Source: Alphaproteobacteria bacterium PA2 (GTDB lineage Bacteria > Pseudomonadota > Alphaproteobacteria > Caulobacterales > Caulobacteraceae). Taken from it: a DNA stretch of 64,000 bases. Location of the stretch: the NCBI GenBank assembly GCA_002256425.1, contig NKIZ01000001.1, positions 3,383,001-3,447,000 of the forward strand, written 5' to 3'. Below the pieces are notes generated by a model. It saw nothing but the letters and a program-made list of their open reading frames with translations, did not search any database and was not told where the DNA came from. A program made the translations under genes and the position numbers. The first letter of the stretch is position 1; every line of letters begins with the position of its first letter. Below are positions 1-64,000 of this stretch, one piece after another.

Positions 1-2540
1 TGAGCGTCAAACGGCAGGTTGGCCAATGTAAGCCAAACCTCTTTGCGCCATAGGTTCATATCCGCCACAGCGGAGTCGAAAGTGACAACAGCTGTATTCG
101 AAATCTGCTGATCGCCGTCATAGATGGCCAGGCGCGCAGTAGCAGGTTGGACGCGCGCGGATACGGCCTCCGTTTGCGTCAAGGTGAACCGATGGCGGGC
201 AGTAGTGACACGGGTACTATGGAATAGGGGCGCTATTCCCACTTTGCGTATTGAAGTCTGGTCCCTCCCCTTGCCTTCCCCGCGCGCGTAATTGATCCGG
301 AGCAGCGGTACGCAGATTTCCTGAGGCATGGCGCCGCCATGGACGAAGCGACTGCCGCCGACGAAGTGGAAGCGATTGATCCCCATGGGCGCCCAGAATT
401 CCATGTCCATTTCGGATTTGGCGGTCGTGCTGGCGCTGCCAGCGATTGCGCCCGACGCTGTCCCTAGGTTCGTGCCAATCAGGTAACGCTTTTTGGCAAT
501 GACTGTGCCGCTTGGACGAGTGGACAGAGCATTCTTCTGCGCTTCGGTGGGGGATGTATTCTGGAAGAGGAAGCCGTGGTCAGCCGTAACGACGGCCCGG
601 TTGCAGTTGAAGGTAAAAGCGCGCCGAACCAGCGCATTGATCTCATCGATCGTCGTGCGAACGGCAGCGAAGGTTTTGTCCTCATTGCCGGTATCGGCCG
701 TCTGATCGATTTGATTGTGGTACACGTAAATCACCCGATAAGGCCTGAAGAAGGCCTTGCCGTCGTCCTTCTTCATTTCCATTAGGTCAGCGGCCTTGAC
801 GGCCACACCACCCACGGCCTCCAGCAGCTTCTTGCGCGCTTCGAGACCCGCTGTCGGCCGGCCATCAAGCAAGACAGCCGCATCTGCAGTGTAGGTCAGC
901 TGCTGATGGGGGAGCAGCGCCGCCATGCCAAGCGCCGTATAGGACGGCAATACACCCAGCATGGATTCCAGCTTAGCCTGGTATCGGTCGGTGCCATTCA
1001 TGGCTCGGAACAGCTCCTCCGCCGCCTCATAACGGAAGGCGTCAGAGATGATCACAACGACCCGTCGATCCGGGTCGCCGTCCAATATCGGTTTAATGGC
1101 GCGGCGGAAGAAATCGAACTGGTTGGTCACCTCCGGCAGCGACCAACCAGGAAGCAGTTCGCCTGAAACCTGACGGGTCCACAGGTCACCAAGCTCAGCC
1201 AGGTACCAATTGCCATAAACATCTTCGATGTGAGCGCGCAGGTCCTTGAGGACGTCCCAGTTCTCACCATCCGCGGTATCAGCGGCTTCGGAAAAGAGCC
1301 GGTAGAGCTGGTCGAAGCGAAAGAGTCGGCTCGTATAGGCTGCCCAGGTCTCTGCAGCGGAATTGCTCCGCAAATGAGCCCCCTCTGCGCCTTTGAGCGC
1401 GAGAAAAGCCGCAGCATGGGTGATCGCTTCGAATACCGCATGCATTGCTGCGCGCGGCGCCTCGTGTGTGGTCGGCTTGTCAGCATTTGCCCAATAGGCG
1501 TCCTGGCGCACGCCACAAAGGCCGGCAATCTTTGCGGCGTCCACGGTTTCGGACGCCTCGAGCACCTGGCGAGTGAGGAGCGATGCAATGCGCTTTTCTA
1601 CATCGAGGAAACTATGGACAGTTTCGAGGTCGGCCAGACCGAAGACCGATAGCTGATCCTTCACTTTAATTTCGATAGCGATCTGCGCTGCGAGGGAGTC
1701 ATAGCGCCTTTGATAGGCGCTGGAGTCACGCCAACCGTCCATGAACACAACGGCGTTTACCCCTCCACCGTTCGGCAGCGTCAGGTGGCTGAAGGCCTCC
1801 GGCGTCTTACCGGTAACGTGACGCGCGAAGTCCGTGGCGAACAGGCGCAGCAGCAAATTCCGTAGATTCGGGCTTTCATCGACATATCGGAATTCTGCGC
1901 AGACGAAATCCCAGAACCGGTCAAGGAGACCAAACCGCTCGAACTCGGCCATCAGAGGGGTAAATGCCGCAAGATCCTCCTCGTCCATTTCGGCCAAGGC
2001 GATCCGGAGAATATGCGCCAATTGAGGTTGGGCGGCTTTAGCCAACACAGCCAGGATCTTCAGATCAAGTTGCCGTTCAGTGTCGCCAGGGATGACCAAC
2101 CGTTGCAGCTTTTCCAGCCTTTCACGGCTAGCGAAGAACTTCGCACGTTCGTTGATGAATGGCTTGAGCGCCAAGGTATCGAAGAGCCCCAGCTCTCGCA
2201 GAATTAAAGTGGACTTGTCGGCCGCGAAGGGGGCAGCCCAACGCCGAATATCCAGCATCAAGTCATTGGCTGGATCAGTCTGCATGCCAGTTTGATAGAG
2301 TAGGAAACGCGACGAGGGCTGTTCGAGCAAAATTCGAACCTTGAGTGCCAAGGCAGATTGGCCAGAAAGGTGGATCACCTCGACGCCATCGTCGCAGCAG
2401 GCCTCAAGGCCTAGGCCATCAATTTCGCCATCGAACTCTGATTCAGCGTCGTGCCACCAGACAACCCGATGGCCGGCATGGTCAGGCCCACCGCTGGTGA
2501 ATAATCGCTTTAAATGGACCTGGATGTGCGACAAATCCAC
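1..2540 (-). CDS. pglZ: PglZ/BrxZ, BREX alkaline-phosphatase-superfamily protein (3' partial)
   Basis: Reading from a GTG at 2538-2540, five bases after the pglX stop, gives an open frame that runs off the left edge after about 846 codons. It begins MDLSHIQVHLKRLF and has the PglZ N-terminal pattern (RVVWWHD, then SALALKVRILLEQ, then DLMLDIRRWAAPF). The phosphatase-like core shows a VVIISDAFRYEAAEEL stretch near residue 500 and VTADHGFLFQ near residue 655, with RFHFVGGSRFVHGG further on. PglZ is essential for BREX phage restriction and methylation in studied systems, but its substrate is unsettled. It is the last visible gene of the operon; brxL would be expected next, outside the window. Family assignment is strong. 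The C-terminus is not seen. Confidence 0.93.
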   Translation of the reverse strand, partial: MDLSHIQVHLKRLFTSGGPDHAGHRVVWWHDAESEFDGEIDGLGLEACCDDGVEVIHLSGQSALALKVRILLEQPSSRFLLYQTGMQTDPANDLMLDIRRWAAPFAADKSTLILRELGLFDTLALKPFINERAKFFASRERLEKLQRLVIPGDTERQLDLKILAVLAKAAQPQLAHILRIALAEMDEEDLAAFTPLMAEFERFGLLDRFWDFVCAEFRYVDESPNLRNLLLRLFATDFARHVTGKTPEAFSHLTLPNGGGVNAVVFMDGWRDSSAYQRRYDSLAAQIAIEIKVKDQLSVFGLADLETVHSFLDVEKRIASLLTRQVLEASETVDAAKIAGLCGVRQDAYWANADKPTTHEAPRAAMHAVFEAITHAAAFLALKGAEGAHLRSNSAAETWAAYTSRLFRFDQLYRLFSEAADTADGENWDVLKDLRAHIEDVYGNWYLAELGDLWTRQVSGELLPGWSLPEVTNQFDFFRRAIKPILDGDPDRRVVVIISDAFRYEAAEELFRAMNGTDRYQAKLESMLGVLPSYTALGMAALLPHQQLTYTADAAVLLDGRPTAGLEARKKLLEAVGGVAVKAADLMEMKKDDGKAFFRPYRVIYVYHNQIDQTADTGNEDKTFAAVRTTIDEINALVRRAFTFNCNRAVVTADHGFLFQNTSPTEAQKNALSTRPSGTVIAKKRYLIGTNLGTASGAIAGSASTTAKSEMDMEFWAPMGINRFHFVGGSRFVHGGAMPQEICVPLLRINYARGEGKGRDQTSIRKVGIAPLFHSTRVTTARHRFTLTQTEAVSARVQPATARLAIYDGDQQISNTAVVTFDSAVADMNLWRKEVWLTLANLPFDA

Positions 2541-2545
2541 GTTGG

Positions 2546-5500
2546 CTAGTCTTCCTTGTCGTCCTTGCCGCAAACCTTGTCTTTGGCTGCCAGCAGGTTG
2601 CCAAAGCGGCCATAGTTGACCTTCACCCCGTCGTCGAGGTCGAGCTCAATCCGTTGATCGGCAAGGTGCCGCAATTCCTCGTCAAATACACGCAGTTCGG
2701 ACACTTGTTTGAGCAGTTTGTCCTTCTCTCGCGTCTTACGGGTCTTTTCAGCTGACGAGGCGGACACCGCAATCTCGGCATCCAGATCGTCTACGCGCTG
2801 CTGAAGTTTGCCCATCAACGGCGTGACATAGACCGTGCGCATTCTGGCCAAAGTGCCTTCGTTGTAGCGGTGGAGATAGACCAGCGCCTCGAACGCCTTC
2901 TGCTTGCCCGAGGAAAAGAGCCAGTAGATCGGACGGTTCTTGTAGGTCTGAAGGTGATCTTTGTAGAACTGCTTTGAGAGGTAGGAACGCAGTGCCGCAC
3001 GTGGCTCACCCGCCTTGTCCTTGGAGAGACCATTCATCAGCGTGAACATCGTTTCCGTGACTGGCGCTTTTGGCCAAGCTGCACAAAGGAACTCCTCGAT
3101 CCGCACGGCAGCATCGTCGCCAAACCACTGCTCCTCCGTCAGCGGGATTATGCCGTCGTCGTCGGCGGGAAACGGACCATAGCGTGACGGATCGAAGCCT
3201 ATACCTCCGGAATGGGCATAGATCAGGCCCGGTTCAGCCAGCGAGTAGCGGCCCATCATGCAGCCGAAAGCATATGAAATTATGTCAAATTCTGTTGTGG
3301 TTTCTCGTTCAAAATTCTCAACTCTATATCCATTACTATCTACACTTTGATGAAAATATCTACTGATATAATCAACTACAGATTTATCGATTTGTTTTTG
3401 TAATCTTCTTATAGATAATATGTTATTTTCATATTGAAGGTTGCTAAAGTTAATATATTCATCAATCGTTTTTGATTCAGATTGAAATATATTGATGCCT
3501 CTATATTCTATTGATAACTCTATGCCATCCCAATCGTCTTTTGCCGCATTGATAGCATCATTCGCCCAAAAGCTCATTTTATCAATAAGGTCGTCGGGGC
3601 ACAAAGGAAGGTCGTCGAACTCACTGTTAAAATCTGTGCCAGGACTCATAAGTTGGATGGCGTCTGATACAACAGATGAATTTAAGAAGGCAAGATTCGC
3701 CTTCAAATTATTAAGGGATGAAAATGGCACGAGCATCGCAGATGTATCGAATATTAGACCTTCAGGATTATACCTAAAACCAATACGCTTTCCGCTAGAT
3801 CTAACTCTAGACCACGTAACGCCCTCTCTAAAATAGAGAGACCTATTTCTTATTACAAATTCCGGATCAGAAATATTTCTATACTTATTTCTAACAAGAT
3901 CGAGCAATTGCGATCCATTGTCTTTGTAATTTACAACATGAATAACATTTCCATACCACTTTCTAGGCGCTCCTCCCTTATTATAGAGGAACCATGACTT
4001 TTTTGGGTCGGATGTAGATATTTGGGAGATGGCATCGCGGGCAATTTCCCACCAGTATCGCAGAAATCTAGGATTATCTGTCGTAGACATTCCCTGCTTG
4101 GCAGTGGCGACAGAGCGCATTTTGTTCGGAAGTTTAAGAATTAAGCCAGCACTTATAGGTGCTGATGGTTCGATAATATTGTTCGGGAGTTCGAGAAATT
4201 CTCTTTGAAATCGATCAAATCGGTCAATGTATTTATTCCCATTTTCGGAATCTGAACCAGCCAATATAATAGATTTTCCTCCAAAATTTGAACCAGACAA
4301 GACAATCGCACACGCTCTTACCGAGAATGCGCCTGATCCAATTTTCCAGACCGAATTTATCGACTCATTATTCAGAATTTCAAATCTCAATGAAGATAAG
4401 CTGGGTAGATAAAGAAGCTCTTCCTTTACAACAAAACTTGAAATACCGTTTCGTTTTCTAAGATTCGACCCTCTTCTAATAAACATTGCATAAGTGTCTA
4501 TTTTTGCTTCTGGGTAGTAGCGCACAGCAAAATTTTCATAAAGCTTTGGAACGCCCGTTACACCACGCCCTCCCAAGTAAGGCGGGTTTCCTACCACACA
4601 ATCGTAGCTATCACCCAGCAAACGGGCCTGTTCGACCAACGGCTTTAACAGCTCCTGCGCATCCTCCTGCGCCCGTCGCAGCAGCAAATCACCCGTGAGC
4701 GGCTTTGCTAGTAGCGCATCCAGCAAAGGCAAACTCTGCATCACTTTGTCTGGAACCGTGATCAGCGATCCAAAGGTCTTTGCACCTTCAAACAGCGTGA
4801 CCAGCGCCTTGATTGCACTTGCTTCGGCTGAGGTCGGCTGTTTCGCAGCAAGGGTGGGCTGGCGCAGCGTTTCAGGCAGAAGATCGCCGCTCGGGACCAA
4901 TTCAAAACGCTCGTGAGGCAACAGCGCGCTAGCCAGCGCATCTGCATCAAGCGCCTCGGCCTCTTGCAAGGCCAGAACATTCAGCGTGGGAGGATTACGC
5001 AGCACCGAACGATCATCGGCACAGGCTTTCATCAGCAGAGCAAACCCGGCCATCTGTGCCGCACGATCATCGATATCGAGACCGAACAGGTTCTTGGTCA
5101 GGATCGCGCGGGCAGCTTCGCGCTTGGTGTAGCCCCGCTCCAGATAGATTGACCGGAACAGGTCATAGGCTTCGACCAGAATATGGCCTGACCCAACTGC
5201 TGGATCGATCAATGTGATGGCTTCGAGATCAAGCTGCTTTGGTGTGATCGCATCGATCTGAGCTTTGACCTCTGGCGTCTGTTCCGCCGGAGCAATGTAA
5301 TACTCCATGCCAGCGCGAATGCCGCTGTCGGGATAGGTCGCCAGCCACTGCGCCCCGAGGCTGTTCTGGACCATATATTTCACGATCCAGTTGGGCGTGA
5401 AAAGTTGGGTGGCAGCAGGGATATCTCCCGACTTCACCACCTTGCCCATCACCTGATCCTTCTTCTCCGAGATGTAGAACTGGTAGAGCCAGCCTATGAT

Positions 5501-6121
5501 TTCGACCTCGTCCCATTCAGGCTCCGCGATGCTGTTGACCAGCTTGCGGATGATGCTGTCCGTCTGGAGCAGGTTTTCTGGGAGCAGGAGTTCGGTTTCA
5601 TCGTCGATGCGCTCGAAGAGAAATGGCATAGCTTTGTGCAGGTCGTTGCACTGGCCGATCAGGATGCGGCGATAGAGGACCTCATCCTTGTCGCCCGCGA
5701 GCTTGAGCTCGACGACAACCTTTTGGTCTAGGCCAGGCAGGCTTAAGTGCTGTGCCTGCTGTAAGATCTCCGGCTCCCGTTCACCGCGTGGATGGCTGAG
5801 CACCCGGTAGCCGTGGTCAAAATAGCCATGCAATTCGATATAGCGGATGGCCAGGAAACGATTGAACCAGGTATAAGCCACAGCCTCCATGACATCGTCA
5901 AAGGAGGTGACTTCGATGCGCGCGAGCAATTTCCTGCGCTGTGCAGCCACGACCTTGGGAAACGCCTTGCCGCCAATAAGGAAGAGGTCGCCGCGCTCTT
6001 CCCCCGGTGTGAAACCTTCCTTGGTGACACCGAACAACGCGGCTCGGTCGGTCATTGCGCGAATAAAATCCTTCCGCGCCTGAGGAGCATAGGTCTTCAG
6101 GGCGTTGCGATTAGCGACCAT
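2546..6121 (-). CDS. pglX: PglX/BrxX, BREX adenine-specific DNA methyltransferase
   Basis: 1,191 residues, the usual size for type I BREX PglX. It carries FTPNWIVKYMVQNSLG, SAM-binding motif I DPAVGSGH at residues 306-313 and catalytic motif IV NPPY at 512-515, as in N6-adenine methyltransferases. PglX marks host DNA at a short asymmetric site so that BREX blocks unmarked phage DNA. The DNA encoding roughly residues 519-960 is strikingly AT-rich, whereas both flanks are GC-rich. This middle part starts just after motif IV, where the target-recognition region is expected. No frameshift was seen. It lies 15 bases after brxC and 5 bases before pglZ in the same operon. Confidence 0.96.
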   Translation of the reverse strand: MVANRNALKTYAPQARKDFIRAMTDRAALFGVTKEGFTPGEERGDLFLIGGKAFPKVVAAQRRKLLARIEVTSFDDVMEAVAYTWFNRFLAIRYIELHGYFDHGYRVLSHPRGEREPEILQQAQHLSLPGLDQKVVVELKLAGDKDEVLYRRILIGQCNDLHKAMPFLFERIDDETELLLPENLLQTDSIIRKLVNSIAEPEWDEVEIIGWLYQFYISEKKDQVMGKVVKSGDIPAATQLFTPNWIVKYMVQNSLGAQWLATYPDSGIRAGMEYYIAPAEQTPEVKAQIDAITPKQLDLEAITLIDPAVGSGHILVEAYDLFRSIYLERGYTKREAARAILTKNLFGLDIDDRAAQMAGFALLMKACADDRSVLRNPPTLNVLALQEAEALDADALASALLPHERFELVPSGDLLPETLRQPTLAAKQPTSAEASAIKALVTLFEGAKTFGSLITVPDKVMQSLPLLDALLAKPLTGDLLLRRAQEDAQELLKPLVEQARLLGDSYDCVVGNPPYLGGRGVTGVPKLYENFAVRYYPEAKIDTYAMFIRRGSNLRKRNGISSFVVKEELLYLPSLSSLRFEILNNESINSVWKIGSGAFSVRACAIVLSGSNFGGKSIILAGSDSENGNKYIDRFDRFQREFLELPNNIIEPSAPISAGLILKLPNKMRSVATAKQGMSTTDNPRFLRYWWEIARDAISQISTSDPKKSWFLYNKGGAPRKWYGNVIHVVNYKDNGSQLLDLVRNKYRNISDPEFVIRNRSLYFREGVTWSRVRSSGKRIGFRYNPEGLIFDTSAMLVPFSSLNNLKANLAFLNSSVVSDAIQLMSPGTDFNSEFDDLPLCPDDLIDKMSFWANDAINAAKDDWDGIELSIEYRGINIFQSESKTIDEYINFSNLQYENNILSIRRLQKQIDKSVVDYISRYFHQSVDSNGYRVENFERETTTEFDIISYAFGCMMGRYSLAEPGLIYAHSGGIGFDPSRYGPFPADDDGIIPLTEEQWFGDDAAVRIEEFLCAAWPKAPVTETMFTLMNGLSKDKAGEPRAALRSYLSKQFYKDHLQTYKNRPIYWLFSSGKQKAFEALVYLHRYNEGTLARMRTVYVTPLMGKLQQRVDDLDAEIAVSASSAEKTRKTREKDKLLKQVSELRVFDEELRHLADQRIELDLDDGVKVNYGRFGNLLAAKDKVCGKDDKED

Positions 6122-6136
6122 TGATAGGTGATCCTG

Positions 6137-9100
6137 CTACAGAATTTCGATTCGAGCGTTGGCGGCCAGGGCCTCTTCGAGCTTTTGGCGAAGTGCGGAA
6201 AGGTAAGTTTCCACATCGTCCCTGCTCTCAAGATAGGCCTTTGAGCCCATCAGGGTGCGAGCCGTAACCTGCTGTCGCTGTCGGAACTTCTCGGGCGTCG
6301 CAATGCGCGGTGGCGCAATGTAAGGCATCGCGGGCCCCTCTTGAGGACCGGGATGATCTGCCTTTTCTGTCGGAGCTGCCGACCCTGGCTTTGCTGCCGC
6401 CTTTGCTCGGGCACTTGAGACGGCGCGTTCGATCATAAGCCGTGCATTGTCTTCTGCTTCAGCTGCGGCCTTAACTAGGTCGGCAATCTGACCAGTAAGG
6501 ATCTGATCAAGAATATCCCGGCGGATACTTTGAAGTGGCAGAAGGCATTGATTGGAAAAATCCGCATCGACGCCGATATCCGCAAGATCGGCCTTCACTG
6601 CTGCAATGCGAGGGTCAACCAGGGCCAGAGCTTCGGCTCGCCTCTCAATCAAGACAACCTCGTTTCGGGCTTTGAGCAGATCGATCAGCCCACCGCTTTC
6701 TTTGATCCTCGGATAGGGGCTTTCCGCGGCGAGAATTGCAGCGACATTGTCGAGCGCTTTGGCCGCATCAGAATCCTTTCGCAGATGGAATGCGTTGGGA
6801 AGGAATCGGTCCCGATAGGCTCTCCGCAATGCGTCCCACTGAGTACGCTGTTGCGTGAAAAAGGTGGACTGCTGCTGAAACCGTTCATCCTGCTCCACCA
6901 GGTCGGCGCGATCCGTCTGTAGTTGGTTGATCAGAGCGAAGCTGTCTTTATGGGCGAGGAGTTTCCGCGTGACACCCAAGAGGTCGGCGATCTCACCCTT
7001 CCCCGGATAGTCGCCCGTGCCGGCTAAAGCCGCCCATTCGTTCAACTGCCTAAGACGGTCATCAAAACGGTCTCGAATAAAGGCTGCCAAGTCATCTTCA
7101 GACTCCGGCGGGGTCTTGCCGAATAGGTCACGCGCAAGTGTGCGGACAGCTTGAAGTGCGGACCTGTCCACAGTCTGGCGCCTGGAAACACTGACACGGT
7201 TCCACTTGGTAGTTCCGTCAATCTGACCAAAAACTTCTGCGACCGCGAGCTTGCCGCCATTGGCATGAAGCTCGATTTGACCGGCCTTAAGAAGCCGACA
7301 GACCAAAAGGAGCGTATCGAATTCCCGCCATCCGTAGGGGTGCCGGGCAAACCGATCATTGATCATCGCCCCCAAGTTCAGCGTCTGGCTGCGCCCGCTC
7401 AGAAGTTCGACATAGTCGAGCACTTCTTTGAGGGCGCGAGCGTTCTGGCTTCCGCCCGTTAAGTCCAGTTCCTCACCATTGGGGTCGGACAAAACCTTAC
7501 GGATCTCAACGATTGGGTCGCTGGAGGAATGCTGGATATAGCCAAGCTTGTTGTAGGAATTCTCCACTAGGTAGTTCAGGGCGGCATCAACCGCAGCCTT
7601 CGGCGCGCCTGAGAACGTCTTTTCCTTGCCGATAACGTAGAACTTCGCCGTTTCCAGCATGTCCGACAAAGTGGCGTGAATGCGTTGGCGGCGTTGGGTG
7701 TTTTCAGAGCGCTTGTCATCAAAGATCCGCTTTATCGTTGGGGTCACAGATCCGTCGGATCTTTGACGGAGGTAGGCCTCAGTCTTGATCAAGGTAGTGA
7801 TCTCGTCTGCGAGCTTTTTGTCATCCCGCAGTTTGATGAAAACCTGGCCCACAGAGCCATCCATGCTCTGCTGCACACAACGCGGCTCATTGAAATCGCC
7901 GTAGTCGGACGCCAGGGGCGTAAGGACCGAAAGCGGAAGCGCACCCTCAATACGGTTGCCGATGGGCGCGAGATCGATGATCCGTAGGATATCGAAGTCC
8001 TTGTTGTTGACGCTGTAGCGGTACTTGCGCAGGTCTTTCAGGACATCTTCGAATATGACCTCCCCAAGCAGCCGAAGCCGTTCGCTCTCGACATACTCTT
8101 GGGTCTTAATCTCCTTGTTGATGTCGCGCTCTTCGTTGGTCAGAAAGAAATAGAGATCGCCGTTTCGGCTGATCAAGGTCTCCCTTTCCAGTCTTAGAAG
8201 GCTCTGCTCGATCTCCGCGCGAATGGCTCTTTTGTCGGCGTCCACTTCGTCGACAAAGAAGGTAACCAGATTGTCGATATTGCCCGGGACCTCATCAATA
8301 TACCTGATTAAAAACAAGGTCTTGAGAACGCGGCTGTCAAAATCTGTGGCGTCAGCAATGTTTTGTACGCGGCTGATGGCGACACGCACGACGCCTTCTA
8401 GGAAACTCTCTATTGAGGGGTAGAAGGCGTCTAGCGTCACTAGGGCGCCCAGGGGACGCTCCTTGATGGCAAGCGCTGCAGTCTGGAAGGCGTCGAGCAT
8501 GGAGCGCTCGCCCTTGGAAAGGTGCCCGCCTGCCGCGCCGAATTTGCGGCTCGCCTCGAACATCTTCTGTACCAATAGGAATTGGTACGGGGGGAAGGGG
8601 TAGCAGGTTGCGAAGTTCTTCCCGTCAGCGAAGCCTCGCAAGGTCATGCCCGCGTCTCGGAACGTTATCTGGTTCTTGAGAATGTCACCCTTGGCTGCGA
8701 ACAGCGTTTCGAGCTCAGTGACGGCGTCGGAGGTTTTGGCCAGAAGCCGGCGCTGAATTACTTCATCGGCGTTGGATCCCGACAGGGAAAGCCGGGTAGA
8801 GAACCGCCCTTGGATTTTCGAGAAATCATTTTCCCGGGCATTCTCGAACGAAGCGCCGACGACGGCGTCCATATCTTCCTGGGATGTCACGACCACCCAA
8901 GCGCGGCCTTTGCAGATGGTGCCCAGCTCCTCGGTGACGGTCTGAAGGTTGAGCATCAGTTGGGATTGGCCGCCTATAAACTGGCCCACTTCGTCGACCA
9001 AGAAGACCAGGCGCTGCTCAGGGTCTTTGCCGTCCAGGTACTGCTTCACCCACTTGGCAAAATTCTCGATCGTCAGGCTCAGGCCCTTCTCGAGGTTATC

Positions 9101-9805
9101 GATCCAGGCTTGAAGGCTGTCGACCGGCTGTCCAAGCACGCCGCCCAAAGCGGCAGCGATTTCGGCCGTATGGAAATGATAGGAGTCCCGTTCCTCATTC
9201 CAGTTCAGACCGTAGCCAACCTCTAGAGCCTGTTTGAATGCCTCGTACTTTCCTTTCTCGTCGAGGAACCGCTCCATATGGGCCACCTCGGGATGGTCAC
9301 CGCTGAAGCCGCAGTGTTCGTTGAACACCCTGAGGAAGACCCGCAAAATCGGATCGCGGTTGTGATTTTGTTCTGCCTTACTGTCGATATTGAAAAGGAT
9401 GACCTCGGTCTTCGCAGCCGCCAGTTTTCGTAGGTCCCCAGCGAACGCAGAGTCGCCAGAAACTTTTTGAAGGAAAAAATCGAGCGGCGTTCTTTCCTCT
9501 TTGCCGTCACTGACGGGTTGGTTGGCAAGGAGGTAAGAAAGGATCTTGATTAGGTGGGATTTGCCCGACCCAAAGAACCCCGAAACCCAAACTGCCATTT
9601 GCGCAGCGACGCTCGGATCATTGCCGCGGGCCAGGCCCGAAAGGTAGGCGTCCACAAATTTGCGGAGGTGCTTATCGACTTCCTTGGTGATTACATACTC
9701 ATCGAGTTCATTGAACGCCTGATCACTCTGGTCCGCCTTGATGACGCCGTTGATCGGTCTCTGGATGTCCTTCGCGAAGGCGTCCTGCAATTTCATATCG
9801 GTCAA
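6137..9805 (-). CDS. brxC: BrxC, BREX P-loop ATPase
   Basis: 1,222 residues, matching the large BrxC/PglY-type ATPases. Walker A is GFFGSGKS at residues 76-83 (Lys82). Walker B is LVFLVDEVGQF with Asp271-Glu272. The C-terminal 250 residues are rich in Glu, Arg, Ala and Lys and probably helical or coiled. BrxC is essential in studied BREX systems and is thought to use ATP in assembling or moving the complex on DNA; its exact action is not established. Its ATG overlaps the brxB stop (ATGA), which implies coupled translation, and pglX follows after 15 bases. Confidence 0.96.
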   Translation of the reverse strand: MTDMKLQDAFAKDIQRPINGVIKADQSDQAFNELDEYVITKEVDKHLRKFVDAYLSGLARGNDPSVAAQMAVWVSGFFGSGKSHLIKILSYLLANQPVSDGKEERTPLDFFLQKVSGDSAFAGDLRKLAAAKTEVILFNIDSKAEQNHNRDPILRVFLRVFNEHCGFSGDHPEVAHMERFLDEKGKYEAFKQALEVGYGLNWNEERDSYHFHTAEIAAALGGVLGQPVDSLQAWIDNLEKGLSLTIENFAKWVKQYLDGKDPEQRLVFLVDEVGQFIGGQSQLMLNLQTVTEELGTICKGRAWVVVTSQEDMDAVVGASFENARENDFSKIQGRFSTRLSLSGSNADEVIQRRLLAKTSDAVTELETLFAAKGDILKNQITFRDAGMTLRGFADGKNFATCYPFPPYQFLLVQKMFEASRKFGAAGGHLSKGERSMLDAFQTAALAIKERPLGALVTLDAFYPSIESFLEGVVRVAISRVQNIADATDFDSRVLKTLFLIRYIDEVPGNIDNLVTFFVDEVDADKRAIRAEIEQSLLRLERETLISRNGDLYFFLTNEERDINKEIKTQEYVESERLRLLGEVIFEDVLKDLRKYRYSVNNKDFDILRIIDLAPIGNRIEGALPLSVLTPLASDYGDFNEPRCVQQSMDGSVGQVFIKLRDDKKLADEITTLIKTEAYLRQRSDGSVTPTIKRIFDDKRSENTQRRQRIHATLSDMLETAKFYVIGKEKTFSGAPKAAVDAALNYLVENSYNKLGYIQHSSSDPIVEIRKVLSDPNGEELDLTGGSQNARALKEVLDYVELLSGRSQTLNLGAMINDRFARHPYGWREFDTLLLVCRLLKAGQIELHANGGKLAVAEVFGQIDGTTKWNRVSVSRRQTVDRSALQAVRTLARDLFGKTPPESEDDLAAFIRDRFDDRLRQLNEWAALAGTGDYPGKGEIADLLGVTRKLLAHKDSFALINQLQTDRADLVEQDERFQQQSTFFTQQRTQWDALRRAYRDRFLPNAFHLRKDSDAAKALDNVAAILAAESPYPRIKESGGLIDLLKARNEVVLIERRAEALALVDPRIAAVKADLADIGVDADFSNQCLLPLQSIRRDILDQILTGQIADLVKAAAEAEDNARLMIERAVSSARAKAAAKPGSAAPTEKADHPGPQEGPAMPYIAPPRIATPEKFRQRQQVTARTLMGSKAYLESRDDVETYLSALRQKLEEALAANARIEIL

Positions 9806-10371
9806 TCCACAAGTCTGAAGGCGCGATAGTATGGCGTTTCCTGCAATTCACCAAAGAGCTGCAGAGTCTGACCATTAAACCGTCCGGGGAAAAATAGGAC
9901 GACAGGCGTGGTCCCGATTAGCGGTTGTAAGTTGTTCAGGAGGCTATGAGTGCGGACAAATGGGTAAGCTGCGCCGACACCTGTTAGCAGGATTGTATCG
10001 GGCTTTTCAGCTTGCACCCTCTCCATCAGCGTATGCGCAAGTTTCCCCGCTTCAAGTGGCCCTTTGAGAGCACTTAGGAGCGCGGGCGCGCCCTTTGCCG
10101 TCTCCAATGCAATGGCCTTTTCGTACAATCGGCGCGATCGCAGGACCTCTACGACGAGGGCAAACAAATTGACGTTGGTGACCTTTAGGCTTGTCTTGCG
10201 GTCAAGATCTTCCGCGAGCCATGACACGTAAGCATCGACTTGAGGTTCGTCGCCTGGCGCATAGTCGAAGGCGTAGAATGGCACTTCGTTTCCCAGACCT
10301 TTTCCGGTCAGAAAGTCATCAGACGTAATTCTCCCCCGGATCTGATCGAGGCGCACTTTCAGGTCGGTCAT
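9802..10371 (-). CDS. brxB: BrxB, BREX protein (DUF1788 family)
   Basis: 189 residues. It matches the BrxB/DUF1788 pattern: an N-terminal LDQIRGRITSDDFLTGKGLG and a C-terminal VVLFFPGRFNGQTLQLFGEL followed by YYRAFRL. No catalytic motif is visible, and BrxB has no settled biochemical role although it is a core type I BREX component. It overlaps brxA upstream and brxC downstream by four bases each (ATGA), so the three small-to-large genes are translated as a block. The size and position in the operon are those expected for type I BREX. Confidence 0.94.
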   Translation of the reverse strand: MTDLKVRLDQIRGRITSDDFLTGKGLGNEVPFYAFDYAPGDEPQVDAYVSWLAEDLDRKTSLKVTNVNLFALVVEVLRSRRLYEKAIALETAKGAPALLSALKGPLEAGKLAHTLMERVQAEKPDTILLTGVGAAYPFVRTHSLLNNLQPLIGTTPVVLFFPGRFNGQTLQLFGELQETPYYRAFRLVD

Positions 10372-10961
10372 ATGAAAGCCTGCATGGCGCGCAGGATTTC
10401 TGAAAATCCGCCCTTATTCAATTCAGCAATGACCTCGGGTTGATAGTACACCGGCTGAAGCATGGGTCGGTCGGCATCCGAAAGCATCCCGATCTCCAAT
10501 AGTATTTGAAATGTCGAATCGCCGAGCTTTTCAGCTGTTGAAGTCGACCAGACCGGCATCATTGGGTCTCGCTCACGGCATCCATCTAAATAGGCCCGCC
10601 AATGGCTACGGGTAAGTGACAGGTTGCCAGAGCGAAAGTGGTCGCGGACCTCCAGTTTAAGAAAATCCAGAAGGAGCGGACTATGGACGAGAGCGGCCGC
10701 AAATACGGCTTGGGTTGCGGCTGGCTTTGAGCCATCTCGGACAAGCCCCAACAGATCCGGCGTCAATGTTACAAGCCTGGCTCGAATAAGACTGGCCTGC
10801 CGTTTTGCTGTTCCTGGAGACTTCTTTTGAAGGACGTTTTCAACCTCAATCGCGTTGCGCCATTCAGCTGCGCTGGCGTTATTCAGCAGTAGGCTGGCAA
10901 CTATCCGGGACTCGTAGACTTTCAAGGCGCCGCCTGCGATGTCGGCCTTATAGCTAGGCAT
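10368..10961 (-). CDS. brxA: BrxA, BREX protein (DUF1819 family)
   Basis: 197 residues from ATG at 10961, which shares one base with the hipA-like stop (TGATG). A GTG one codon upstream (10964) is possible. The sequence begins MPSYKADIAGGALKVYESRIVA and has the DUF1819/BrxA pattern, including HFRSGNLSLTRSHWRAYLDG. BrxA is a small mainly helical protein reported to bind DNA; its precise part in BREX is unresolved. Direct overlap with the HipA-like gene ahead and brxB behind places the HipBA pair and the BREX genes in one transcript. Confidence 0.94.
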   Translation of the reverse strand: MPSYKADIAGGALKVYESRIVASLLLNNASAAEWRNAIEVENVLQKKSPGTAKRQASLIRARLVTLTPDLLGLVRDGSKPAATQAVFAAALVHSPLLLDFLKLEVRDHFRSGNLSLTRSHWRAYLDGCRERDPMMPVWSTSTAEKLGDSTFQILLEIGMLSDADRPMLQPVYYQPEVIAELNKGGFSEILRAMQAFI

Positions 10962-12187
10962 CACCTCGTTCCCGCGAGCGGAAGGGTGTCAATTTGCCGA
11001 TTTATTATGTCGGAGATTTCGGCGTGGAGTGGAAGGTGCCTCCGCTCGTTGGCCCAAGCTTCTCGGAACCGCGAAACTGTCTCGCGGGCAACGCCGATAA
11101 CTAGCCTTTCTGGAAGACCTGCCTTGGCAGCAAGGTGGGTGAGCTCGTCTTCGTTGAAGCCGTCCCAACGGGCGGTGCGGCTGAACTTAAGGGCCGCCTT
11201 ATCATCTGGAATGTAGGCCAGCGTAGAGACGAAGTCATAGGCTGGCGACAGGCTGGGAGTGACACTGTCAGCATAGAGCAGCGACCAGTTTTTAAGGTGC
11301 ATGTCGGCGTTGCCAATCATTGCATTGAAAACCAGACGGCGGATGAATTCGGTGATCCCAGCCTCTCCGATTTCCAACCAAAGTACCTTGGCAATCGACC
11401 GATAGGTGGCATGCTTGTATTTGTCGTCGGGATAGACTCCAAAGACCTGAGCGAAGTCCTCCATGTGGATACGCTCGCCATCGGCGGTCCGGTCGAAGCG
11501 GCGGACGGCGTAGGCCGCGCCTTCTAGCTTTCCGATTCCATCTGGAAGGCCGGCGATTTGATCAAGCTCGACGAGCTGAATGTCAGGCACATCGATGCCC
11601 ACAGACTTCGCCAGGGTCATCATCGAGATCTCGTTCTCGGACACGCCGCGAAAGCGGGTTGATGGCAGCTTGACGATCCAGGACCCGCCGACACCGGTCG
11701 CTGGAATTGTCAGGCCTCCCTGTGCTTTCTCCAGCGCGGAAAACTTCAGCTGCACACCAGCAAGTGAAAACCGCAGCGGGACTTCGGCTGGTTCTGACCC
11801 AGCGGGAAGGGGATCCTCTTCATGGGCCGGCCCCGGCTCTTCCCCATCTGGCCCCCTGGCGATGACAGCTCCAGGCAAGTCGCGCCCCAGCGCCCACAAT
11901 AGATAGAATTCCCGGACCACGTTTACGCCGGCCCTTTCGGCCAGGTAGTCCCGCAAGGGACCTTCCGGCAAGAGGTTCGAAAAGAACGGTGACAATCGCG
12001 TTTGGGTTCGCCGTTGATCCCGGATCAAGTCGCCCATGGCGTCCTTGAACGACAGGCTCAAGGTTGGCCTGTTGGGGTCATCTGCGTAGGCATCATCGAA
12101 GGTGAAGACTGTACGGTCGCCACCTAGCCCGTTGATCGTGCCGACCTTTCGGTCGGCAAGAAAGATGTCGAGGATGTCTGCGGCCAC
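10961..12187 (-). CDS. hipA: HipA-like serine/threonine kinase at the head of the BREX operon
   Basis: 408 residues from GTG at 12187, three bases after the upstream HTH gene. The HipA pattern is clear: an N-terminal small domain with DRKVGTI and LSPFFSNLLPEG, then SLAGVQLKFS, the GVGGSWIVKLPS segment (ATP/phosphate-binding region) and NADMHLKNWSLLY around residues 290-302 with the catalytic Asp. HipA toxins phosphorylate a translation target (GltX in E. coli) and are neutralised by HipB, which also represses the operon. The stop overlaps the brxA start, so this kinase is translationally coupled to BREX. Whether it acts as a toxin, a regulator or a BREX effector cannot be told from sequence. 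Confidence 0.9.
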   Translation of the reverse strand: MAADILDIFLADRKVGTINGLGGDRTVFTFDDAYADDPNRPTLSLSFKDAMGDLIRDQRRTQTRLSPFFSNLLPEGPLRDYLAERAGVNVVREFYLLWALGRDLPGAVIARGPDGEEPGPAHEEDPLPAGSEPAEVPLRFSLAGVQLKFSALEKAQGGLTIPATGVGGSWIVKLPSTRFRGVSENEISMMTLAKSVGIDVPDIQLVELDQIAGLPDGIGKLEGAAYAVRRFDRTADGERIHMEDFAQVFGVYPDDKYKHATYRSIAKVLWLEIGEAGITEFIRRLVFNAMIGNADMHLKNWSLLYADSVTPSLSPAYDFVSTLAYIPDDKAALKFSRTARWDGFNEDELTHLAAKAGLPERLVIGVARETVSRFREAWANERRHLPLHAEISDIINRQIDTLPLAGTR

Positions 12188-12190
12188 GGC

Positions 12191-12772
12191 CTAGTCCTCC
12201 TCGTCAAGGCTATAGGCGGGGGTCTGCACAGGTGCGCGAGCATGGACAAGCCCGTTACGGATTTTGGCCAGGCCGTGGATCGCGGCTTCGAGATCCTTCA
12301 GGTTGTCGTCTGCGCTTTCCCCGGCGCGTCGGATAACCGTGACCGCGTTTTCCAACTCGCCCAAAGCTCCGGGCGTCTGGAACAAGGGGGCGATAGCGAT
12401 CACGTCCTGGATCAACGTGGCAAGGCGCTCCGTCATACTACTCTTGGGGTGCTCAATGCGCAGACGCCTTAGCGTCGGCTGAAGTGAGTTGACCAAGCCG
12501 CGCGCGGACCTCAGATCTTGGTTGGCTTCAGCCTCGCGGATCAAAGCCTCAACGGCCGGGATTGAGGATCGCGGCGCAAGCAAGAGCTCTAGGTCCAGTA
12601 AGCGTGCAAGCTCCACCAATGTTGAGACCTTCACGTCAACCGAGCCGCTTTCGATGCGCGAGATATGCGCCTGGGGAATTCGAGCCTTCCCGCTGAGGTC
12701 ACGTTGAGACCAACCTTTGTTGAGGCGAGCTTGGCGAAGGCTTTGCGCAAAGGCTTCTGCCTGATAGCTCAT
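12191..12772 (-). CDS. HipB-like XRE-family regulator/antitoxin
   Basis: 193 residues, with an N-terminal XRE helix-turn-helix (SQRDLSGKARIPQAHISRIESG, residues about 22-43) followed by VKVSTLVELARLLDLELLLAP, as in HipB/HigA-type antitoxins. Classical HipB is about 90 residues; here about 110 extra residues follow, mostly predicted helical, so it is an extended relative. It is the first gene of the HipA-BREX operon and is probably its repressor: two sets of inverted repeats sharing a GCATCA half-site lie upstream (12785-12876). No WYL-type BrxR regulator is visible, so this protein may take that place. That is inference. Confidence 0.85.
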   Translation of the reverse strand: MSYQAEAFAQSLRQARLNKGWSQRDLSGKARIPQAHISRIESGSVDVKVSTLVELARLLDLELLLAPRSSIPAVEALIREAEANQDLRSARGLVNSLQPTLRRLRIEHPKSSMTERLATLIQDVIAIAPLFQTPGALGELENAVTVIRRAGESADDNLKDLEAAIHGLAKIRNGLVHARAPVQTPAYSLDEED

Positions 12773-12784
12773 GATGTAGTTCGT

Positions 12785-12876
12785 TGCATCATTTCACCCG
12801 ATTGATGCAGAGAAGCATATATCGTCTCGGCTCCATATGCAATATATGCGCGACCGCATCAAATCCTATTTTGATG
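12785..12876. promoter_or_regulatory. Two inverted repeats upstream of the HipB-BREX operon
   Basis: The first repeat has arms TGCATCA (12785-12791) and TGATGCA (12803-12809), perfect 7-bp arms with 11 bases between, 13 bases ahead of the HTH start codon. The second has arms CATCAAA (12857-12863) and TTTGATG (12870-12876), perfect arms with 6 bases between. Both contain GCATCA in one arm. Spaced repeats with a common half-site before an XRE gene suggest repressor operators and the BREX operon promoter. The sequence between them is AT-rich. Binding is inferred only. Confidence 0.5.
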
Positions 12877-12899
12877 TAGCAGAAGATATCAACTCAATA

Positions 12900-13859
12900 T
12901 CAGATTCGTATACGTTCGATCTCATCAAGGCTGACCTGATCGGAGCGCCGATCATAGAGCTGTGTGGTGCGAGTGGAGGCGTGATTTGCCATAGCGGCTG
13001 CATTTTCCAGCGTACCGCCGTTCTTCAAATAAGCCGTAATGCCCGTAGCGCGAAATGTGTGGTTGCCGATCTTAGTGGCGATGCCCGATGCACAGGCCCG
13101 ACGCCCTATCATGGCATAGGCGTTCGACTGTGGGAGAGGTCTCGAGCTAAGCGCCGACCTACCCCGTTCAATCGTACGAAATAGTGGCCCTTTAGGATCA
13201 CGCCGCAGGTCGCAGCCGTCGAGATAGGCGTCCAGAAATGTCTCGAGCGAATGGTGGCAAGGCATCTCGTGACGCTTGCCGCCCTTTTCGTGGAGGCGAA
13301 CCCAGAGCCGACGGTTCTGCACAAAGACGTCTTCAACCTTCATTCCCAAGGCGGCGCCAATGCGTGCAAAGCTGAACACCATCAAGCTAATCAGCGCCCG
13401 GTCACGCAGACCGACCGGGGTCGATATGTCGATCGCATCAAGGAGATGCCGAGCCTCTGCCGGATCGAGCACCGGTGTTTTTCCCCGGCGGACGCTATGG
13501 GATGGTCCGCGCACTGAAGCGGCTGGATTCAGCGGAACGACCTGACCCATCACCAGCCAGTCGAAGAGATGGCGGATCGCTGCCAAGTGCTGCTTTGACG
13601 TTGGCGAAGATCTGGAAAGGCTTAGAGCCTCTATGTAGGCGCCCACATGGAGCGGTTGGACGTCAGTGACCGAGGCCACCCCCCTGCCCTCGCACCAAGC
13701 CAGGAAATCGACCACGGCGCGGGCATAGGCCCGGCGCGTGTTGGCGTTTCTGATGGTCGTGGCGAAGAATTCGAGAAATCGGATTTGAGCGCGCTCGCCG
13801 GCAGCCGCGACTATCGACGGTAGGTTTTGAAATCTAACGGGCTGGACGAGCCGCTTCAT
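12900..13859 (-). CDS. Tyrosine recombinase/integrase (XerC/D-like)
   Basis: 319 residues with an N-terminal SAM-like core-binding domain (about 25-110) and a C-terminal catalytic domain. Visible catalytic residues are Arg166 in FARIGAALGM, Lys195, His267-x-x-Arg270 in HTFRATG, His293 in NHAST and Tyr302 in TQLYDRR, so the set appears complete. It breaks and rejoins DNA by a tyrosine-linked intermediate. Its ATG overlaps the stop of the small upstream gene (ATGA). It lies between the ubiquitin-like operon and BREX, away from any tRNA seen, so it may belong to a nested element or an orphan recombinase carried with the defence genes. Confidence 0.92.
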   Translation of the reverse strand: MKRLVQPVRFQNLPSIVAAAGERAQIRFLEFFATTIRNANTRRAYARAVVDFLAWCEGRGVASVTDVQPLHVGAYIEALSLSRSSPTSKQHLAAIRHLFDWLVMGQVVPLNPAASVRGPSHSVRRGKTPVLDPAEARHLLDAIDISTPVGLRDRALISLMVFSFARIGAALGMKVEDVFVQNRRLWVRLHEKGGKRHEMPCHHSLETFLDAYLDGCDLRRDPKGPLFRTIERGRSALSSRPLPQSNAYAMIGRRACASGIATKIGNHTFRATGITAYLKNGGTLENAAAMANHASTRTTQLYDRRSDQVSLDEIERIRI

Positions 13860-14209
13860 AACCTACCAACTTCGCGAGCAATCGCCACAGCGGAGGTCGC
13901 GTTGTCGAACTGAAAAACAACGCGTCCTTGAGTGTTGCGCTCACGCAGGTCGATTTTCCCTTGCGTGTAGTCATATGAAAAGCACCAGCGCTGGCCCCCA
14001 ACCTTGACCCAGCAGGTACGGGCAGTCTGACCGTTGCGCTCATAGACGGAAACGTCGTGTCCAGTGCGGCCGAGCTCCAGGCGTGCCCTGACGGCGTCAG
14101 AAAGCGGCTTGATCACCTGATCGACCAGTGGCGCATGGTGCGCAGCTTCCCGGCACACCTTTGCGAGAAACTCGTCGATCTGCTTGTCTGTCGTTAGCTG
14201 CCGCGCCAT
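13856..14209 (-). CDS. Small uncharacterised protein coupled to the recombinase
   Basis: 117 residues from ATG at 14209 (MARQLTTDKQ), preceded by AGGTGG. A GTG at 14242 would add 11 residues but would place the start inside an inverted repeat. The N-terminal half is predicted helical (DEFLAKVCREAAHHAP and DAVRARLELGR); the C-terminal half has alternating strands with WVKVGGQRWCFSYDY. I do not recognise the family. Its stop overlaps the start of the recombinase gene, so the two are co-translated and may work together, for example as an accessory factor. The function is unknown. Confidence 0.65.
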   Translation of the reverse strand: MARQLTTDKQIDEFLAKVCREAAHHAPLVDQVIKPLSDAVRARLELGRTGHDVSVYERNGQTARTCWVKVGGQRWCFSYDYTQGKIDLRERNTQGRVVFQFDNATSAVAIAREVGRL

Positions 14210-14221
14210 GTCCCACCTATA

Positions 14222-14243
14222 TGTGATAATGTCCTTTATCACA
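14222..14243. promoter_or_regulatory. Perfect inverted repeat ahead of the small protein-recombinase pair
   Basis: Arms TGTGATAA (14222-14229) and TTATCACA (14236-14243) with six bases between, 13 bases upstream of the ATG at 14209. With a two-base offset the similarity extends outward into TATA on both sides. The position fits a repressor operator for the small gene and recombinase. No downstream T-run supports a terminator on the minus strand. Regulatory role is inferred. Confidence 0.4.
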
Positions 14244-14327
14244 CATATAAAGCAGCAGCACCTACTGCTTGGTCTCGATATGAAATAGGTGATCGCTTAG
14301 CCGATCCGTGAGGACCTGGAGGTCCAG

Positions 14328-15695
14328 CTACCGGGCACCGTGATCGCCCCACAGCGACTGAATAATCGGCTCGAATTCGGGCTTCGAGCAAAACTGGCAA
14401 TCTGGGTGTCGGGGCCGCAGCGTGCGGGATCGGGCGATCGGCAGGTTCCATGGATCGACTGACCAGTAGTTAGTCGTGGTGATATCGGCGAAGCACCGCA
14501 GCATCTCCACCACCATCAGGATGCCCGCCCAGGCTGAGACGAAGGCGAAGGGCGCAAGAACCTGACGGCCTTCGGGGGTTGCCAGGGCCTGCTCCGAGCA
14601 GAGCTGACGGAACAAGCTGTCAAACGCTAGGTTGACGATGGCCGACGCGTCGATACTGGGGTGCGTCTGCGCGATCCTGCGCGCAACGCCTTCGGTGATG
14701 AGACCGCTCCGAACGTCGGCCAGGTCGACGCCCAGGCCTTCGGCGATTGAGCGCTCCCGGGCTTGCTCCTCCGGCACGTGGCGGTAGATGCAGGCGAGGC
14801 AGGCATGATCGGTGGGCAGGGTATTCGAGTGCACTATCACGCCGCGGACGTCGGTGGTGGATGCGTCGATGATCCGCCGGGGCGCCTCCAGCTGTATGGC
14901 GCGGCGGACGAGGCGGCTGTCGACCGTGACGAAGACCGTCTCAGGCGGTCGGCCGAGGATGCGGACGAACGCTTTGAAATCTTCTACGCGTGGAAGAAGG
15001 GTGAGCCCCTGGAGGTCGAGTTGGGCGCGCTCCGCCAGGGCCACTGCCTTGTCGCGGTCGATGTCGTCCTCGACCAGATATAGACAGCGGTTCAGCACCC
15101 CGCCCTGGACCACCTTGGGATCGACAATCGACAGCTCACCACGGACGTCGAGATGTCGAATGGCGCGCAGGAAGCCATGCGCCACGGCCCCAGCGCCAGC
15201 CATGACGGCCGACCCAAGAACGAGTGGACGGTCAAGGGCACCGTCTGGAACCCCGAGCTGAGCATAGTCTAGGCGCATAGGCAGGCGGGCCTGGGGCAGT
15301 GCCTGATCCTCGATCACCGCATGGACCGTGGCCGCGGCGGCGGCGCACGCGGCGGCGGCGGCGTATAGCGGATGAGGTTGGGTGTTTAGGAGCCTGACAG
15401 CATCCTGGCCGAGGATGGCTCGCGTGGCGTCAAGGTCAACGAAAAGCTGTTTAGCGGCCGTGCGGGGCTCAGCTCCGCCGACGACCACCTCCAGGTCGGG
15501 CAGGGCTTCCCCCAGGTCAAATTCCGTCTGGACGGTGCGGCCGACTAGCTCGCCAATGTCGCGCGCCCAAGCGGTCTTCCATCCCACCTCGGCCGTGATG
15601 AGAACGACGCGCTTGAGACGTTCTCCTGCCTCGCCCTCGCCCACCCCGAGTATGGAAGCGAGCATTAGTGCGTTTTGCTGTGCAGCCGCACTCAT
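14328..15695 (-). CDS. E1-like (ThiF/MoeB superfamily) adenylating enzyme
   Basis: 455 residues from ATG at 15695, which overlaps the peptidase stop (ATGA); a longer frame exists but is not needed. Residues 1-150 are an uncharacterised N-terminal region. From about 155 there is a Rossmann-type adenylation fold: a Gly-rich GAGAVAHG loop (167-174), Asp192 in SIVDP, and Asn202-Arg203 in VLNRCLY, as in ThiF/MoeB/E1 proteins. Two Cys pairs, CLAC at 299-302 and CQFC at 433-436, form the typical zinc knuckle. The enzyme would adenylate the Gly-rich end of the ubiquitin-like protein and pass it on as a thioester. The thioester Cys is not certain. It is the last gene of the four-gene operon. Confidence 0.88.
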   Translation of the reverse strand: MSAAAQQNALMLASILGVGEGEAGERLKRVVLITAEVGWKTAWARDIGELVGRTVQTEFDLGEALPDLEVVVGGAEPRTAAKQLFVDLDATRAILGQDAVRLLNTQPHPLYAAAAACAAAAATVHAVIEDQALPQARLPMRLDYAQLGVPDGALDRPLVLGSAVMAGAGAVAHGFLRAIRHLDVRGELSIVDPKVVQGGVLNRCLYLVEDDIDRDKAVALAERAQLDLQGLTLLPRVEDFKAFVRILGRPPETVFVTVDSRLVRRAIQLEAPRRIIDASTTDVRGVIVHSNTLPTDHACLACIYRHVPEEQARERSIAEGLGVDLADVRSGLITEGVARRIAQTHPSIDASAIVNLAFDSLFRQLCSEQALATPEGRQVLAPFAFVSAWAGILMVVEMLRCFADITTTNYWSVDPWNLPIARSRTLRPRHPDCQFCSKPEFEPIIQSLWGDHGAR

Positions 15696-16162
15696 CAAGC
15701 AATCCTGATCTGGGCTTCGAGGCCGAAGTTCGGGTGGTGACGCCATTCACCGTCGGGCGTGTAGGCGTAGGTCATCACCTCATTGAGGAAGGTCTCCTGG
15801 GTCGTCGTGGCCGCGAAGCGGGGCAGAACCAGGGATAGAGCCCCCACGTGGCGGACGATGGCCCATTCGGCGTCGACTTCGGAGTGGAAGGCGCGGCCAG
15901 GATGGGTGTGGATTTGCGCGACGATCCGACGTCGGGTCGATCGAAGATGATCCATCAGGGCCCGCATCGATTCCGGTGGAAGTCGGAAATAATCGATCGC
16001 CGCTATCTGCGCCGGCTCATAGACCTCTACGATCGGCGTCGGCGACCGCTGCGCTGCGGTCGACAGCCAGAGTGCGACCCGCTCCTCCTGCCGCAGCCCG
16101 CCGCGCCGGAGGACGTCAATGGTCTCGCGTAGCAAGGTGGGTGACAGGACAATGGCGGTCAT
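15695..16162 (-). CDS. JAMM/JAB (Mov34/MPN) metallopeptidase
   Basis: 155 residues. The JAMM zinc site is intact: His85-x-His87-Pro, then Ser94 and Asp97 (IHTHPGRAFHSEVD), with a Glu at 26 or 27 as the general base. In ubiquitin systems such enzymes cut after the Gly-Gly of ubiquitin. Here a likely job is maturing the polyprotein tail, which ends Gly-Gly-Gly-Gly-Ala, and/or removing conjugates. The gene overlaps the E2-like gene upstream by four bases and the E1-like gene downstream (ATGA). Family assignment is firm; the substrate is inferred from the operon. Confidence 0.92.
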   Translation of the reverse strand: MTAIVLSPTLLRETIDVLRRGGLRQEERVALWLSTAAQRSPTPIVEVYEPAQIAAIDYFRLPPESMRALMDHLRSTRRRIVAQIHTHPGRAFHSEVDAEWAIVRHVGALSLVLPRFAATTTQETFLNEVMTYAYTPDGEWRHHPNFGLEAQIRIA

Positions 16163-16617
16163 CTAACGGCTCTCTTCCAGGCGCGCCACAACTGCAGAAC
16201 GATCCCTCCGAGGTCTAGGCCGGATTGTCCCCGGTAGTTGTCCCAAAGGTCGGTGAGGTGGCTGGTGTGGGTGTGATATTCGCGGGCACCGCGCATGCAC
16301 ACAAACGGGCGGCCGGTATTGTCGTGCGGCCCTGGATGGAAGACGCTGCCGACGTGCGGCGGCGGCGCCGTAAGATGCTTCCCGCTGGCGTCCATGATCT
16401 CGATCGCCGGCGGGAGTTCGTCCCAATCCTTGCAGGTCAGACGCAACCTAAGCGCCGCAGCGCTCTTGTGCCGAAAAATGACATCGAAGATCGGGAAGCG
16501 CGCCTCGACAATCTCCCAATCATAGAGCTTGACGGCGCGTGGGTCGATCTGGCCCACATCGCGGTCAAAGGCGGCGCGGGAGAGGGCTTCAAGCACCGCC
16601 GCCCCCTTCACGCGCAC
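16159..16617 (-). CDS. E2-like (prokaryotic UBC-fold) conjugating protein
   Basis: Up to 152 residues. GTG starts exist at 16617, 16611 and 16596; the last has the best-placed AGGGGG and overlaps the polyprotein stop as GTGCTTGA, so the true start may be 16596. The sequence matches the UBC pattern: a basic strand RLRLTCKDW, FHPGPHDNTGRPFVCM with candidate catalytic Cys107, then LTDLWDNYRG and LGGIVLQLWRAW, like the final helices of an E2. A His-rich YHTHTSH follows the Cys. E2 enzymes receive the modifier from E1 on the Cys and transfer it to targets. Identification relies on motif order and on E1, JAB and ubiquitin-like neighbours. Confidence 0.8.
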   Translation of the reverse strand: MRVKGAAVLEALSRAAFDRDVGQIDPRAVKLYDWEIVEARFPIFDVIFRHKSAAALRLRLTCKDWDELPPAIEIMDASGKHLTAPPPHVGSVFHPGPHDNTGRPFVCMRGAREYHTHTSHLTDLWDNYRGQSGLDLGGIVLQLWRAWKRAVR

Positions 16618-17290
16618 CCCATTCGAGCACCACCTCGCCGGCGAGGCAAGCCTGGGCCAAGGTGAGGTTAACGTCCACGTCCGTGCCGCCGACCGTGACG
16701 ATCCAGGTGTCCGTATCGGTGATCTTCAGCTTGCGCTTGGCGTCGGCCAGGATCTCGCTGATCAACGCGGACGCAGGATAACGCTTGAAACCTTCCGCAG
16801 GGAATGTGCCAGCTGTGGTCACGACTGTGACCAGCACCTTTTGCGCGTGGTCCGCCCTACGTGACACCACGTGTTCGACGCCTCCCGGGCCGAAGGACAG
16901 AAGGCCGCCGGGCGAAAGTACAACGTCCGGTTCATCCTCCCGCTCTAGCACCCAGTCATGGTTATTCGAGGCTGGCCAAATGGTGAGGAACTCGTCCACC
17001 TCCATGTCCTGCTCCCCCCAGACCTGCCCCACCTCGTCAATGGTGAAGCTAAAGCTACGATCCGAGGGGAAGGCGCGGAGGAAGCCTCCGGCCTGCGCCT
17101 TGAGATCGATATCGTCGTCTGTGCCGATTAGGTGGGTGCGGCCTTCGTGCGCCAGTATCAGCTGGAACTCACTGGCTGGAACGTTGCCGGATTTGGTCAG
17201 GACCTCGCGGCCCGTGACCACACGGTCGGGAAATTCTACGTCCCGGCCGTTGACCGGGAAGGTCTGGCCGCGATGGGCGAGGTCATCCAT
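16589..17290 (-). CDS. Three-unit ubiquitin-like polyprotein (multiubiquitin-type)
   Basis: 233 residues. Three consecutive beta-grasp-like units can be delimited by eye: about residues 10-75 (TFPVNGRDVEFPD to FLRAFPSD), 78-145 (SFSFTIDEVGQVWGE to VVSRRA) and 150-228 (KVLVTVVTTAGTFPAE to AGEVVLEW). Each opens with a strand pair and ends in a strand after an acidic linker. The protein ends REGGGGA, a Gly-rich tail with one extra Ala, so trimming would be needed to expose Gly-Gly for E1. It is the first gene of the operon and overlaps the E2-like gene by up to 29 bases. No internal Gly-Gly junction is obvious, so the three units probably stay linked and are attached as one tag. Confidence 0.85.
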   Translation of the reverse strand: MDDLAHRGQTFPVNGRDVEFPDRVVTGREVLTKSGNVPASEFQLILAHEGRTHLIGTDDDIDLKAQAGGFLRAFPSDRSFSFTIDEVGQVWGEQDMEVDEFLTIWPASNNHDWVLEREDEPDVVLSPGGLLSFGPGGVEHVVSRRADHAQKVLVTVVTTAGTFPAEGFKRYPASALISEILADAKRKLKITDTDTWIVTVGGTDVDVNLTLAQACLAGEVVLEWGAREGGGGA

Positions 17291-17364
17291 TTTCTAGGTC
17301 TCCTATGAGCCGACCATCGGCCGGACTCTTGACGGGTGAATCAGTTGGACTACCTTGCAATAGA

Positions 17365-17422
17365 AGTCCCGATGTGGACTGTCTATATCGGGACTAAATG
17401 TTCCGTCAAGTCCACATGTGGA
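17365..17422. promoter_or_regulatory. Palindromes in the divergent promoter region of XRE-RES and the ubiquitin-like operon
   Basis: A perfect inverted repeat has arms AGTCCCGAT (17365-17373) and ATCGGGACT (17387-17395). A perfect 12-bp palindrome TCCACATGTGGA occupies 17411-17422. The spacer of the first contains TGTGGACT, the complement of AGTCCACA in the second, so one recognition element recurs. They sit just before the antitoxin RBS (GGGAGGT, 17424-17430), in the 145 bases between two divergent operons. Autoregulation by the XRE antitoxin is the likely role and might also affect the ubiquitin-like operon. Inference. Confidence 0.5.
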
Positions 17423-17435
17423 TGGGAGGTGCTAT

Positions 17436-17822
17436 ATGCAGCTAGACACAACCGACGCCCATCAGGGTGCCGGGCAATCGAGGATTCCGGCAGAGCTTGA
17501 AGCCTTTTTCGCGATGGCTGATCGGTGGAAGTTATCGACGGACGAACAGATCATACTGCTAGGCTCTCCGGGGCGGTCGACCTTCTTTAAATGGAAGAAA
17601 GATGGCGGCGCTCTGCCCGCGGATACTCACGAACGCCTGTCACACATCTTGGGGATATGGAAATCGCTGCGCATCCTCTTCACCCAGGACGATCGCAGCG
17701 AGGCCTGGGTGCGGGCGAAGAATCGTTACTTCGACGGAGCCAGCGCGTTGGACATTATGCTGGAGAGCATGTCCGGGGTGATTCGGGTGAGGAGATATCT
17801 TGATGCCCACCGTGGGGCTTGA
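17436..17822 (+). CDS. XRE/MbcA/ParS-like antitoxin of a RES toxin
   Basis: 128 residues from ATG at 17436, with GGGAGGT five bases ahead; a GTG at 17418 lies inside the palindrome and is less likely. The N-terminal half has an HTH-like region (TDEQIILLGSPGRSTFFKWKKDGG). The C-terminal half (THERLSHILGIWKSLRILF to GASALDIMLESMSGVIRVRRYLDAHRG) is the DUF2384/MbcA-ParS toxin-binding type. Such proteins bind and block RES toxins and repress their own operon. It overlaps the toxin gene by 20 bases. Confidence 0.9.
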   Translation: MQLDTTDAHQGAGQSRIPAELEAFFAMADRWKLSTDEQIILLGSPGRSTFFKWKKDGGALPADTHERLSHILGIWKSLRILFTQDDRSEAWVRAKNRYFDGASALDIMLESMSGVIRVRRYLDAHRGA

Positions 17823-18537
17823 GGGCTCACATTTGACGGACTGGTCTGGGGAAGCGTTTCGGCTGATCCCGTCGAGGTTTCCGCCCGTCAATGTCTATGA
17901 AGGCCTGATCGCGAACGACCGCCAGGAAGATCTTGTAGCAGCAGAGAACCTGACCAACCCCCGGCTTAAGTCGCTGGAGCGGCTCTCATCGGCCGCGACG
18001 GGCGACGCAGGCGCCGACCCGCGCCTACAAAACTGGAACCTCGCGCCCTTCGCCTACGGAAATCCCGACGGCAGTCTGTTTTTCGGCGAAGACCGCGCCT
18101 GCCTCGAAGTTGCTACCGAACGACAAACCGCCCTTGCGGTGTCAGTCGCGCGGAGACAAGCGTTCATGGAAGCGACGTCGGAGGCGCCAATTGGCCTCGA
18201 CATGCGAATGTTGTGCACACCCGTCAGCGGCGTGTTTTGGGACCTGCGTGGTGTGTCAAACTTCCCGGCGCGTCTTCCGATGAAGGACCGGCGAGAGCTT
18301 GGAGCCCTGATGCCGAGCGAGGCTCAAGGAATTCTCTATCGGCCCAGGGAGCGCCCCACGGGGACCTGCATAGCCATCGTGACCGGAGACGTCTTGCAAC
18401 GATCTCAGCAAGCCGTGCACTTTCGATACGTATGGGATGGTCGATCCATTGCCTTGCTATACGCCTTTGACCAGAGGGGCACGCCTATCAATGCCGAGGC
18501 TCTTGCCAGCGAGGAAGACATCTTGGCCGCGGCCTGA
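17803..18537 (+). CDS. RES-domain toxin (NAD-targeting family)
   Basis: 244 residues from ATG at 17803 (RBS GGAG about eight bases ahead; an in-frame TTG precedes it directly). The RES signature is seen early, in AFRLIPSRFPPVNVYEGL with conserved Arg and Glu residues, and later in GSLFFGEDRACLEVATE and GILYRPRERP. Studied RES toxins deplete NAD+ by phosphorolysis or glycohydrolysis and arrest growth until the antitoxin is restored. Together with the overlapping antitoxin this is a complete type II pair, which may stabilise the island or serve in abortive defence. Confidence 0.88.
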   Translation: MPTVGLEGSHLTDWSGEAFRLIPSRFPPVNVYEGLIANDRQEDLVAAENLTNPRLKSLERLSSAATGDAGADPRLQNWNLAPFAYGNPDGSLFFGEDRACLEVATERQTALAVSVARRQAFMEATSEAPIGLDMRMLCTPVSGVFWDLRGVSNFPARLPMKDRRELGALMPSEAQGILYRPRERPTGTCIAIVTGDVLQRSQQAVHFRYVWDGRSIALLYAFDQRGTPINAEALASEEDILAAA

Positions 18538-18541
18538 CCAC

Positions 18542-18901
18542 CTAAAGCGCACCGGCCGACCACCCTTCCAGCCGGACAAAATCGTGGAAGCCGCAACCGG
18601 GCGCCATACACACCACGCTCGGATGAACGTAGCCATCCGAAGCAATCGAATGGGTCCTGAGCGAGACCCCGTGTCCACCGGAACATGTCAGCTCTGCCTT
18701 GAAGACCGCCCGGGTTCGTGGATTGCAGTCCTTCCACATCATCGGCGGCGGACGCCCGGGACCTGACCAGAGATTTATTGCAACAACAGAACGCGACCAG
18801 CCAGTCGGCGGCATTGAATTGATGGGGAATCGTTCCGGGTCTAGCTTCCCTCCCCCAAGGAAGCGGCGCAGCGCACCAAATATCCATCGTAGAATTTTCA
18901 C
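18542..18901 (-). CDS. Small protein with C-terminal Cys/His cluster, unknown function
   Basis: 119 residues from GTG at 18901 with GAGGGGGA ahead. The N-terminus is hydrophobic and basic (MKILRWIFGALRRFLGGG), perhaps a membrane-associated helix. The C-terminal part carries Cys and His in a pattern like a metal-binding finger: LTCSGGHG, then PSVVCMAPGCGFHDFVRLEGW. Other frames here overlap it; this one is preferred because of the RBS and the motif. It converges with the RES gene, whose stop lies four bases away. No function can be named. Confidence 0.55.
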   Translation of the reverse strand: MKILRWIFGALRRFLGGGKLDPERFPINSMPPTGWSRSVVAINLWSGPGRPPPMMWKDCNPRTRAVFKAELTCSGGHGVSLRTHSIASDGYVHPSVVCMAPGCGFHDFVRLEGWSAGAL

Positions 18902-19150
18902 CCGGTTCCCCCTCGCATCAACTCGACAGACTACCGAAGGTTAAGCTCGTGGAGGCTGAATTTTGCAAGTGACTGACCATCATGCGGAACAGGCCTCACG
19001 CCCCTCATGGAGAGAGAATAGTGGGTGCATTGATAAGGGACACTGACCTGCGGCTGAACCCGCTACGGAGATTGGAAAGGAAAATTCAGAAGTTCGATAT
19101 CGCGACCGCCGAGCAATCGGCTGCCGTCATTAACCAGAGCTGGTGTGTAG
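18902..19150. other. Intergenic stretch of the island, no gene recognised
   Basis: About 250 bases between the small Cys/His protein and the repressor-linked membrane protein. I found no convincing reading frame, tRNA-like fold, terminator with a T-run or repeat array. It presumably holds the promoter of the minus-strand gene ending at 18542. Confidence 0.5.
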
Positions 19151-19459
19151 CTAATTCCTGAAATCTTTAGAAAATCGGAAAATTGCAGCGATCCCGAAGC
19201 AAAGCGCCCCAGACAGCAATAAGAAGCCGGAGCTCCACGTCATTTCGTGGCCCTTTGAAGGCTCAAGGGCGGATAGGAGCAGAGCGACCACGCCCAAAAT
19301 ACAAAAAACTGTCACTGCGGCTCGATTGAATCCCCGCGCCGGTGAAAGGTTGGAATTCGAATTCAATCTTGCTTCCGTGCGCTGTTCTATACGTATTTCG
19401 CTCTGGAACTGCTTTGGATGTACAATATTTGAAGACTCGCAATCTTCATCAGTATTCAT
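19151..19459 (-). CDS. Small two-helix membrane protein linked to the repressor
   Basis: 102 residues. The first 45 are polar; then there are two hydrophobic segments, AAVTVFCILGVVALLLSAL (about 47-65) and SGFLLLSGALCFGIAAIF (about 77-94), followed by a short basic tail. Its ATG overlaps the repressor stop (ATGA), so they form one operon. The DNA is more AT-rich than the core genome. The family is not recognised. Placement behind a phage-type repressor suggests a lysogeny or exclusion-type accessory gene, but this is only inference. Confidence 0.6.
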   Translation of the reverse strand: MNTDEDCESSNIVHPKQFQSEIRIEQRTEARLNSNSNLSPARGFNRAAVTVFCILGVVALLLSALEPSKGHEMTWSSGFLLLSGALCFGIAAIFRFSKDFRN

Positions 19460-19857
19460 GTTTTTGCTCTAGAAACAATCCACTTAACGACAGATCTTTT
19501 TACGATTTCTTCAGCGTTTGGATTTTCTGCAAATATAATCTCAAGATATTCGAAAAATTGCTCTGGATCTAAATATAGGCCAACCGAGTCTAATTCATTC
19601 TTCAATTCTTTATATAATCTTTTTGCTCGTTGCCAATCCATCGAAGCACCCTTCGATATTGGGACAGATCCTGGACCTTCTAACAACCAATTGGCATCGA
19701 TACCGAATTCTCGGACGAGCGCAACGAGAAGACGTAATGGCGGTTCGCTCTCGCCGCGCTCCCAAGTCAGATACGTTCTTTTCAGAAACCCTAATCGATC
19801 TGCAAACTCTTGCTGAGTCATGTTTTGCGACTGGCGGATCGCTAAAAGGCGCGCCAT
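19456..19857 (-). CDS. Phage-type XRE repressor
   Basis: 133 residues from ATG at 19857 (MARLLAIRQSQN). An in-frame TTG at 19905 would add SKYGISQKDFSFDDI and is also plausible. The open frame extends to 20130, but that part is Cys/Ser-rich, overlaps the divergent excisionase gene and looks non-coding. The HTH is clear: MTQQEFADRLGFLKRTYLTWERGESEP, then LVALVREFGIDANWLLEG as in CI/C2-like repressors. A C-terminal acidic helical region follows (DPEQFFEYLEIIFAENPNAEEI). It probably controls the excisionase-integrase genes from the shared upstream region. Confidence 0.75.
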   Translation of the reverse strand: MARLLAIRQSQNMTQQEFADRLGFLKRTYLTWERGESEPPLRLLVALVREFGIDANWLLEGPGSVPISKGASMDWQRAKRLYKELKNELDSVGLYLDPEQFFEYLEIIFAENPNAEEIVKRSVVKWIVSRAKT

Positions 19858-20062
19858 TATGTCATCGAATGAAAAATCTTTTTGACTAATGCCATATTTT
19901 GACAAACTATCACTCGCGCTTTGAGGGTTAGAGCTAAACCCGGGGCATTCGGATGATCTTCCCACGTAGCAGGTGGAAAATGCAACAAGGGTACAATTCT
20001 GGAACCGCGATTCTGTCGCTTGCATGTGTTGCAAGATTGCAGATTGGCCGTGTGTTTTGACA

Positions 20063-20335
20063 ATGAGCGAGCAATTTTCTTCAATTGAGGGGAGGTCGCC
20101 CTCGGCGCCTGGGCCCCGCGGATTGACCATCGAACAGGCAGCAAAGTTTGCAGGCCTCAGCAGGCCGCGCTTTAAGAAAGCTTGTGAGGCTGGCGACTAC
20201 CCTCGAGCGACATTGCCTGGCGGCCGCATCGATATGAAGAAACTCGAGCAGGCTATGGACCGGCTTAGCGGTATCTCATCTAGTAGTGAAGATGACGCGC
20301 TAACTCAGTGGGAGCTTCGCAGGCGTGAAAGCTAA
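20063..20335 (+). CDS. Excisionase-like helix-turn-helix protein
   Basis: 90 residues from ATG at 20063. The core GLTIEQAAKFAGLSRPRFKKACEAGDYPRATLPGG is the winged-helix pattern of excisionase/AlpA-like proteins. It ends inside the integrase start: the integrase GTG at 20325 overlaps it by 11 bases, so the two are co-translated. Recombination directionality factors of this kind bend attachment-site DNA and favour excision. A DNA-binding role is well supported; the excision role is inferred from the integrase partner. No strong RBS is seen, so the start is moderately certain. Confidence 0.72.
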   Translation: MSEQFSSIEGRSPSAPGPRGLTIEQAAKFAGLSRPRFKKACEAGDYPRATLPGGRIDMKKLEQAMDRLSGISSSSEDDALTQWELRRRES

Positions 20336-21437
20336 GCTGCCCGGCGTCAACACTGTTAGGAAGCGTCTGAGCTCCGGCGGCGTAGGCATCTACTATTACT
20401 ATCGTCCAACAGGAGCGCGGCTAACTGGGAAGCCAGGGTCGGCCGAGTTTGCACTCTCATATGCCCAGGCAGCTGCAGCACCGAAAGCCAACCATGTTTC
20501 CCGCACGCTCGCGGGACTGATGAACCAGTACTCACATTCCCAACATTTCAAGAAGCAATTGGCCAAGAGGACGCAGAAAGAGTATGTCCGGAAAATTCGA
20601 TCTCTCGAGAACGAATTTGGCGATCTTCCAGTAAAAGCTTTGGATAATCGGCGAGTGCGTAGGCATTTTATTGAATATGGCGAACGCGTTGCTGAAATAT
20701 CCGGACCGCGCGAGGCAGACTATAGGCTATCAGTATTGTCTTCCTGTCTATCTTGGGCTGCCGATGCAGCGATAATTGAGACCAACCACCTGCTGGGATT
20801 TAAAAGATACTACCACGGGGATCGGTCATCCATCATATGGGAGCCAACCCATATCGACGCCTTCATGCGACTTGCTCCATTTGAAATGCAAAGGGCCCTG
20901 GTCCTTGCACTCCATACAGGCCTCCGCCAAGGCGACCTATTGGGGCTTCAATGGTCAAATTATGATGGCCATACCCTCCGGTTGCGGATCGGAAAGAATG
21001 GAAAGAATGGGCAACTGGCGCCGGTTGTGGTCATCCCTTGCACAAAGGCGCTCCGCGGAATGCTCGACGATAGCGAGCGCAGAGGCTCCTACGTCCTATC
21101 CATAAGATCTGGAGAAAAATACTCGGCACGGCATTTCGGGAAGCAGTGGAAGGCGGCATTCAATCTCGCAGGATTGGAAGGATCCGATCTGCATTTTAAT
21201 GACCTCCGCGGCACCGCCGTTACACTGCTTTCTGCAGCCGGATGTACGATTCCGCAGATCTGCGGGATTACGAAGCACAAGCTAGAGACAGCGACGAAGA
21301 TTCTCGAAAAGTACCTCGATACGACACGCTACCTTGCAGAACAGGCAATCGAACTATTCGAGAACGCATCAGCAACTGAGTTTGCAAACCAACTGCAAAC
21401 TGTGAGCCGCAAGGCACAAACCAAGGGGAGTTTCTAA
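20325..21437 (+). CDS. Tyrosine integrase of the genomic island
   Basis: 370 residues from GTG. An N-terminal arm-binding-like part contains a SAM-like domain (AGLMNQYSHSQHFKKQLAKRTQKEY). The catalytic domain shows Arg in LHTGLRQGDLLGLQW, a Lys-rich hairpin (RIGKNGKNG), His-x-x-x-Leu-Arg in HFNDLRGTAV, His in ITKHK and a Tyr in ILEKYLD near the C-terminus. The gene ends 30 bases from the 3' end of tRNA-Arg(ACG), the classic arrangement for an integrase that uses a tRNA 3' end as attB. It probably moved the whole island. Confidence 0.93.
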   Translation: MKAKLPGVNTVRKRLSSGGVGIYYYYRPTGARLTGKPGSAEFALSYAQAAAAPKANHVSRTLAGLMNQYSHSQHFKKQLAKRTQKEYVRKIRSLENEFGDLPVKALDNRRVRRHFIEYGERVAEISGPREADYRLSVLSSCLSWAADAAIIETNHLLGFKRYYHGDRSSIIWEPTHIDAFMRLAPFEMQRALVLALHTGLRQGDLLGLQWSNYDGHTLRLRIGKNGKNGQLAPVVVIPCTKALRGMLDDSERRGSYVLSIRSGEKYSARHFGKQWKAAFNLAGLEGSDLHFNDLRGTAVTLLSAAGCTIPQICGITKHKLETATKILEKYLDTTRYLAEQAIELFENASATEFANQLQTVSRKAQTKGSF

Positions 21438-21467
21438 AATTATGCCTCTGAAAATACAGAGAAAAAA

Positions 21468-21544
21468 TGGCGCGCCCGGAACGATTCGAACGTCCGACCC
21501 TCAGATTCGTAGTCTGATGCTCTATCCAGCTGAGCTACGGGCGC
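21468..21544 (-). tRNA. tRNA-Arg (anticodon ACG)
   Basis: 77 bases including an encoded CCA. The acceptor arms GCGCCCG and CGGGCGC pair perfectly, with a G discriminator. The D-arm begins GCTCAGC. The anticodon stem TCAGA/TCTGA encloses the loop CTACGAA, giving anticodon ACG (A34 usually becomes inosine). The T-arm is GGACG-TTCGAAT-CGTTC. Its 3' end faces the island integrase, so it is the probable attachment site and remains intact. Confidence 0.97.
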
Positions 21545-21615
21545 GCATGGCCTTACGGCAAGGGCGCGGAACCTAATCGGGCCGGCGGCAAAGTGCAAGC
21601 CCCCGCGAAAGCGAT

Positions 21616-22656
21616 CTATAGATCCCTCCAACAACGGACTTGGGCGCCGGGCCAGGGGGTCGCTTCATAGACCCCGCGGGCCACAGCCCGGGCCAGGACA
21701 TCGGCGGCCAGGGCGCCCAGGCGGGCAATGGTGAAGTCGCCTCCCTGCAGGGGCTGGCGGCCGGTGGACAGGGCGAAGACCACGTCTCCGTCGAAGGGGG
21801 CATGGATGGGCCGTATGGCGCGGGCCAGGCCGTCCTGGGCCATGATGGCCAGCCGTTTGGCCTGGGCCGGCGTGAGGGCCACATCAGTGGCGACGCAGGC
21901 GATGGTGGTGTTCATCCTCTGGCCGGGATCGGCCTTGGCCTGACCCCACTCATCCGGGGCGGCCCTGAGGTCTGAAGATCCAAGCCCCCCGAACTCATCG
22001 TCAATTTCATAGGGCGCCGCCCAGAAGCTGCGTCCGCCCGGGGCGACCACGGCGCCATAGCTGTTGACGCAGGCCAGGGCGCCGACGGTCATGCCGTCCA
22101 CCGTGACCACCGAGGCGGTTCCGGTTCCGCCCTTCAGGCTGCCGGCCATGGCGCCATAGCCGGCGCCCACCGTGCCCTGGACGACATCAAGGCCCGCATT
22201 GATCACCGCCTCGCGGCCCAGCCGGCGATAGGGGGGCTCTTCAGCCCAGGCCTTTTCGCCGCCATTAGCCAGGTCATAGAGGATGGCGCCGGGAACCACC
22301 GGAGAGAGGGGCACGCCCGCACGCCCCAGCAGTCCATAGCCGCGCCCCTGCGCGCCCAGCCAGCCGACCACCCCGTCACCCGCCGCCAGGCCATAGACCG
22401 AGCCTCCGGACAGGACGATGGCGTCAATGGCTTCTACCAGGTTCTCCGGCGAAAGCGCGTCAGTCTCCCGGGTGCCAGGCCCGCCGCCGCGCACATCCAC
22501 AGACGCTACGGCGCGGTCGTCTGGCAGGATCACCGTGACGCCCGTGCGGGCCGCCTCGTCCTGGGCCTGGCCCACCTTGAGGCCCGGCACGTCGGTGATG
22601 CTGTTGCGCGGGCCGGGCGCAGGCGCCGGAGGTCGGGTTTTGGGCGTTTGGCTCAT
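21616..22656 (-). CDS. P1-family (DmpA/NylC-like) N-terminal-nucleophile aminopeptidase
   Basis: 346 residues from ATG at 22656 (MSQTPKTRPP); an upstream start would cross the inverted repeat at 22699-22749. The family pattern includes NSITDVPGLKVGQAQDE at the N-terminus, LSGGSVYGLAAGDGV, GTVGAGYGAMAGSLKGGTGTAS and ALACVNSYGAVV. DmpA-type enzymes cleave themselves before a Ser or Thr to make two chains, and then act as aminopeptidases or amidases, often on beta- or D-amino acid peptides. The substrate here is unknown. It is transcribed toward the tRNA and is the first core gene beside the island. Confidence 0.87.
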   Translation of the reverse strand: MSQTPKTRPPAPAPGPRNSITDVPGLKVGQAQDEAARTGVTVILPDDRAVASVDVRGGGPGTRETDALSPENLVEAIDAIVLSGGSVYGLAAGDGVVGWLGAQGRGYGLLGRAGVPLSPVVPGAILYDLANGGEKAWAEEPPYRRLGREAVINAGLDVVQGTVGAGYGAMAGSLKGGTGTASVVTVDGMTVGALACVNSYGAVVAPGGRSFWAAPYEIDDEFGGLGSSDLRAAPDEWGQAKADPGQRMNTTIACVATDVALTPAQAKRLAIMAQDGLARAIRPIHAPFDGDVVFALSTGRQPLQGGDFTIARLGALAADVLARAVARGVYEATPWPGAQVRCWRDL

Positions 22657-22698
22657 AGGGGACCAAGAACATGCTGAGAGGATTGTTGTCCACGCGCA

Positions 22699-22749
22699 GT
22701 GACCATTTTCAGCCGAAGTGGCCACCGGTTCGGCGCGGAAAATGGTCAC
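22699..22749. repeat. 51-base near-palindrome between the P1 peptidase and GGT genes
   Basis: Perfect 12-bp outer arms GTGACCATTTTC (22699-22710) and GAAAATGGTCAC (22738-22749). Inside lie GCCGAA and TTCGGC arms around GTGGCCACC, so the whole reads almost alike on both strands. It is unlike an ordinary terminator because no T-run follows. The composition resembles terminal repeats that I associate from memory with IS21-type elements, so it may be a remnant of an insertion; a divergent operator is the alternative. Confidence 0.55.
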
Positions 22750-22845
22750 ACCTCAAAAAGGAGAGATGAGGTTTTGATTACTGAAGATCAAAACCTCCTC
22801 GGGGACTATGGTGCGTTCAAATCTCAAACTGAAGCGTGGTTTTCC

Positions 22846-24579
22846 GTGTCGACATCCCGTTCCCTGAAGCTGGCCCTGTTTGCGGCCCTCACCCTTGGCG
22901 CCCTCCACAGCCCGGCGGAAGCCAGGACCAAGCCGCATCATGCTGCGGCAACTGCACCTGCAGCATCGAAGGGGATGGTGGCGGCGGCCAATCCGCTGGC
23001 GGTGGAAGCCGGGCTCAATGTCCTGCGCCGGGGCGGGTCAGCCGTCGACGCCGCGGTCGCCGTGCAGGCGGCCCTGGGCCTTGTGGAGCCGCAGAGCTCG
23101 GGCCTCGGCGGCGGGTCTTTCATGACCTATTACGACGCAAAGACCCGCAAGGTGGTGGCCTTCAACGGCCGTGAAAAGGCGCCCATGGGCGCCAGTTCCG
23201 ACATGTTCATGGGGCCCGATGGCAAGCCCCTGCCCTTTGTCACCGCCGTGGTCAGCGGCCGGGCCACCGGCGTGCCCGGCGCCGTGGCCATGCTGCACAT
23301 GGCCCAGAGCAGGTATGGCAAGTTGCCATGGTCCACCCTGTTCGTGGACTCCGAGCGCATGGCCGACCAGGGCTTCATTGTCAGCCCCCGCCTGGCCATG
23401 ATGGCCAGCAGCCCCTTCCCCCAGGCCAACCAGCCCGACGCCGTAGCCTATTTCACCAAGCCTGATGGCAAGAAGATCCAGGCCGGCGACCTTCTGCGCA
23501 ATCCGGCCTATGCCGCCACCGTCCGCAAGATCGCCGCCGAAGGCCCCAGGGCCCTGCTGGAAGGCTCCATCGCCGAGGCCATCGTCAAGCGCACCTCGGA
23601 GGGGACCCTGCCGGGAACCATGACCCTGGCGGACCTCAAGGCCTACAAGCCCATGATGACCGAGGCCCTCTGCCGGCCCTACCGGATCTATGTGGTCTGC
23701 ACCCCGCCCGCCCCCTCCGGCGGCCCGGCTGTGCTCGAAGGCCTCGGCCTGCTGGAAAACACCGACATCGCCAGTCACGGCCCTACCACCGTCGAGGGCT
23801 GGTATCTCTTCTCCCAGGCCAGCCGGTTGATGTATGCCGACCGGGACCGCTATTTCGGCGACCCTGACTTCGTGGACGTGCCGGTGGCGGGTCTGCTGGA
23901 CCCGGCCTACCTGAAGGCCCGGGCCGCCCTCATCAATCCCGACAAGGCCGGAGCGCCGCCCATGGCCGGCAACCCCAAGGGCGCCGGCATCCGCGGAACT
24001 GACCATACCCAGGAGCCAGGCGGCACCACCCACTTCGTCATTGTCGACGCCGCGGGCAATACCGTGTCCATGACCACGACGGTCGAGAGCATTTTCGGCA
24101 CGGGCCGGATGGTGGGCGGCTTCTTCCTGAACAACCAGCTCACCGACTTCTCCTTCTCGCCGACTGAAAAGGACGGCGTGGCCGCCGCCAACGCCGTGGC
24201 GCCCGGCAAGCGCCCCCGCTCATCCATGGCGCCGGCCATTGTGCTGGACCGCAAGGGACGCCTCTACGCCGCCGTCGGTTCTCCGGGGGGCAATTCCATC
24301 CTCGCCTATAACCTCAAGGCCCTGGTGGGCGTGCTGGACTGGAAACTGCCCATGCAGGACGCCATCGCCCTGCCCAACCTGATCGCCCGCGGCGCGCCCT
24401 ACAATTCAGAGCCCGACAAGTTCGCCCCCGGCGTGGTCGAAGGCCTTGCCGCCAAGGGGGTCAATCTCACCGCAGGTGGCGGCGCGGAAGGCTCGGGCCT
24501 GCACGGGGTCCTGATGACGGACAAGGGCCTGACCGGCGGTGCTGACCCCCGCCGGGAAGGCGTGGCCAGGGTCCCCTAG
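22846..24579 (+). CDS. ggt: Gamma-glutamyltransferase, exported
   Basis: 577 residues from GTG at 22846, chosen because it gives a clean signal peptide (SRSLKLALFAALTLGALHSPAEA). A longer frame from 22699 lacks one, and its first codons lie in a repeat. GGT landmarks are all present: GMVAAANPLAVEAGLNVLRRGGSAVDAAVA, the LGLVEPQSSGLGGGSF segment, and GGTTHFVIVD with the autoprocessing nucleophile at Thr394. The periplasmic enzyme splits into two chains and hydrolyses or transfers the gamma-glutamyl group of glutathione. It converges with the histidine kinase gene, overlapping by four bases. Confidence 0.93.
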   Translation: MSTSRSLKLALFAALTLGALHSPAEARTKPHHAAATAPAASKGMVAAANPLAVEAGLNVLRRGGSAVDAAVAVQAALGLVEPQSSGLGGGSFMTYYDAKTRKVVAFNGREKAPMGASSDMFMGPDGKPLPFVTAVVSGRATGVPGAVAMLHMAQSRYGKLPWSTLFVDSERMADQGFIVSPRLAMMASSPFPQANQPDAVAYFTKPDGKKIQAGDLLRNPAYAATVRKIAAEGPRALLEGSIAEAIVKRTSEGTLPGTMTLADLKAYKPMMTEALCRPYRIYVVCTPPAPSGGPAVLEGLGLLENTDIASHGPTTVEGWYLFSQASRLMYADRDRYFGDPDFVDVPVAGLLDPAYLKARAALINPDKAGAPPMAGNPKGAGIRGTDHTQEPGGTTHFVIVDAAGNTVSMTTTVESIFGTGRMVGGFFLNNQLTDFSFSPTEKDGVAAANAVAPGKRPRSSMAPAIVLDRKGRLYAAVGSPGGNSILAYNLKALVGVLDWKLPMQDAIALPNLIARGAPYNSEPDKFAPGVVEGLAAKGVNLTAGGGAEGSGLHGVLMTDKGLTGGADPRREGVARVP

Positions 24580-26057
24580 GACGGCGCCTTCGCCCGCCGC
24601 CTCCTGGGCTTGTCCAGGGGCGGCGCGAAGCCGGGCAGGCGCAGTTCGAAGCTCGTCCCCTCGGGGCCAGTCGATGCCAGGATGAGGTCACCGCCATGAC
24701 CCTGGGCAAGCTCCCGGGCGATGGCGAGGCCCAGTCCCGCGCCCCCGGGTCGGCTGGACCCGGAAAAGGGCTGGAACAGCCGCTCCTGGGCGCGCTCCGG
24801 TATGCCGGGGCCATTGTCGCTGATGGTCAGTATGGCCTGGGCAGGCTCCTGGATGAAGACGACCCTCACCACACCGCCCGCAGCCGGCGCATGCTGTTCC
24901 AGGGCCTGACGTGCGTTGCGCATCAGGTTTGACAGTATGCGGTGCAGCTGGTCGGGGTCGGCCATGACCTGGGCGAGGGTATCCACCTCGGTGATCAGAC
25001 GCACAGACCCGCCAAGCCGCGCCTCTTCGGCCGCCGCCTCCAGGGCGGGCAGGAGCGGGGCAGGACGGGCGTCAGGCGCGGCCTCCTGGGTCTTGCCATA
25101 GGTCAGGACGTCCGAGGCCAGCTTGACCGCGCGGTTCAGCGCCCGCTCCAGCCGGGGCACGGCCTGGGCGACGGTCGGATCGCGGACCGACGCCAGGCGC
25201 TCGGAGGCCAGCTGGGCGCTGGTCAGCATGTTGCGCAGGTCGTGATTGATCTTGGCCACCGCCTCGCCCAGGGCCGCAAGACGGGCGCGGGAGCTGAGGG
25301 CCGTGCGCAGGTCGGCCTGCATGAGGTCCAGCTCCACCTCGGCCCGACCGACCTCATCGCGACGGCCGGAGGGCTCGATGTGGGCGGCGGGATCGTCCGG
25401 ATCGGCCCTGAACCGCTCCATGGCTATGGTGATGCGCTGCATGGGCCGGACAAGGAAATAGTTCAGCGACAGGAAGACCAGCAGGCCGGCGAGACCCGCG
25501 ACCGTCGCCGTGGTCAGGACCAGACTCCAGAGATTGCGCGACAGTTCCTTGCGCAACTCGGCGTCCGGAGCGACCACCTCGATGAATTCCGCCTCACGGA
25601 AACGGGGCTCGGCGATCACTCGGACAGCCCGGCCCGGTCCGCCGGTGAGGGTCTGGAAAGGCGCCATCAGCCACGACAGGGTCGCCTGATGGCGCAGGTC
25701 GACCAGATAGGGCGCCTCGGCCCGCTTGGGACCCTGCAGGACCAGGCGACGCATGCCGTCAGACTGGATGGCGACCGTCTCGACCCCGGCGCCCACCAGC
25801 AGCTGGGTGGAGAGTTGTTCGGTGACCACCCGGTCGGGCGCCACTTCCGTGGCCAGGGAGGCCAGTTCCGCCGCCCGGACCCGGTCCAGGAGCCACTGCT
25901 CCTCCCGCGCCGCCAGGGCCGGGGGCAGGATCATGGCCCCCGCCAGGAGGATGAAGAGAGCCGTGAGGATCAGCAGGCGTGCGGACAGACCGCCGGGCCA
26001 GAAGAATCGGCGTCCGGACGTCCACTGCGTCACCGCAGACTTGGGGGCGTCAGCCAT
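24576..26057 (-). CDS. Membrane sensor histidine kinase
   Basis: 493 residues. The first hydrophobic segment (LLILTALFILLAGAMILPPAL, about 27-47) and a second (LVLTTATVAGLAGLLVFLSLNYFLV, about 175-200) bracket a periplasmic sensor of about 125 residues. A HAMP domain follows, then the dimerisation helix with phosphoacceptor His272 in INHDLRNML. An HATPase domain has NLMRNARQAL (N box), DNGPGIP (G1) and GGAGLGLAIA (G2). No response regulator gene is adjacent. It follows pyrD in the same direction after about 65 bases. Confidence 0.93.
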   Translation of the reverse strand: MADAPKSAVTQWTSGRRFFWPGGLSARLLILTALFILLAGAMILPPALAAREEQWLLDRVRAAELASLATEVAPDRVVTEQLSTQLLVGAGVETVAIQSDGMRRLVLQGPKRAEAPYLVDLRHQATLSWLMAPFQTLTGGPGRAVRVIAEPRFREAEFIEVVAPDAELRKELSRNLWSLVLTTATVAGLAGLLVFLSLNYFLVRPMQRITIAMERFRADPDDPAAHIEPSGRRDEVGRAEVELDLMQADLRTALSSRARLAALGEAVAKINHDLRNMLTSAQLASERLASVRDPTVAQAVPRLERALNRAVKLASDVLTYGKTQEAAPDARPAPLLPALEAAAEEARLGGSVRLITEVDTLAQVMADPDQLHRILSNLMRNARQALEQHAPAAGGVVRVVFIQEPAQAILTISDNGPGIPERAQERLFQPFSGSSRPGGAGLGLAIARELAQGHGGDLILASTGPEGTSFELRLPGFAPPLDKPRRRRAKAPS

Positions 26058-26122
26058 GACAATTCCCGTAAGCCATCAAGGGCCTATGGGCAATGACGGG
26101 GGCTGGCAGGTCTCTCATCAGG

Positions 26123-27166
26123 CTACTGGGCGCCAACAGCCTGGGCGACACCGGTGAAACCGTCAGCCTTCAACCGCGCCGCCAGATCCCTGGCGATGGT
26201 GGTCACCAGGCCTGGTCCCTTGAAGACCATGGCGGAATAGAGCTGGACCGCGCTGGCCCCTGCGCGGATCCGGGCATAGGCCTCGGCCCCTGAGCCGATG
26301 CCGCCAACCCCGATCAGGACCAGGCGCCCGGCCGCCGCCGCATGGAATTCCTTCAGCTTGCTCTGGGCCAGGTCCGTCAGGGGCGCGCCGGACAGGCCGC
26401 CGCTCTCGCTGGCGAAGGCCGAGCGCAGGGCTGGCCGCGACAGGGTGGTGTTGGAGACGATCAGGCCTGCAAGGCCCTGGGCGACAGAGGTCTCGACAAT
26501 GGCTTCGATCTCATCGGCCTCGAGATCAGGCGCCACCTTGAGAAAGACGGGCGCCTTGCCTTCGGCCGGGAGGCTGTCGCGTTTTTCGGCCAGGCGGCCC
26601 AGCAGGTCCTCAAGGGCGGCGCGGGTCTGCAGCCCCCGCAGGCCCGGCGTATTGGGCGAGGAGATATTGACGGTGAAATAGTCCGCCATGCCCCACAGGC
26701 GCTCGAGGCCCGTCACATAGTCGGCGATGCGGTCTTCAGCTTCCTTGTTGGCCCCGATATTGGCGCCGACCACGCCAGCTCCGCGGCGGGCCAGCCGGGC
26801 GGCGAAGGCTTCAAGGCCCTCATTGTTGAAGCCCATCCGGTTGATCACCGCCTGATCCGGGGTCAGGCGGAAGAGCCTGGGCCTTGGATTGCCCGCCTGG
26901 GGCAGGGGCGTGACCGTGCCGCACTCAACGAAGCCGAAGCCTGAGGCGAGCATGGGGCCGAAGACCTCGGCGTTCTTGTCAAAGCCGGGCGCCAGACCGA
27001 TGCAGTTGGGCAGGCTGATCCCGGCGATCTCGGTGGCGAGCATGGGGTGATGCGCCGGGGCGCGAGGACCCAGGCCCAGGGAAAGGCCCGCAATGGTGGC
27101 GCGGTGGGCGTCTTCCGGGTCCAGCAGGTGCAGGCCCCGGGCGATCAGATCGTGGGCCAGGGTCAT
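26123..27166 (-). CDS. pyrD: Dihydroorotate dehydrogenase (quinone)
   Basis: 347 residues from ATG at 27166, overlapping the DUF952 stop (ATGA). Class 2 features: an N-terminal helical membrane-binding part, LPNCIGLAPGFDKNAEV, FVECGTVTPLPQAGNPRPRLFRL, the active-site stretch VNISSPNTPGLRGLQ with Ser as the base, and FMN-phosphate-binding VGGIGSG. It oxidises dihydroorotate to orotate in pyrimidine synthesis and passes electrons to quinone at the inner membrane. Confidence 0.96.
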   Translation of the reverse strand: MTLAHDLIARGLHLLDPEDAHRATIAGLSLGLGPRAPAHHPMLATEIAGISLPNCIGLAPGFDKNAEVFGPMLASGFGFVECGTVTPLPQAGNPRPRLFRLTPDQAVINRMGFNNEGLEAFAARLARRGAGVVGANIGANKEAEDRIADYVTGLERLWGMADYFTVNISSPNTPGLRGLQTRAALEDLLGRLAEKRDSLPAEGKAPVFLKVAPDLEADEIEAIVETSVAQGLAGLIVSNTTLSRPALRSAFASESGGLSGAPLTDLAQSKLKEFHAAAAGRLVLIGVGGIGSGAEAYARIRAGASAVQLYSAMVFKGPGLVTTIARDLAARLKADGFTGVAQAVGAQ

Positions 27167-27504
27167 GTGAGATCTCCCAGTTGCGGAACCCCATCCTCGC
27201 CCAGGGGCGCATCCCGCGCCTCCAGCACACGGCCACAGTCGAGGGCGCCGTAGAGGTGGGGAAAGAGGTCTCCGCCCCGGGACGGCTCCCACTTCAGGTC
27301 CGGGCCAAGGTCGTCCGCCTCCACGACCAGTACGGCGAGATCAGGCTTGCCCGCGAAATAACGGCGGGCGGTTTCAAGGGCCTGGGTCCCGGTGGAGAAG
27401 TGGATATAGCCGTCGGCGTGGTCGATGGCCGAGCCTTCGAACCGGCCCCTGGCCTGGGCCTCCATCCATTCGGTGCGGGGCAGGATCTTGTAGATCAGGG
27501 CCAT
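27163..27504 (-). CDS. DUF952 family protein
   Basis: 113 residues with the DUF952 pattern: IYKILPRTEWMEAQARGRFEGSAIDHADGYIHFST near the start, then a Glu-Pro and GGDLFPHLYGALD. The family is small, soluble and widespread, with no established function; the fold is thought to be related to ADP-ribosyltransferase-like proteins. It sits between the SixA-like phosphatase (two-base gap) and pyrD (four-base overlap), so it belongs to that operon. Confidence 0.87.
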   Translation of the reverse strand: MALIYKILPRTEWMEAQARGRFEGSAIDHADGYIHFSTGTQALETARRYFAGKPDLAVLVVEADDLGPDLKWEPSRGGDLFPHLYGALDCGRVLEARDAPLGEDGVPQLGDLT

Positions 27505-27506
27505 GG

Positions 27507-28004
27507 CTAGCGCCGGTCCCGGGGATAGAAGAGCCCGTCATAGGTCGGCTGGCCGTTATCATTGATCAGGAAGACCGCCGCCCCCGCGGTGGGCAGGCCG
27601 GTGCGGATCCGGCTGATGGCGGACGACGGCGCCCCACCTTCGATCAGCATGCGGGTCGCCAGGTCCTGCAGTCCCGGATTATGGCCGACAATCATCAGGG
27701 TCTGGCACTTTGCGCCGCGCAGGGTGATGACGCTGCGCAGGAAGCCGGGCTCTGCGAGATAGAGCTCCTTCTCGAACTGGGGCTGTAGCCCGGGAAAGCT
27801 CCGGGCGACCTCCTCCCAGGTCTCACGCACCCGCACGGCGGCGGAGGCCACGACCAGGTCGGGTATCAGGCCCATCTCGTTGAGGGTTTGACCGGCGCCT
27901 TCGGATTCCCGACGCCCCAGATGGGTGAGACGCCGGTCGAAGTCATCGCCGCTTTCTGCGTCCCGTTCCGCGTCGCCGTGACGCAAGAGGATCAGCCTGT
28001 TCAT
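27507..28004 (-). CDS. SixA-like histidine phosphatase
   Basis: 165 residues from ATG at 28004 ([13 protein letters not shown]). The RHG motif with the nucleophilic His is at residues 8-10, and the second catalytic His lies in [13 protein letters not shown]. The length and the motif [13 protein letters not shown] match the SixA branch, which dephosphorylates His residues of phosphotransfer proteins in E. coli. The target here is unknown. It is the first gene of the pyrD operon and is divergent from metX, with about 90 bases between starts. Confidence 0.9.
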
Positions 28005-28096
28005 GCTCGCTCCGTAAGCCCGAACCCTACATAGCCGGGGTTGCCGCTGACGCGAAGCGGTTGACAGACAAAGTGCTTGGCGCTCCAAGCGGGGCG

Positions 28097-29254
28097 ATGC
28101 CCAAGTCCCTGCCCGCCATTACCGAAGTCGAGTCCCGAGGGGGAATCTGGCGCTTTCCGGCGGATCAGCCCCTGAAGCTGGATTCCGGCGCCGAATTCGC
28201 GCCCCTGGAAATGGCCTATCAGACCTATGGCGTGCTCAATGAGGACCGGTCCAACGCGGTCCTGGTGTGCCATGCCCTGACTGGCGACCAGCACCTGGCC
28301 TCGACTCACCCGGTGACCGGCAAGCCGGGCTGGTGGATGCGGGTGGTCGGCCCTGGCCTGCCCCTGGATCCCGAGCGGTACTTCATCATCTGCGCCAATG
28401 TGCTGGGGGGCTGCATGGGCTCATCCGGTCCGGCCTCGACCAATCCCGCGACCGGCGAGGTCTATGGCCTGTCCTTTCCGATGATCACCATTGGCGACAT
28501 GGCCCGGGCGCAGTCCATGCTGGTCAAGGCCCTGGGCATCGACACCCTGTTCGCCGTGGTCGGGGCCTCCATGGGCGGGATGCAGGTCCTGCAGTGGGCG
28601 GCGGACTTCCCGGACCGGATCTTCTCGGCCGTCTGCATCGGCGCAGCGCCCCGGCACTCAGCCCAGAACATCGCATTCCATGAGGTCGGCCGTCAGGCGA
28701 TCATGGCAGATCCGGACTGGCAGGGCGGCGCCTATGTGAAGGCCGGGGTCCGCCCGGAAAAGGGCCTGGCCGTGGCCCGCATGGCCGCCCACATCACCTA
28801 TCTGTCCGAAACCGCCCTCCAGCGGAAGTTTGGCCGGGAACTGCAGAGCGACGGTCTGAGCTGGGGCTTCAACGCCGACTTCCAGGTGGAAAGCTATCTG
28901 CGGCACCAGGGGGCCAGTTTCGTCGACCGCTTTGACGCCAACTCCTATCTCTACATCACCCGGGCCCTGGACTATTTCGACCTGGCCTCCGAGCACGAAG
29001 GCGTCCTGGCCAAGGCCTTCCAGAAGGCCCGGGACGTAAGGTTCTGCGTCCTGTCCTTCTCGTCGGACTGGCTCTACGCCACCTCCGAAAGCCGCGACAT
29101 TGTCCGGGCCCTGAACGCCGCCGGCTGCCGGGCCAGCTTTGCTGAAATCCAGACCGACAAGGGCCATGACGCCATCTTCCTGGAAGAGCCGGCCCTGGAC
29201 TCGGCCTTGCGCGGCTTCCTGGCTTCGGCTGCCGAGAAGCGGGGCCTGAAGTGA
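28097..29254 (+). CDS. metX: Homoserine O-acetyltransferase
   Basis: 385 residues from ATG at 28097 ([10 protein letters not shown]); a TTG at 28061 would add 12 unconserved residues. The alpha/beta-hydrolase fold shows [11 protein letters not shown], nucleophile Ser158 in GASMGGMQ, Asp in SSDWLY and His in KGHDAIFLE. It makes O-acetylhomoserine from homoserine in methionine synthesis. It is followed by metW with a four-base GTGA overlap, the standard proteobacterial pair. A hairpin (28075-28090) lies just upstream of the start. No SAM-II riboswitch pattern was recognised. Confidence 0.96.
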
Positions 29255-29868
29255 GCCAGGTGCGCGAAGACTTCCGGGAGATCATCCGGCTTGTGGCGCC
29301 CGGCAGCCGCGTCCTCGATGTGGGCTGCGGCGAGGGCGAACTGCTGGAAATGTTGACCCGGGAAAAGCAGATCGACGGACAGGGTCTGGAAATCTCCAGC
29401 GAGGGGGTTTCAGCCTGTCTCGCCCGGGGACTGGCTGTGGTGCAGGGGGACGGCGACCGCGACTTGGACCATTTCCCCTCCAAGGCCTTTGACTACGCCA
29501 TCCTCTCCAAGACCCTGCAGCAGATGCGCGACCCGCGCCACGTACTGTCGGAACTCCTCAGGATCGCTGACGAAGCGGTGGTTTCGGTGCCGAACTTCGG
29601 CCACTGGCGGGTGCGGTGGGCCCTGCTGGCCCGGGGGCGCATGCCCGAGACCTCCGCCCTGCCGGACCCCTGGTGGGCGACAGCGAATATCCACCTGTGC
29701 ACCCTGCATGACTTCATCGCCCTGTGCGATGACCTGGACATCCGCATCGAAGCCTGCGCCGCCCTGTCCGAAGGTCAGCCCGCCCGGCCGATCAATCCCA
29801 AGCGGGCCATTGAAAACTGGCGGGCCGAGACAGCGCTCTTCCTGCTCAGCCGTCGCTCGCCCAGATAG
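29251..29868 (+). CDS. metW: MetW methyltransferase-fold partner of MetX
   Basis: 205 residues from GTG overlapping the metX stop. SAM-binding motif I is [15 protein letters not shown] (about residues 18-32). The MetW-specific stretches [11 protein letters not shown] and [12 protein letters not shown] are present. MetW associates with MetX and is needed for full homoserine acetylation in several proteobacteria, although its own catalysis is unclear. The stop lies next to the convergent P-II gene, one base away. Confidence 0.95.
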
Positions 29869-29869
29869 G

Positions 29870-30214
29870 CTAGCCGGCGATGGCGGCGGCGTCGGTGTCG
29901 CCGGTGCGGATGCGCAGGGCCTTTTCCAGATCCAGGACGAAGACCTTGCCGTCGCCGATCTTGCCGGTATTGGCGGTCCGGGCCACAGCCTCGACAACGG
30001 CGTCGGCGATATCGGTGGGGACGGCGATCTCCAGCTTCACCTTGGGCAGGAGTTTCACTTCGTACTCTGCGCCGCGATAGACCTCGGTCTTGCCCCGTTG
30101 CCGGCCATAGCCGCGAACCTCGGTGACAGTCAGGCCAGAGGCTCCAGCCTCGGTGACCGCTTCCAGCACGGCGTCGAGGCGGCTGGGCTTTATGACCGCA
30201 ATGATCATCTTCAT
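29870..30214 (-). CDS. P-II nitrogen regulatory protein (GlnB/GlnK family)
   Basis: 114 residues from ATG at 30214 (MKMIIAVIKPSRLD) with GGAG ahead. The T-loop has Tyr51 in YRGAEYEV, the uridylylation site. The B-loop TGKIGDGKVFV and C-terminal RIRTGDTDAAAI complete the family signature. P-II proteins sense 2-oxoglutarate, ATP/ADP and glutamine state and control glutamine synthetase, NtrB or AmtB. Neither glnA nor amtB is adjacent, so which paralogue it is cannot be decided from the window. Confidence 0.95.
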   Translation of the reverse strand: MKMIIAVIKPSRLDAVLEAVTEAGASGLTVTEVRGYGRQRGKTEVYRGAEYEVKLLPKVKLEIAVPTDIADAVVEAVARTANTGKIGDGKVFVLDLEKALRIRTGDTDAAAIAG

Positions 30215-30313
30215 GGGAGGTCTCCGCTTTAGGGATGAAGGAAGGCTAGGGCGATCCGAACCGGACTCCAAGTGTGTCTATGCTGATCAATCCCGACCAT
30301 CCTTGATTTAGGC

Positions 30314-31072
30314 CTAAAGGTCGTCATTCGACCGGCCCAGGGACACTGGCGCCCGCCCGACGGGCGCCGGGCTGAGGACGGGGCGGGACAGGGGCGCACG
30401 AACACGCTGGCCGCGGGGCTTGACGGCGAAGGTCTGCTTCACCGCTTCCATCAGGACCAGACCCGAAAAGCTGGGCCAGACCCGCGAGCCGGCCTGCTCA
30501 AAGCCCTCGGCCCAGCCGACCATCCATTCAATGGGCGGCGCATAGAGGGCGCGGGTCCAGCCCGACGGCTCAAGTTCTGCGTCCCTCAGCAGGTCCGCCA
30601 GCTGATGACGGCTGAAGGGGCGGCCATGGCCAAAGGGCGTGGACTCTGAATTGGCCCAGGGACCGTTCCGGGCGGCGACCACAACGACCACGCGGCCGGA
30701 AGGCGCCATGACACGCCAGACCTCCCGCAGCATGGCCAGGGGATCGGGGCTTTCCTCAAGGGCGTGGACCAGCAGAATCCGGTCAAACATCGCATTTCGG
30801 AATGGCAGGCTGTCCTCACCTGTCAGGGCCGCCAGATTTGGCGCGCGTCCAGGCCAGACCTCCACCCCCTGCTGGGCGGGCATGGCGGCGATCACCCGAC
30901 GGGCGCTGTCCTTGAGGGGGCCCAGAAACGGGGTGGCGTAGCCGACTCCAAGGACGTCGAGGCCCCGGGCGCCATCCCAGATTTCCGCAACCTTGCGCGC
31001 CGTCATTTCCCGGGCGATCCGGCCCAGGCGTGAGGCGTAGAACTGGCGGAGCTCAAGGACATCGCGACGCAT
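30314..31072 (-). CDS. Class I SAM-dependent methyltransferase
   Basis: 252 residues. Motif I is degenerate (LDVLGVGYATPFLGPL, about 39-54). Later motifs are clearer: SLPFRNAMFDRILLVHALEESPDPLAMLREVWRVMAPSGRVVVVV resembles methyltransferase_11 enzymes. A basic proline-rich tail follows (about 205-252). The substrate is unknown. It is divergent from gloB, and the same methyltransferase-gloB neighbourhood recurs in alphaproteobacteria from memory, so a functional link is possible but unproven. Confidence 0.82.
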   Translation of the reverse strand: MRRDVLELRQFYASRLGRIAREMTARKVAEIWDGARGLDVLGVGYATPFLGPLKDSARRVIAAMPAQQGVEVWPGRAPNLAALTGEDSLPFRNAMFDRILLVHALEESPDPLAMLREVWRVMAPSGRVVVVVAARNGPWANSESTPFGHGRPFSRHQLADLLRDAELEPSGWTRALYAPPIEWMVGWAEGFEQAGSRVWPSFSGLVLMEAVKQTFAVKPRGQRVRAPLSRPVLSPAPVGRAPVSLGRSNDDL

Positions 31073-31147
31073 GCCGTAGAGTTAGGCCTAGTCGAGGCCG
31101 TTCGCGAGCCTTACCTAGGAGATTAATTGCAATCCGCCGAGGCGACC

Positions 31148-31894
31148 ATGTCGATCACTGTCTACCAGTTCCCCTGCCTGTCCGACAATTACGGCTATCT
31201 GGTCCGCGACGACGCCACAGGCCTGGCCGCCTGCATCGATACGCCGGACGCCAAGGTCATACTGGGGGAACTGGACAAGCTGGGCTGGAAACTGGCCCTG
31301 ATCCTCAACACCCACTGGCACGCCGACCACGCGGGCGGAAACGAAGAGATCAAGGCGGCTACGGGCTGTGAAGTGGTCGGCCCGGCCGAGGTGGAGCGCC
31401 TGTCGCCGGTCGACCGCAAGGTCAGCGGCGGAGATACGGTCACACTCGGTGAAACCACCTTCCAGGTCATCGAATCCGGTGGCCACACCCTGCAGCACGT
31501 GGCCTTTTATTCTGCCCCTGACCACACGGCCTTTGTGGGAGACACCCTGTTCGCCCTGGGCTGCGGCCGGATGTTCGAAGGAACGGCGCCCCAGTTCTGG
31601 GACAGCCTCCAGCGCCTGGCCGCCCTGCCCGATGACACCAGGGTCTACTGCGCCCACGAGTATACGGCGTCCAACGCCCGCTTCGCCCTGTCAGTGGATC
31701 CGGATCCGGCCGTGAAAGCCCGGACGGACGAGATCTTCGACAAACGGAGCCGGGACGAATGGACTGTCCCCAGCACCATCGGGATCGAAAAGGCCACCAA
31801 TCCCTTCCTGCGGGCGCCGGTCCTGCGTCCCGGGCTTGCACCGCACGAGGCCTTTGCGGCCATCCGGACGGCGAAGGACAACTTCAAGGGCTGA
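31148..31894 (+). CDS. gloB: Hydroxyacylglutathione hydrolase (glyoxalase II)
   Basis: 248 residues from ATG at 31148 (MSITVYQFPCLSDNYGYLV); a TTG seven codons earlier is less likely. The metallo-beta-lactamase zinc motif is THWHADHAGG, with further ligands in ESGGHTLQHV and VGDTLFALGCGRMFEG. It hydrolyses S-lactoylglutathione to lactate and glutathione in methylglyoxal removal. Length and C-terminal region (AATNPFLR-type ATNPFLRAP) fit GloB rather than a generic hydrolase. Confidence 0.95.
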   Translation: MSITVYQFPCLSDNYGYLVRDDATGLAACIDTPDAKVILGELDKLGWKLALILNTHWHADHAGGNEEIKAATGCEVVGPAEVERLSPVDRKVSGGDTVTLGETTFQVIESGGHTLQHVAFYSAPDHTAFVGDTLFALGCGRMFEGTAPQFWDSLQRLAALPDDTRVYCAHEYTASNARFALSVDPDPAVKARTDEIFDKRSRDEWTVPSTIGIEKATNPFLRAPVLRPGLAPHEAFAAIRTAKDNFKG

Positions 31895-31903
31895 ACCCCT
31901 GGA

Positions 31904-32671
31904 TCAGTGACCCTCTGCGGTCGCAATGATCCTGTCGGAGGATGGCCGGCCAGCCAGGCCGTCCCGGGGTGACACTGTAATCTGGACAACGCCGCGGCTG
32001 ATCTGCGCCTGGGCCTTACGGCCCTCCACAAGGCGGACCTTGCCGATTTTCGAAAGGACCACCTTGGCGTCCGGGCGCTTGGAGATCCGGATAATGGCCT
32101 CGGCGGCGATCATGGCTGCGTCGGCGGTCAGGGCTGAAGAGCCAGGCGAGGCGTCGGCTTCAAAGGGAATCAGACGGCGGGCCGCCCGGGTCGCCCGGGC
32201 GCTGGCCTGGGCCAGGCGTTCAAGCAGTTGCTGAGGGCCCAGCTGGGCCAGGCGCAGGGTCTGCCCTGCCCCAGCCGCGGCGGCGGCGGTGCCGCCAGGC
32301 CTGTCATTGGTGAACAGGGTCAGGCCGCCGAGACGGGTCGCCCGAAGGACCGGTTCGCCCAGATCATTCATGTAGAGGACATCGCCGCGAGGGGCGAGCT
32401 GGGGACGCAGGACCCAGACCTCCGGATTGTCGTCGAACTTCAGGAGCGGGCGCGGCTGGCTGCGATCCAGGACAAAGACGTCGCCCTCCTGGCTGACATA
32501 GCGCGCCACAGGCTGGGCCGCCCGGGGATCCGCGGCTGAAGGCCTGGCGCCGAACAGGCTTTCGCGCAGGGCGCCGGGCTCCAGGGCGTTGGCTGACGAC
32601 CCAAGGCACACGGCGGTGAGGGCGGCGAGCGCCGCCATCCGTCGGGCCGGATATGTCGAGGGGACAGACAT
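31904..32671 (-). CDS. DUF4908-like exported protein
   Basis: 255 residues from ATG at 32671 (MSVPSTYPARR); upstream codons in this frame are a shadow of phaB. The signal peptide is RMAALAALTAVCLGSSANA. The mature part has ARYVSQEGDVFVLDRSQPRPLLKFDD and RGDVLYMNDLGEPVLRATRLGGLTLFT, a pattern I recall from Caulobacterales DUF4908 proteins. An Ala-rich middle follows and an Arg-rich region ends it. No enzyme motif is visible. It converges with gloB nine bases away. The role is unknown, probably in the envelope. Confidence 0.72.
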   Translation of the reverse strand: MSVPSTYPARRMAALAALTAVCLGSSANALEPGALRESLFGARPSAADPRAAQPVARYVSQEGDVFVLDRSQPRPLLKFDDNPEVWVLRPQLAPRGDVLYMNDLGEPVLRATRLGGLTLFTNDRPGGTAAAAAGAGQTLRLAQLGPQQLLERLAQASARATRAARRLIPFEADASPGSSALTADAAMIAAEAIIRISKRPDAKVVLSKIGKVRLVEGRKAQAQISRGVVQITVSPRDGLAGRPSSDRIIATAEGH

Positions 32672-32727
32672 CAGGGGACGGCGTCTAGTCTTTGACTTGG
32701 GCGGTTTTTGGACCCCGGTCAAAGAAT

Positions 32728-33453
32728 CTAGCCCGCCATGTATTGCCCGCCGTTCAGGGACAGGGTGGACCCCGTGACATAGCCTGCGTGCTCGCCGGCC
32801 AGGAAGGCCACCATGTCGGCGATCTCGTCGCCGCGCCCCAGACGCCCGACCGGGATCTGGCCAATAATGGCGGCCAGAACGTTCTCCGGCACGGCCTGAA
32901 CCATTTCGGTGTCGATATAGCCGGGGCAGATGCAGTTCACGGTCACGCCCTTGCGGGCGTTCTCCAGGGCCAGGGCCTTGGTGAAGCCGATCACGCCGGC
33001 CTTGGCGGCCGAATAATTGGTCTGACCCATCTGGCCCTTCTGGCCGTTGATGGACGAGATGTTGATGATCCGGCCCCACTCACGCTCACGCATGCCTTCA
33101 ATGACGTGACGGGTCATGTTGAAGACCGAGTCCATATTGACCCGGATCACTTCGGACCATTGCTCGGGGCGCATCTTGTGGAAGACGCCGTCCCGGGTAA
33201 TGCCGGCATTGTTCACCAGCACATCCACCGGACCCAGTTCCGCCGTCACCGCCTCGATGGCGCGGGCGCAGTCGTCGAAATTACCGACATTGCCCTTGAC
33301 CACCATGACGCCAAGTTCCTTTGCACAGGCGGCGGCGGCCTCCTCATTGCCGGAATAGCCGGCCGCAACCGCCATGCCATCGGCCTTGAGACGCTCGCAG
33401 ATCGCCCGGCCAATGCCACGCGTTCCGCCGGTAACAAACGCAACCCTGCCCAT
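32728..33453 (-). CDS. phaB: Acetoacetyl-CoA reductase
   Basis: 241 residues of the SDR family: the NADP-binding TGGTRGIGRAIC near the N-terminus, NNAGITRDG, and the catalytic Ser-x12-Tyr-x3-Lys in ISSINGQKGQMGQTNYSAAKAG. KMRPEQWSEVIRVNMDSVFNMTR and the C-terminal SLNGGQYM are typical of PhaB. It reduces acetoacetyl-CoA to (R)-3-hydroxybutyryl-CoA for PHB synthesis. It lies about 40 bases after phaA in one operon, which separates it from the fatty-acid paralogue FabG. Confidence 0.94.
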   Translation of the reverse strand: MGRVAFVTGGTRGIGRAICERLKADGMAVAAGYSGNEEAAAACAKELGVMVVKGNVGNFDDCARAIEAVTAELGPVDVLVNNAGITRDGVFHKMRPEQWSEVIRVNMDSVFNMTRHVIEGMREREWGRIINISSINGQKGQMGQTNYSAAKAGVIGFTKALALENARKGVTVNCICPGYIDTEMVQAVPENVLAAIIGQIPVGRLGRGDEIADMVAFLAGEHAGYVTGSTLSLNGGQYMAG

Positions 33454-33495
33454 GTCGTCGCTCCCAATCTGTCTGTTGTTGTCGCCGAGACGGCC

Positions 33496-34671
<1,176 letters not shown>

Positions 34672-34839
34672 GAGGAGATCCTTTTTGCGGTTCCCCCTAT
34701 CTATTTAGAACCCCCGGGGAATGGGCAAGTGCGGGAATCCGACTTCTTGTTTTTCCCGCACTTTGCGAACGCGCTCGCATCCGCGATACTGCAGTGCAAG
34801 AATGGTCCCGATCGGGATGGAATCTCAAGAGGAGCAGCC
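34672..34839. promoter_or_regulatory. Divergent control region of phaAB and phaR
   Basis: 168 bases between divergent starts. It contains GC-framed elements TTGCGAACGCGCTCGCA (imperfect inverted repeat) and CTGCAGTGCAAG. PhaR repressors bind TGC-rich sites such as CTGC-N-GCAG from family knowledge, so CTGCAGTGCA is a candidate operator. GAGGAGC before phaR is its RBS. Binding is inferred. Confidence 0.4.
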
Positions 34840-35448
34840 ATGGCGGACCCAAAGACCGGCAAATCGCCCGACGATCGCGTCGTCATCAAGAAGTACGCCA
34901 ACCGCCGTCTCTACAATACGGCGTCCAGCTCCTATGTGACCCTCGACCATCTGTCCGAGATGGTGAAGCAGGATGTCCACTTCGTGGTCTATGACGCCAA
35001 GACCAATGAGGACATCACCCGCTCGGTCCTGACCCAGATCATCGTGGAAGAGGAAGGACGGGACGGTCAGAACCTCCTGCCCATCCAGTTCCTGCGTCAG
35101 CTGATCGGCTTCTATGGCAATTCCATGCAGGCCTTCCTGCCCTCCTATCTGGAACTGTCCCTGTCGACCTTCGCCGAGCAGCAGGAGCGCATGCGCAGCC
35201 AGTTCTCCGGCCTCAGCCAGACCGGCGGTCTTGGCCTCTATGAGGAACAGATCCGTCAGAACATGGCGCTGTTTGACCGGGCCATGAAGATGTTCAGCCC
35301 CTTCACGCCGGGCCGCTTCGACGCCGCATCGCCCGCCAAGGCGCCTGAACCCGCTCCGGCGGCCCAGACCGACGACACCCTTTCGGATCTGAAGCGCCGC
35401 ATGGAGGAAATGTCGGCCCAGATTGAAAAGCTGGCTTCGAAGTCTTGA
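34840..35448 (+). CDS. phaR: PHA synthesis repressor PhaR
   Basis: 202 residues from ATG at 34840, with AAGAGGAGC ahead. The same frame stays open far upstream, but that is a shadow of phaA and phaB. The PhaR DNA-binding domain is seen as VVIKKYANRRLYNTASSSYVTLDHLSEMVK, followed by the PHB-accumulation domain (ILPIQFLRQLIGFYG-like LLPIQFLRQLIGFYG and SMQAFLPSYLELSL). A C-terminal helix may coil. It binds PHB granules and DNA, repressing phasin and its own gene when polymer is scarce. Confidence 0.95.
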   Translation: MADPKTGKSPDDRVVIKKYANRRLYNTASSSYVTLDHLSEMVKQDVHFVVYDAKTNEDITRSVLTQIIVEEEGRDGQNLLPIQFLRQLIGFYGNSMQAFLPSYLELSLSTFAEQQERMRSQFSGLSQTGGLGLYEEQIRQNMALFDRAMKMFSPFTPGRFDAASPAKAPEPAPAAQTDDTLSDLKRRMEEMSAQIEKLASKS

Positions 35449-35490
35449 GGTCGAGGGACTTTTAACCAAACACCGTCAGGGTCTGCTGCG

Positions 35491-35823
35491 ATGACGTCGC
35501 CCATTGATCCCATCCGGAATACCGGCCGCTCCCGGCGAACCCTTCGCCCGAAGCGCGACGCGGTGGAATCCGCCAATGAGGTCGCAGAAGACCGCAGCCT
35601 GCCCGTGGTCACGGGCCCGGTGGTCACCCATGAGCCGGAACAGGCCACGGACAGCGCTTCGGTGTTCAAGGCCCAGCTGATGGGGCAGGACGGTCAGAAG
35701 CGCGGCCTGCGCGGCGGTCCACAGGTGATCGGCGCCGCCCATACGGCTTACGCCTCCACGGAATGGTCGGGACCTGTCGACCGGCGCACCCGCAAGGGCG
35801 GCGTCAAGAAGACCGACGTCTAG
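35491..35823 (+). CDS. Small hydrophilic uncharacterised protein
   Basis: 110 residues, polar and without a signal or membrane segment: MTSPIDPIRNTGRSRRTLRPKRD, then an acidic middle, then ASVFKAQLMGQDGQKRGLRGGPQVIGAAHTAYASTEWSG and a basic tail. The QLMGQDGQKRGLRGG-type stretch looks conserved-protein-like, and codon use matches the neighbours. The family is not recognised. It follows phaR by about 40 bases and may share its transcript. Confidence 0.65.
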   Translation: MTSPIDPIRNTGRSRRTLRPKRDAVESANEVAEDRSLPVVTGPVVTHEPEQATDSASVFKAQLMGQDGQKRGLRGGPQVIGAAHTAYASTEWSGPVDRRTRKGGVKKTDV

Positions 35824-36072
35824 ATCGCCTGGGAGGCAATTTTGCCGCCGTCGGTCCCGATGGGCCCGGCGAAAAACGCCTGATCCGCCTTGATCCCGGC
35901 CTGAGAGGGGCTTCATTCCGGCCCCTGGGCCTGGCCTGCCCGTTGGCCCGAGTCTTGCTGTCTCCCTTAGCGAACCTTCGCTTCGGGACACCCCATGGCC
36001 GCTCTCATCACACGGATCATCGATATCGCCGTGGTCACCCTGATCTTCACGGCCTTTACCTAGGGCGCGGCA

Positions 36073-36501
36073 TTATCCCCGGTCATTGTTGAAGTCGATT
36101 TCCCGTCGGGCGGTCGAGATGGTCACGATGAAGCCGGCCAGCACATCCAGGACCACCATCAGGGTGAGCAGGAAGAAGGTCGAGGTCGCGAAGGCCGGAG
36201 CCAGCAGGAATTCCACCAGGCAGGCCACAAACAGCAGCATGGACAGGGCGTGATTGACGATCACCACCTTGTGGCTGGTGGTCGACTTCAGCAGTTCGAT
36301 GAAGAGCACGATCAGGGCCACAGCCAGGACCAGATCCCCCGAGCTGATCGGCCATTCCACCCGACTGGTCATGGAAATGGAAAACAGGGGCTGGGTCAGC
36401 CGTGAACTGGCGTCCGCCGCCTTGAACCCCTGGGTGAAGGTCAGGGCCAGCAGATTGTAGATGACCACCGGCAGGGCCAGAAGGGGAAACGCCGCAAACA
36501 T
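36073..36501 (-). CDS. Small integral membrane protein, unknown
   Basis: 142 residues from ATG at 36501 (MFAAFPLLALPVVIYNLLAL); a start at 36528 adds nine residues. Four hydrophobic segments are visible: PLLALPVVIYNLLALTF, DLVLAVALIVLFIELL, HALSMLLFVACLVEFLLAP and FFLLTLMVVLDVLAGFIVTI. A short charged tail ends it (ARREIDFNNDRG). No functional motif was recognised. It is separated from the glycosyltransferase gene upstream by about 100 bases that hold a perfect 18-bp palindrome. Confidence 0.72.
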   Translation of the reverse strand: MFAAFPLLALPVVIYNLLALTFTQGFKAADASSRLTQPLFSISMTSRVEWPISSGDLVLAVALIVLFIELLKSTTSHKVVIVNHALSMLLFVACLVEFLLAPAFATSTFFLLTLMVVLDVLAGFIVTISTARREIDFNNDRG

Positions 36502-36576
36502 CCGTGAGCCTCTGAACCGAGGGTCCAATCCTTGAAGCGCGCGATCACGCTCCGTTCAAGCCATAGGGTTACCTGT

Positions 36577-36594
36577 TTTGCGGCCGGCCGCAAA
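36577..36594. other. Perfect 18-bp palindrome TTTGCGGCCGGCCGCAAA
   Basis: Perfectly self-complementary, lying six bases beyond the stop of the glycosyltransferase gene and about 75 bases ahead of the small membrane protein. It can form a strong GC-rich stem flanked by A/T, so a terminator for the glycosyltransferase transcript is the simplest reading. No T-run follows on the minus strand beyond the stem itself. Confidence 0.4.
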
Positions 36595-36599
36595 CGGGG

Positions 36600-37340
36600 T
36601 CAGAGTTCGGTGACATCCCTGGGGTTCCGCGCACGGCTCTGCAGCCACATGACGCCGAACAGGTCTGACAGCGAGGCCCACAGACGGCCCAGATTTGTGT
36701 ACTTCGAAGCGCCCGTCTGGCGATGGCGATGGTTCACCGGCAGGAAGGCCACTTCATAACCCTCCCGCAGCATCAGGGCCGGAATGTAGCGGTGGATGTG
36801 ATCAAAATAGGGAAGCCGCAGGAAGGCCTCCCGCCTGAAGGCCTTGAGGCCGCAGCCCGTGTCATTGGCCGTATCCTTCAGCAGGCGTTTGCGCACGCCA
36901 TTGCCGAACCGCGAGGCGAACTTCTTGGCCAGGCTGTCCTGCCGTTTGACCCGCTCGCCGCCCACCAGGGCCAGGTTCGCTCCGCCCGCCAGCAGGGCGT
37001 CGACCAGCTTCGGACCATCAGCCGGGTCATTCTGTCCGTCGCCGTCCAGGGTGACGATCACGGCGCCCCGGGCCCCCAGAATGCCGGTGCGGACAGCGCG
37101 GCTCTGACCACTGTTGGCCTGGTGGGCCAGGACCCTCAGCTGGGGAATCTCGGCCTTGAGGTCGGTCAGGACCTTCCGGGTCTGGTCCCGGCTCCGGTCA
37201 TCGACAAACACCATTTCATAGTTCCGCCCGGCGAAGGCGGCGGCGATTTCCCGCGCAAGATCCGGCGCAGCGCCTTCTTCGTCAAACACCGGGACGACAA
37301 CAGAGATGTCGATTTGATCAGCAGGGGTCGATTTAGCCAT
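36600..37340 (-). CDS. GT2 family glycosyltransferase (polyprenyl-phosphate sugar transferase type)
   Basis: 246 residues from ATG at 37340 (MAKSTPADQIDISVVVPVFDEEG). GT-A features: SVVVPVFDEEG, EMVFVDDRSRDQTRKVL, and the metal-binding LDGDGQNDP. DTGCGLKAFRREAFLRLPYFDHIHRYIPALM is typical of dolichol/undecaprenyl-phosphate mannose or glucose synthases. It lacks C-terminal membrane helices. The divergent neighbour is an ArnT-like transferase, which uses just such lipid-linked sugars, so the two probably work together in envelope glycan modification. Confidence 0.88.
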   Translation of the reverse strand: MAKSTPADQIDISVVVPVFDEEGAAPDLAREIAAAFAGRNYEMVFVDDRSRDQTRKVLTDLKAEIPQLRVLAHQANSGQSRAVRTGILGARGAVIVTLDGDGQNDPADGPKLVDALLAGGANLALVGGERVKRQDSLAKKFASRFGNGVRKRLLKDTANDTGCGLKAFRREAFLRLPYFDHIHRYIPALMLREGYEVAFLPVNHRHRQTGASKYTNLGRLWASLSDLFGVMWLQSRARNPRDVTEL

Positions 37341-37395
37341 ACTACCTAATAGCGCAAACATGGGCGGACGAAAGGATCGTGCTATCAAGCGGTCC

Positions 37396-39093
37396 ATGGG
37401 ATTGATGAAATTCTTCGATGACTATGACCTGGCCGCCGCCCTTTCGCGGTGGAGCCGCAGCTGGCGCGGGCCGACCCTGGCCGCCCTGATCGCCCTGGTC
37501 GCCGGACTGCCCGGTCTCCTGGCCATGCCGCCCCTCGACCGGGACGAAAGCCGGTTCACCCAGGCCACAACCCAGATGCTGGAGCAGAACGACTTTGTCG
37601 TGATCCGCTACCAGGACCAGCCCCGGTTCAAGAAGCCGGTGGGCATATACTGGCTGCAGGCGGCCAGCGTTTCCCTGGTCTCATCGCCGGAGGCCCGCCA
37701 GATCTGGGCCTACCGCCTGCCCTCCCTGCTGGGCGCCATGATCGCCGCCGCCGCCTGCGCCTGGGGCGCCGCCGCCTTTTTCGGCGATCGGGCAGGATTG
37801 ATCGCCGGCGCCCTTCTGGCCTCGGGCTTCCTGCTGTCTACAGAAGCCTTCATCGCCAAGACCGATGCGGTCCTGGCTGGCGCCACCACCCTGGCCCTGG
37901 CCTGCCTTGCCCGCCTCTACGCCGCCGAGCACGGAGGGCCTGCAGCCCGCCGCGGGACCAGAATCCTCTTCTGGACAGCCATGGGGCTCGGAACCCTGGT
38001 CAAGGGACCGATCACGCCCATGGTGGCGGGCCTGACCCTGCTGGCGCTCTGGGCCTGGGATCGCAAGGCCGGCTGGATCGCCCGCCTGGGATGGGCCTGG
38101 GGCCTGATCCTGTTCTTTACCATCGTCGGGCCCTGGGCCTGGGCGGTGACCGTCGCCACGGACGGCGCCTTCTGGAATGCGGCCATAGTCGGTGATCTGG
38201 CGCCCAAGCTGGCGGGTGGACAGGAAAGCCATGGGGGCCCGCCCGGCTATCACACCCTGGTCGCCTTCATTCAGACCTTCCCGGCGACCCTGCTCCTGCC
38301 GGCGGCCCTGGCCCTGGGATGGCGCGCCAGACATGAGCCGGGGGTCCGCTTCGCCCTCTGCTGGCTGGTCCCGGCCTGGCTGGTCTTCGAGCTCACGCCC
38401 ACCAAGCTCTCCCATTACGCCCTGCCCTGCTACGGCGCCCTGGCCTGGCTGGCGGCTGCGGCCGTGACCCGGCCCATGGGAGCCCTGGCCCAGCGCCTTG
38501 GCGCAGGACTGCAGGCCCTGATCGGTGTCCTGCTGGCGGCCGTCGTCCTCTATCTGGCCAAGCTCTATGGCGATCCCGGCGACATTCCCTTTGTCTTTGC
38601 CACAGCCCTCCTTCTGGCGGCGGCTGGCCTGATCGGCGGCTGGGCCATGCTGCGCGGTCCTGCGGTGAAGGCCCTGGCCCTGTCCCTGCCCCTTGGCCTT
38701 CTGGGGCATGCGGCCCTGGTGGGAACCCTGGCGCCCAGGCTCGAACCCCTGCTCCTGTCCCAGAGAACCGAGGCCATGCTGGCCAGCGCCCATCTCCTGC
38801 CCCGTCAGGGCGTCTATCCTGGACCTGTCGCGGTTGCAGGATATGCTGAACCCAGCCTGGTCTTCGCCGTCGGCACCCGCACCCAGCTGGGGGACGCAAA
38901 GGAAGCTGCAGAGGCCCTGGCCGAGAACCGCCCGGCCGTGATCGAAGCCCGGCAGCAGGCGGCCTTCGATACCCTGGTAAAGGCCGCACGCCTGACCCCC
39001 CGGAAGATCGGGGAGATCAAGGGTCTGGACTATTCCAATGGCGACGACATGACCCTGACCGTCTATGCGCCCCAACCGGAGACAAGGCCGTGA
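37396..39093 (+). CDS. ArnT-like GT39 family membrane glycosyltransferase
   Basis: 565 residues from ATG at 37396 (other ATGs at 37360 and 37405). The first luminal loop has the GT39/ArnT motif PPLDRDESRFTQATTQMLEQNDFVVIRYQDQPRFKKPVGIYWLQA, in which the Asp-Glu pair is catalytic. About ten or more hydrophobic segments follow, then a soluble C-terminal domain of about 100 residues. Such enzymes move a sugar from a polyprenyl-phosphate carrier onto lipid A or another acceptor on the periplasmic side. The acceptor is unknown. The stop overlaps the following gene (GTGA). Confidence 0.88.
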   Translation: MGLMKFFDDYDLAAALSRWSRSWRGPTLAALIALVAGLPGLLAMPPLDRDESRFTQATTQMLEQNDFVVIRYQDQPRFKKPVGIYWLQAASVSLVSSPEARQIWAYRLPSLLGAMIAAAACAWGAAAFFGDRAGLIAGALLASGFLLSTEAFIAKTDAVLAGATTLALACLARLYAAEHGGPAARRGTRILFWTAMGLGTLVKGPITPMVAGLTLLALWAWDRKAGWIARLGWAWGLILFFTIVGPWAWAVTVATDGAFWNAAIVGDLAPKLAGGQESHGGPPGYHTLVAFIQTFPATLLLPAALALGWRARHEPGVRFALCWLVPAWLVFELTPTKLSHYALPCYGALAWLAAAAVTRPMGALAQRLGAGLQALIGVLLAAVVLYLAKLYGDPGDIPFVFATALLLAAAGLIGGWAMLRGPAVKALALSLPLGLLGHAALVGTLAPRLEPLLLSQRTEAMLASAHLLPRQGVYPGPVAVAGYAEPSLVFAVGTRTQLGDAKEAAEALAENRPAVIEARQQAAFDTLVKAARLTPRKIGEIKGLDYSNGDDMTLTVYAPQPETRP

Positions 39094-39989
39094 GCCGTTT
39101 CATCGAGATTGTTGAAGTCGGCCCCCGGGACGGCCTGCAGAACGAGAAGACCAGCCTCAGCCCGGAGCAGAGGGTGGCCTTTATCCGCCGCCTGGAGGCT
39201 GCAGGCGCCCGGCGGATGGAAACCGTCTCCTTCGTGAACCCCAAGCGGGTGCCGCAGATGGCCGGCGCCGAAGAGGTGTCTGCAGCCCTGGCTCCCGATG
39301 TGAACCACAGCCGCATAGGCCTGGTCCTCAACATGCGCGGCTGGGAGCGGGCCGTGGCCGCCGGCTGCGACGAAGCCAATGTCGTGGTCTGCGCCACCGA
39401 CGGTTTCGGCATCCGCAATCAGGGCGCCTCCAGCGCCGAGCAGATGACCGCCCTGGCCGAAATCACCGCCCGCCGTGCGGCGGAGGGCGGCCCGCCCATC
39501 ACCGCCACCTTCTCGGTCGCCTTTGGCTGCCCCTTTGACGGCGAGGTCAGCCAGGACCATCTGGTCGCCCTGGCCCGGGATGCAGCGGCGACCGGGGTTT
39601 CTGAAATCGCCCTGGCCGACACCATTGGCGTCGCCGACCCCTGGACGGTCCGCGCCCGGGTCGAGGCCGTTCGCAAGGTCACGGGGGACATCCCACTGCG
39701 CCTGCACTTCCACGACACCCGCAATACCGGCCTGGCCAACGCCTTCGCCGGGATCGAAGCCGGGGTGACCATTCTGGACGCCAGCTGTGGCGGACTGGGC
39801 GGCTGCCCCTTCGCCCCCGACGCCACGGGCAACATCGGCACCGAGGATCTGGTCTACATGCTGGAACGGGCCGGCTTCGAAACCGGCTATGACATCTCCG
39901 CCCTGATCGAGACCTCGAAATGGATGGCGGAGATCCTTGGCAAGGCGCCGGCCGCCTCGGTCACCCGGGCGGGACTTTTTCCCGGCTAG
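39090..39989 (+). CDS. Hydroxymethylglutaryl-CoA lyase
   Basis: 299 residues from GTG, overlapping the previous stop by four bases. It has the DRE-TIM-like barrel pattern: VEVGPRDGLQNEK at the start with metal and substrate residues, RMETVSFVNPKRVPQMAG, LHFHDTRNTGLANAFAGIEAGV and GLGGCPFAPDATGNIGTEDLVYML with the catalytic Cys. It cleaves HMG-CoA to acetoacetate and acetyl-CoA in leucine degradation. Coupling to a glycosyltransferase gene is unexpected, and no other leucine-degradation genes are nearby. Confidence 0.92.
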   Translation: MSRFIEIVEVGPRDGLQNEKTSLSPEQRVAFIRRLEAAGARRMETVSFVNPKRVPQMAGAEEVSAALAPDVNHSRIGLVLNMRGWERAVAAGCDEANVVVCATDGFGIRNQGASSAEQMTALAEITARRAAEGGPPITATFSVAFGCPFDGEVSQDHLVALARDAAATGVSEIALADTIGVADPWTVRARVEAVRKVTGDIPLRLHFHDTRNTGLANAFAGIEAGVTILDASCGGLGGCPFAPDATGNIGTEDLVYMLERAGFETGYDISALIETSKWMAEILGKAPAASVTRAGLFPG

Positions 39990-40055
39990 GTAGCTTTCGA
40001 TTCATCTTGGCGTGTGCGGTGATTTGTCGCACATTGGCTGCGGGAGGCCTGATCC

Positions 40056-40760
40056 ATGGCCCTGCGCACCGTGGCTGTCATCGCTCGCAAGGGCGGAGCC
40101 GGAAAAACGACCGTATCGATCCACCTGGCCCTTGCAGCCTATCTGCGGGGCCAGCGCACCCTCCTTGCCGACATGGATCCCCAGCGTTCCGCCCTTGAGG
40201 TCTTCAAGGCGAGGAAGCGGGCAGGTCCCGACCGGATGGAATCCACGGGCGCCAAACTCTTTGCTCTGAAAACCAACGCGGCCCGTCAGGGTGTCGACAC
40301 CCTGGTCGTCGATACGCCTGCCGGCGATGAGGCCGAAATGGCCAGCGCCATCGCCCTGTCAGACCTGTGCGTGATCGTCGTACGACCGACCTATCTGGAC
40401 ATAGCCTCCGCCCTGCAGAGCGTTGAGGTCGTACGGCGTCTGCGCAAGGCGGCCGTCCTGGTGGTCAATCAGGCCCAGTCTCCACGCAGGGGCGTCGAGC
40501 TGCCCGCCATGGAGCGGGCCAGACGCGCCCTCGAACTTCTGGGCCTGCCGGTCTGCCCGGTCATGCTGAGAACCCGCGCCGCCTACCAGAACGCCCTGGA
40601 ACGCGGCTTCTCGGTTGAGGAGAGCGATGATCCGATCGCCAGGCAGGAAATCGGCGAACTCTGGCGGCGGATCGATCAGATGGTCACGGCGAACCTGATG
40701 TGCGCCCAGTCCCCGGTCAGGCCACCCGTCCCCGAACCCGCCACATCAAGGGCCGGATAA
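40056..40760 (+). CDS. Orphan ParA-family ATPase
   Basis: 234 residues from ATG at 40056. The deviant Walker A is KGGAGKTT (residues 12-19), with LLADMDPQRSALE and VVDTPAGDE as the Walker A' and B segments. It lacks the N-terminal HTH of plasmid ParA proteins and has no parB beside it. It is unlike MipZ at the N-terminus as I recall it. Such orphan ParA proteins position cellular cargo on the nucleoid or pole. The cargo is unknown. Its 3' end overlaps the convergent glycosyltransferase gene by 44 bases. Confidence 0.87.
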   Translation: MALRTVAVIARKGGAGKTTVSIHLALAAYLRGQRTLLADMDPQRSALEVFKARKRAGPDRMESTGAKLFALKTNAARQGVDTLVVDTPAGDEAEMASAIALSDLCVIVVRPTYLDIASALQSVEVVRRLRKAAVLVVNQAQSPRRGVELPAMERARRALELLGLPVCPVMLRTRAAYQNALERGFSVEESDDPIARQEIGELWRRIDQMVTANLMCAQSPVRPPVPEPATSRAG

Positions 40761-41646
40761 CCGCCGTAAACACGATCAGGGGCGAGAGCACCCAGGCCGC
40801 CAGGGTCTGACCGCCCGTGCTGGCCCGCTTGCGGAAGAACCGGGCAAGACCCACTCCCTTGTGGAACTCCACCCGGATCGGGCTGGCGCGGCTGGTATGG
40901 CCCAGGTGGACCACCTCGGCCTTGGGCTGGAACAGGACGACCCCGCCGGCCTGACGCACCCGCCAGCAAAGGTCCACGTCCTCCACGTGCAGGAAATAGC
41001 TCTCGTCAAAGCCCTGGACGGCCTCGAAGTCTTCCCGGCGCATGCAGAAGCAGGCGCCTGAAATGGTCGGGATCGAGGTCACGCCCTCTGGCGGCAGTTC
41101 CTGCTCCCAGTGCACCTCATAACGCCGCCAGGCCGGGATCTTCTTGGCCAGGTGGCTGAGGCTCAGCAGGGCGCTCATCAGGGTGATGTCCCCCCGACGG
41201 GCGCCGCGCTGTTCAGAGCCGTCAGCATTCAGCACCCGGCCGCCGACGATGCAGGGTACGGGCCGTCCCTCGATGGCCGAGATCAGCTCGCCGACGCAGC
41301 CCGTCTGAAGGAAGGCGTCGGGGTTCAGGAAGATCAGGACATCGCCGGTGGCCCGTCGGGCGCCGAGATTGGCGCCCCTGGCGAAACCCACATTGCCCTG
41401 GCCATTGACCAGCACCACCCGGGGATCAGTTTCCGCAAAGCCCCTCAGCCGCGCCGCCTCGATGATCGACGACCCGTTGTCGACCACGACCAGCTCGTCC
41501 ACCCGGGAATCGGCCAGGACACAGGCAAGACTCTCCGTCATGGCCTCGCCGGTCATGTAGATCACCATGACCACCGAGACTTTTGGCTTCGAGCGCTCAG
41601 TATCCTGGGCGATGTCGGCGACGATCGGTGCGGCTATGCCGTTCAT
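40717..41646 (-). CDS. GT2 family glycosyltransferase (rhamnosyltransferase-like)
   Basis: 309 residues. The GT-A core has VSVVMVIYMTGEA, VVDNGSS, NVGFARGANLGA, IFLNPDAFL (metal site) and the acceptor segment GFDESYFLHVEDVDLCWRVRQAGG with its EDVD base, as in WbbL-type rhamnosyltransferases. A hydrophobic amphipathic region closes it (WVLSPLIVFTAVIRPLMW), possibly membrane-attached. Its start meets the thrS stop, so it is co-transcribed after thrS. Sugar and acceptor are unknown. Confidence 0.88.
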   Translation of the reverse strand: MNGIAAPIVADIAQDTERSKPKVSVVMVIYMTGEAMTESLACVLADSRVDELVVVDNGSSIIEAARLRGFAETDPRVVLVNGQGNVGFARGANLGARRATGDVLIFLNPDAFLQTGCVGELISAIEGRPVPCIVGGRVLNADGSEQRGARRGDITLMSALLSLSHLAKKIPAWRRYEVHWEQELPPEGVTSIPTISGACFCMRREDFEAVQGFDESYFLHVEDVDLCWRVRQAGGVVLFQPKAEVVHLGHTSRASPIRVEFHKGVGLARFFRKRASTGGQTLAAWVLSPLIVFTAVIRPLMWRVRGRVA

Positions 41647-43622
41647 CAGGCCTCCTCAGTGACCGCTCCGGAGGGGGCGGACCCTGAAATGATCGCGTTG
41701 CGGGCAAGATCAGGCGGCAAGGCTTCGCTGGCAAGTGACTTAACGGCTTCGGCCAGGGAAAGAATGGTCTGACCATCCGAACCCAGGCGCCGCAGGGCCA
41801 CCTTGCCCTCCTCGGCTTCCCGACGTCCAACCACCGCAATGACCGGAGCCTTGGCCAGGGAGTGCTCACGGATCTTGTAGTTGATCTTCTCGTTGCGAAG
41901 ATCGACCTCGACCCGCAGGCCTGCCGCGCGCAGTTCCGCCGCCGCCTTTTCCGCAAACTCCGCCGCATCCGACGTAATGGTCGCCACCACCACCTGGGTC
42001 GGCGCAAGCCACAAGGGGAAGGCCCCGGCATAGTTCTCGATCACCACGCCGATGAACCGCTCCATGGAGCCGCAGATCGCCCTGTGCAGCATGACCGGCC
42101 TCTGCTTGGAGCCGTCCTCCGCCGTGTATTCGGCGTCCAGACGCTCTGGCAGGACGAAGTCCAGCTGGTGGGTGCCGCACTGCCAGGTCCGGCCGATGGC
42201 GTCGCGCAGGTGGAATTCCAGCTTGGGGCCATAGAAGGCGCCTTCGCCGGGCAGCTGCTCGACTTCCATGTTCACCGCCTGGCGGGCGGCGCGGTCCAGC
42301 TTGGATTCGGCAATGTCCCAGATCTCGTCCGTACCGGCCCGCAGGTCCGGCCGCAGGGCCAGTTTGACGCTGTGCAGCTGCAGGTCGAAGTCGGCATAGA
42401 CCGAGTTGAGCAGGCGCACGAACTTGGTCGTTTCCTCCTCGATCTGGTCCTCGCGGCAGAAGATGTGGGCGTCGTCCTGGGTAAAGGCGCGCAGGCGCAT
42501 GATGCCGTGCAGGGCGCCCGACGGCTCGAACCGGTGGCAGGCGCCGAACTCGGCCATGCGCAGGGGCAGGTCCCGATAGCTCTTCTGGCCATAATTGAAG
42601 ATCTGCACGTGACCGGGGCAGTTCATCGGCTTGACGGCCAGCTCTTCGCCCTCCGTCGTCTCGCAGGTGAACATGTTCTGGCCGAACTTTTCCCAGTGGC
42701 CGGATTTCTCCCACAGGCCACGGTCCATGATCTGCGGCGCCTTGACCTCCACATAGCCGTCCACATCCAGCCGGCGGCGCATATAGGCCTCGATGGTCCG
42801 GTAGAGGGTCCAGCCCTTGGGGTGCCAGAAGATCATGCCCTTGGCTTCTTCCTGCAGGTGGAAGAGGTCCATGGCCCGGCCGATCCGGCGGTGGTCGCGC
42901 TTCTCGGCTTCCTCAATGCGCTTCAGGTGCGCCTCGAGGTCGGCCTCGGAGGCCCAGGCCGTGCCATAGATCCGCTGGAGCTGGGCGTTGCGGTGATCGC
43001 CCCGCCAGTAGGCGCCGGCCAGCTTGGTCAGTTTGAAGGCCTTGCCCACGTGCTTGGTCGAGGGCAGGTGCGGCCCCAGGCACAGGTCCTTCCACTGGCC
43101 CTGGCGATAGACCGTGATCACCTCATCGCCCGGCAGATCGGAGATGATTTCGGCCTTGTAGTCCTCGCCGATCGACTTGAAGTGGGCGATGGCCTCCTTG
43201 CGGTCCCAGACCTCGCGGACGATCTTCTCGTCCCGGTCGACAATCTCCTTCATCCGCTGTTCGATCTTGGCCAGATCATCCAGGCTGAAGGGCGTTTCGC
43301 GGGCGAAGTCGTAATAGAAGCCGTCCTCGATGGCCGGACCGATGGTCACCTGGGTGCCGGGGAACAGCTCCTGCACCGCTTCGGCCATCACATGGCTGGC
43401 GTCGTGACGGATGGTGTCTAGGGCCTCGGGGCTCTCCCGCGTCAGGATTTCAAAGGCGCCGCCGCCGGGCAGGGCCCGGTCGAGGTCATAGAGGGCGCCG
43501 TCCAGCTTGATCAGCAGGGCGCGCTTTTCGAGGGACTTGGCGATGGAGGCCGCCACGTCCCGGCCCGAAACGCCGTCTTCGAACTGGCGCTTGGAGCCGT
43601 CGGGGAAAATCAGATCAATCAT
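41646..43622 (-). CDS. thrS: Threonyl-tRNA synthetase
   Basis: 658 residues, the standard length. It has an N-terminal TGS domain ([24 protein letters not shown]), an editing domain with [17 protein letters not shown], the class II core with [23 protein letters not shown] and [23 protein letters not shown], and a C-terminal anticodon-binding domain ([10 protein letters not shown]). Zinc ligands include the Cys of the MNCPGH motif. It charges tRNA-Thr. It overlaps yidD upstream by four bases. Confidence 0.98.
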
Positions 43623-43894
43623 GTTTCACACGTCCATGTCCGGGCGGAGGTCCCATCAGGAGTCTCACCGCGCGGCGGGGGAACCGGATCATAGCCCGAT
43701 CCTCCCCAGGGATTACAGCGACACAGGCGCCCCGCCGCCAGCATGGAGCCGCGCCAGGGACCGTGCCGGATCAGGGCCTGCTCCGCATACTCCGAACAGG
43801 TCGGAAGATAGCGGCACTGGCGCCCGATCAGGGGCGAGAGCGTCAGCTTGTAGGCGCGTATGGCGCCCCTGACGCAGAGTTCGTAGATTTTCAT
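43619..43894 (-). CDS. yidD: Membrane protein insertion efficiency factor YidD
   Basis: 91 residues. The family core is [56 protein letters not shown], with its conserved Cys residues and GGSGYDPVP. YidD assists membrane protein insertion alongside YidC. It usually sits with rpmH-rnpA-yidC, but here it is coupled to thrS (ATGA overlap), an arrangement that occurs in alphaproteobacteria. Confidence 0.94.
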
Positions 43895-43930
43895 GCCGGC
43901 TCGCGATTATCGTGGGTCGGGAGACCCCGA

Positions 43931-44380
43931 TCAAGCGACGCCGGCGCGGCGAGTTCGGGTGCTGGCCTGACGAACAGCGTCCACCGCAGCCTCGAACGCC
44001 AGAAGGGTCGAAGCGTGTCGGGCAGGATAGTCCTTCACTGGGGCGAGCATTGCGAGATCCGAGAAACGTCCGTTGGGCGGAGGTCCGCCGCCGCGAAGCA
44101 TAGCGGAAAACTGATCGCGGGCCAACTCCAGCTCCGCAAGGCTGGCGCCCAGCACGTTTGACCCCAGGATCGAGGCCGAGGCCTGGCCCAGGGCGCAGGC
44201 CTTCACGTCCTGCCTGAAGTCCGAAACCAGGCCGTCGGTCAGGGCCACGTCCACCACGATCCGGCTGCCACAGAGCTTGGCGATCTTCTCCGACGAGCCC
44301 TCAGGCGCCTCCAGCCGGCCAAGGTGGGGCAGGTTCGCCGCCAGCTTCAGCAGTTTGGCCGAATAGAGGTCGTCGATCAC
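43931..44380 (-). CDS. NifU/IscU-like iron-sulfur scaffold-fold protein
   Basis: 149 residues from GTG at 44380, whose G is shared with the TAG of the upstream gene. An ATG at 44404 is the alternative. The IscU/SufU fold is recognisable: DDLYSAKLLKLAANLPHLGRL, Cys37 in LCGSR and Cys62 in DVKACALGQASASIL. The third ligand Cys of true scaffolds, normally in an R-x-C-x2-L helix near the C-terminus, is replaced (PARHASTLLAFEA). It may therefore be a degenerate member or have another role. Confidence 0.85.
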   Translation of the reverse strand: MIDDLYSAKLLKLAANLPHLGRLEAPEGSSEKIAKLCGSRIVVDVALTDGLVSDFRQDVKACALGQASASILGSNVLGASLAELELARDQFSAMLRGGGPPPNGRFSDLAMLAPVKDYPARHASTLLAFEAAVDAVRQASTRTRRAGVA

Positions 44381-44904
44381 TAGCGTCCGCCGCCGTTCTG
44401 CCACTGGGCCTCGGCCCGGGCGGCCAGGGCCTCGCTCATGGCGGTGAAGCCCTGGCGGATGGCGTGGCGCTTGGTGCGGGCGGCGGCGGGGCCCAGCAGG
44501 CCCTCGAAGATCTCGCCGTTCGACACAATGCAGCTGGACTCGCTGAGGGCCTCGATCTCGATATAGCGGACGGTCCGCACCAGGCCACGGGCCAGGCTCA
44601 GGGTCCAGTGGATCTGCTCAAGCGGCACCCATTCCAGCAGGACGGGATTGATCACCTGGGCCGGCTCGCCGGGCAGTTCCAGGGTGAATTCCAGGGGAGA
44701 CCCGATCCGCAGCTCTCCTGCCCCCTTGGTGTAGGTGGGGTTCCAGTCTGACCAGGTCGCAAAGTCCGAGGCGATCTCCCAGATCACTTCGGCCGGCGCC
44801 TTTATGCCGATCCGGCTCTCGATCTTCATGGGCCCAGCCCCGGCCTTTCCGCCGAACATGAAGCCGGCGCCCACCTTGAACATCTGCGGAGGATTGAAGC
44901 CCAT
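44380..44904 (-). CDS. SRPBCC (START/polyketide-cyclase-like) family protein
   Basis: 174 residues; the domain begins about residue 26 (MKIESRIGIKAPAEVIWEIASDFATWSDWNPTY) after a Gly-rich lead, so an internal start at that Met is possible. The helix-grip features SPLEFTLELPGEPAQVINPVLLEW and HAIRQGFTAMSEALAARAEA complete the fold. These proteins bind hydrophobic ligands in a deep pocket; the ligand here is unknown. It overlaps cysS upstream (ATGA). Confidence 0.85.
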   Translation of the reverse strand: MGFNPPQMFKVGAGFMFGGKAGAGPMKIESRIGIKAPAEVIWEIASDFATWSDWNPTYTKGAGELRIGSPLEFTLELPGEPAQVINPVLLEWVPLEQIHWTLSLARGLVRTVRYIEIEALSESSCIVSNGEIFEGLLGPAAARTKRHAIRQGFTAMSEALAARAEAQWQNGGGR

Positions 44905-46304
44905 CAGGTCTCTCCTAAAGACGGCGCCTTAATGCGCCAGGTTGCGCCCGTCGGATTGTCCATGACTTCTACGTTGAGGTCGGTGAGTTCGTTACGGATG
45001 CGGTCCGCCGCCGCCCAGTCCTTGGCCGCCCGGGCCGCGACCCGCTCGGCGATCAGGCCGTCGATCTTAGCCCGCAGGGCGTCGTCCACCCCGGCCTGGA
45101 ACCAGGATTCCGGCTCGGCGAACAGGAAGCCCAGAAGGTTGGCCGAGGCCAGCAGCTCGCCCTTGGCATAGGCGCGGTCATCACCCTTCGAGGTTTCCAG
45201 GGCCGTGGCCATGGCGAACAGCTCGGCCATGGCGGCCGGGGTGTTCAAGTCGTCCTCCAGCGCCGCCATGAATTCCACATTGGGGCCGGTGGACTCGGCC
45301 GGCACATCGGCTGCCCGGCGCAGGGCGCCATAGAGCCGGTCCAGGGCCTTCTTGGACTGCTCGATCAGGTCGGCCGTCCATTCCAGGGGCGCCCGATAAT
45401 GACCCACCAGCAGGGCCCAGCGCAGGGCCTCGCCGGGAACCTGGTCGATCAGCTCATGGACCAGAACCACATTGCCCAGGCTCTTGGACATCTTCTCGTC
45501 GCCGAAGTTCAGGAAGCCGTTGTGCATCCAGTACTTGGCATAGCCCACCGAGTGGTCCCCATGGGCGCAGACCCCCTGGGCCATTTCGTTCTCGTGGTGC
45601 GGGAACAGCAGGTCGATGCCGCCCCCGTGAATGTCGATGGGCAGGCCCAGGGTCTGCTCGATCATGGCCGAGCATTCGATGTGCCAGCCAGGACGGCCCG
45701 GTCCCCAGGGGCTGTCCCACACCGGCTCGCCGGGCTTGGACGGCTTCCAGAGAACGAAGTCGGCGGGGTGCTGCTTGTAGGGCGCCACATCCACCCGGGC
45801 CCCGGCGATCATGTCGTCCATGGGGTGGCCCGACAGCTTGCCATAGTCGGCGAAGGTCTGGGTGTTGAACAGGACATGGCCCTCGGCGGCGTATGCCGAG
45901 GCATTGTCCACCAGCCGCCCGATCATGGCGATGATGGCGTCCATGGTCTCGGTGGCGCGGGGCTGATGGGTGGGCGCCAGGGCGCCCAGGGTCGCCATGT
46001 CCTGGTTATAGATACCGAGATAGCGGTCCGTGATGGTGGAGATGGGCACGCCCTCGGCGGCAGCCTTGGCGTTGATCTTGTCATCCACGTCCGTGACATT
46101 GGCCGCATAGATCACGGCGTCCTGCCCATAGGTGTGGCGCAGCAGGCGGAACAGGACGTCAAAGGCCACCACAGGCCGGGCGTTGCCGATGTGGGCGAAG
46201 TTGTAGACCGTTGGCCCGCAGACATACATCGTCACCCGCTTGCTATCGACGGGAACGAAGGGTCGCTTGGATCGCGACAGGGTGTCGTACAGGTGAAGGG
46301 TCAT
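44904..46304 (-). CDS. cysS: Cysteinyl-tRNA synthetase
   Basis: 466 residues. Class I signatures: VYNFAHIGNARPVVAFD (HIGH-type) and KMSKSLGNV (KMSKS). Zinc-binding residues lie in MYVCGPTVYN, HIECSAMIEQ and FPHHENEMAQ. It charges tRNA-Cys. It heads a minus-strand run with the SRPBCC and NifU-like genes, tightly overlapping. Confidence 0.98.
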   Translation of the reverse strand: MTLHLYDTLSRSKRPFVPVDSKRVTMYVCGPTVYNFAHIGNARPVVAFDVLFRLLRHTYGQDAVIYAANVTDVDDKINAKAAAEGVPISTITDRYLGIYNQDMATLGALAPTHQPRATETMDAIIAMIGRLVDNASAYAAEGHVLFNTQTFADYGKLSGHPMDDMIAGARVDVAPYKQHPADFVLWKPSKPGEPVWDSPWGPGRPGWHIECSAMIEQTLGLPIDIHGGGIDLLFPHHENEMAQGVCAHGDHSVGYAKYWMHNGFLNFGDEKMSKSLGNVVLVHELIDQVPGEALRWALLVGHYRAPLEWTADLIEQSKKALDRLYGALRRAADVPAESTGPNVEFMAALEDDLNTPAAMAELFAMATALETSKGDDRAYAKGELLASANLLGFLFAEPESWFQAGVDDALRAKIDGLIAERVAARAAKDWAAADRIRNELTDLNVEVMDNPTGATWRIKAPSLGET

Positions 46305-46496
46305 GAAACTCTTTGAAAACGTGACGCTGAGTAAGTGTTGCCGGACAAGGCTTTGGCCCCATATACAGTTTGCCGGGCCGGGAGGCCACGGGGCTTTATC
46401 GGCGGTCGGCCAGCAAATCGACGGCCAGTTTCGCGTTTCCTTCTCGGGGCCCCCGCCCCGGCGCGATCAAGCCCACTTTGGAATGGATACGACCCC
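46305..46496. other. Divergent cysS-folE intergenic region
   Basis: About 190 bases between divergent starts, presumably holding both promoters. A GGGGCCCCCGCCCCGG-type GC-rich stem lies about 40 bases ahead of folE. I see no T-box, riboswitch or further gene here. Confidence 0.45.
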
Positions 46497-47105
46497 ATGG
46501 ATGCTCCGAGCCGCGACAGGTCCCTCGACGCCGTGAAGCGTCCCACCCGGGAAGAAGCCATGGAGGCGGTCCGCACCCTGATCGCCTGGGCCGGCGACGA
46601 CCCCCGTCGGGAAGGCGTCATCGACACCCCCAAGCGGGTGGTGGACGCTTATGGCGACTGGTTTGAGGGCTATACCATGGACCCGGCCAAGGAATTGTCC
46701 CGCACCTTTGAGGACGTCCAGGGCTATGACGACATCGTCATGCTCCGCGAGATCGAGGTGGAGAGCCACTGCGAGCACCACATGGCGCCCTTCCTGGGCA
46801 AGGCCTATGTGGCCTACATGCCCACCAACCGGGTGGTCGGCATTTCCAAGCTGGCCAAGGTGGTCGAGATCTTCGCCCGCCGTCTCCAGACCCAGGAGAC
46901 CATGACCCAGCAGATCGCCGACGCCATCACCGACAGCCTCCGCCCCGCCGGCGTCGCCGTCCTGATCGACGCCGCCCACCAGTGCATGACGACACGGGGA
47001 CTGCACCACCGCCATGTGACGACCATCACGACGCAGTTCACTGGCGTGTTCAAGACCGACCCGACGCTCCGGCAGCGGTTCCTGGATTTTGTGAACAGGC
47101 GGTAG
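46497..47105 (+). CDS. folE: GTP cyclohydrolase I
   Basis: 202 residues from ATG at 46497 (MDAPSRDRSLDAVKRP); longer frames upstream lack conservation. FolE landmarks: GDDPRREGVIDTPKRVVDAY, the zinc-binding SHCEHHMAPFLGKA, and AAHQCMTTRGLHHRHVTTIT with the third zinc Cys. It converts GTP to dihydroneopterin triphosphate, the first step of folate synthesis. Confidence 0.97.
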   Translation: MDAPSRDRSLDAVKRPTREEAMEAVRTLIAWAGDDPRREGVIDTPKRVVDAYGDWFEGYTMDPAKELSRTFEDVQGYDDIVMLREIEVESHCEHHMAPFLGKAYVAYMPTNRVVGISKLAKVVEIFARRLQTQETMTQQIADAITDSLRPAGVAVLIDAAHQCMTTRGLHHRHVTTITTQFTGVFKTDPTLRQRFLDFVNRR

Positions 47106-47144
47106 TTGGGGGCCAACTGCGAAATGTAAGCGGGAGGATGGGCG

Positions 47145-47666
47145 ATGGGGATGGCTGGAATGTTTTTGACGCCCGCGTTTGCCCTCTCACTTCTGGCGAC
47201 GACCGGAGCAAAGGCTCAGATCACGCATCAATGGAGGAGTCTCGACGCCGACGAGGCCCAGGCTGTCTTCTTTGACCAGAACTCCTTGAAAAAGGTCGGA
47301 CCGGACAGCGCCCGCGCCACCTTTGCGATCGCCTGGAAGCAGCCTGACGATGCGGTCTACCCAACCTTCAGAATTCGCAACGTGTCAGTTGTCGAAGAAG
47401 TCTTCGAGGGCGACTGCAAGGCTGGCACCATCGCCGTGGTTGACCGCATCTATTACTCAGAATCTGGCGAAAGACTTTTGGGAGTCAGGGCGGCGGTCAC
47501 AGAGCCAAAGGTCCCAAAGTCACCGAGCACCGGTATGGAAATACTCAACCTGCTCTGCGGCGGCCCGCAATTGCTTGGTGCAGAATTTGATGTTGGGGCC
47601 GCTGGATTGGTGAAAATCGTCCGTGAATCCAAGGTTATGCCGAAAAATGGGGCGCCTACTCCGTAG
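47145..47666 (+). CDS. Exported protein of unknown function
   Basis: 173 residues from a start at 47145 (internal ATG MFLTPAFALSLLATTGAKA follows closely). The signal peptide ends near GAKA. The mature part starts ITHQWRSLDADEAQAVFFDQNSLKKVG, and two Cys (in GDCKAGT and NLLCGGP) could form a disulfide in the periplasm. The pattern resembles small exported proteins with a repeated beta fold, but I cannot name a family. It overlaps the convergent gene by 11 bases. Confidence 0.7.
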   Translation: MGMAGMFLTPAFALSLLATTGAKAQITHQWRSLDADEAQAVFFDQNSLKKVGPDSARATFAIAWKQPDDAVYPTFRIRNVSVVEEVFEGDCKAGTIAVVDRIYYSESGERLLGVRAAVTEPKVPKSPSTGMEILNLLCGGPQLLGAEFDVGAAGLVKIVRESKVMPKNGAPTP

Positions 47667-48057
47667 CGCCAGAACGGCTGACCACGAGCCTGGCCGAATT
47701 CGCGAGGAAACAATCCTCATCCTGCTCTGAAACAACCGGCTCGCTCTCCTTCCAAGGTTCGAGCGAGAGGTAGAATCTGTCGTCGTCGGTCCAAAGGCAC
47801 TTAACGAATGCAATTTGGTCCAGGATGTTATGGCTGTTGAAAGCGTATTCGAATTTGACGGCGCCACGCAGGGTCAGAACGTAGTGGTCGCCGTGAGCTC
47901 CCTGAGGAACGTTGAATGTCAGCTGGATCACGGGATCCCACTCAAACTCGCCCGGCAAGACTGACAATCCAACGAGGTTGCCGTCGCGGACGGTGTTCAA
48001 CCCCGTGAGGAAACCCACAACGTCCTGATTTTCGAGCTGCATTGGCAACGCATCCAT
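47656..48057 (-). CDS. Uncharacterised soluble protein
   Basis: 133 residues from MDALPMQLENQDVVGFLTGLN. It is acidic, with alternating strands (VIQLTFNVPQG, HYVLTLRGAVKFEYAFN and RFYLSLEPWKE). No signal peptide or catalytic motif is visible. The size and fold are like immunity-type or DUF proteins, but no toxin is adjacent. Codon use is less GC-biased than in neighbouring housekeeping genes. Confidence 0.62.
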   Translation of the reverse strand: MDALPMQLENQDVVGFLTGLNTVRDGNLVGLSVLPGEFEWDPVIQLTFNVPQGAHGDHYVLTLRGAVKFEYAFNSHNILDQIAFVKCLWTDDDRFYLSLEPWKESEPVVSEQDEDCFLANSARLVVSRSGATE

Positions 48058-48271
48058 CCCGCCTTACCTTTGACCTCTGCGCCAGCTTCGAGAAAGCTAG
48101 CACACCCGGATCGCGGACTTACCCTTTGAAAGTTCTGGGTCAGATCGGCGATTTGCCGACGCCCATGGTGACCTATTTCGTACAGTTCATCGTAACCGAG
48201 CGTCTTGGATCCTCTTGACCAATAGACAACCCCCATAGGTTGCTGGATAGTTTTCCTGACGCTCAAGCGGT

Positions 48272-48781
48272 TTGAAGACCAATGAGGCATGGAAAGTGTT
48301 TTATCTAGAATACCTGGTCGCTAAGCCGCATTCTGGCGACCGCTATAAAGGCGCGATGCGTCCAGATCGAAAGAGCGCGGGCAGCCTTGTATTTGGAGGA
48401 CTTTTCTTTGCCGCTATAAGCTTTCCTCTGCTCAATATGGAACCTTGGCTTATTGGTGCAGTCGGGGTCGTCTGTGGCCTCGCTATGGCTGGATTCATGG
48501 CGCCGTCACTTACCAATTGGCACCTGATCAGGTGGGACGCCGACAGCCTTGATGGCCCCTGCAGGACGCTGGGTCTGACCTTAAGCACTGCGCGCGCCAC
48601 TATTCCCTGGGGCGAACTTGTCTCCAGTGGCCGCACAGCAAGCGGTTATTGGTATGTCGAATCCTCGACCGGCCACCGCATACATTGGAACGCCTTCTAC
48701 AATGGGCACGGGGCGTTTGCGTCTGCGATTGTGCACTACCGTCCCGACCTGCCGCTCCCCAAGGGGGTACAGGAGGCCTAA
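48272..48781 (+). CDS. Membrane-anchored uncharacterised protein
   Basis: 169 residues; an internal ATG at 48356 (MRPDRKSAGS) would give 141 residues and a more typical start. Two adjacent hydrophobic helices (SLVFGGLFFAAISFPLLN and WLIGAVGVVCGLAMAGFM) are followed by a soluble strand-rich domain (WHLIRWDADSLDGP, TIPWGELVSSGR, YWYVESSTGHRIHW). The two-helix-plus-beta layout resembles bacterial PH-like membrane proteins. Function unknown. The 214 bases before it hold no recognised feature. Confidence 0.62.
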   Translation: MKTNEAWKVFYLEYLVAKPHSGDRYKGAMRPDRKSAGSLVFGGLFFAAISFPLLNMEPWLIGAVGVVCGLAMAGFMAPSLTNWHLIRWDADSLDGPCRTLGLTLSTARATIPWGELVSSGRTASGYWYVESSTGHRIHWNAFYNGHGAFASAIVHYRPDLPLPKGVQEA

Positions 48782-48875
48782 GAGCAGCTCGCCAGTCGGG
48801 ATCACGACAAATTAAGACCAATACGGGCATAGGATTGGCCTCACCACTATTACGTGCCTGTTGACGGAACTCAGG

Positions 48876-49940
48876 ATGCGCGCCCGAAACATACTAGTTG
48901 TCATAGCTGCAATGGTCCTCGGGGCCTGTGCTCCTGAGGCAGTTGCCCAGTCAGATGCGGAAGCCACTTACCAAGAGGCCCTTAAATACGACCCGATCTA
49001 TGGCCCCGCACCGGACGCCCTGAAGGCTGTGGCCCTATATGGAAAGGCTTGCGAAGCAGATCATGCAGCGGCCTGCAAGGGACTGGGCCTGATCTACATG
49101 CGGGCGCAGCCCGGATTTCAGAACGCATTTATTGCAAATGCCTTCTTCAAGAAATCCTGCGAGAACGGATACGCCCTCGGCTGTTTCAATCTCGGGGTGA
49201 ACTTTGCAGAAGGCAAAGGACTTCTCGCCCCTGACCTGTTGAATGCGGCTCGGCTTTACGAAAAGGCCTGCGAGGGCGACGTCTATGATGGATGCACGAA
49301 CCTCGGCGTCTTCTATGCGGAAGGACGCGGCGACCTGATTCCGGTCAATATTGAGCGCGCCAAAGCACTCTATCTGCGGGGGTGCGAACACGATGAGGCT
49401 TATAGCTGCTTCAATCTTGGAGACATGCTTCGTCGGGGGAAGAAGCTTGCGCGGGACGATCAAAAAGCCGCCTTATTTCTGGAAAAAGCCTGCATGCTTG
49501 GCATGCCCTATGCCTGTTCACTGGCCGGCTACATCATTGCTTCGGACCCTGGTCGCAACGGAAGCGCTGAGCATGCCGCGAGACTTAACAAAATGGGCTG
49601 CGATCTGGGTGGCGCCAAGTCCTGTGAATTTTTAGGATTTCATTACCTCTCAGGTCCTGCGATCGAGGAGAACTACTGGAAGTCTGTTGAAACATTCGGA
49701 CGGGGTTGCGACGTCGAAGATCCAAGATTGTGCTTCCTCGCCGGCAGCATGTCCCTCAACACGCCAATCGATCCTAAGAATCCTCGCCAACGCCTGCACA
49801 AGAATCTGAAGGGCGCGATCACCTATTTTCAGAAAGGTTTGATGTTGAATCCTGATGACCAGGAGCTTGCACAAGGTCTGAGGGAGAACCTCAAGGCAGC
49901 GGAGCTGGAACTCAGGCAAGCCTCGACCCCAAAGCGCTAG
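48876..49940 (+). CDS. Sel1-repeat lipoprotein
   Basis: 354 residues from ATG at 48876 (MRARNILVVIAAMVLGAC); a TTG five codons earlier is possible. The lipobox LGAC suggests lipid attachment. At least six Sel1-like repeats follow, of the form Ala-x3-Tyr-x2-Ala-Cys-x2-Gly ... Cys-x-Asn-Leu-Gly-x2-Tyr-x2-Gly (for example AARLYEKACEGDVYDGCTNLGVFYAEGRG). They are unusually rich in Cys, as in the HcpA-type branch with disulfide-stapled repeats. These solenoids mediate protein-protein contacts in the periplasm. The partner is unknown. Confidence 0.85.
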   Translation: MRARNILVVIAAMVLGACAPEAVAQSDAEATYQEALKYDPIYGPAPDALKAVALYGKACEADHAAACKGLGLIYMRAQPGFQNAFIANAFFKKSCENGYALGCFNLGVNFAEGKGLLAPDLLNAARLYEKACEGDVYDGCTNLGVFYAEGRGDLIPVNIERAKALYLRGCEHDEAYSCFNLGDMLRRGKKLARDDQKAALFLEKACMLGMPYACSLAGYIIASDPGRNGSAEHAARLNKMGCDLGGAKSCEFLGFHYLSGPAIEENYWKSVETFGRGCDVEDPRLCFLAGSMSLNTPIDPKNPRQRLHKNLKGAITYFQKGLMLNPDDQELAQGLRENLKAAELELRQASTPKR

Positions 49941-50022
49941 CCTGAAGAGGCGAGCGCGTGTTGGAGAAATTGCTTTGGGACGTCTGCAGCCCAGAGCCGG
50001 AGAATCAGCGACGATGGCACCC

Positions 50023-50038
50023 TGTTTCACGTGAAACA
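50023..50038. other. parS centromere-like site
   Basis: TGTTTCACGTGAAACA, a perfect 16-bp palindrome identical to the canonical chromosomal parS sequence bound by ParB. It lies in a short non-coding gap between the Sel1 lipoprotein gene and the DUF817 gene. parS sites cluster near replication origins, so this core segment may be origin-proximal. No parB is in the window. Confidence 0.85.
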
Positions 50039-50051
50039 AACAGGGAACAAA

Positions 50052-50921
50052 CTAGTCCCGGTCAACCGCCTCCGGCCTGTGCACCACCGAGACCAACACG
50101 AAGCTCAGCATCATCAGCAGGTACCATGAGCCCAGCTTGGCCGGGCTGACCAGGCGCCAGTGGTCGGCCTGGTTGGGGTAGACCCAGGTTGAGGTGAAGG
50201 TGCCGACATTCTCGGCGAACCAGATGAAGAGGGCGACCAGGGCGAAACCCAGCAGCATAGGCATGCGCCGGGGTTTCAGGTCCGGAGTGAACTGGAAGCT
50301 GGCCCGTCCGAACAGGACCACGGAAAAGGCGAACAGGCCCCAACGCATGTCTGGCATGTAGTGGTGGCTGAAGAAGTTGATGTAGCTGAGCACGGCCAGC
50401 AGCCAGGGGCCCCAGAGGGGCGGATAGTTCTCGAACCTGATCTCGAACAGTCGCCAGGCGCGGGCGATGTAACTGCCTATGGCGGCGTACATGAAGCCCG
50501 AGAACAGGGGCACGCCGCCTATGCGCAGGAGGGAGGCCTCAGGATAGATCCATGAGCCGTGGGCGGTCTTGAACACTTCCATGGCCGTGCCGACCACATG
50601 GAAGATCAGTATGACCAGGGCCTCGTCCCAGCGCTCCAGTTTCGTGGCCAGGAACAGGCCCTGCAGGACTACCGCCGCCAGGACCAGGAAGTCATAGCGC
50701 GACAGGGCCGCGTCATGCGGCCAGAGGAAGTGGCTGGCGATCAGCAGGAAGACCATGGCGCCGCCGAACAGGCAGGCCCAGGCCTGCTTGAGGCCGAACA
50801 ACAGGAACTCATAGGCGAAGGCGTTGAGCCGTGACCGCTTGGCCCAGGGCCGGGCGGCAGCGTCGAAGGCCAGGACCCGGCCCTTGATGATGTCCTTGAG
50901 ACTTGTGGGTGGCAGGCTCAT
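50052..50921 (-). CDS. DUF817 family integral membrane protein
   Basis: 289 residues with about eight hydrophobic segments. Conserved-looking stretches are AYEFLLFGLKQAWACLFGGAMVFLL, FHVVGTAMEVFKTAHGSWIYPE, GGVPLFSGFMYAAIGSYIARAW and NVGTFTSTWVYPNQ, which match my recollection of DUF817. The family has no established function. The gene is divergent from hisI, with about 45 bases between starts. Confidence 0.87.
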   Translation of the reverse strand: MSLPPTSLKDIIKGRVLAFDAAARPWAKRSRLNAFAYEFLLFGLKQAWACLFGGAMVFLLIASHFLWPHDAALSRYDFLVLAAVVLQGLFLATKLERWDEALVILIFHVVGTAMEVFKTAHGSWIYPEASLLRIGGVPLFSGFMYAAIGSYIARAWRLFEIRFENYPPLWGPWLLAVLSYINFFSHHYMPDMRWGLFAFSVVLFGRASFQFTPDLKPRRMPMLLGFALVALFIWFAENVGTFTSTWVYPNQADHWRLVSPAKLGSWYLLMMLSFVLVSVVHRPEAVDRD

Positions 50922-50966
50922 GCGCTCGATACTGCCCTTCCGCCCTGTCCAAGGCTATAAGGGGGC

Positions 50967-51371
50967 ATGACCCAATCCTTCTTTTCGCAAGCCGAAAACA
51001 AAGAGGCCCTCGAGCGCGGGGAGAAGCTGACCCCGCGCTTTGACGCCAATGGCCTGATCGCCGCCATCGCCCAGCACGCCGAAACCGGCGAGATCCTGAT
51101 GCTGGGCTGGATGAACGCCGAGGCCCTGAGCCAGACCCTGGACCTGGGCGAGGCGGTCTATTTCAGCCGGTCGCGCAATGAGCTCTGGCGCAAGGGCGCC
51201 ACCAGCGGCCAGGTGCAGAAGATCGTCGAGCTGCGGGTGGACTGCGACCAGGACGCCGTCCTGCTGAAGGTCCTGCCCCAGGGGGACGGCGGCGCCTGCC
51301 ATGTGGGCTTCCGGTCGTGCTTCTACCGGGTGGTCACCAATGGCAGGCTGGTGGAGCAGCCAGAGGCCTAG
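50967..51371 (+). CDS. hisI: Phosphoribosyl-AMP cyclohydrolase
   Basis: 134 residues. Family motifs: RFDANGLIAAIAQHAETGEILMLGWMNAEAL, YFSRSRNELWRKGATSGQ, and the zinc/magnesium region VDCDQDAVLLKV and GGACHVGFRSCFYR. It opens the purine ring of phosphoribosyl-AMP, the third step of histidine synthesis. It is a stand-alone hisI without fused hisE, and no other his gene is adjacent. It converges with phoD, overlapping by four bases. Confidence 0.96.
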   Translation: MTQSFFSQAENKEALERGEKLTPRFDANGLIAAIAQHAETGEILMLGWMNAEALSQTLDLGEAVYFSRSRNELWRKGATSGQVQKIVELRVDCDQDAVLLKVLPQGDGGACHVGFRSCFYRVVTNGRLVEQPEA

Positions 51372-53041
51372 CTGACCTTCAGCGGGCCTATTCCCGTGGC
51401 GCCGTGCCGGGCGGTGAAGGTCTTCAGGGTCGAGACCGTGTAGGCCTTGTCCAGGATGGTCGAGACGGCGACCCATTCGCCCCTGGCCTCTGTCTTCGTC
51501 AGGGTCAGCAGGACGAAGCCCTTGGCGGACTGGTTGGAGTCGACCACCTCGCGGTTGGTCTTGGCCATGACGTCGCCCACCGGGAAGCCCTTGAGGTCAT
51601 CGCCGGCGCCGGGGCTGGTGATGCCTGTCGCGCCGAACTCGACCGCCACAAGATTTCCGCCAACCGGGGCGTCATAGAGTTCATTAGACCAGAAGGCGTG
51701 GCTGTCGCCGGACACCACCACCACATTGGCCTTGGCCTCCTTGATCAGGCCATAGAGCCGCTGACGGTCGACGGGGTAACCGTCCCACATATCCAGGCCA
51801 TAGGGCAGCTGCAGGGCGGCGATCCGGCCGGTATTGTCCACCCGGCGGCGGGCGCTGGCCGGCATGTCCGCCAGCAGCTTTTCCACGCTCTCCGCGCCCA
51901 TGGCGCCGCGATAGTCAGGGGGAATGACCCGGGCCATGATCACTTCATTGCCGAGGATCTGCCAGGGACGGCCGGCCTTGACCGAGGCCTTGAGGCCAGC
52001 CCCCAGCCAGGCTTCCTGGGCCGCGCCCATCATGCGACGGGAGGGGTCGTTGAGCTTGGCCTTGAAAGCCTCCACGTCGGGCTTGCCGTCCGGGCCGAAC
52101 TTCAGATCACGGTCATAGGTCACCTGACGATCCCGGGCGGTCAGGCGGGTTTCCAGCATGAACAGGCTGGCCAGATCGCCGAAGTGGAAGTCGCGGTTGA
52201 TGGCGAAGCCATGATCGGCAGGCTCGCGGATCGGCATCCATTCGAAATAGGCCTTGATGGCCGCGGCCTTGCGGGCGTTCCAGTCGCCTTCCGTCGCCGG
52301 ATTATGGTTCTGGGCGCCGTCCGCATAGCTGTCATTGGCGGTCTCGTGGTCGTCCCAGACGACGATCCACGGCGCCCGGGCGTGGGCGGCCTGCAGCTGG
52401 GCGTCGGCCTTGTAGCAGGCGTGACGGATACGGTAGTCGGCCAGGGTGACGATGTTATGGGCCGGCTCGGGGTGGCGGTTCAGCAGCTTGCCGGTCTCGA
52501 AGCCATAGCCTTCCGGCGCATACTCATAGATATAGTCGCCCAGGTGCAGGACGGCGTCGACCCGCTCCAGCTTGGCGATGGCTTCATAGGCGTTGAAATA
52601 GCCGCCGGAATAGAGAGCGCAGTTTGCGACGGCCAGGACCACATCCTTCACCGAGCCGGTGGGCAGGGTGCGGGTCCGGCCCATGGGCGATGTCACGCCA
52701 TTGGCGGTAAATTCGTAGGTGTAGGACCGCGCGGGGTCCAGACCGGCCACGTCCACCTTGACCGTATAGTCGCGGCTGGCGTCGGTGACGCCGGAACCGG
52801 ACTTTCCGCCGCCGGCCCGACGGTCCACCGGGGTCAGCTTCCAGCTGTAGGCGATGGAGCCGGCGTCTGCGGCCTGGGGGGTGATCCGTGTCCAGAGAAT
52901 GACCCGGTCGGCAAGGGGGTCGCCCGAAGCAACGCCGTGCTTGAAGGCGACAGCGCCCGTGTATCCGGCGGCGCGCGCCATTCCGGGAGCGGCGGCTGAA
53001 AGGCCAAACAGGCTTAGGGCGTGGCGGCGACTCATACGCAT
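51368..53041 (-). CDS. phoD: PhoD-like alkaline phosphatase/phosphodiesterase, Tat-exported
   Basis: 557 residues. The signal MSRRHALSLFGLSAAAPGMARA has a twin-arginine motif, so it is exported folded. Family features are GVASGDPLADRVILWTRITP, VLHLGDYIYEYAPEG, VWDDHETANDSYADGA and VVSGDSHAFWSNEL, which provide iron/calcium ligands. It releases phosphate from phosphodiesters or phytate-like organophosphates in the periplasm. A candidate Pho box lies about 45 bases upstream. Confidence 0.94.
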   Translation of the reverse strand: MRMSRRHALSLFGLSAAAPGMARAAGYTGAVAFKHGVASGDPLADRVILWTRITPQAADAGSIAYSWKLTPVDRRAGGGKSGSGVTDASRDYTVKVDVAGLDPARSYTYEFTANGVTSPMGRTRTLPTGSVKDVVLAVANCALYSGGYFNAYEAIAKLERVDAVLHLGDYIYEYAPEGYGFETGKLLNRHPEPAHNIVTLADYRIRHACYKADAQLQAAHARAPWIVVWDDHETANDSYADGAQNHNPATEGDWNARKAAAIKAYFEWMPIREPADHGFAINRDFHFGDLASLFMLETRLTARDRQVTYDRDLKFGPDGKPDVEAFKAKLNDPSRRMMGAAQEAWLGAGLKASVKAGRPWQILGNEVIMARVIPPDYRGAMGAESVEKLLADMPASARRRVDNTGRIAALQLPYGLDMWDGYPVDRQRLYGLIKEAKANVVVVSGDSHAFWSNELYDAPVGGNLVAVEFGATGITSPGAGDDLKGFPVGDVMAKTNREVVDSNQSAKGFVLLTLTKTEARGEWVAVSTILDKAYTVSTLKTFTARHGATGIGPLKVS

Positions 53042-53085
53042 CGGGGAGGCTCCGGTTGAAGTTTGGACTCACATATTGGCGAGGT

Positions 53086-53103
53086 ATGACAGGCGTATGT
53101 CCA
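53086..53103 (-). promoter_or_regulatory. Candidate PHO box of phoD
   Basis: On the minus strand CTGTCAT (53086-53092), identical to a PhoB half-site, is preceded at 11-base spacing by TGGACAT (53097-53103), which agrees at four of seven positions. It lies 45 bases ahead of the phoD start. A phosphate-starvation promoter would suit a secreted phosphatase. Weak single-site evidence. Confidence 0.35.
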
Positions 53104-53161
53104 GCCCCGGCGCGTTTGCAAAGCCGTTACTTTGTCGCCGGCCTGTGGGATCATGGGGATA

Positions 53162-54163
53162 ATGCCCCACCAGACACCCCCCGAGCCCGAAGACGACGAG
53201 ACCGCCGAGGCCGTGACGGTCCAGGTGGTGGTGACCGAAGGCGGTGGTCGCCTGGACAAGGCTCTGGCTGATGCAGCGCCGGACCTGTCCCGGGGGCGGA
53301 TCCAGGCCCTGATGGCCCAGGGCCAGGTGCGGTTTGGCGGACAGGCCCTGACCAACCTGTCGGCCAAGGCCACAGCGGGAACCTATGAGCTGACCCTGCC
53401 GCCGCCGACACCGGCCGAGCCCCAGCCCGAAAATATTCCGCTCACCGTTCTCTATGAGGACGCCCACCTGATCGTCGTCGACAAGCCGCCTGGCATGGCG
53501 GTCCACCCGGCGCCGGGCAGCGAGACCGGCACCCTGGTCAACGCCCTGCTTCACCATTGCGGCGCCAGCCTGTCGGGGATTGGCGGGGTGGCGCGGCCGG
53601 GCATTGTCCACCGGATCGACAAGGACACTTCGGGCATTGTGGTCTCGGCCAAGACCGACGCCGCCCATCAGGGTCTTTCGGCCCTCTTCGCCGCCCATGA
53701 CATTGACCGGGTTTATGTGGCCATGGTCCGCGGCGCGCCGAAGCCCCGGGCCGGAACCCTGGAGACCCGGATCGGCCGCTCGAATTCCGACCGCAAGAAG
53801 ATGGCGGTGCTGAAGGCTGGCGGCCGGGAAGCTATCACCCACTACGAAACCAGGACGATCTTCGGCCCGGAGGACAAGCCGGTCGCCGCCCTGGTGGCCT
53901 GCCGGCTTGAAACCGGCCGCACCCACCAGATCCGGGTGCACCTGGCCTCCCTGGGCGCGCCCTGTCTGGGAGACCCGGTCTATGGCGCCGGCGCACCGAC
54001 CCAGAAGGTGAAGGAGGCCATGGCGGAGGCCGGTCTTACAAGGCAGGCCCTGCACGCCAGCGTCCTCGGATTTGTCCATCCGGTGACGGAAGAAACCCTG
54101 CGGTTCGAGAGTCCACTGCCCGCCGACATGGCCCGGCTTAGAGACAACCTGTCTGATTTGTAA
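53162..54163 (+). CDS. rluD: RluD-family 23S rRNA pseudouridine synthase
   Basis: 333 residues from ATG at 53162 (MPHQTPPEPEDDE). An N-terminal S4 domain (GGRLDKALADAAPDLSRGRIQALMAQGQVRFGG) is followed by the catalytic domain with HRIDKDTSGIVV (Asp153) and TGRTHQIRVHLASLG. These enzymes isomerise uridines of 23S rRNA helix 69 (positions 1911, 1915 and 1917 in E. coli). The exact target could differ. It precedes rpoH by about 115 bases, an order I recall from alphaproteobacteria. Confidence 0.93.
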   Translation: MPHQTPPEPEDDETAEAVTVQVVVTEGGGRLDKALADAAPDLSRGRIQALMAQGQVRFGGQALTNLSAKATAGTYELTLPPPTPAEPQPENIPLTVLYEDAHLIVVDKPPGMAVHPAPGSETGTLVNALLHHCGASLSGIGGVARPGIVHRIDKDTSGIVVSAKTDAAHQGLSALFAAHDIDRVYVAMVRGAPKPRAGTLETRIGRSNSDRKKMAVLKAGGREAITHYETRTIFGPEDKPVAALVACRLETGRTHQIRVHLASLGAPCLGDPVYGAGAPTQKVKEAMAEAGLTRQALHASVLGFVHPVTEETLRFESPLPADMARLRDNLSDL

Positions 54164-54279
54164 GAAAGACTCTCAATCCGGCGCCTTGATCGCGCCATAT
54201 GGCGTCACCAATCTATTGACCGGAGAGAACGGAACCTGCGCCGGGGGCGCGCGTTTCGAAGTGCAAAGGGGATAAGATC
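54164..54279. promoter_or_regulatory. rpoH upstream region with a 12-bp palindrome
   Basis: The region holds CTTGAT followed by the perfect palindrome CGCCATATGGCG (54193-54204), then TTGACC at about 54215. CTTG and CCATAT resemble parts of a sigma-32 promoter but are too close together for one standard promoter. AAAGGGGA precedes the rpoH start. The layout permits several promoters, as known for rpoH; none can be proved here. Confidence 0.35.
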
Positions 54280-55167
54280 ATGGCTTCGACTTCACTGACG
54301 GTGATGTCGCCGGAAGGCGGACTGAGCCGGTATCTGACAGAAATCCGCAAGTTCCCCATGCTGGCCCGGGACGAAGAGTTCATGCTGGCCAAACGCTGGA
54401 AGGAACACCAGGACCCCGAGGCCGCCCACCGCATGGTGACCAGCCACCTGCGTCTGGTGGCGAAGATCGCCATGGGCTATCGCGGCTATGGCCTGCCCAT
54501 CGGCGAAGTGATTTCCGAAGGCAATGTCGGCCTGATGCAGGCGGTCAAGAAGTTCGAGCCGGACAAGGGCTTCCGCCTGGCCACCTACGCCATGTGGTGG
54601 ATCCGCGCCTCCATCCAGGAATACATCCTGCGCTCCTGGTCCCTGGTGAAGATGGGGACCACGGCGGCCCAGAAGAAGCTGTTCTTCAACCTGCGCAAGG
54701 CCAAGGGCCAGATCTCGGCCTTCCAGGACGGCGACCTGCGCCCCGATCAGGTGAGCGAGATCGCCACCAAGCTGGGGGTGCTGGACGAGGAAGTGGTGTC
54801 CATGAACCGCCGCCTCTCGGGGCCGGACGGCTCGCTGAACGCCCCCATGCGGGCCGACGGCGAGAGCGAATGGCAGGACTGGCTGGAGGACAAGGACGCC
54901 GTCAGCCAGGAAACCCAGATCGCCGACAGCCAGGAATACACCCTGCGCATGAGCCTGCTGGAATCGGCCATGACCGAGCTGTCGGACCGTGAGCGGCACA
55001 TCATCACCGAGCGCCGGCTGAAGGATGATCCGACCACCCTGGAGGACCTGGCCACCGAATATGGCGTCAGCCGCGAGCGGGTGCGTCAGATCGAGGTCCG
55101 GGCCTTTGAAAAGCTGCAGAAGGCCATGAAGGCCGCCGCCGTCGAGAAGCATCTCGTCGACGCCTGA
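54280..55167 (+). CDS. rpoH: RNA polymerase sigma factor RpoH (sigma-32)
   Basis: 295 residues. Region 2 is present with LRLVAKIAMGYRGYGLPIGEVISEGNVGLMQAVKKFEP and the -10-binding FRLATYAMWWIRASIQEYIL. The RpoH box QKKLFFNLRKAKGQI follows. Region 4 has TLEDLATEYGVSRERVRQIEVRAFEKLQKAMK. It directs RNA polymerase to heat-shock promoters. The RpoH box, which mediates control by chaperones and FtsH, separates it from RpoD. Confidence 0.97.
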   Translation: MASTSLTVMSPEGGLSRYLTEIRKFPMLARDEEFMLAKRWKEHQDPEAAHRMVTSHLRLVAKIAMGYRGYGLPIGEVISEGNVGLMQAVKKFEPDKGFRLATYAMWWIRASIQEYILRSWSLVKMGTTAAQKKLFFNLRKAKGQISAFQDGDLRPDQVSEIATKLGVLDEEVVSMNRRLSGPDGSLNAPMRADGESEWQDWLEDKDAVSQETQIADSQEYTLRMSLLESAMTELSDRERHIITERRLKDDPTTLEDLATEYGVSRERVRQIEVRAFEKLQKAMKAAAVEKHLVDA

Positions 55168-55179
55168 GCCCCTTGGGGA

Positions 55180-56025
55180 CTAGCTGGCCTTGGCGACGGG
55201 CCTCGGCTCGTCCTTGGGCAGGAGGGCCAGGAGCGGCCCGGCCTTGACCAGGGTGTCCCGGGGATTGAGGACGCCATTCTCCGTGGCGTCCACCAGGAAC
55301 TCGTGGAAGACGCTCGCGGCTTCGGTGAGCACCGTATTGCCCACCTTCGGGCCCGAGGTCTTCAGGATCTCGGCCTGGGCGCGCAGGGAGCGCAGGGCCT
55401 GGGCCGGATCGGCGCCGATCGCCAGGAGCGAAGACTTGATGATCCTCAGGGCCTGATCGATCCGGGACTGGTCAGAGACCTCCAGGTCGGACTTGCGCTT
55501 CAGGGACCCGGAATAGTCGCCGGAGTTGAACCGCCGCCGGTCGGGACCGACATACTGCATGGCTTCAACCCACTCCCGCTGACGGAGGGTCACGGCCTCA
55601 AGCCGTCGCAGAAGGTCGCGGGTGTTGTAGGGTTTGCGCAGGAATTCGTGTACGCCGGAGTCCCGGGCGGCCATGATCAACTCGGCCGTGGGCTGGGAAA
55701 TGATCGCAATGATCGGAGCCTTGCGGCAGGCGGTATAGCTGCGGCGGATCTTGCGGATCAGGTCTATGCCGTCCGAATGATCGGCCCCGATATCCACGAA
55801 GATCAGCTGTGGCTCCACCGTTCCGGCCATGGACAGGGCCGTCTTTCCGTCGGTGGCGTGAAAGGTCTGACCAGGAGAGATGCCGCGCATGTGCTCGGCG
55901 AGCATACGGGCGCTGCTCGTGGCGGAATCCACGATCATCACCTTCTGCAGGTGAGGCGCCATCTTGCGCACCAGCTTCTGTTCGTCCTCGATCACCTGAC
56001 CGTGGTCTCCGTCCTGATCCACCAT
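55180..56025 (-). CDS. Receiver-domain protein
   Basis: 281 residues (start possibly 55959, MAPHLQKVMIVDSATSSARM). A receiver domain spans about 28-150: VMIVDSATSS with the acidic pocket reduced to one Asp, the phosphoacceptor Asp in LIFVDIGADHSDGIDLI, and Lys in FLRKPYN. No DNA-binding or enzymatic output domain follows; the last 100 residues are helical (IDQALRIIKSSLLAIGADPAQALRSLRAQAEIL). It may act through protein contacts. It converges with rpoH. Confidence 0.87.
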   Translation of the reverse strand: MVDQDGDHGQVIEDEQKLVRKMAPHLQKVMIVDSATSSARMLAEHMRGISPGQTFHATDGKTALSMAGTVEPQLIFVDIGADHSDGIDLIRKIRRSYTACRKAPIIAIISQPTAELIMAARDSGVHEFLRKPYNTRDLLRRLEAVTLRQREWVEAMQYVGPDRRRFNSGDYSGSLKRKSDLEVSDQSRIDQALRIIKSSLLAIGADPAQALRSLRAQAEILKTSGPKVGNTVLTEAASVFHEFLVDATENGVLNPRDTLVKAGPLLALLPKDEPRPVAKAS

Positions 56026-56078
56026 AAGTGGCGCAGGAGGGTAAATATCCGCTTATCGCGGTACTGCGACCTTCTGGC

Positions 56079-57365
56079 CTAGTCCCGGAAGGGGTCGCGG
56101 ACCATGATGGTGTCGTCCCGCTGCGGGCTGGTGGAGACCATGGCGGCAGGCGCGCCGATCAGTTCCTCGACCCGGCGGACATATTTCACCGCATTGGCGG
56201 GCAGGTCCTTCCAGGAGCGGGCGCCCTGGGTGCTCTCGCTCCAGCCTTCCATCTCCTCATAGATGGGTTCGAGGGCTGACTGCGCCTTCAGGCCGGCCGG
56301 CAGATAGTCATAGACCTGGCCATTCAGGCGATAGCCGACGCAGATCTTCAGGGTCGGCAGGCCGTCCAGGACATCGAGCTTGGTCAAGGCAATGCCATCA
56401 ATGCCATTGAGGATCACCGACTGGCGGACCAGGGCGGCGTCAAACCAGCCGCAACGGCGGGGACGGCCGGTGACTGTGCCGAATTCGTGGCCCCGCTCGC
56501 CCAGCCTCTGGCCGACCTCATCGAAGAGTTCGGTTGGGAAGGGCCCCTCGCCCACCCGGGTGGTGTAGGCCTTGACGATGCCCAGGACAAAACCCGGCCC
56601 CTTGGGGCCAAGACCCGAACCCGCCGCCGCCTGACCCGCCACGGTGTTGGATGAGGTGACATAGGGATAGGTGCCGTGATCCACGTCCAGCAGGGCGCCC
56701 TGGGCGCCTTCGAACAGGACCCGCTTTCCGGACTTCACCAGGCCGTCCAGCATTCGCCAGGCCGGCTGGGCGTAGACCAGGATCTTCGGCGCAATATCCA
56801 GCAGGGACTGCAACAGCTCCCCGCCGTCGTATTCTGCAAGGCCCAGGCCTCGACGCAGGGGGGTGTGGTGGGCCAGCAGGCGGTCGATCTTGGCTTCCAG
56901 GGCTTCACGGTCCGCCAGGTCGCCGACCCGGATGGCCCGGCGGCCAACCTTGTCCTCATAGGCCGGACCGATGCCGCGGCCGGTGGTGCCGATCTTGTTG
57001 GTCGCCGCCGCCTCCCGGGCCTGATCCAGGTCCCGGTGCAGGGGCAGGATCAGGGCGGCGTTGTCGGCCAGGACCAGGAGGTCCGGGGTGATCTTCACCC
57101 CCTGACCGCCCAGCTTCTCGATTTCGGACAGCAGGTGCCAGGGGTCGACCACCACGCCATTGCCGATCACCGACAGCTTGCCCTGGACCACGCCGGAGGG
57201 CAGCAGGGAGAGCTTGTAGACCTGATCACCGACCACCAGGGTGTGCCCGGCATTGTGACCACCCTGGAAGCGGACGACCACGTCGGCCCGGTTGGACAGC
57301 CAGTCCACCAGCTTGCCCTTGCCCTCATCGCCCCACTGGGCGCCGATAACGGTGACATTGGCCAT
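56079..57365 (-). CDS. purA: Adenylosuccinate synthetase
   Basis: 428 residues from ATG at 57365 ([18 protein letters not shown]). Motifs: the GTP-binding [10 protein letters not shown] loop, [51 protein letters not shown] and the [13 protein letters not shown] base-recognition segment. It joins IMP and aspartate using GTP in AMP synthesis. A strong hairpin lies in its upstream leader (57449-57488). Confidence 0.98.
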
Positions 57366-57448
57366 GCAGATACGATCTCCCGGCCTGCCGCAGGGATCCA
57401 ACCACGCCCTTCGACAGGCACTCGGCGGGTGGATTTGATCGATTTTCG

Positions 57449-57488
57449 CTGACTACGGCAGGGCCTTGGGCGCCTGCGGCGTAGTCAG
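57449..57488. promoter_or_regulatory. Extended hairpin upstream of purA
   Basis: Outer arms CTGACTACG (57449-57457) and CGTAGTCAG (57480-57488) pair perfectly. Inner arms GCAGG and CCTGC extend the stem around a ten-base loop. It lies 84-123 bases ahead of the purA start, in the 195-base gap shared with the divergent VOC gene. There is no T-run on either side, so it could be a leader element, an operator or a terminator without a tail. Confidence 0.4.
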
Positions 57489-57559
57489 GCGGGATAGACC
57501 TTGGACCGGGCTGCAGGTCAAGTCTTTTGGCGGCGGGCGACCTGGGGCAGACTGGGGTC

Positions 57560-57979
57560 ATGACACACCCCCGCTTTCACCTCGCCTTCCCCGTCCGTGA
57601 TCTCGAAGAAGCCCGCACCTTCTATGTGGGCCTGCTGGGCTGCGGCGAGGGCCGCTCCAGTCCCGACTGGATCGACTTTGACTTCTACGGTCACCAGATC
57701 GTCGCCCACCTCTCACCCGCTGAAGTGGGACACAGGTCGACCAGCGAGGTGGACGGCGAGGACGTGCCCGTGCGCCATTTCGGTGTGATCCTCGACCTGC
57801 CCACCTGGCAGGTCATGGCCGACCGGCTGAAGGCTGCCGGGACGAAGTTCATCATCGAGCCGCAGATCCGCTTCAAGGGTCAGCCCGGCGAGCAGGCGAC
57901 CCTGTTCTTCCTGGATCCCTCGGGCAATGCCCTGGAGTTCAAGGCCTTTGCCGACGACGCCATGGTGTTCGCCAGATGA
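57560..57979 (+). CDS. VOC (glyoxalase/dioxygenase-fold) family protein
   Basis: 139 residues from ATG at 57560 (MTHPRFHLAFPVRDLEEARTFYVGLLGC). Two beta-alpha-beta-beta-beta units are visible, with metal-ligand-like His in FHLAF and HFGVIL and Glu in ALEFKAF. FFLDPSGNALEFK is typical of the family. The substrate is unknown. Its stop overlaps the next gene (ATGA). Confidence 0.88.
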   Translation: MTHPRFHLAFPVRDLEEARTFYVGLLGCGEGRSSPDWIDFDFYGHQIVAHLSPAEVGHRSTSEVDGEDVPVRHFGVILDLPTWQVMADRLKAAGTKFIIEPQIRFKGQPGEQATLFFLDPSGNALEFKAFADDAMVFAR

Positions 57980-58959
57980 CCATCGACTTTGCCGATATCG
58001 AAGCGGCCGCCCAGCGCATTGACGGCCTGGCCATCCGCACCCCCATCATCGAGAATCAGGCCCTCAACGACCTGCTGGGCCTGCGGGTTCTGATCAAGCC
58101 CGAGACCTTGCAACGGGTTGGCGCCTTCAAGTTTCGCGGCGCCTTCAACCGCCTCTCGCAGATTCCGACCGAGGGCAAGGCGGCGGGGGTGGTGGCCTTT
58201 TCCTCAGGCAATCACGCCCAGGGAGTCGCCCTGGCCGCAAGGATGCTGGGCATGCCGTCCCTGATCGTCATGCCGTCGGACGCCCCTCAGGTGAAGGTCG
58301 ACGCCACCCGGGGCTATGGCGCCGAGATCCGCTTCTACGACCGGCTGAAGGATGACCGCATAGCCATCGCCGCCGAGATCGCCCAGGAACGGGGCGCGGT
58401 CACGGTTCCGGCCTTCGACGACTATGACGTGATCGCCGGTCAGGGAACCGTGGGTCTGGAACTGGTCCAGCAGGCGGCCGAGCGCGATCTCGAACTGGAC
58501 ATGTTCATCAGCCCGGTGGGGGGAGGCGGTCTACTGGCCGGCGCCTCCCTGGCGGTGAAGACCCTCTCGCCTGGAACCCTGGTGGTGGGGGTCGAACCCG
58601 CCGCCTTTGACGATACGAAGATCTCGTTTGAGTCCGGGGTGCGCCAGGGGATCTCGCCGACCACCCGGTCCCTGTGCGACGCCCTGGAGTCCCCTGCTCC
58701 CGGCGAGCTGACCTTCCCCATCCTGCAACAGACGGTGAAGGAAATCGCCGTGGTCACTGACGCTGAAGTGGCCGCCGGCATGCGGCTGGCCTTTTCGACC
58801 CTCAAGCTGGTGGTCGAGCCCGGCGGTGTGGTGGCCCTGGCCGCCCTGCTGGCCAAGAAGGTCGCCAGCGCCAAAAGGGGCCAGACCGTCGGTCTGGTCC
58901 TGTCCGGCGGCAATGTGGATCCCGAGCTTTTCGCCCAGGTCCTTCGCGGGGACTACTAG
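57976..58959 (+). CDS. Threonine/serine dehydratase (PLP fold type II)
   Basis: 327 residues. The PLP lysine is Lys52 in GAFKFRGAFN, with the phosphate-binding VAFSSGNHAQGVALAA and a Gly-rich SPVGGGGLLAG. It lacks the C-terminal ACT domain of biosynthetic IlvA and is the size of catabolic TdcB-like or serine racemase-like enzymes. It would deaminate threonine to 2-oxobutanoate or serine to pyruvate. Co-translated with the VOC protein. Confidence 0.92.
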   Translation: MTIDFADIEAAAQRIDGLAIRTPIIENQALNDLLGLRVLIKPETLQRVGAFKFRGAFNRLSQIPTEGKAAGVVAFSSGNHAQGVALAARMLGMPSLIVMPSDAPQVKVDATRGYGAEIRFYDRLKDDRIAIAAEIAQERGAVTVPAFDDYDVIAGQGTVGLELVQQAAERDLELDMFISPVGGGGLLAGASLAVKTLSPGTLVVGVEPAAFDDTKISFESGVRQGISPTTRSLCDALESPAPGELTFPILQQTVKEIAVVTDAEVAAGMRLAFSTLKLVVEPGGVVALAALLAKKVASAKRGQTVGLVLSGGNVDPELFAQVLRGDY

Positions 58960-61900
58960 GCGGTGCGACCGGTCTCCTCAGGCGCCTTGCGCGGGGTGAT
59001 CAGACGGGCCAGGCGGGGCTTGAGCCAGGACTCGAAGTCGTCGACGAATTCATAGACCACCGGCACCAGGACCAGGGACAGGATGGTCGAGGTGATCAGG
59101 CCGCCAATCACCGCCACAGCCATGGGCTGACGGAACTCGGCGCCCTTTTCCAGGGCGAAGGCTGTGGGCAGCATGCCCGCCGCCATGGCCATGGTGGTCA
59201 TGACAATCGGCCGGGCCCGCTCGCGGCAGGCTTCGATCAGGGACTCTCTCTGGCTCAGCCCCTCGCGCTCGCGCTCGATGGCGTACTCCACCAGCAGGAT
59301 GGAGTTCTTGGCGGCGAGACCCAGCAGCATCAGGAAGCCGATCAGGGACGGAACACTCAGGGACAGCCGGAAGGCCAGCAGGCCAATGAAGGCGCCGCCG
59401 ACAGCCAGGGGCAGGGCTGAAAGGATGACCACGGGTTTGAAGAAGGACCTGAACAGCAGGACCAGCACGCCGTAGATCATGGACACACCGGCGAACAGGG
59501 CCATGCCGAAGGAGCTGAACAGCTCCTTCATGGCCTGCAGCTGGCCGCGGGCCGCCGGAGATACGCCCTTGGGGAGGTTCTGCATGATGGGCAGGTTGGC
59601 GATGGCCTTGGCCGCCGGGCCCTGGACCGATCCGTTGAGCTCGGCCTCGATGGACAGCTGGCGCTGACGGTTCAGGCGGCTGATGCGGGCCGGGCCGGCC
59701 TGGAACTCGATGTCGGCCACAGCGTCCAGGGTGGTCAGGCCGCCCGAGGCCATCGGCACCCGCAGGGCCTTGATCTGGGTGAGGTCAGACCTGGAGGTGG
59801 CGGGCAGACGGATGCGGATGGGAATACGCCGCTCGCCGGAGGTCAGCTTGGCCACATTGGCGTCGATGTCGCCCACAGTGGCGATGCGCGCCACCTGGGC
59901 GATGGCGTCCACCGAGACCCCCAAGCGGGAGGCGTCGGCGGCCCGGGGCCGGATGATGAGTTCCGGACCCGTGGGCGGTATGCCAGGCCGAGGATCGGCG
60001 ATGATGTCGATGGTCCGCATCTGCCGCTCGAGTTCGCCGGCGGCGGCCTGCAGGGCGACGGGATCATTGCTGGTCAGCACCTGTTCAATGCCGGCGCCGC
60101 CCTGGAAGTCCAGGAAGGTGACCCGGGCGTCGGGGACCTCGCGAAGCATCTGCCGCGTCTGATTCTTCAGGGCGTCGCCCGAAATCGTGCGCTTTTCGTT
60201 CAGCAGGACGATGATGGTGCCCTGGCGGAGATCCGATCCGCCGCCACCACCAAAGCCGGGGCCGCCGGTTGCAGCTGTTGAGCCGACCTGGGTGAAGACG
60301 CCCCTGACGCCCTCACGTCCCTCGAAGATATTGGTGACGGTCTTGGCCGTATTCTCCATGGCCTGGACCGTGGCGCCGGGAGGACCCTGAATGCTGACAT
60401 AGATGTAGTCAGGGTCTCCGGCCGGCTGGAAGCCCTGGGGCAGAAGCGGGGCCAGGGCGACCGAGGCGACGAACATGACGCCGCCGACGATCATGGCGAC
60501 GATCCGGTGGTCGAGGGCCCATTCCAGAGCGTTGCGATAGAAGCCCTCGAAGGGCTTGCGGGGATGGGGCGTCGCGGCGGGCTTCAGCAGATAGGCCGCC
60601 ATGAGCGGGGTCAGAAGCCTGGCGACCACCAGGGAGAACAGCACGGCGACCGAGACGGTCAGGCCGAATTCCCGGAAGAACTGACCGGCCATGCCCTTCA
60701 TGAAGCTGACGGGGGTGAAGACCACGACAATGGCCATGGTGGTGGCCACCACGGCCAGGCCGATGGCGTCCGCGCCCAGAATGGCGGCGTCATAGGGTCT
60801 CAGACCCTGGGCCACCCGCTTCTCGATGTTCTCGATTTCCACAATGGCGTCGTCCACCAGGATCCCGACGACCAGGGTCAGGGCCAGCAGGGTGACCACG
60901 TTCAGCGAGAAGCCGAGCAGGTGCATGATGAAGAAGGTGGGGATCAGCGACACCGGCATGGCGAAGGCTGTGATCAGGGTCGAGCGCCAGTCCTTGAGGA
61001 AGGCGAAGACCACGATGGCCGCCAGCAGCATGCCTTCAAGCAGGACGTGCTTGGTGGCTTCGAAACTGGCGCGGGTTTCGTCCACGGACGAGAAGATCCG
61101 TACGAACTTGATTCCCGGGGTCGCCTTTTCGAGCTTGTTCAGGGCCTCGATGACGCCGTCATCGACGGTGACATCGCTGGAATCCCGGGTCTTCATCACC
61201 TGGAAACCGACAACCGGGCGGTTGTTGAACCGGGCGAAGCCGCGGGATTCCGAGGCTCCGTCGCCGACCTGGGCCACGTCGGTCAGTTTGACATACCGAC
61301 CCTGGCCCGTGGGGATGGTCAGGTCGCGCAGCTTTTCCAGGGTGTTGACTGCGCCGAGGATGCGCAGGGTCTGTTCCCGGCCGCCCACCTGGACCCGGCC
61401 GCCAGCGGCGTCGAGGTCGAAACTGCGCAGGGCCGAGTTGATCGAGGCTGCTGTCAGGCCGCGGGCCGTCAGCTTGTCGGGGTCGATGACCACGTTGATT
61501 TCGCGATTGGCGCCGCCAACCCGGGAGATCTGCGATACCCCGGGCGCCTGCTGCATGGTCCGCGAGACCGTGTCGTCAATGAACCAGCTGAGCTCGGCGT
61601 CCGTCATGGACGGCGCCTCGACGGCGTAGGTCAGTATGGGTTGGCTGTCGAGTTCGACCCGGGTGACGGTAGGCTCATCGATTTCACGGGGGAGGACGGC
61701 GCGGGCCTGATCGATCCGCGACTGGACGTCGTCCTTCTTCTTCTGAAGGTCCTGACCCAGTTCAAATTCAATGCTGGTGACCGACACCCCCTGGCTGACC
61801 GAGGAGTACATGTTCTTGACGTTGGTAATACCCGCCAGGGCGTCCTCAACGGGTCGGGTGACCTGGGTCTCCAGTTCCGCCGCCGCAGCGCCGTTCTGGG

Positions 61901-62081
61901 TGACGGTCACCGTGACCAGGGGAAACTGGACATTGGGGAACTGTTTGACCGGCAGGCCACCATAGGCAATCAGCCCCGCCAGAATCATGGCGATGAAGAG
62001 CACCGCCACCGGAACGGGGTTGCGGATCGCCCAGCTGGAGATCGCGAAGCTGCGACCCTGTTCGTCCTCGTGAAGGCTCAT
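58956..62081 (-). CDS. RND efflux pump inner-membrane transporter (AcrB/MexF family)
   Basis: 1,041 residues with twelve expected membrane helices in two halves. Family segments: PNVQFPLVTVTVTQNGAAAAELETQVTRPVEDALAGI, the TM4 VGILVDDAIVEIENI with proton-relay Asp residues, and a second-half TM region ending GAEFRQPMAVAVIGGLITSTILSLVLVPVVYEF. A long Gly-rich loop (about residues 605-620) is distinctive. It exports drugs or metabolites using proton flow. It overlaps the adaptor gene (ATGA). Confidence 0.95.
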   Translation of the reverse strand: MSLHEDEQGRSFAISSWAIRNPVPVAVLFIAMILAGLIAYGGLPVKQFPNVQFPLVTVTVTQNGAAAAELETQVTRPVEDALAGITNVKNMYSSVSQGVSVTSIEFELGQDLQKKKDDVQSRIDQARAVLPREIDEPTVTRVELDSQPILTYAVEAPSMTDAELSWFIDDTVSRTMQQAPGVSQISRVGGANREINVVIDPDKLTARGLTAASINSALRSFDLDAAGGRVQVGGREQTLRILGAVNTLEKLRDLTIPTGQGRYVKLTDVAQVGDGASESRGFARFNNRPVVGFQVMKTRDSSDVTVDDGVIEALNKLEKATPGIKFVRIFSSVDETRASFEATKHVLLEGMLLAAIVVFAFLKDWRSTLITAFAMPVSLIPTFFIMHLLGFSLNVVTLLALTLVVGILVDDAIVEIENIEKRVAQGLRPYDAAILGADAIGLAVVATTMAIVVVFTPVSFMKGMAGQFFREFGLTVSVAVLFSLVVARLLTPLMAAYLLKPAATPHPRKPFEGFYRNALEWALDHRIVAMIVGGVMFVASVALAPLLPQGFQPAGDPDYIYVSIQGPPGATVQAMENTAKTVTNIFEGREGVRGVFTQVGSTAATGGPGFGGGGGSDLRQGTIIVLLNEKRTISGDALKNQTRQMLREVPDARVTFLDFQGGAGIEQVLTSNDPVALQAAAGELERQMRTIDIIADPRPGIPPTGPELIIRPRAADASRLGVSVDAIAQVARIATVGDIDANVAKLTSGERRIPIRIRLPATSRSDLTQIKALRVPMASGGLTTLDAVADIEFQAGPARISRLNRQRQLSIEAELNGSVQGPAAKAIANLPIMQNLPKGVSPAARGQLQAMKELFSSFGMALFAGVSMIYGVLVLLFRSFFKPVVILSALPLAVGGAFIGLLAFRLSLSVPSLIGFLMLLGLAAKNSILLVEYAIEREREGLSQRESLIEACRERARPIVMTTMAMAAGMLPTAFALEKGAEFRQPMAVAVIGGLITSTILSLVLVPVVYEFVDDFESWLKPRLARLITPRKAPEETGRTA

Positions 62082-63178
62082 TTCGCGGCTTCCAGCACCG
62101 GCCGGACCGTGTCGCCGTCAAGCAGGAAGGAGGCGGCGCTCTTGACCACCAGTGACCCGGCAGGCGGTCCCTTGACCAGGGCCACGAGGCCCGAGCCGCG
62201 GGCGCCCGCCGTAACAGGGACCCGCTTCACCACATTGTTCGACCCGACGACCATGACGCTGGCGCCGTCGGCGTCATAGCGGACGGCGGTTTCGGGGACG
62301 GCCAGGGTCTGGCCGCCAGCATCGGCGAAGGCGGCGCGGCCATAGCCGCCAGAGCGGATGTCAGACCGGACCGGCAGGTGGATGCGGACCGTTCCCAGCT
62401 TGGTCGTGCTCGACAGCTGCGGAGAGACAACCCGGATATAGCCCTCGGCAGTGGCGCCGCTGGTCAGGGTGACATTGGCCCTCTGGCCCGGCTTCACCCG
62501 GCCCAGGTCCTGCTCGGACAGGTCGGCCTTGAGTTCGATCTCGCCGCCCTGGGCCATGCGGAACCAGGGGCTTCCTGCCGCCGCGGCCAGATCACCGGGG
62601 CGGACATTGCGTTCCAGGATCAGTCCCGAAACCGGTGCGACAACGGTCAGCTTGCGGGCGCGGGTTTCGGTGTCGCGTGCTGCGGCGGCCTGGGCGTTGG
62701 CGGTGGCCCGGGCGGCGCGGGCCTGGAACCGGCGCTGGTCCAGCTGCTCCTGCGACAGCACACCCTGCCCGTCCAGGTCCTTGACCCGCATGGCCTGGGC
62801 TTCAGCCTGCTCGGCCTGGACCGCCGCCTGGGCGGCCAGGGCCTTCTGTTGTTCAAGCTGGGACTTGATCAGGGCGTGGTCGATTTCGACCAGGGGCTGC
62901 CCTGCATTTACGTACTGACCCTCATCCACCAGCACCCGGGCGACCCGGAAGCCGGAGACCTCTGGAATGATGGTCACTTCCTCGCGGGGAACAAGGACCC
63001 CATCGGCGCTGACCGATCCGGTGATCGGCCGGGGCTCGACCTTGATGACAGTCACGGCCCGGGCCCGCTCGGCGGCGGTTTCCTTCTTCATGACCTTCTT
63101 GCCGCAGGCCGCCAGGGGCGCTGCGGCAACGCTGACCATCAGGACGACCAGGGCGAGTTTCGATGCAGATCTTGTCAC
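62078..63178 (-). CDS. RND efflux periplasmic adaptor (membrane fusion lipoprotein)
   Basis: 366 residues from GTG at 63178, two bases after the upstream stop. The signal ends in lipobox LAAC (SKLALVVLMVSVAAAPLAAC). An HlyD-type barrel-sandwich follows (GFRVARVLVDEGQYVNAGQPLVEID), then a coiled-coil hairpin with QLEQQKALAAQAAVQAEQAEAQA and the return VVAPVSGLILERNVRPGDLA, and a beta-barrel. It bridges the pump and the outer membrane factor. Confidence 0.94.
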   Translation of the reverse strand: MTRSASKLALVVLMVSVAAAPLAACGKKVMKKETAAERARAVTVIKVEPRPITGSVSADGVLVPREEVTIIPEVSGFRVARVLVDEGQYVNAGQPLVEIDHALIKSQLEQQKALAAQAAVQAEQAEAQAMRVKDLDGQGVLSQEQLDQRRFQARAARATANAQAAAARDTETRARKLTVVAPVSGLILERNVRPGDLAAAAGSPWFRMAQGGEIELKADLSEQDLGRVKPGQRANVTLTSGATAEGYIRVVSPQLSSTTKLGTVRIHLPVRSDIRSGGYGRAAFADAGGQTLAVPETAVRYDADGASVMVVGSNNVVKRVPVTAGARGSGLVALVKGPPAGSLVVKSAASFLLDGDTVRPVLEAAK

Positions 63179-63180
63179 GG

Positions 63181-64000
63181 CTAACGGGCCTCTTTGTCGG
63201 TGGTCAGGACTGGCCAACCGCCGCCCAGAGCCTTGTAGGTTTGAACAGCGCGACGCAGGCCTTGAACCTGGGCGCTGGTAAGCTGGGTGCGGACCGCCCG
63301 CCAGGAGGCCTCGGCGCCCAGGGCGGACTGCAGATCGTCAAGGCCGGCCTTGTAACGGATGCGTCCGGCGTCCGCGGCGCGATGGGCCCGGGCTTCGCCA
63401 TCGGTCAGCAGGGCGATGCGACGGGCGTCAGCGTCCAGGCGGACCAGGGCGTTATCAGCGTCGCCATAGGCGGACTGGACGGCCTTTTCATAGGCGATGA
63501 CCGCCTGCTCGGTCCGGGCGTTCTGGGCCTTGAGATCGGTCAGCAGTCTGGGAATGGACAGGACGGGCTGGCTGACCGCCGCGCCGATGGACCAGAATTC
63601 GGTGGCTGACCGGAACCCTGGCTGGCTTGACCGGGAAAGACCGACCCCCGGGGTCAGGGTGAAGGTCGGGAAGAAGGCCAGCTGGCTGTAGGTCAGACGG
63701 CCGACCTGGGAAGCGACGCGGGCATGGGCCTCGCGCACATCCGGGCGGCGGGCCAGAAGGTCGCCAGGGACTGAGGCGGGAACCTGGGGCAGGGCCGGCA
63801 GGGCGGTGCGGATCTCGATGGCGCTCGACGGGTCAGCGCCGCGACCGATCAGGACCAGAAGGGTCCGCCGGGCAGCCTGCAGCTCGGCCTCGACACCGGC
63901 AGCCTGGCTGCGGGCCTGGGCAAGATCGCCGGCCACGCGGTCAGCATCAGCACGGGAGGCCAGGCCCCGGGCGAGCTTGGTGTCGGCGATCCGCTGGAAC
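63181..64000 (-). CDS. TolC-family outer membrane efflux protein (5' partial)
   Basis: The frame is open from the right edge (FQRIADTKLARGLASRADADRVAGDLAQARSQAA), so the N-terminus lies outside. Visible features are the OMF signature: DLLARRPDVREAHARVASQVGRLTYSQLAFFPTFTLTPGVGLS, then the second helical-hairpin repeat QAVIAYEKAVQSAYGDADNALV. It forms the outer-membrane channel of the tripartite pump and is the first visible gene of its operon. Confidence 0.92.
   Translation of the reverse strand, partial: FQRIADTKLARGLASRADADRVAGDLAQARSQAAGVEAELQAARRTLLVLIGRGADPSSAIEIRTALPALPQVPASVPGDLLARRPDVREAHARVASQVGRLTYSQLAFFPTFTLTPGVGLSRSSQPGFRSATEFWSIGAAVSQPVLSIPRLLTDLKAQNARTEQAVIAYEKAVQSAYGDADNALVRLDADARRIALLTDGEARAHRAADAGRIRYKAGLDDLQSALGAEASWRAVRTQLTSAQVQGLRRAVQTYKALGGGWPVLTTDKEAR

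Follow-up and report, generated by a model that had tools for sequence, protein, structure and literature searches.

A specificity cassette larger than the target recognition domain, very probably exchanged by recombination within pglX of a type 1 BREX operon

The centre of the pglX gene of Alphaproteobacteria bacterium PA2 is very probably a specificity cassette of foreign origin, taken up in place of the resident one through recombination in conserved flanks. The cassette appears to start just past the catalytic NPPY motif and to end at the onset of the C-terminal domain, limits that would make the reader of bases 1 to 4 (the target recognition domain, or TRD) and the base-6 loop travel as one unit. 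The SAM-binding half of the protein would stay in place, as would the domains for which contacts with other BREX proteins have been suggested. The exchange of specificity is well supported and atypical, and it lies within an ordinary BREX system; we infer that the route was homologous recombination, that activity is retained, and that the site has changed.

Coordinates refer to the window, i.e., the whole 64,000-nucleotide stretch of DNA that was analysed. It contains most of a complete type 1 BREX operon, in which brxA, brxB, brxC, pglX, pglZ, and brxL are all present. The first four were assigned by PADLOC, and pglZ and brxL by alignment with reading frames at the same place in sphingomonad loci.

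10368 to 10964, minus strand: brxA (PADLOC)
9802 to 10371, minus strand: brxB (PADLOC)
6137 to 9805, minus strand: brxC (PADLOC)
2546 to 6121, minus strand: pglX (brxX), an intact open reading frame of 1191 aa; type 1 BREX adenine methyltransferase and specificity factor; PADLOC PglX, 1206 bits
1 to 2549, minus strand: 5′ part of pglZ, which runs past the window; together with locus L002, one open frame of 882 aa
L002, 15866 to 17911, after pglZ: brxL, by alignment with sphingomonad loci
12900 to 13859, close to the BREX operon: phage-type integrase

Type 1 BREX PglX methylates a single non-palindromic 6-bp site, and BREX attacks phage DNA without the host mark at one 6-bp site. The pglX product scores 1127 bits against the NCBIfam model BREX_1_MTaseX (NF033452.1; cut-off, 500), as a type 1 BREX PglX does. 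Its NPPY motif is at residues 512 to 515 (window 4577 to 4588) and its SAM-binding motif is D306-P-A-x-G-S-G312, the named residues being invariant in 31 sequences. The pglZ protein is 69 to 70% identical to that of the sphingomonad loci L007, L008, and L009, and 67% identical to that of L034 over residues 3 to 334. GC content is about 0.56 in the operon, compared to 0.64 to 0.68 in adjoining DNA at 14.4 to 15.6 kb. Full-length pglX is absent from all 59 other relatives searched, so the operon is sporadic, as for an island; partial matches occur in 3 of the 59 (35 to 38% identity over 67 to 131 residues). Immediately upstream of brxA are genes for a HipA-like kinase and an HTH protein (10961 to 12772, minus strand), the kinase gene overlapping the start of brxA by 4 bases; this pair was not found in the roughly 1.2 kb visible upstream of brxA in L007 to L010, L034, or L049. 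A ubiquitin-like operon adjoins the island (14328 to 17290, minus strand) and encodes an E1 protein (E1-N plus ThiF), a multi-ubiquitin protein, a Metal_CEHH protein with a weak BilB match, and a JAB protein that is BilC-like in PADLOC and under the Pfam cut-off.

The block stands out in composition. GC content along pglX, in 300-base windows, falls to 0.31 to 0.43 from flanking values of 0.56 to 0.57 and comes back to 0.58, and the maximum-likelihood AT-rich block at third positions covers residues 503 to 951 (window 3269 to 4615), with a GC3 of 0.318 inside and 0.688 outside. The 2lnLR for this block is 156.6; on a 5-codon grid it is 153.5, and the highest of 500 codon permutations gives 23.8. 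The 1.3 kb poorest in GC of the entire 64-kb window also lies here (0.372 at 3252), the lowest value elsewhere being 0.475 at 18764. The compositional right edge is sharp (residues 949 to 953), and the left one is looser (496 to 526), bracketing NPPY. Protein divergence from the closest full-length homologues, those of L007 to L009, puts the left edge at residue 519 (516 to 522), four residues past NPPY, and the right edge at 949 (948 against L007). A first-pass annotation of this DNA had described an AT-rich centre of pglX between GC-rich sides, with its left edge just past NPPY. GC and codon plots agree with it on the centre (GC3 of 0.32 versus 0.69), as does the protein-level edge at residue 519 on the left limit; the right limit that it gave, 3243, lies about 30 bases too far out. 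The resulting parts of the gene are as follows.

4577 to 6121, minus strand: conserved N-terminal part, residues 1 to 515, NPPY included; 78 to 80% identical to L007 to L009
3275 to 4567, minus strand: exchanged AT-rich block, residues 519 to 949; GC 0.373
4157 to 4567, minus strand: distal half of the methyltransferase fold, a sub-block of residues 519 to 655
4316 to 4342, minus strand: base-6 loop counterpart, residues 594 to 602, aligned at the E. coli loop 587 to 601
3572 to 4156, minus strand: TRD proper, residues 656 to 850
3275 to 3571, minus strand: spacer helices, residues 851 to 949
2549 to 3268, minus strand: conserved C-terminal part, residues 952 to 1191; 85 to 88% identical to L007 to L009

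The comparison with the closest homologues carries the case for replacement. The block is 28 to 31% identical to those of the sphingomonad proteins, compared to 78 to 80% and 85 to 88% in the N- and C-terminal flanks, and nucleotide identity is 0.36 to 0.39 inside and 0.74 to 0.79 outside. Conserved flanks about a divergent centre had been anticipated for an alignment with the closest PglX proteins, and the figures (28 to 31% versus 78 to 86%) are of that kind. Since identity in brxC, pglZ, and brxL of those loci remains at 65 to 89%, the drop is confined to the pglX block. Ranking gives the clearest result: among 73 PglX proteins, a set without L034, the three sphingomonad proteins rank as the top three for both flanks and 60th, 38th, and 71st for the TRD. 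The pglX of L034, frameshifted in its assembly and with its pieces apart, has flanks 81% and 86% identical, and the block searched by itself finds no match in it; its whole-protein alignment with PglX extends to residue 599. GC3 of the block is 0.32, compared to 0.46 to 0.49 in L007 to L009, whose flanks are similar (0.63 to 0.76). The nearest TRD is that of a Lysobacteraceae MAG, L043 (45.6% over 169 residues), whose PglX is otherwise unlike the query, with 60% identity in the flanks and a base-6 loop of 15 residues.

The homologue set was drawn from the best 80 of 165 relatives; 59 were kept, and the 21 loci with no single open reading frame covering at least 1100 query residues were dropped. 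An AT-richer centre turns out to be family-wide, and composition alone is therefore no proof of recent import. Block GC3 is lower than that of the flanks in 56 of the 59 homologues (median difference, −0.15), and the difference of −0.37 in the query is matched or exceeded by 2 of the 59; among E. coli pglX genes the centre is AT-richer in 12 of 13, those blocks having a GC3 of 0.26 to 0.36. AT-richness as the sole sign of import is thus rejected, since nearly all family members examined share it. The first-pass annotation had held that homologues with the same AT-rich centre and uniform divergence along the gene would speak against replacement: such a centre is indeed general (56 of 59), but divergence is very uneven.

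We consider it improbable that there was no replacement and that the block diverged in situ, driven by strong diversifying selection and becoming AT-rich through relaxed codon selection. The family-wide lowering of block GC3 fits such a history, as does the correlation of block with flank GC3 (r = 0.83; slope, 0.70), and within the flanks themselves variability goes with slightly more AT (median, −0.066; lower than in conserved columns in 52 of 60). However, the block exceeds the variable flank columns in AT even at its better-conserved columns (median, −0.080; lower in 48 of 60), with a larger gap, −0.145, at its more variable ones (lower in 58 of 60); in the query, GC3 is 0.21 in the better-conserved and 0.33 in the more variable block columns, versus 0.65 in variable flank columns. 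A third-position shift this large would not be expected from protein-level selection, and the block edges are sharp. Trees, built from 30 of the 60 sequences, leave a common origin of the block with L007 to L009 unrejected: with the block tree held to a clade of the query and these three, p-AU is 0.844 and the held tree is the better one, on long branches. The clade of L007, L008, and L009 is likewise not rejected in block trees of these very divergent sequences, and the end branch of the query (2.97) is the longest of 30, so that likelihood trees cannot place it. Against gradual divergence stands a pair of genes from one Desulforhopalus genome, L036 and L040, which differ by 5 to 6% outside the block versus 56% inside, a contrast hard to reach gradually. 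Variability accounts for part of the low GC3 of the centre, and the rest may come from an AT-rich exchange pool or weaker codon selection.

Replacement thus remains the preferred reading, and what was replaced appears to exceed a textbook TRD. In the E. coli structure, the TRD (651 to 837) is described as reading bases 1 to 4 and a methyltransferase-domain loop (587 to 601) as reading base 6 (PMC11842806). The exchanged block maps to residues 515 to 955 of E. coli BrxX, so both reading parts fall inside the cassette. The unit would comprise the distal half of the methyltransferase, the base-6 loop, the TRD, and the spacer helices; the replacement of a specificity domain proposed at first pass is upheld by the conserved flanks and divergent centre, in a unit larger than the TRD to which it was ascribed. 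The block still matches PglX profiles, residues 513 to 655 scoring 53 bits to one of them versus 166 for the L007 counterpart. A type IIG enzyme as the source of the block was rejected, PglX profiles ranking first. The predicted structure of PglX has BrxX/PglX structures as its best matches, in a model of moderate quality (pLDDT, 74.7; pTM, 0.46).

The same kind of swap is seen among E. coli strains and in other phyla, so that this one is an unusual example of a common process. The Desulforhopalus pair has nucleotide identities of 0.95 and 0.94 outside the block and 0.44 inside, and sister status of the two blocks is rejected (p-AU, 0.0007). Desulforhopalus vacuolatus thus has two pglX genes with protein flanks 97% identical and different blocks; tblastn with the query operon proteins revealed no other BREX gene in the stretch examined at L040. 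For E. coli, 73 records matched, 14 were fetched, and 13 were used, L114 being dropped because it is annotated as frameshifted. The 26 of 78 pairs with the highest flank identity are at 0.87 to 1.00 outside the fitted block, and 25 of the 26 are at 0.45 to 0.61 inside; L104 and L106 share the same centre and differ (0.93) in the N part only.

The left edge falls at 516 to 519 in 12 of 29 homologue pairs with flank identity of >0.78, 3 of these 12 involving the query. In four further pairs it falls at the hinge (633 to 654), leaving the base-6 loop outside the block, and the other 13 spread over 384 to 577. E. coli left edges lie at 513 to 520 in 12 of 26 pairs, and the rest range from 37 to 646. 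Right edges are spread, from about 863 to 955 in homologue pairs and further out in E. coli. Because pairs share members, these counts are not independent, and because the steep loss of conservation past NPPY also pulls the fitted edge there, the left-edge clustering is suggestive and not a measured hot spot.

Several loci show other rearrangements about pglX. Copies of the 3′ end of pglX occur downstream of it in 4 of 76 loci examined (L071, L027, L037, and L044). Desulfamplus magnetovallimortis (L071, 9823 to 16716) has four further such copies, one of them shorter, each after cargo genes that include a nucleotidyltransferase/HepT pair, a PIN protein, and AAA ATPases; the arrangement suggests that the end of pglX serves as a site of insertion. 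In a Mariprofundus MAG (L084, 6004 to 13031), a break near the hinge divides pglX into two genes, one for the methyltransferase and one for the TRD and C-terminal part; between them lie three cargo genes (AlbA/RecG-like, an AAA ATPase, and a weak DUF4435 match). Six of 14 E. coli BREX loci (L102, L104, L106, L109, L110, and L113) carry an ATPase and a hypothetical gene directly 3′ of pglX, and pglZ was not seen in the stretch examined of those six.

Searches for a donor returned distant sequences. Block searches matched 266 plasmid records and 6 phage records, all at <60%, and a pattern search of viral contigs, which detects close relatives only, matched none. From the order, 398 genomes were searched, and from the class, 385, each set being a sample of a larger group and including the window's own genome; block matches occurred in 6 of the 397 and 6 of the 384 others, at 24 to 36% identity, with no close relative. 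Against plasmids, the distal methyltransferase part alone had a best listed match of 33%, and the spacer had no tblastn match at E ≤ 1; among homologues the spacer gave weak matches only. No close match to the block in another backbone was found among plasmids, phages, viral contigs, the order and class samples, or 73 PglX proteins. A source within the same genome, i.e., phase-variable switching with a silent or invertible copy, is very hard to credit. Many pglX genes are said to be phase variable (PMC11341690), and an inverted pair of 20 nt, 90% complementary, lies on either side of pglX (2029 to 2048 in pglZ and 7017 to 7036 in brxC), but it is short and imperfect and probably due to chance. 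The sole direct repeat, two 20-nt copies, lies in brxC, the single-contig genome has a single match to pglX, and there is no downstream copy of its 3′ end.

The replacing cassette is itself peculiar. Its base-6 loop of 9 residues is the shortest among 74 PglX proteins (a set without L106), a length found in no other. Eight recurrent loop types, shared across phyla, cover 71 of the 74; they were drawn up after inspection of the loops, with L113 close to type A and counted apart, and L086 odd. The loops of Escherichia fergusonii and Acinetobacter NEB 394 are identical, and both sites end in T: GCTAAT and GTAGAT, respectively (PMC12707154), the latter belonging to the NEB 394 plasmid gene (PMC9122589). 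A 15-residue loop goes with sites ending in G in E. coli HS and, by alignment, Salmonella. This pattern covers four enzymes, the Bacillus cereus, Lactobacillus casei, and Vibrio cholerae enzymes in the table of PMC12707154 being left out.

The query is off consensus at 18 of the 52 near-invariant positions in the block, the most of the 74 (median, 3; L079, 17), and at 15 of 265 such positions in its flanks (median, 6). Those 18, with the WMFLSS and GSPIAYW stretches among them, the short loop, and the longest end branch of 30 in the block tree could mean that the replacement broke the enzyme or that the block is drifting, leaving BREX inactive or partly active. This would be compatible with exchange, and we hold it to be unlikely, though a serious contender. 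Set against it are the frame of 1191 codons without a stop, the block of 37% GC included; an open pglZ; and uninterrupted reading frames for brxL and the other operon genes. NPPY is kept, 6 of 8 HS residues contacting the DNA backbone are kept, with one K changed to R and one lost or kept depending on the alignment, and the predicted fold resembles BrxX/PglX structures. Given the open frame and the intact catalytic motif, we think that this PglX is functional, with reduced activity a real alternative. The operon most likely still works, at a 6-bp site that would differ from that of its sphingomonad relatives; a changed methylation site is plausible, and both marking and the attack on phage DNA would follow it. 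As a tentative forecast from aligned residues, the site would begin with G (R758 aligns with HS R751) and would end in a base other than the G that the E. coli-type loop reads. Because BREX acts on DNA unmarked at one site, a single exchange of the reading unit would give the entire defence a new target.

The chances seem about equal for and against PglX specificity being inherited as a defined natural cassette, from NPPY to the end of the spacer (about 515 to 955 in E. coli HS). Jointly, we give the same even standing to two further parts of this idea: a smaller version starting from the hinge that leaves base-6 reading untouched, and a small set of loop types across phyla, to which the query cassette adds an extra 9-residue type. 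If so, transplanting a whole cassette at its natural joints should move specificity where loop-only hybrids failed. Such hybrids are reported to have lost defence (PMC11842806), and point mutants mostly to have broadened, rather than switched, the site (PMC11341690; PMC11842806). The recurring joints suggest cut points for PglX engineering. They come with a caution: an AT-rich pglX centre is not to be taken as a recent import, since nearly all members examined have one. The TRD is described as the most variable part of PglX (PMC11842806), and divergence within pglX between E. coli and Salmonella has been noted (PMC9009780). The PglX, BREX, and domain-exchange literature covered here consists mostly of titles and abstracts, subscription papers excluded; TRD variability and phase variation are already reported in it, and we found the exchange unit and its joints described nowhere in it.

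The known systems nearest to this PglX are E. coli HS BrxX and Salmonella PglX (PDB 9ewz and 8c45), its best PDB matches in both sequence and structure, with which it shares its whole architecture. It differs from HS in having a base-6 loop of 9 instead of 15 residues and at 4 of 5 TRD base-contact positions, R being kept at HS R751 where the alignment is weak, and its hinge and spacer motifs are off consensus. Restriction-modification methyltransferases (type I HsdS, Helicobacter pylori) undergo domain movement or TRD exchange, in which the enzyme is conserved and the DNA-reading part is exchanged. Unlike in those exchanges, the PglX unit would extend over half of the catalytic fold as well. 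Type IIL/IIG enzymes such as MmeI combine methyltransferase and TRD in one chain (PMC11341690), and the query likewise matches an MmeI-type methyltransferase profile. It is unlike MmeI in that no nuclease domain was matched in it and in that it belongs to a six-gene BREX operon.
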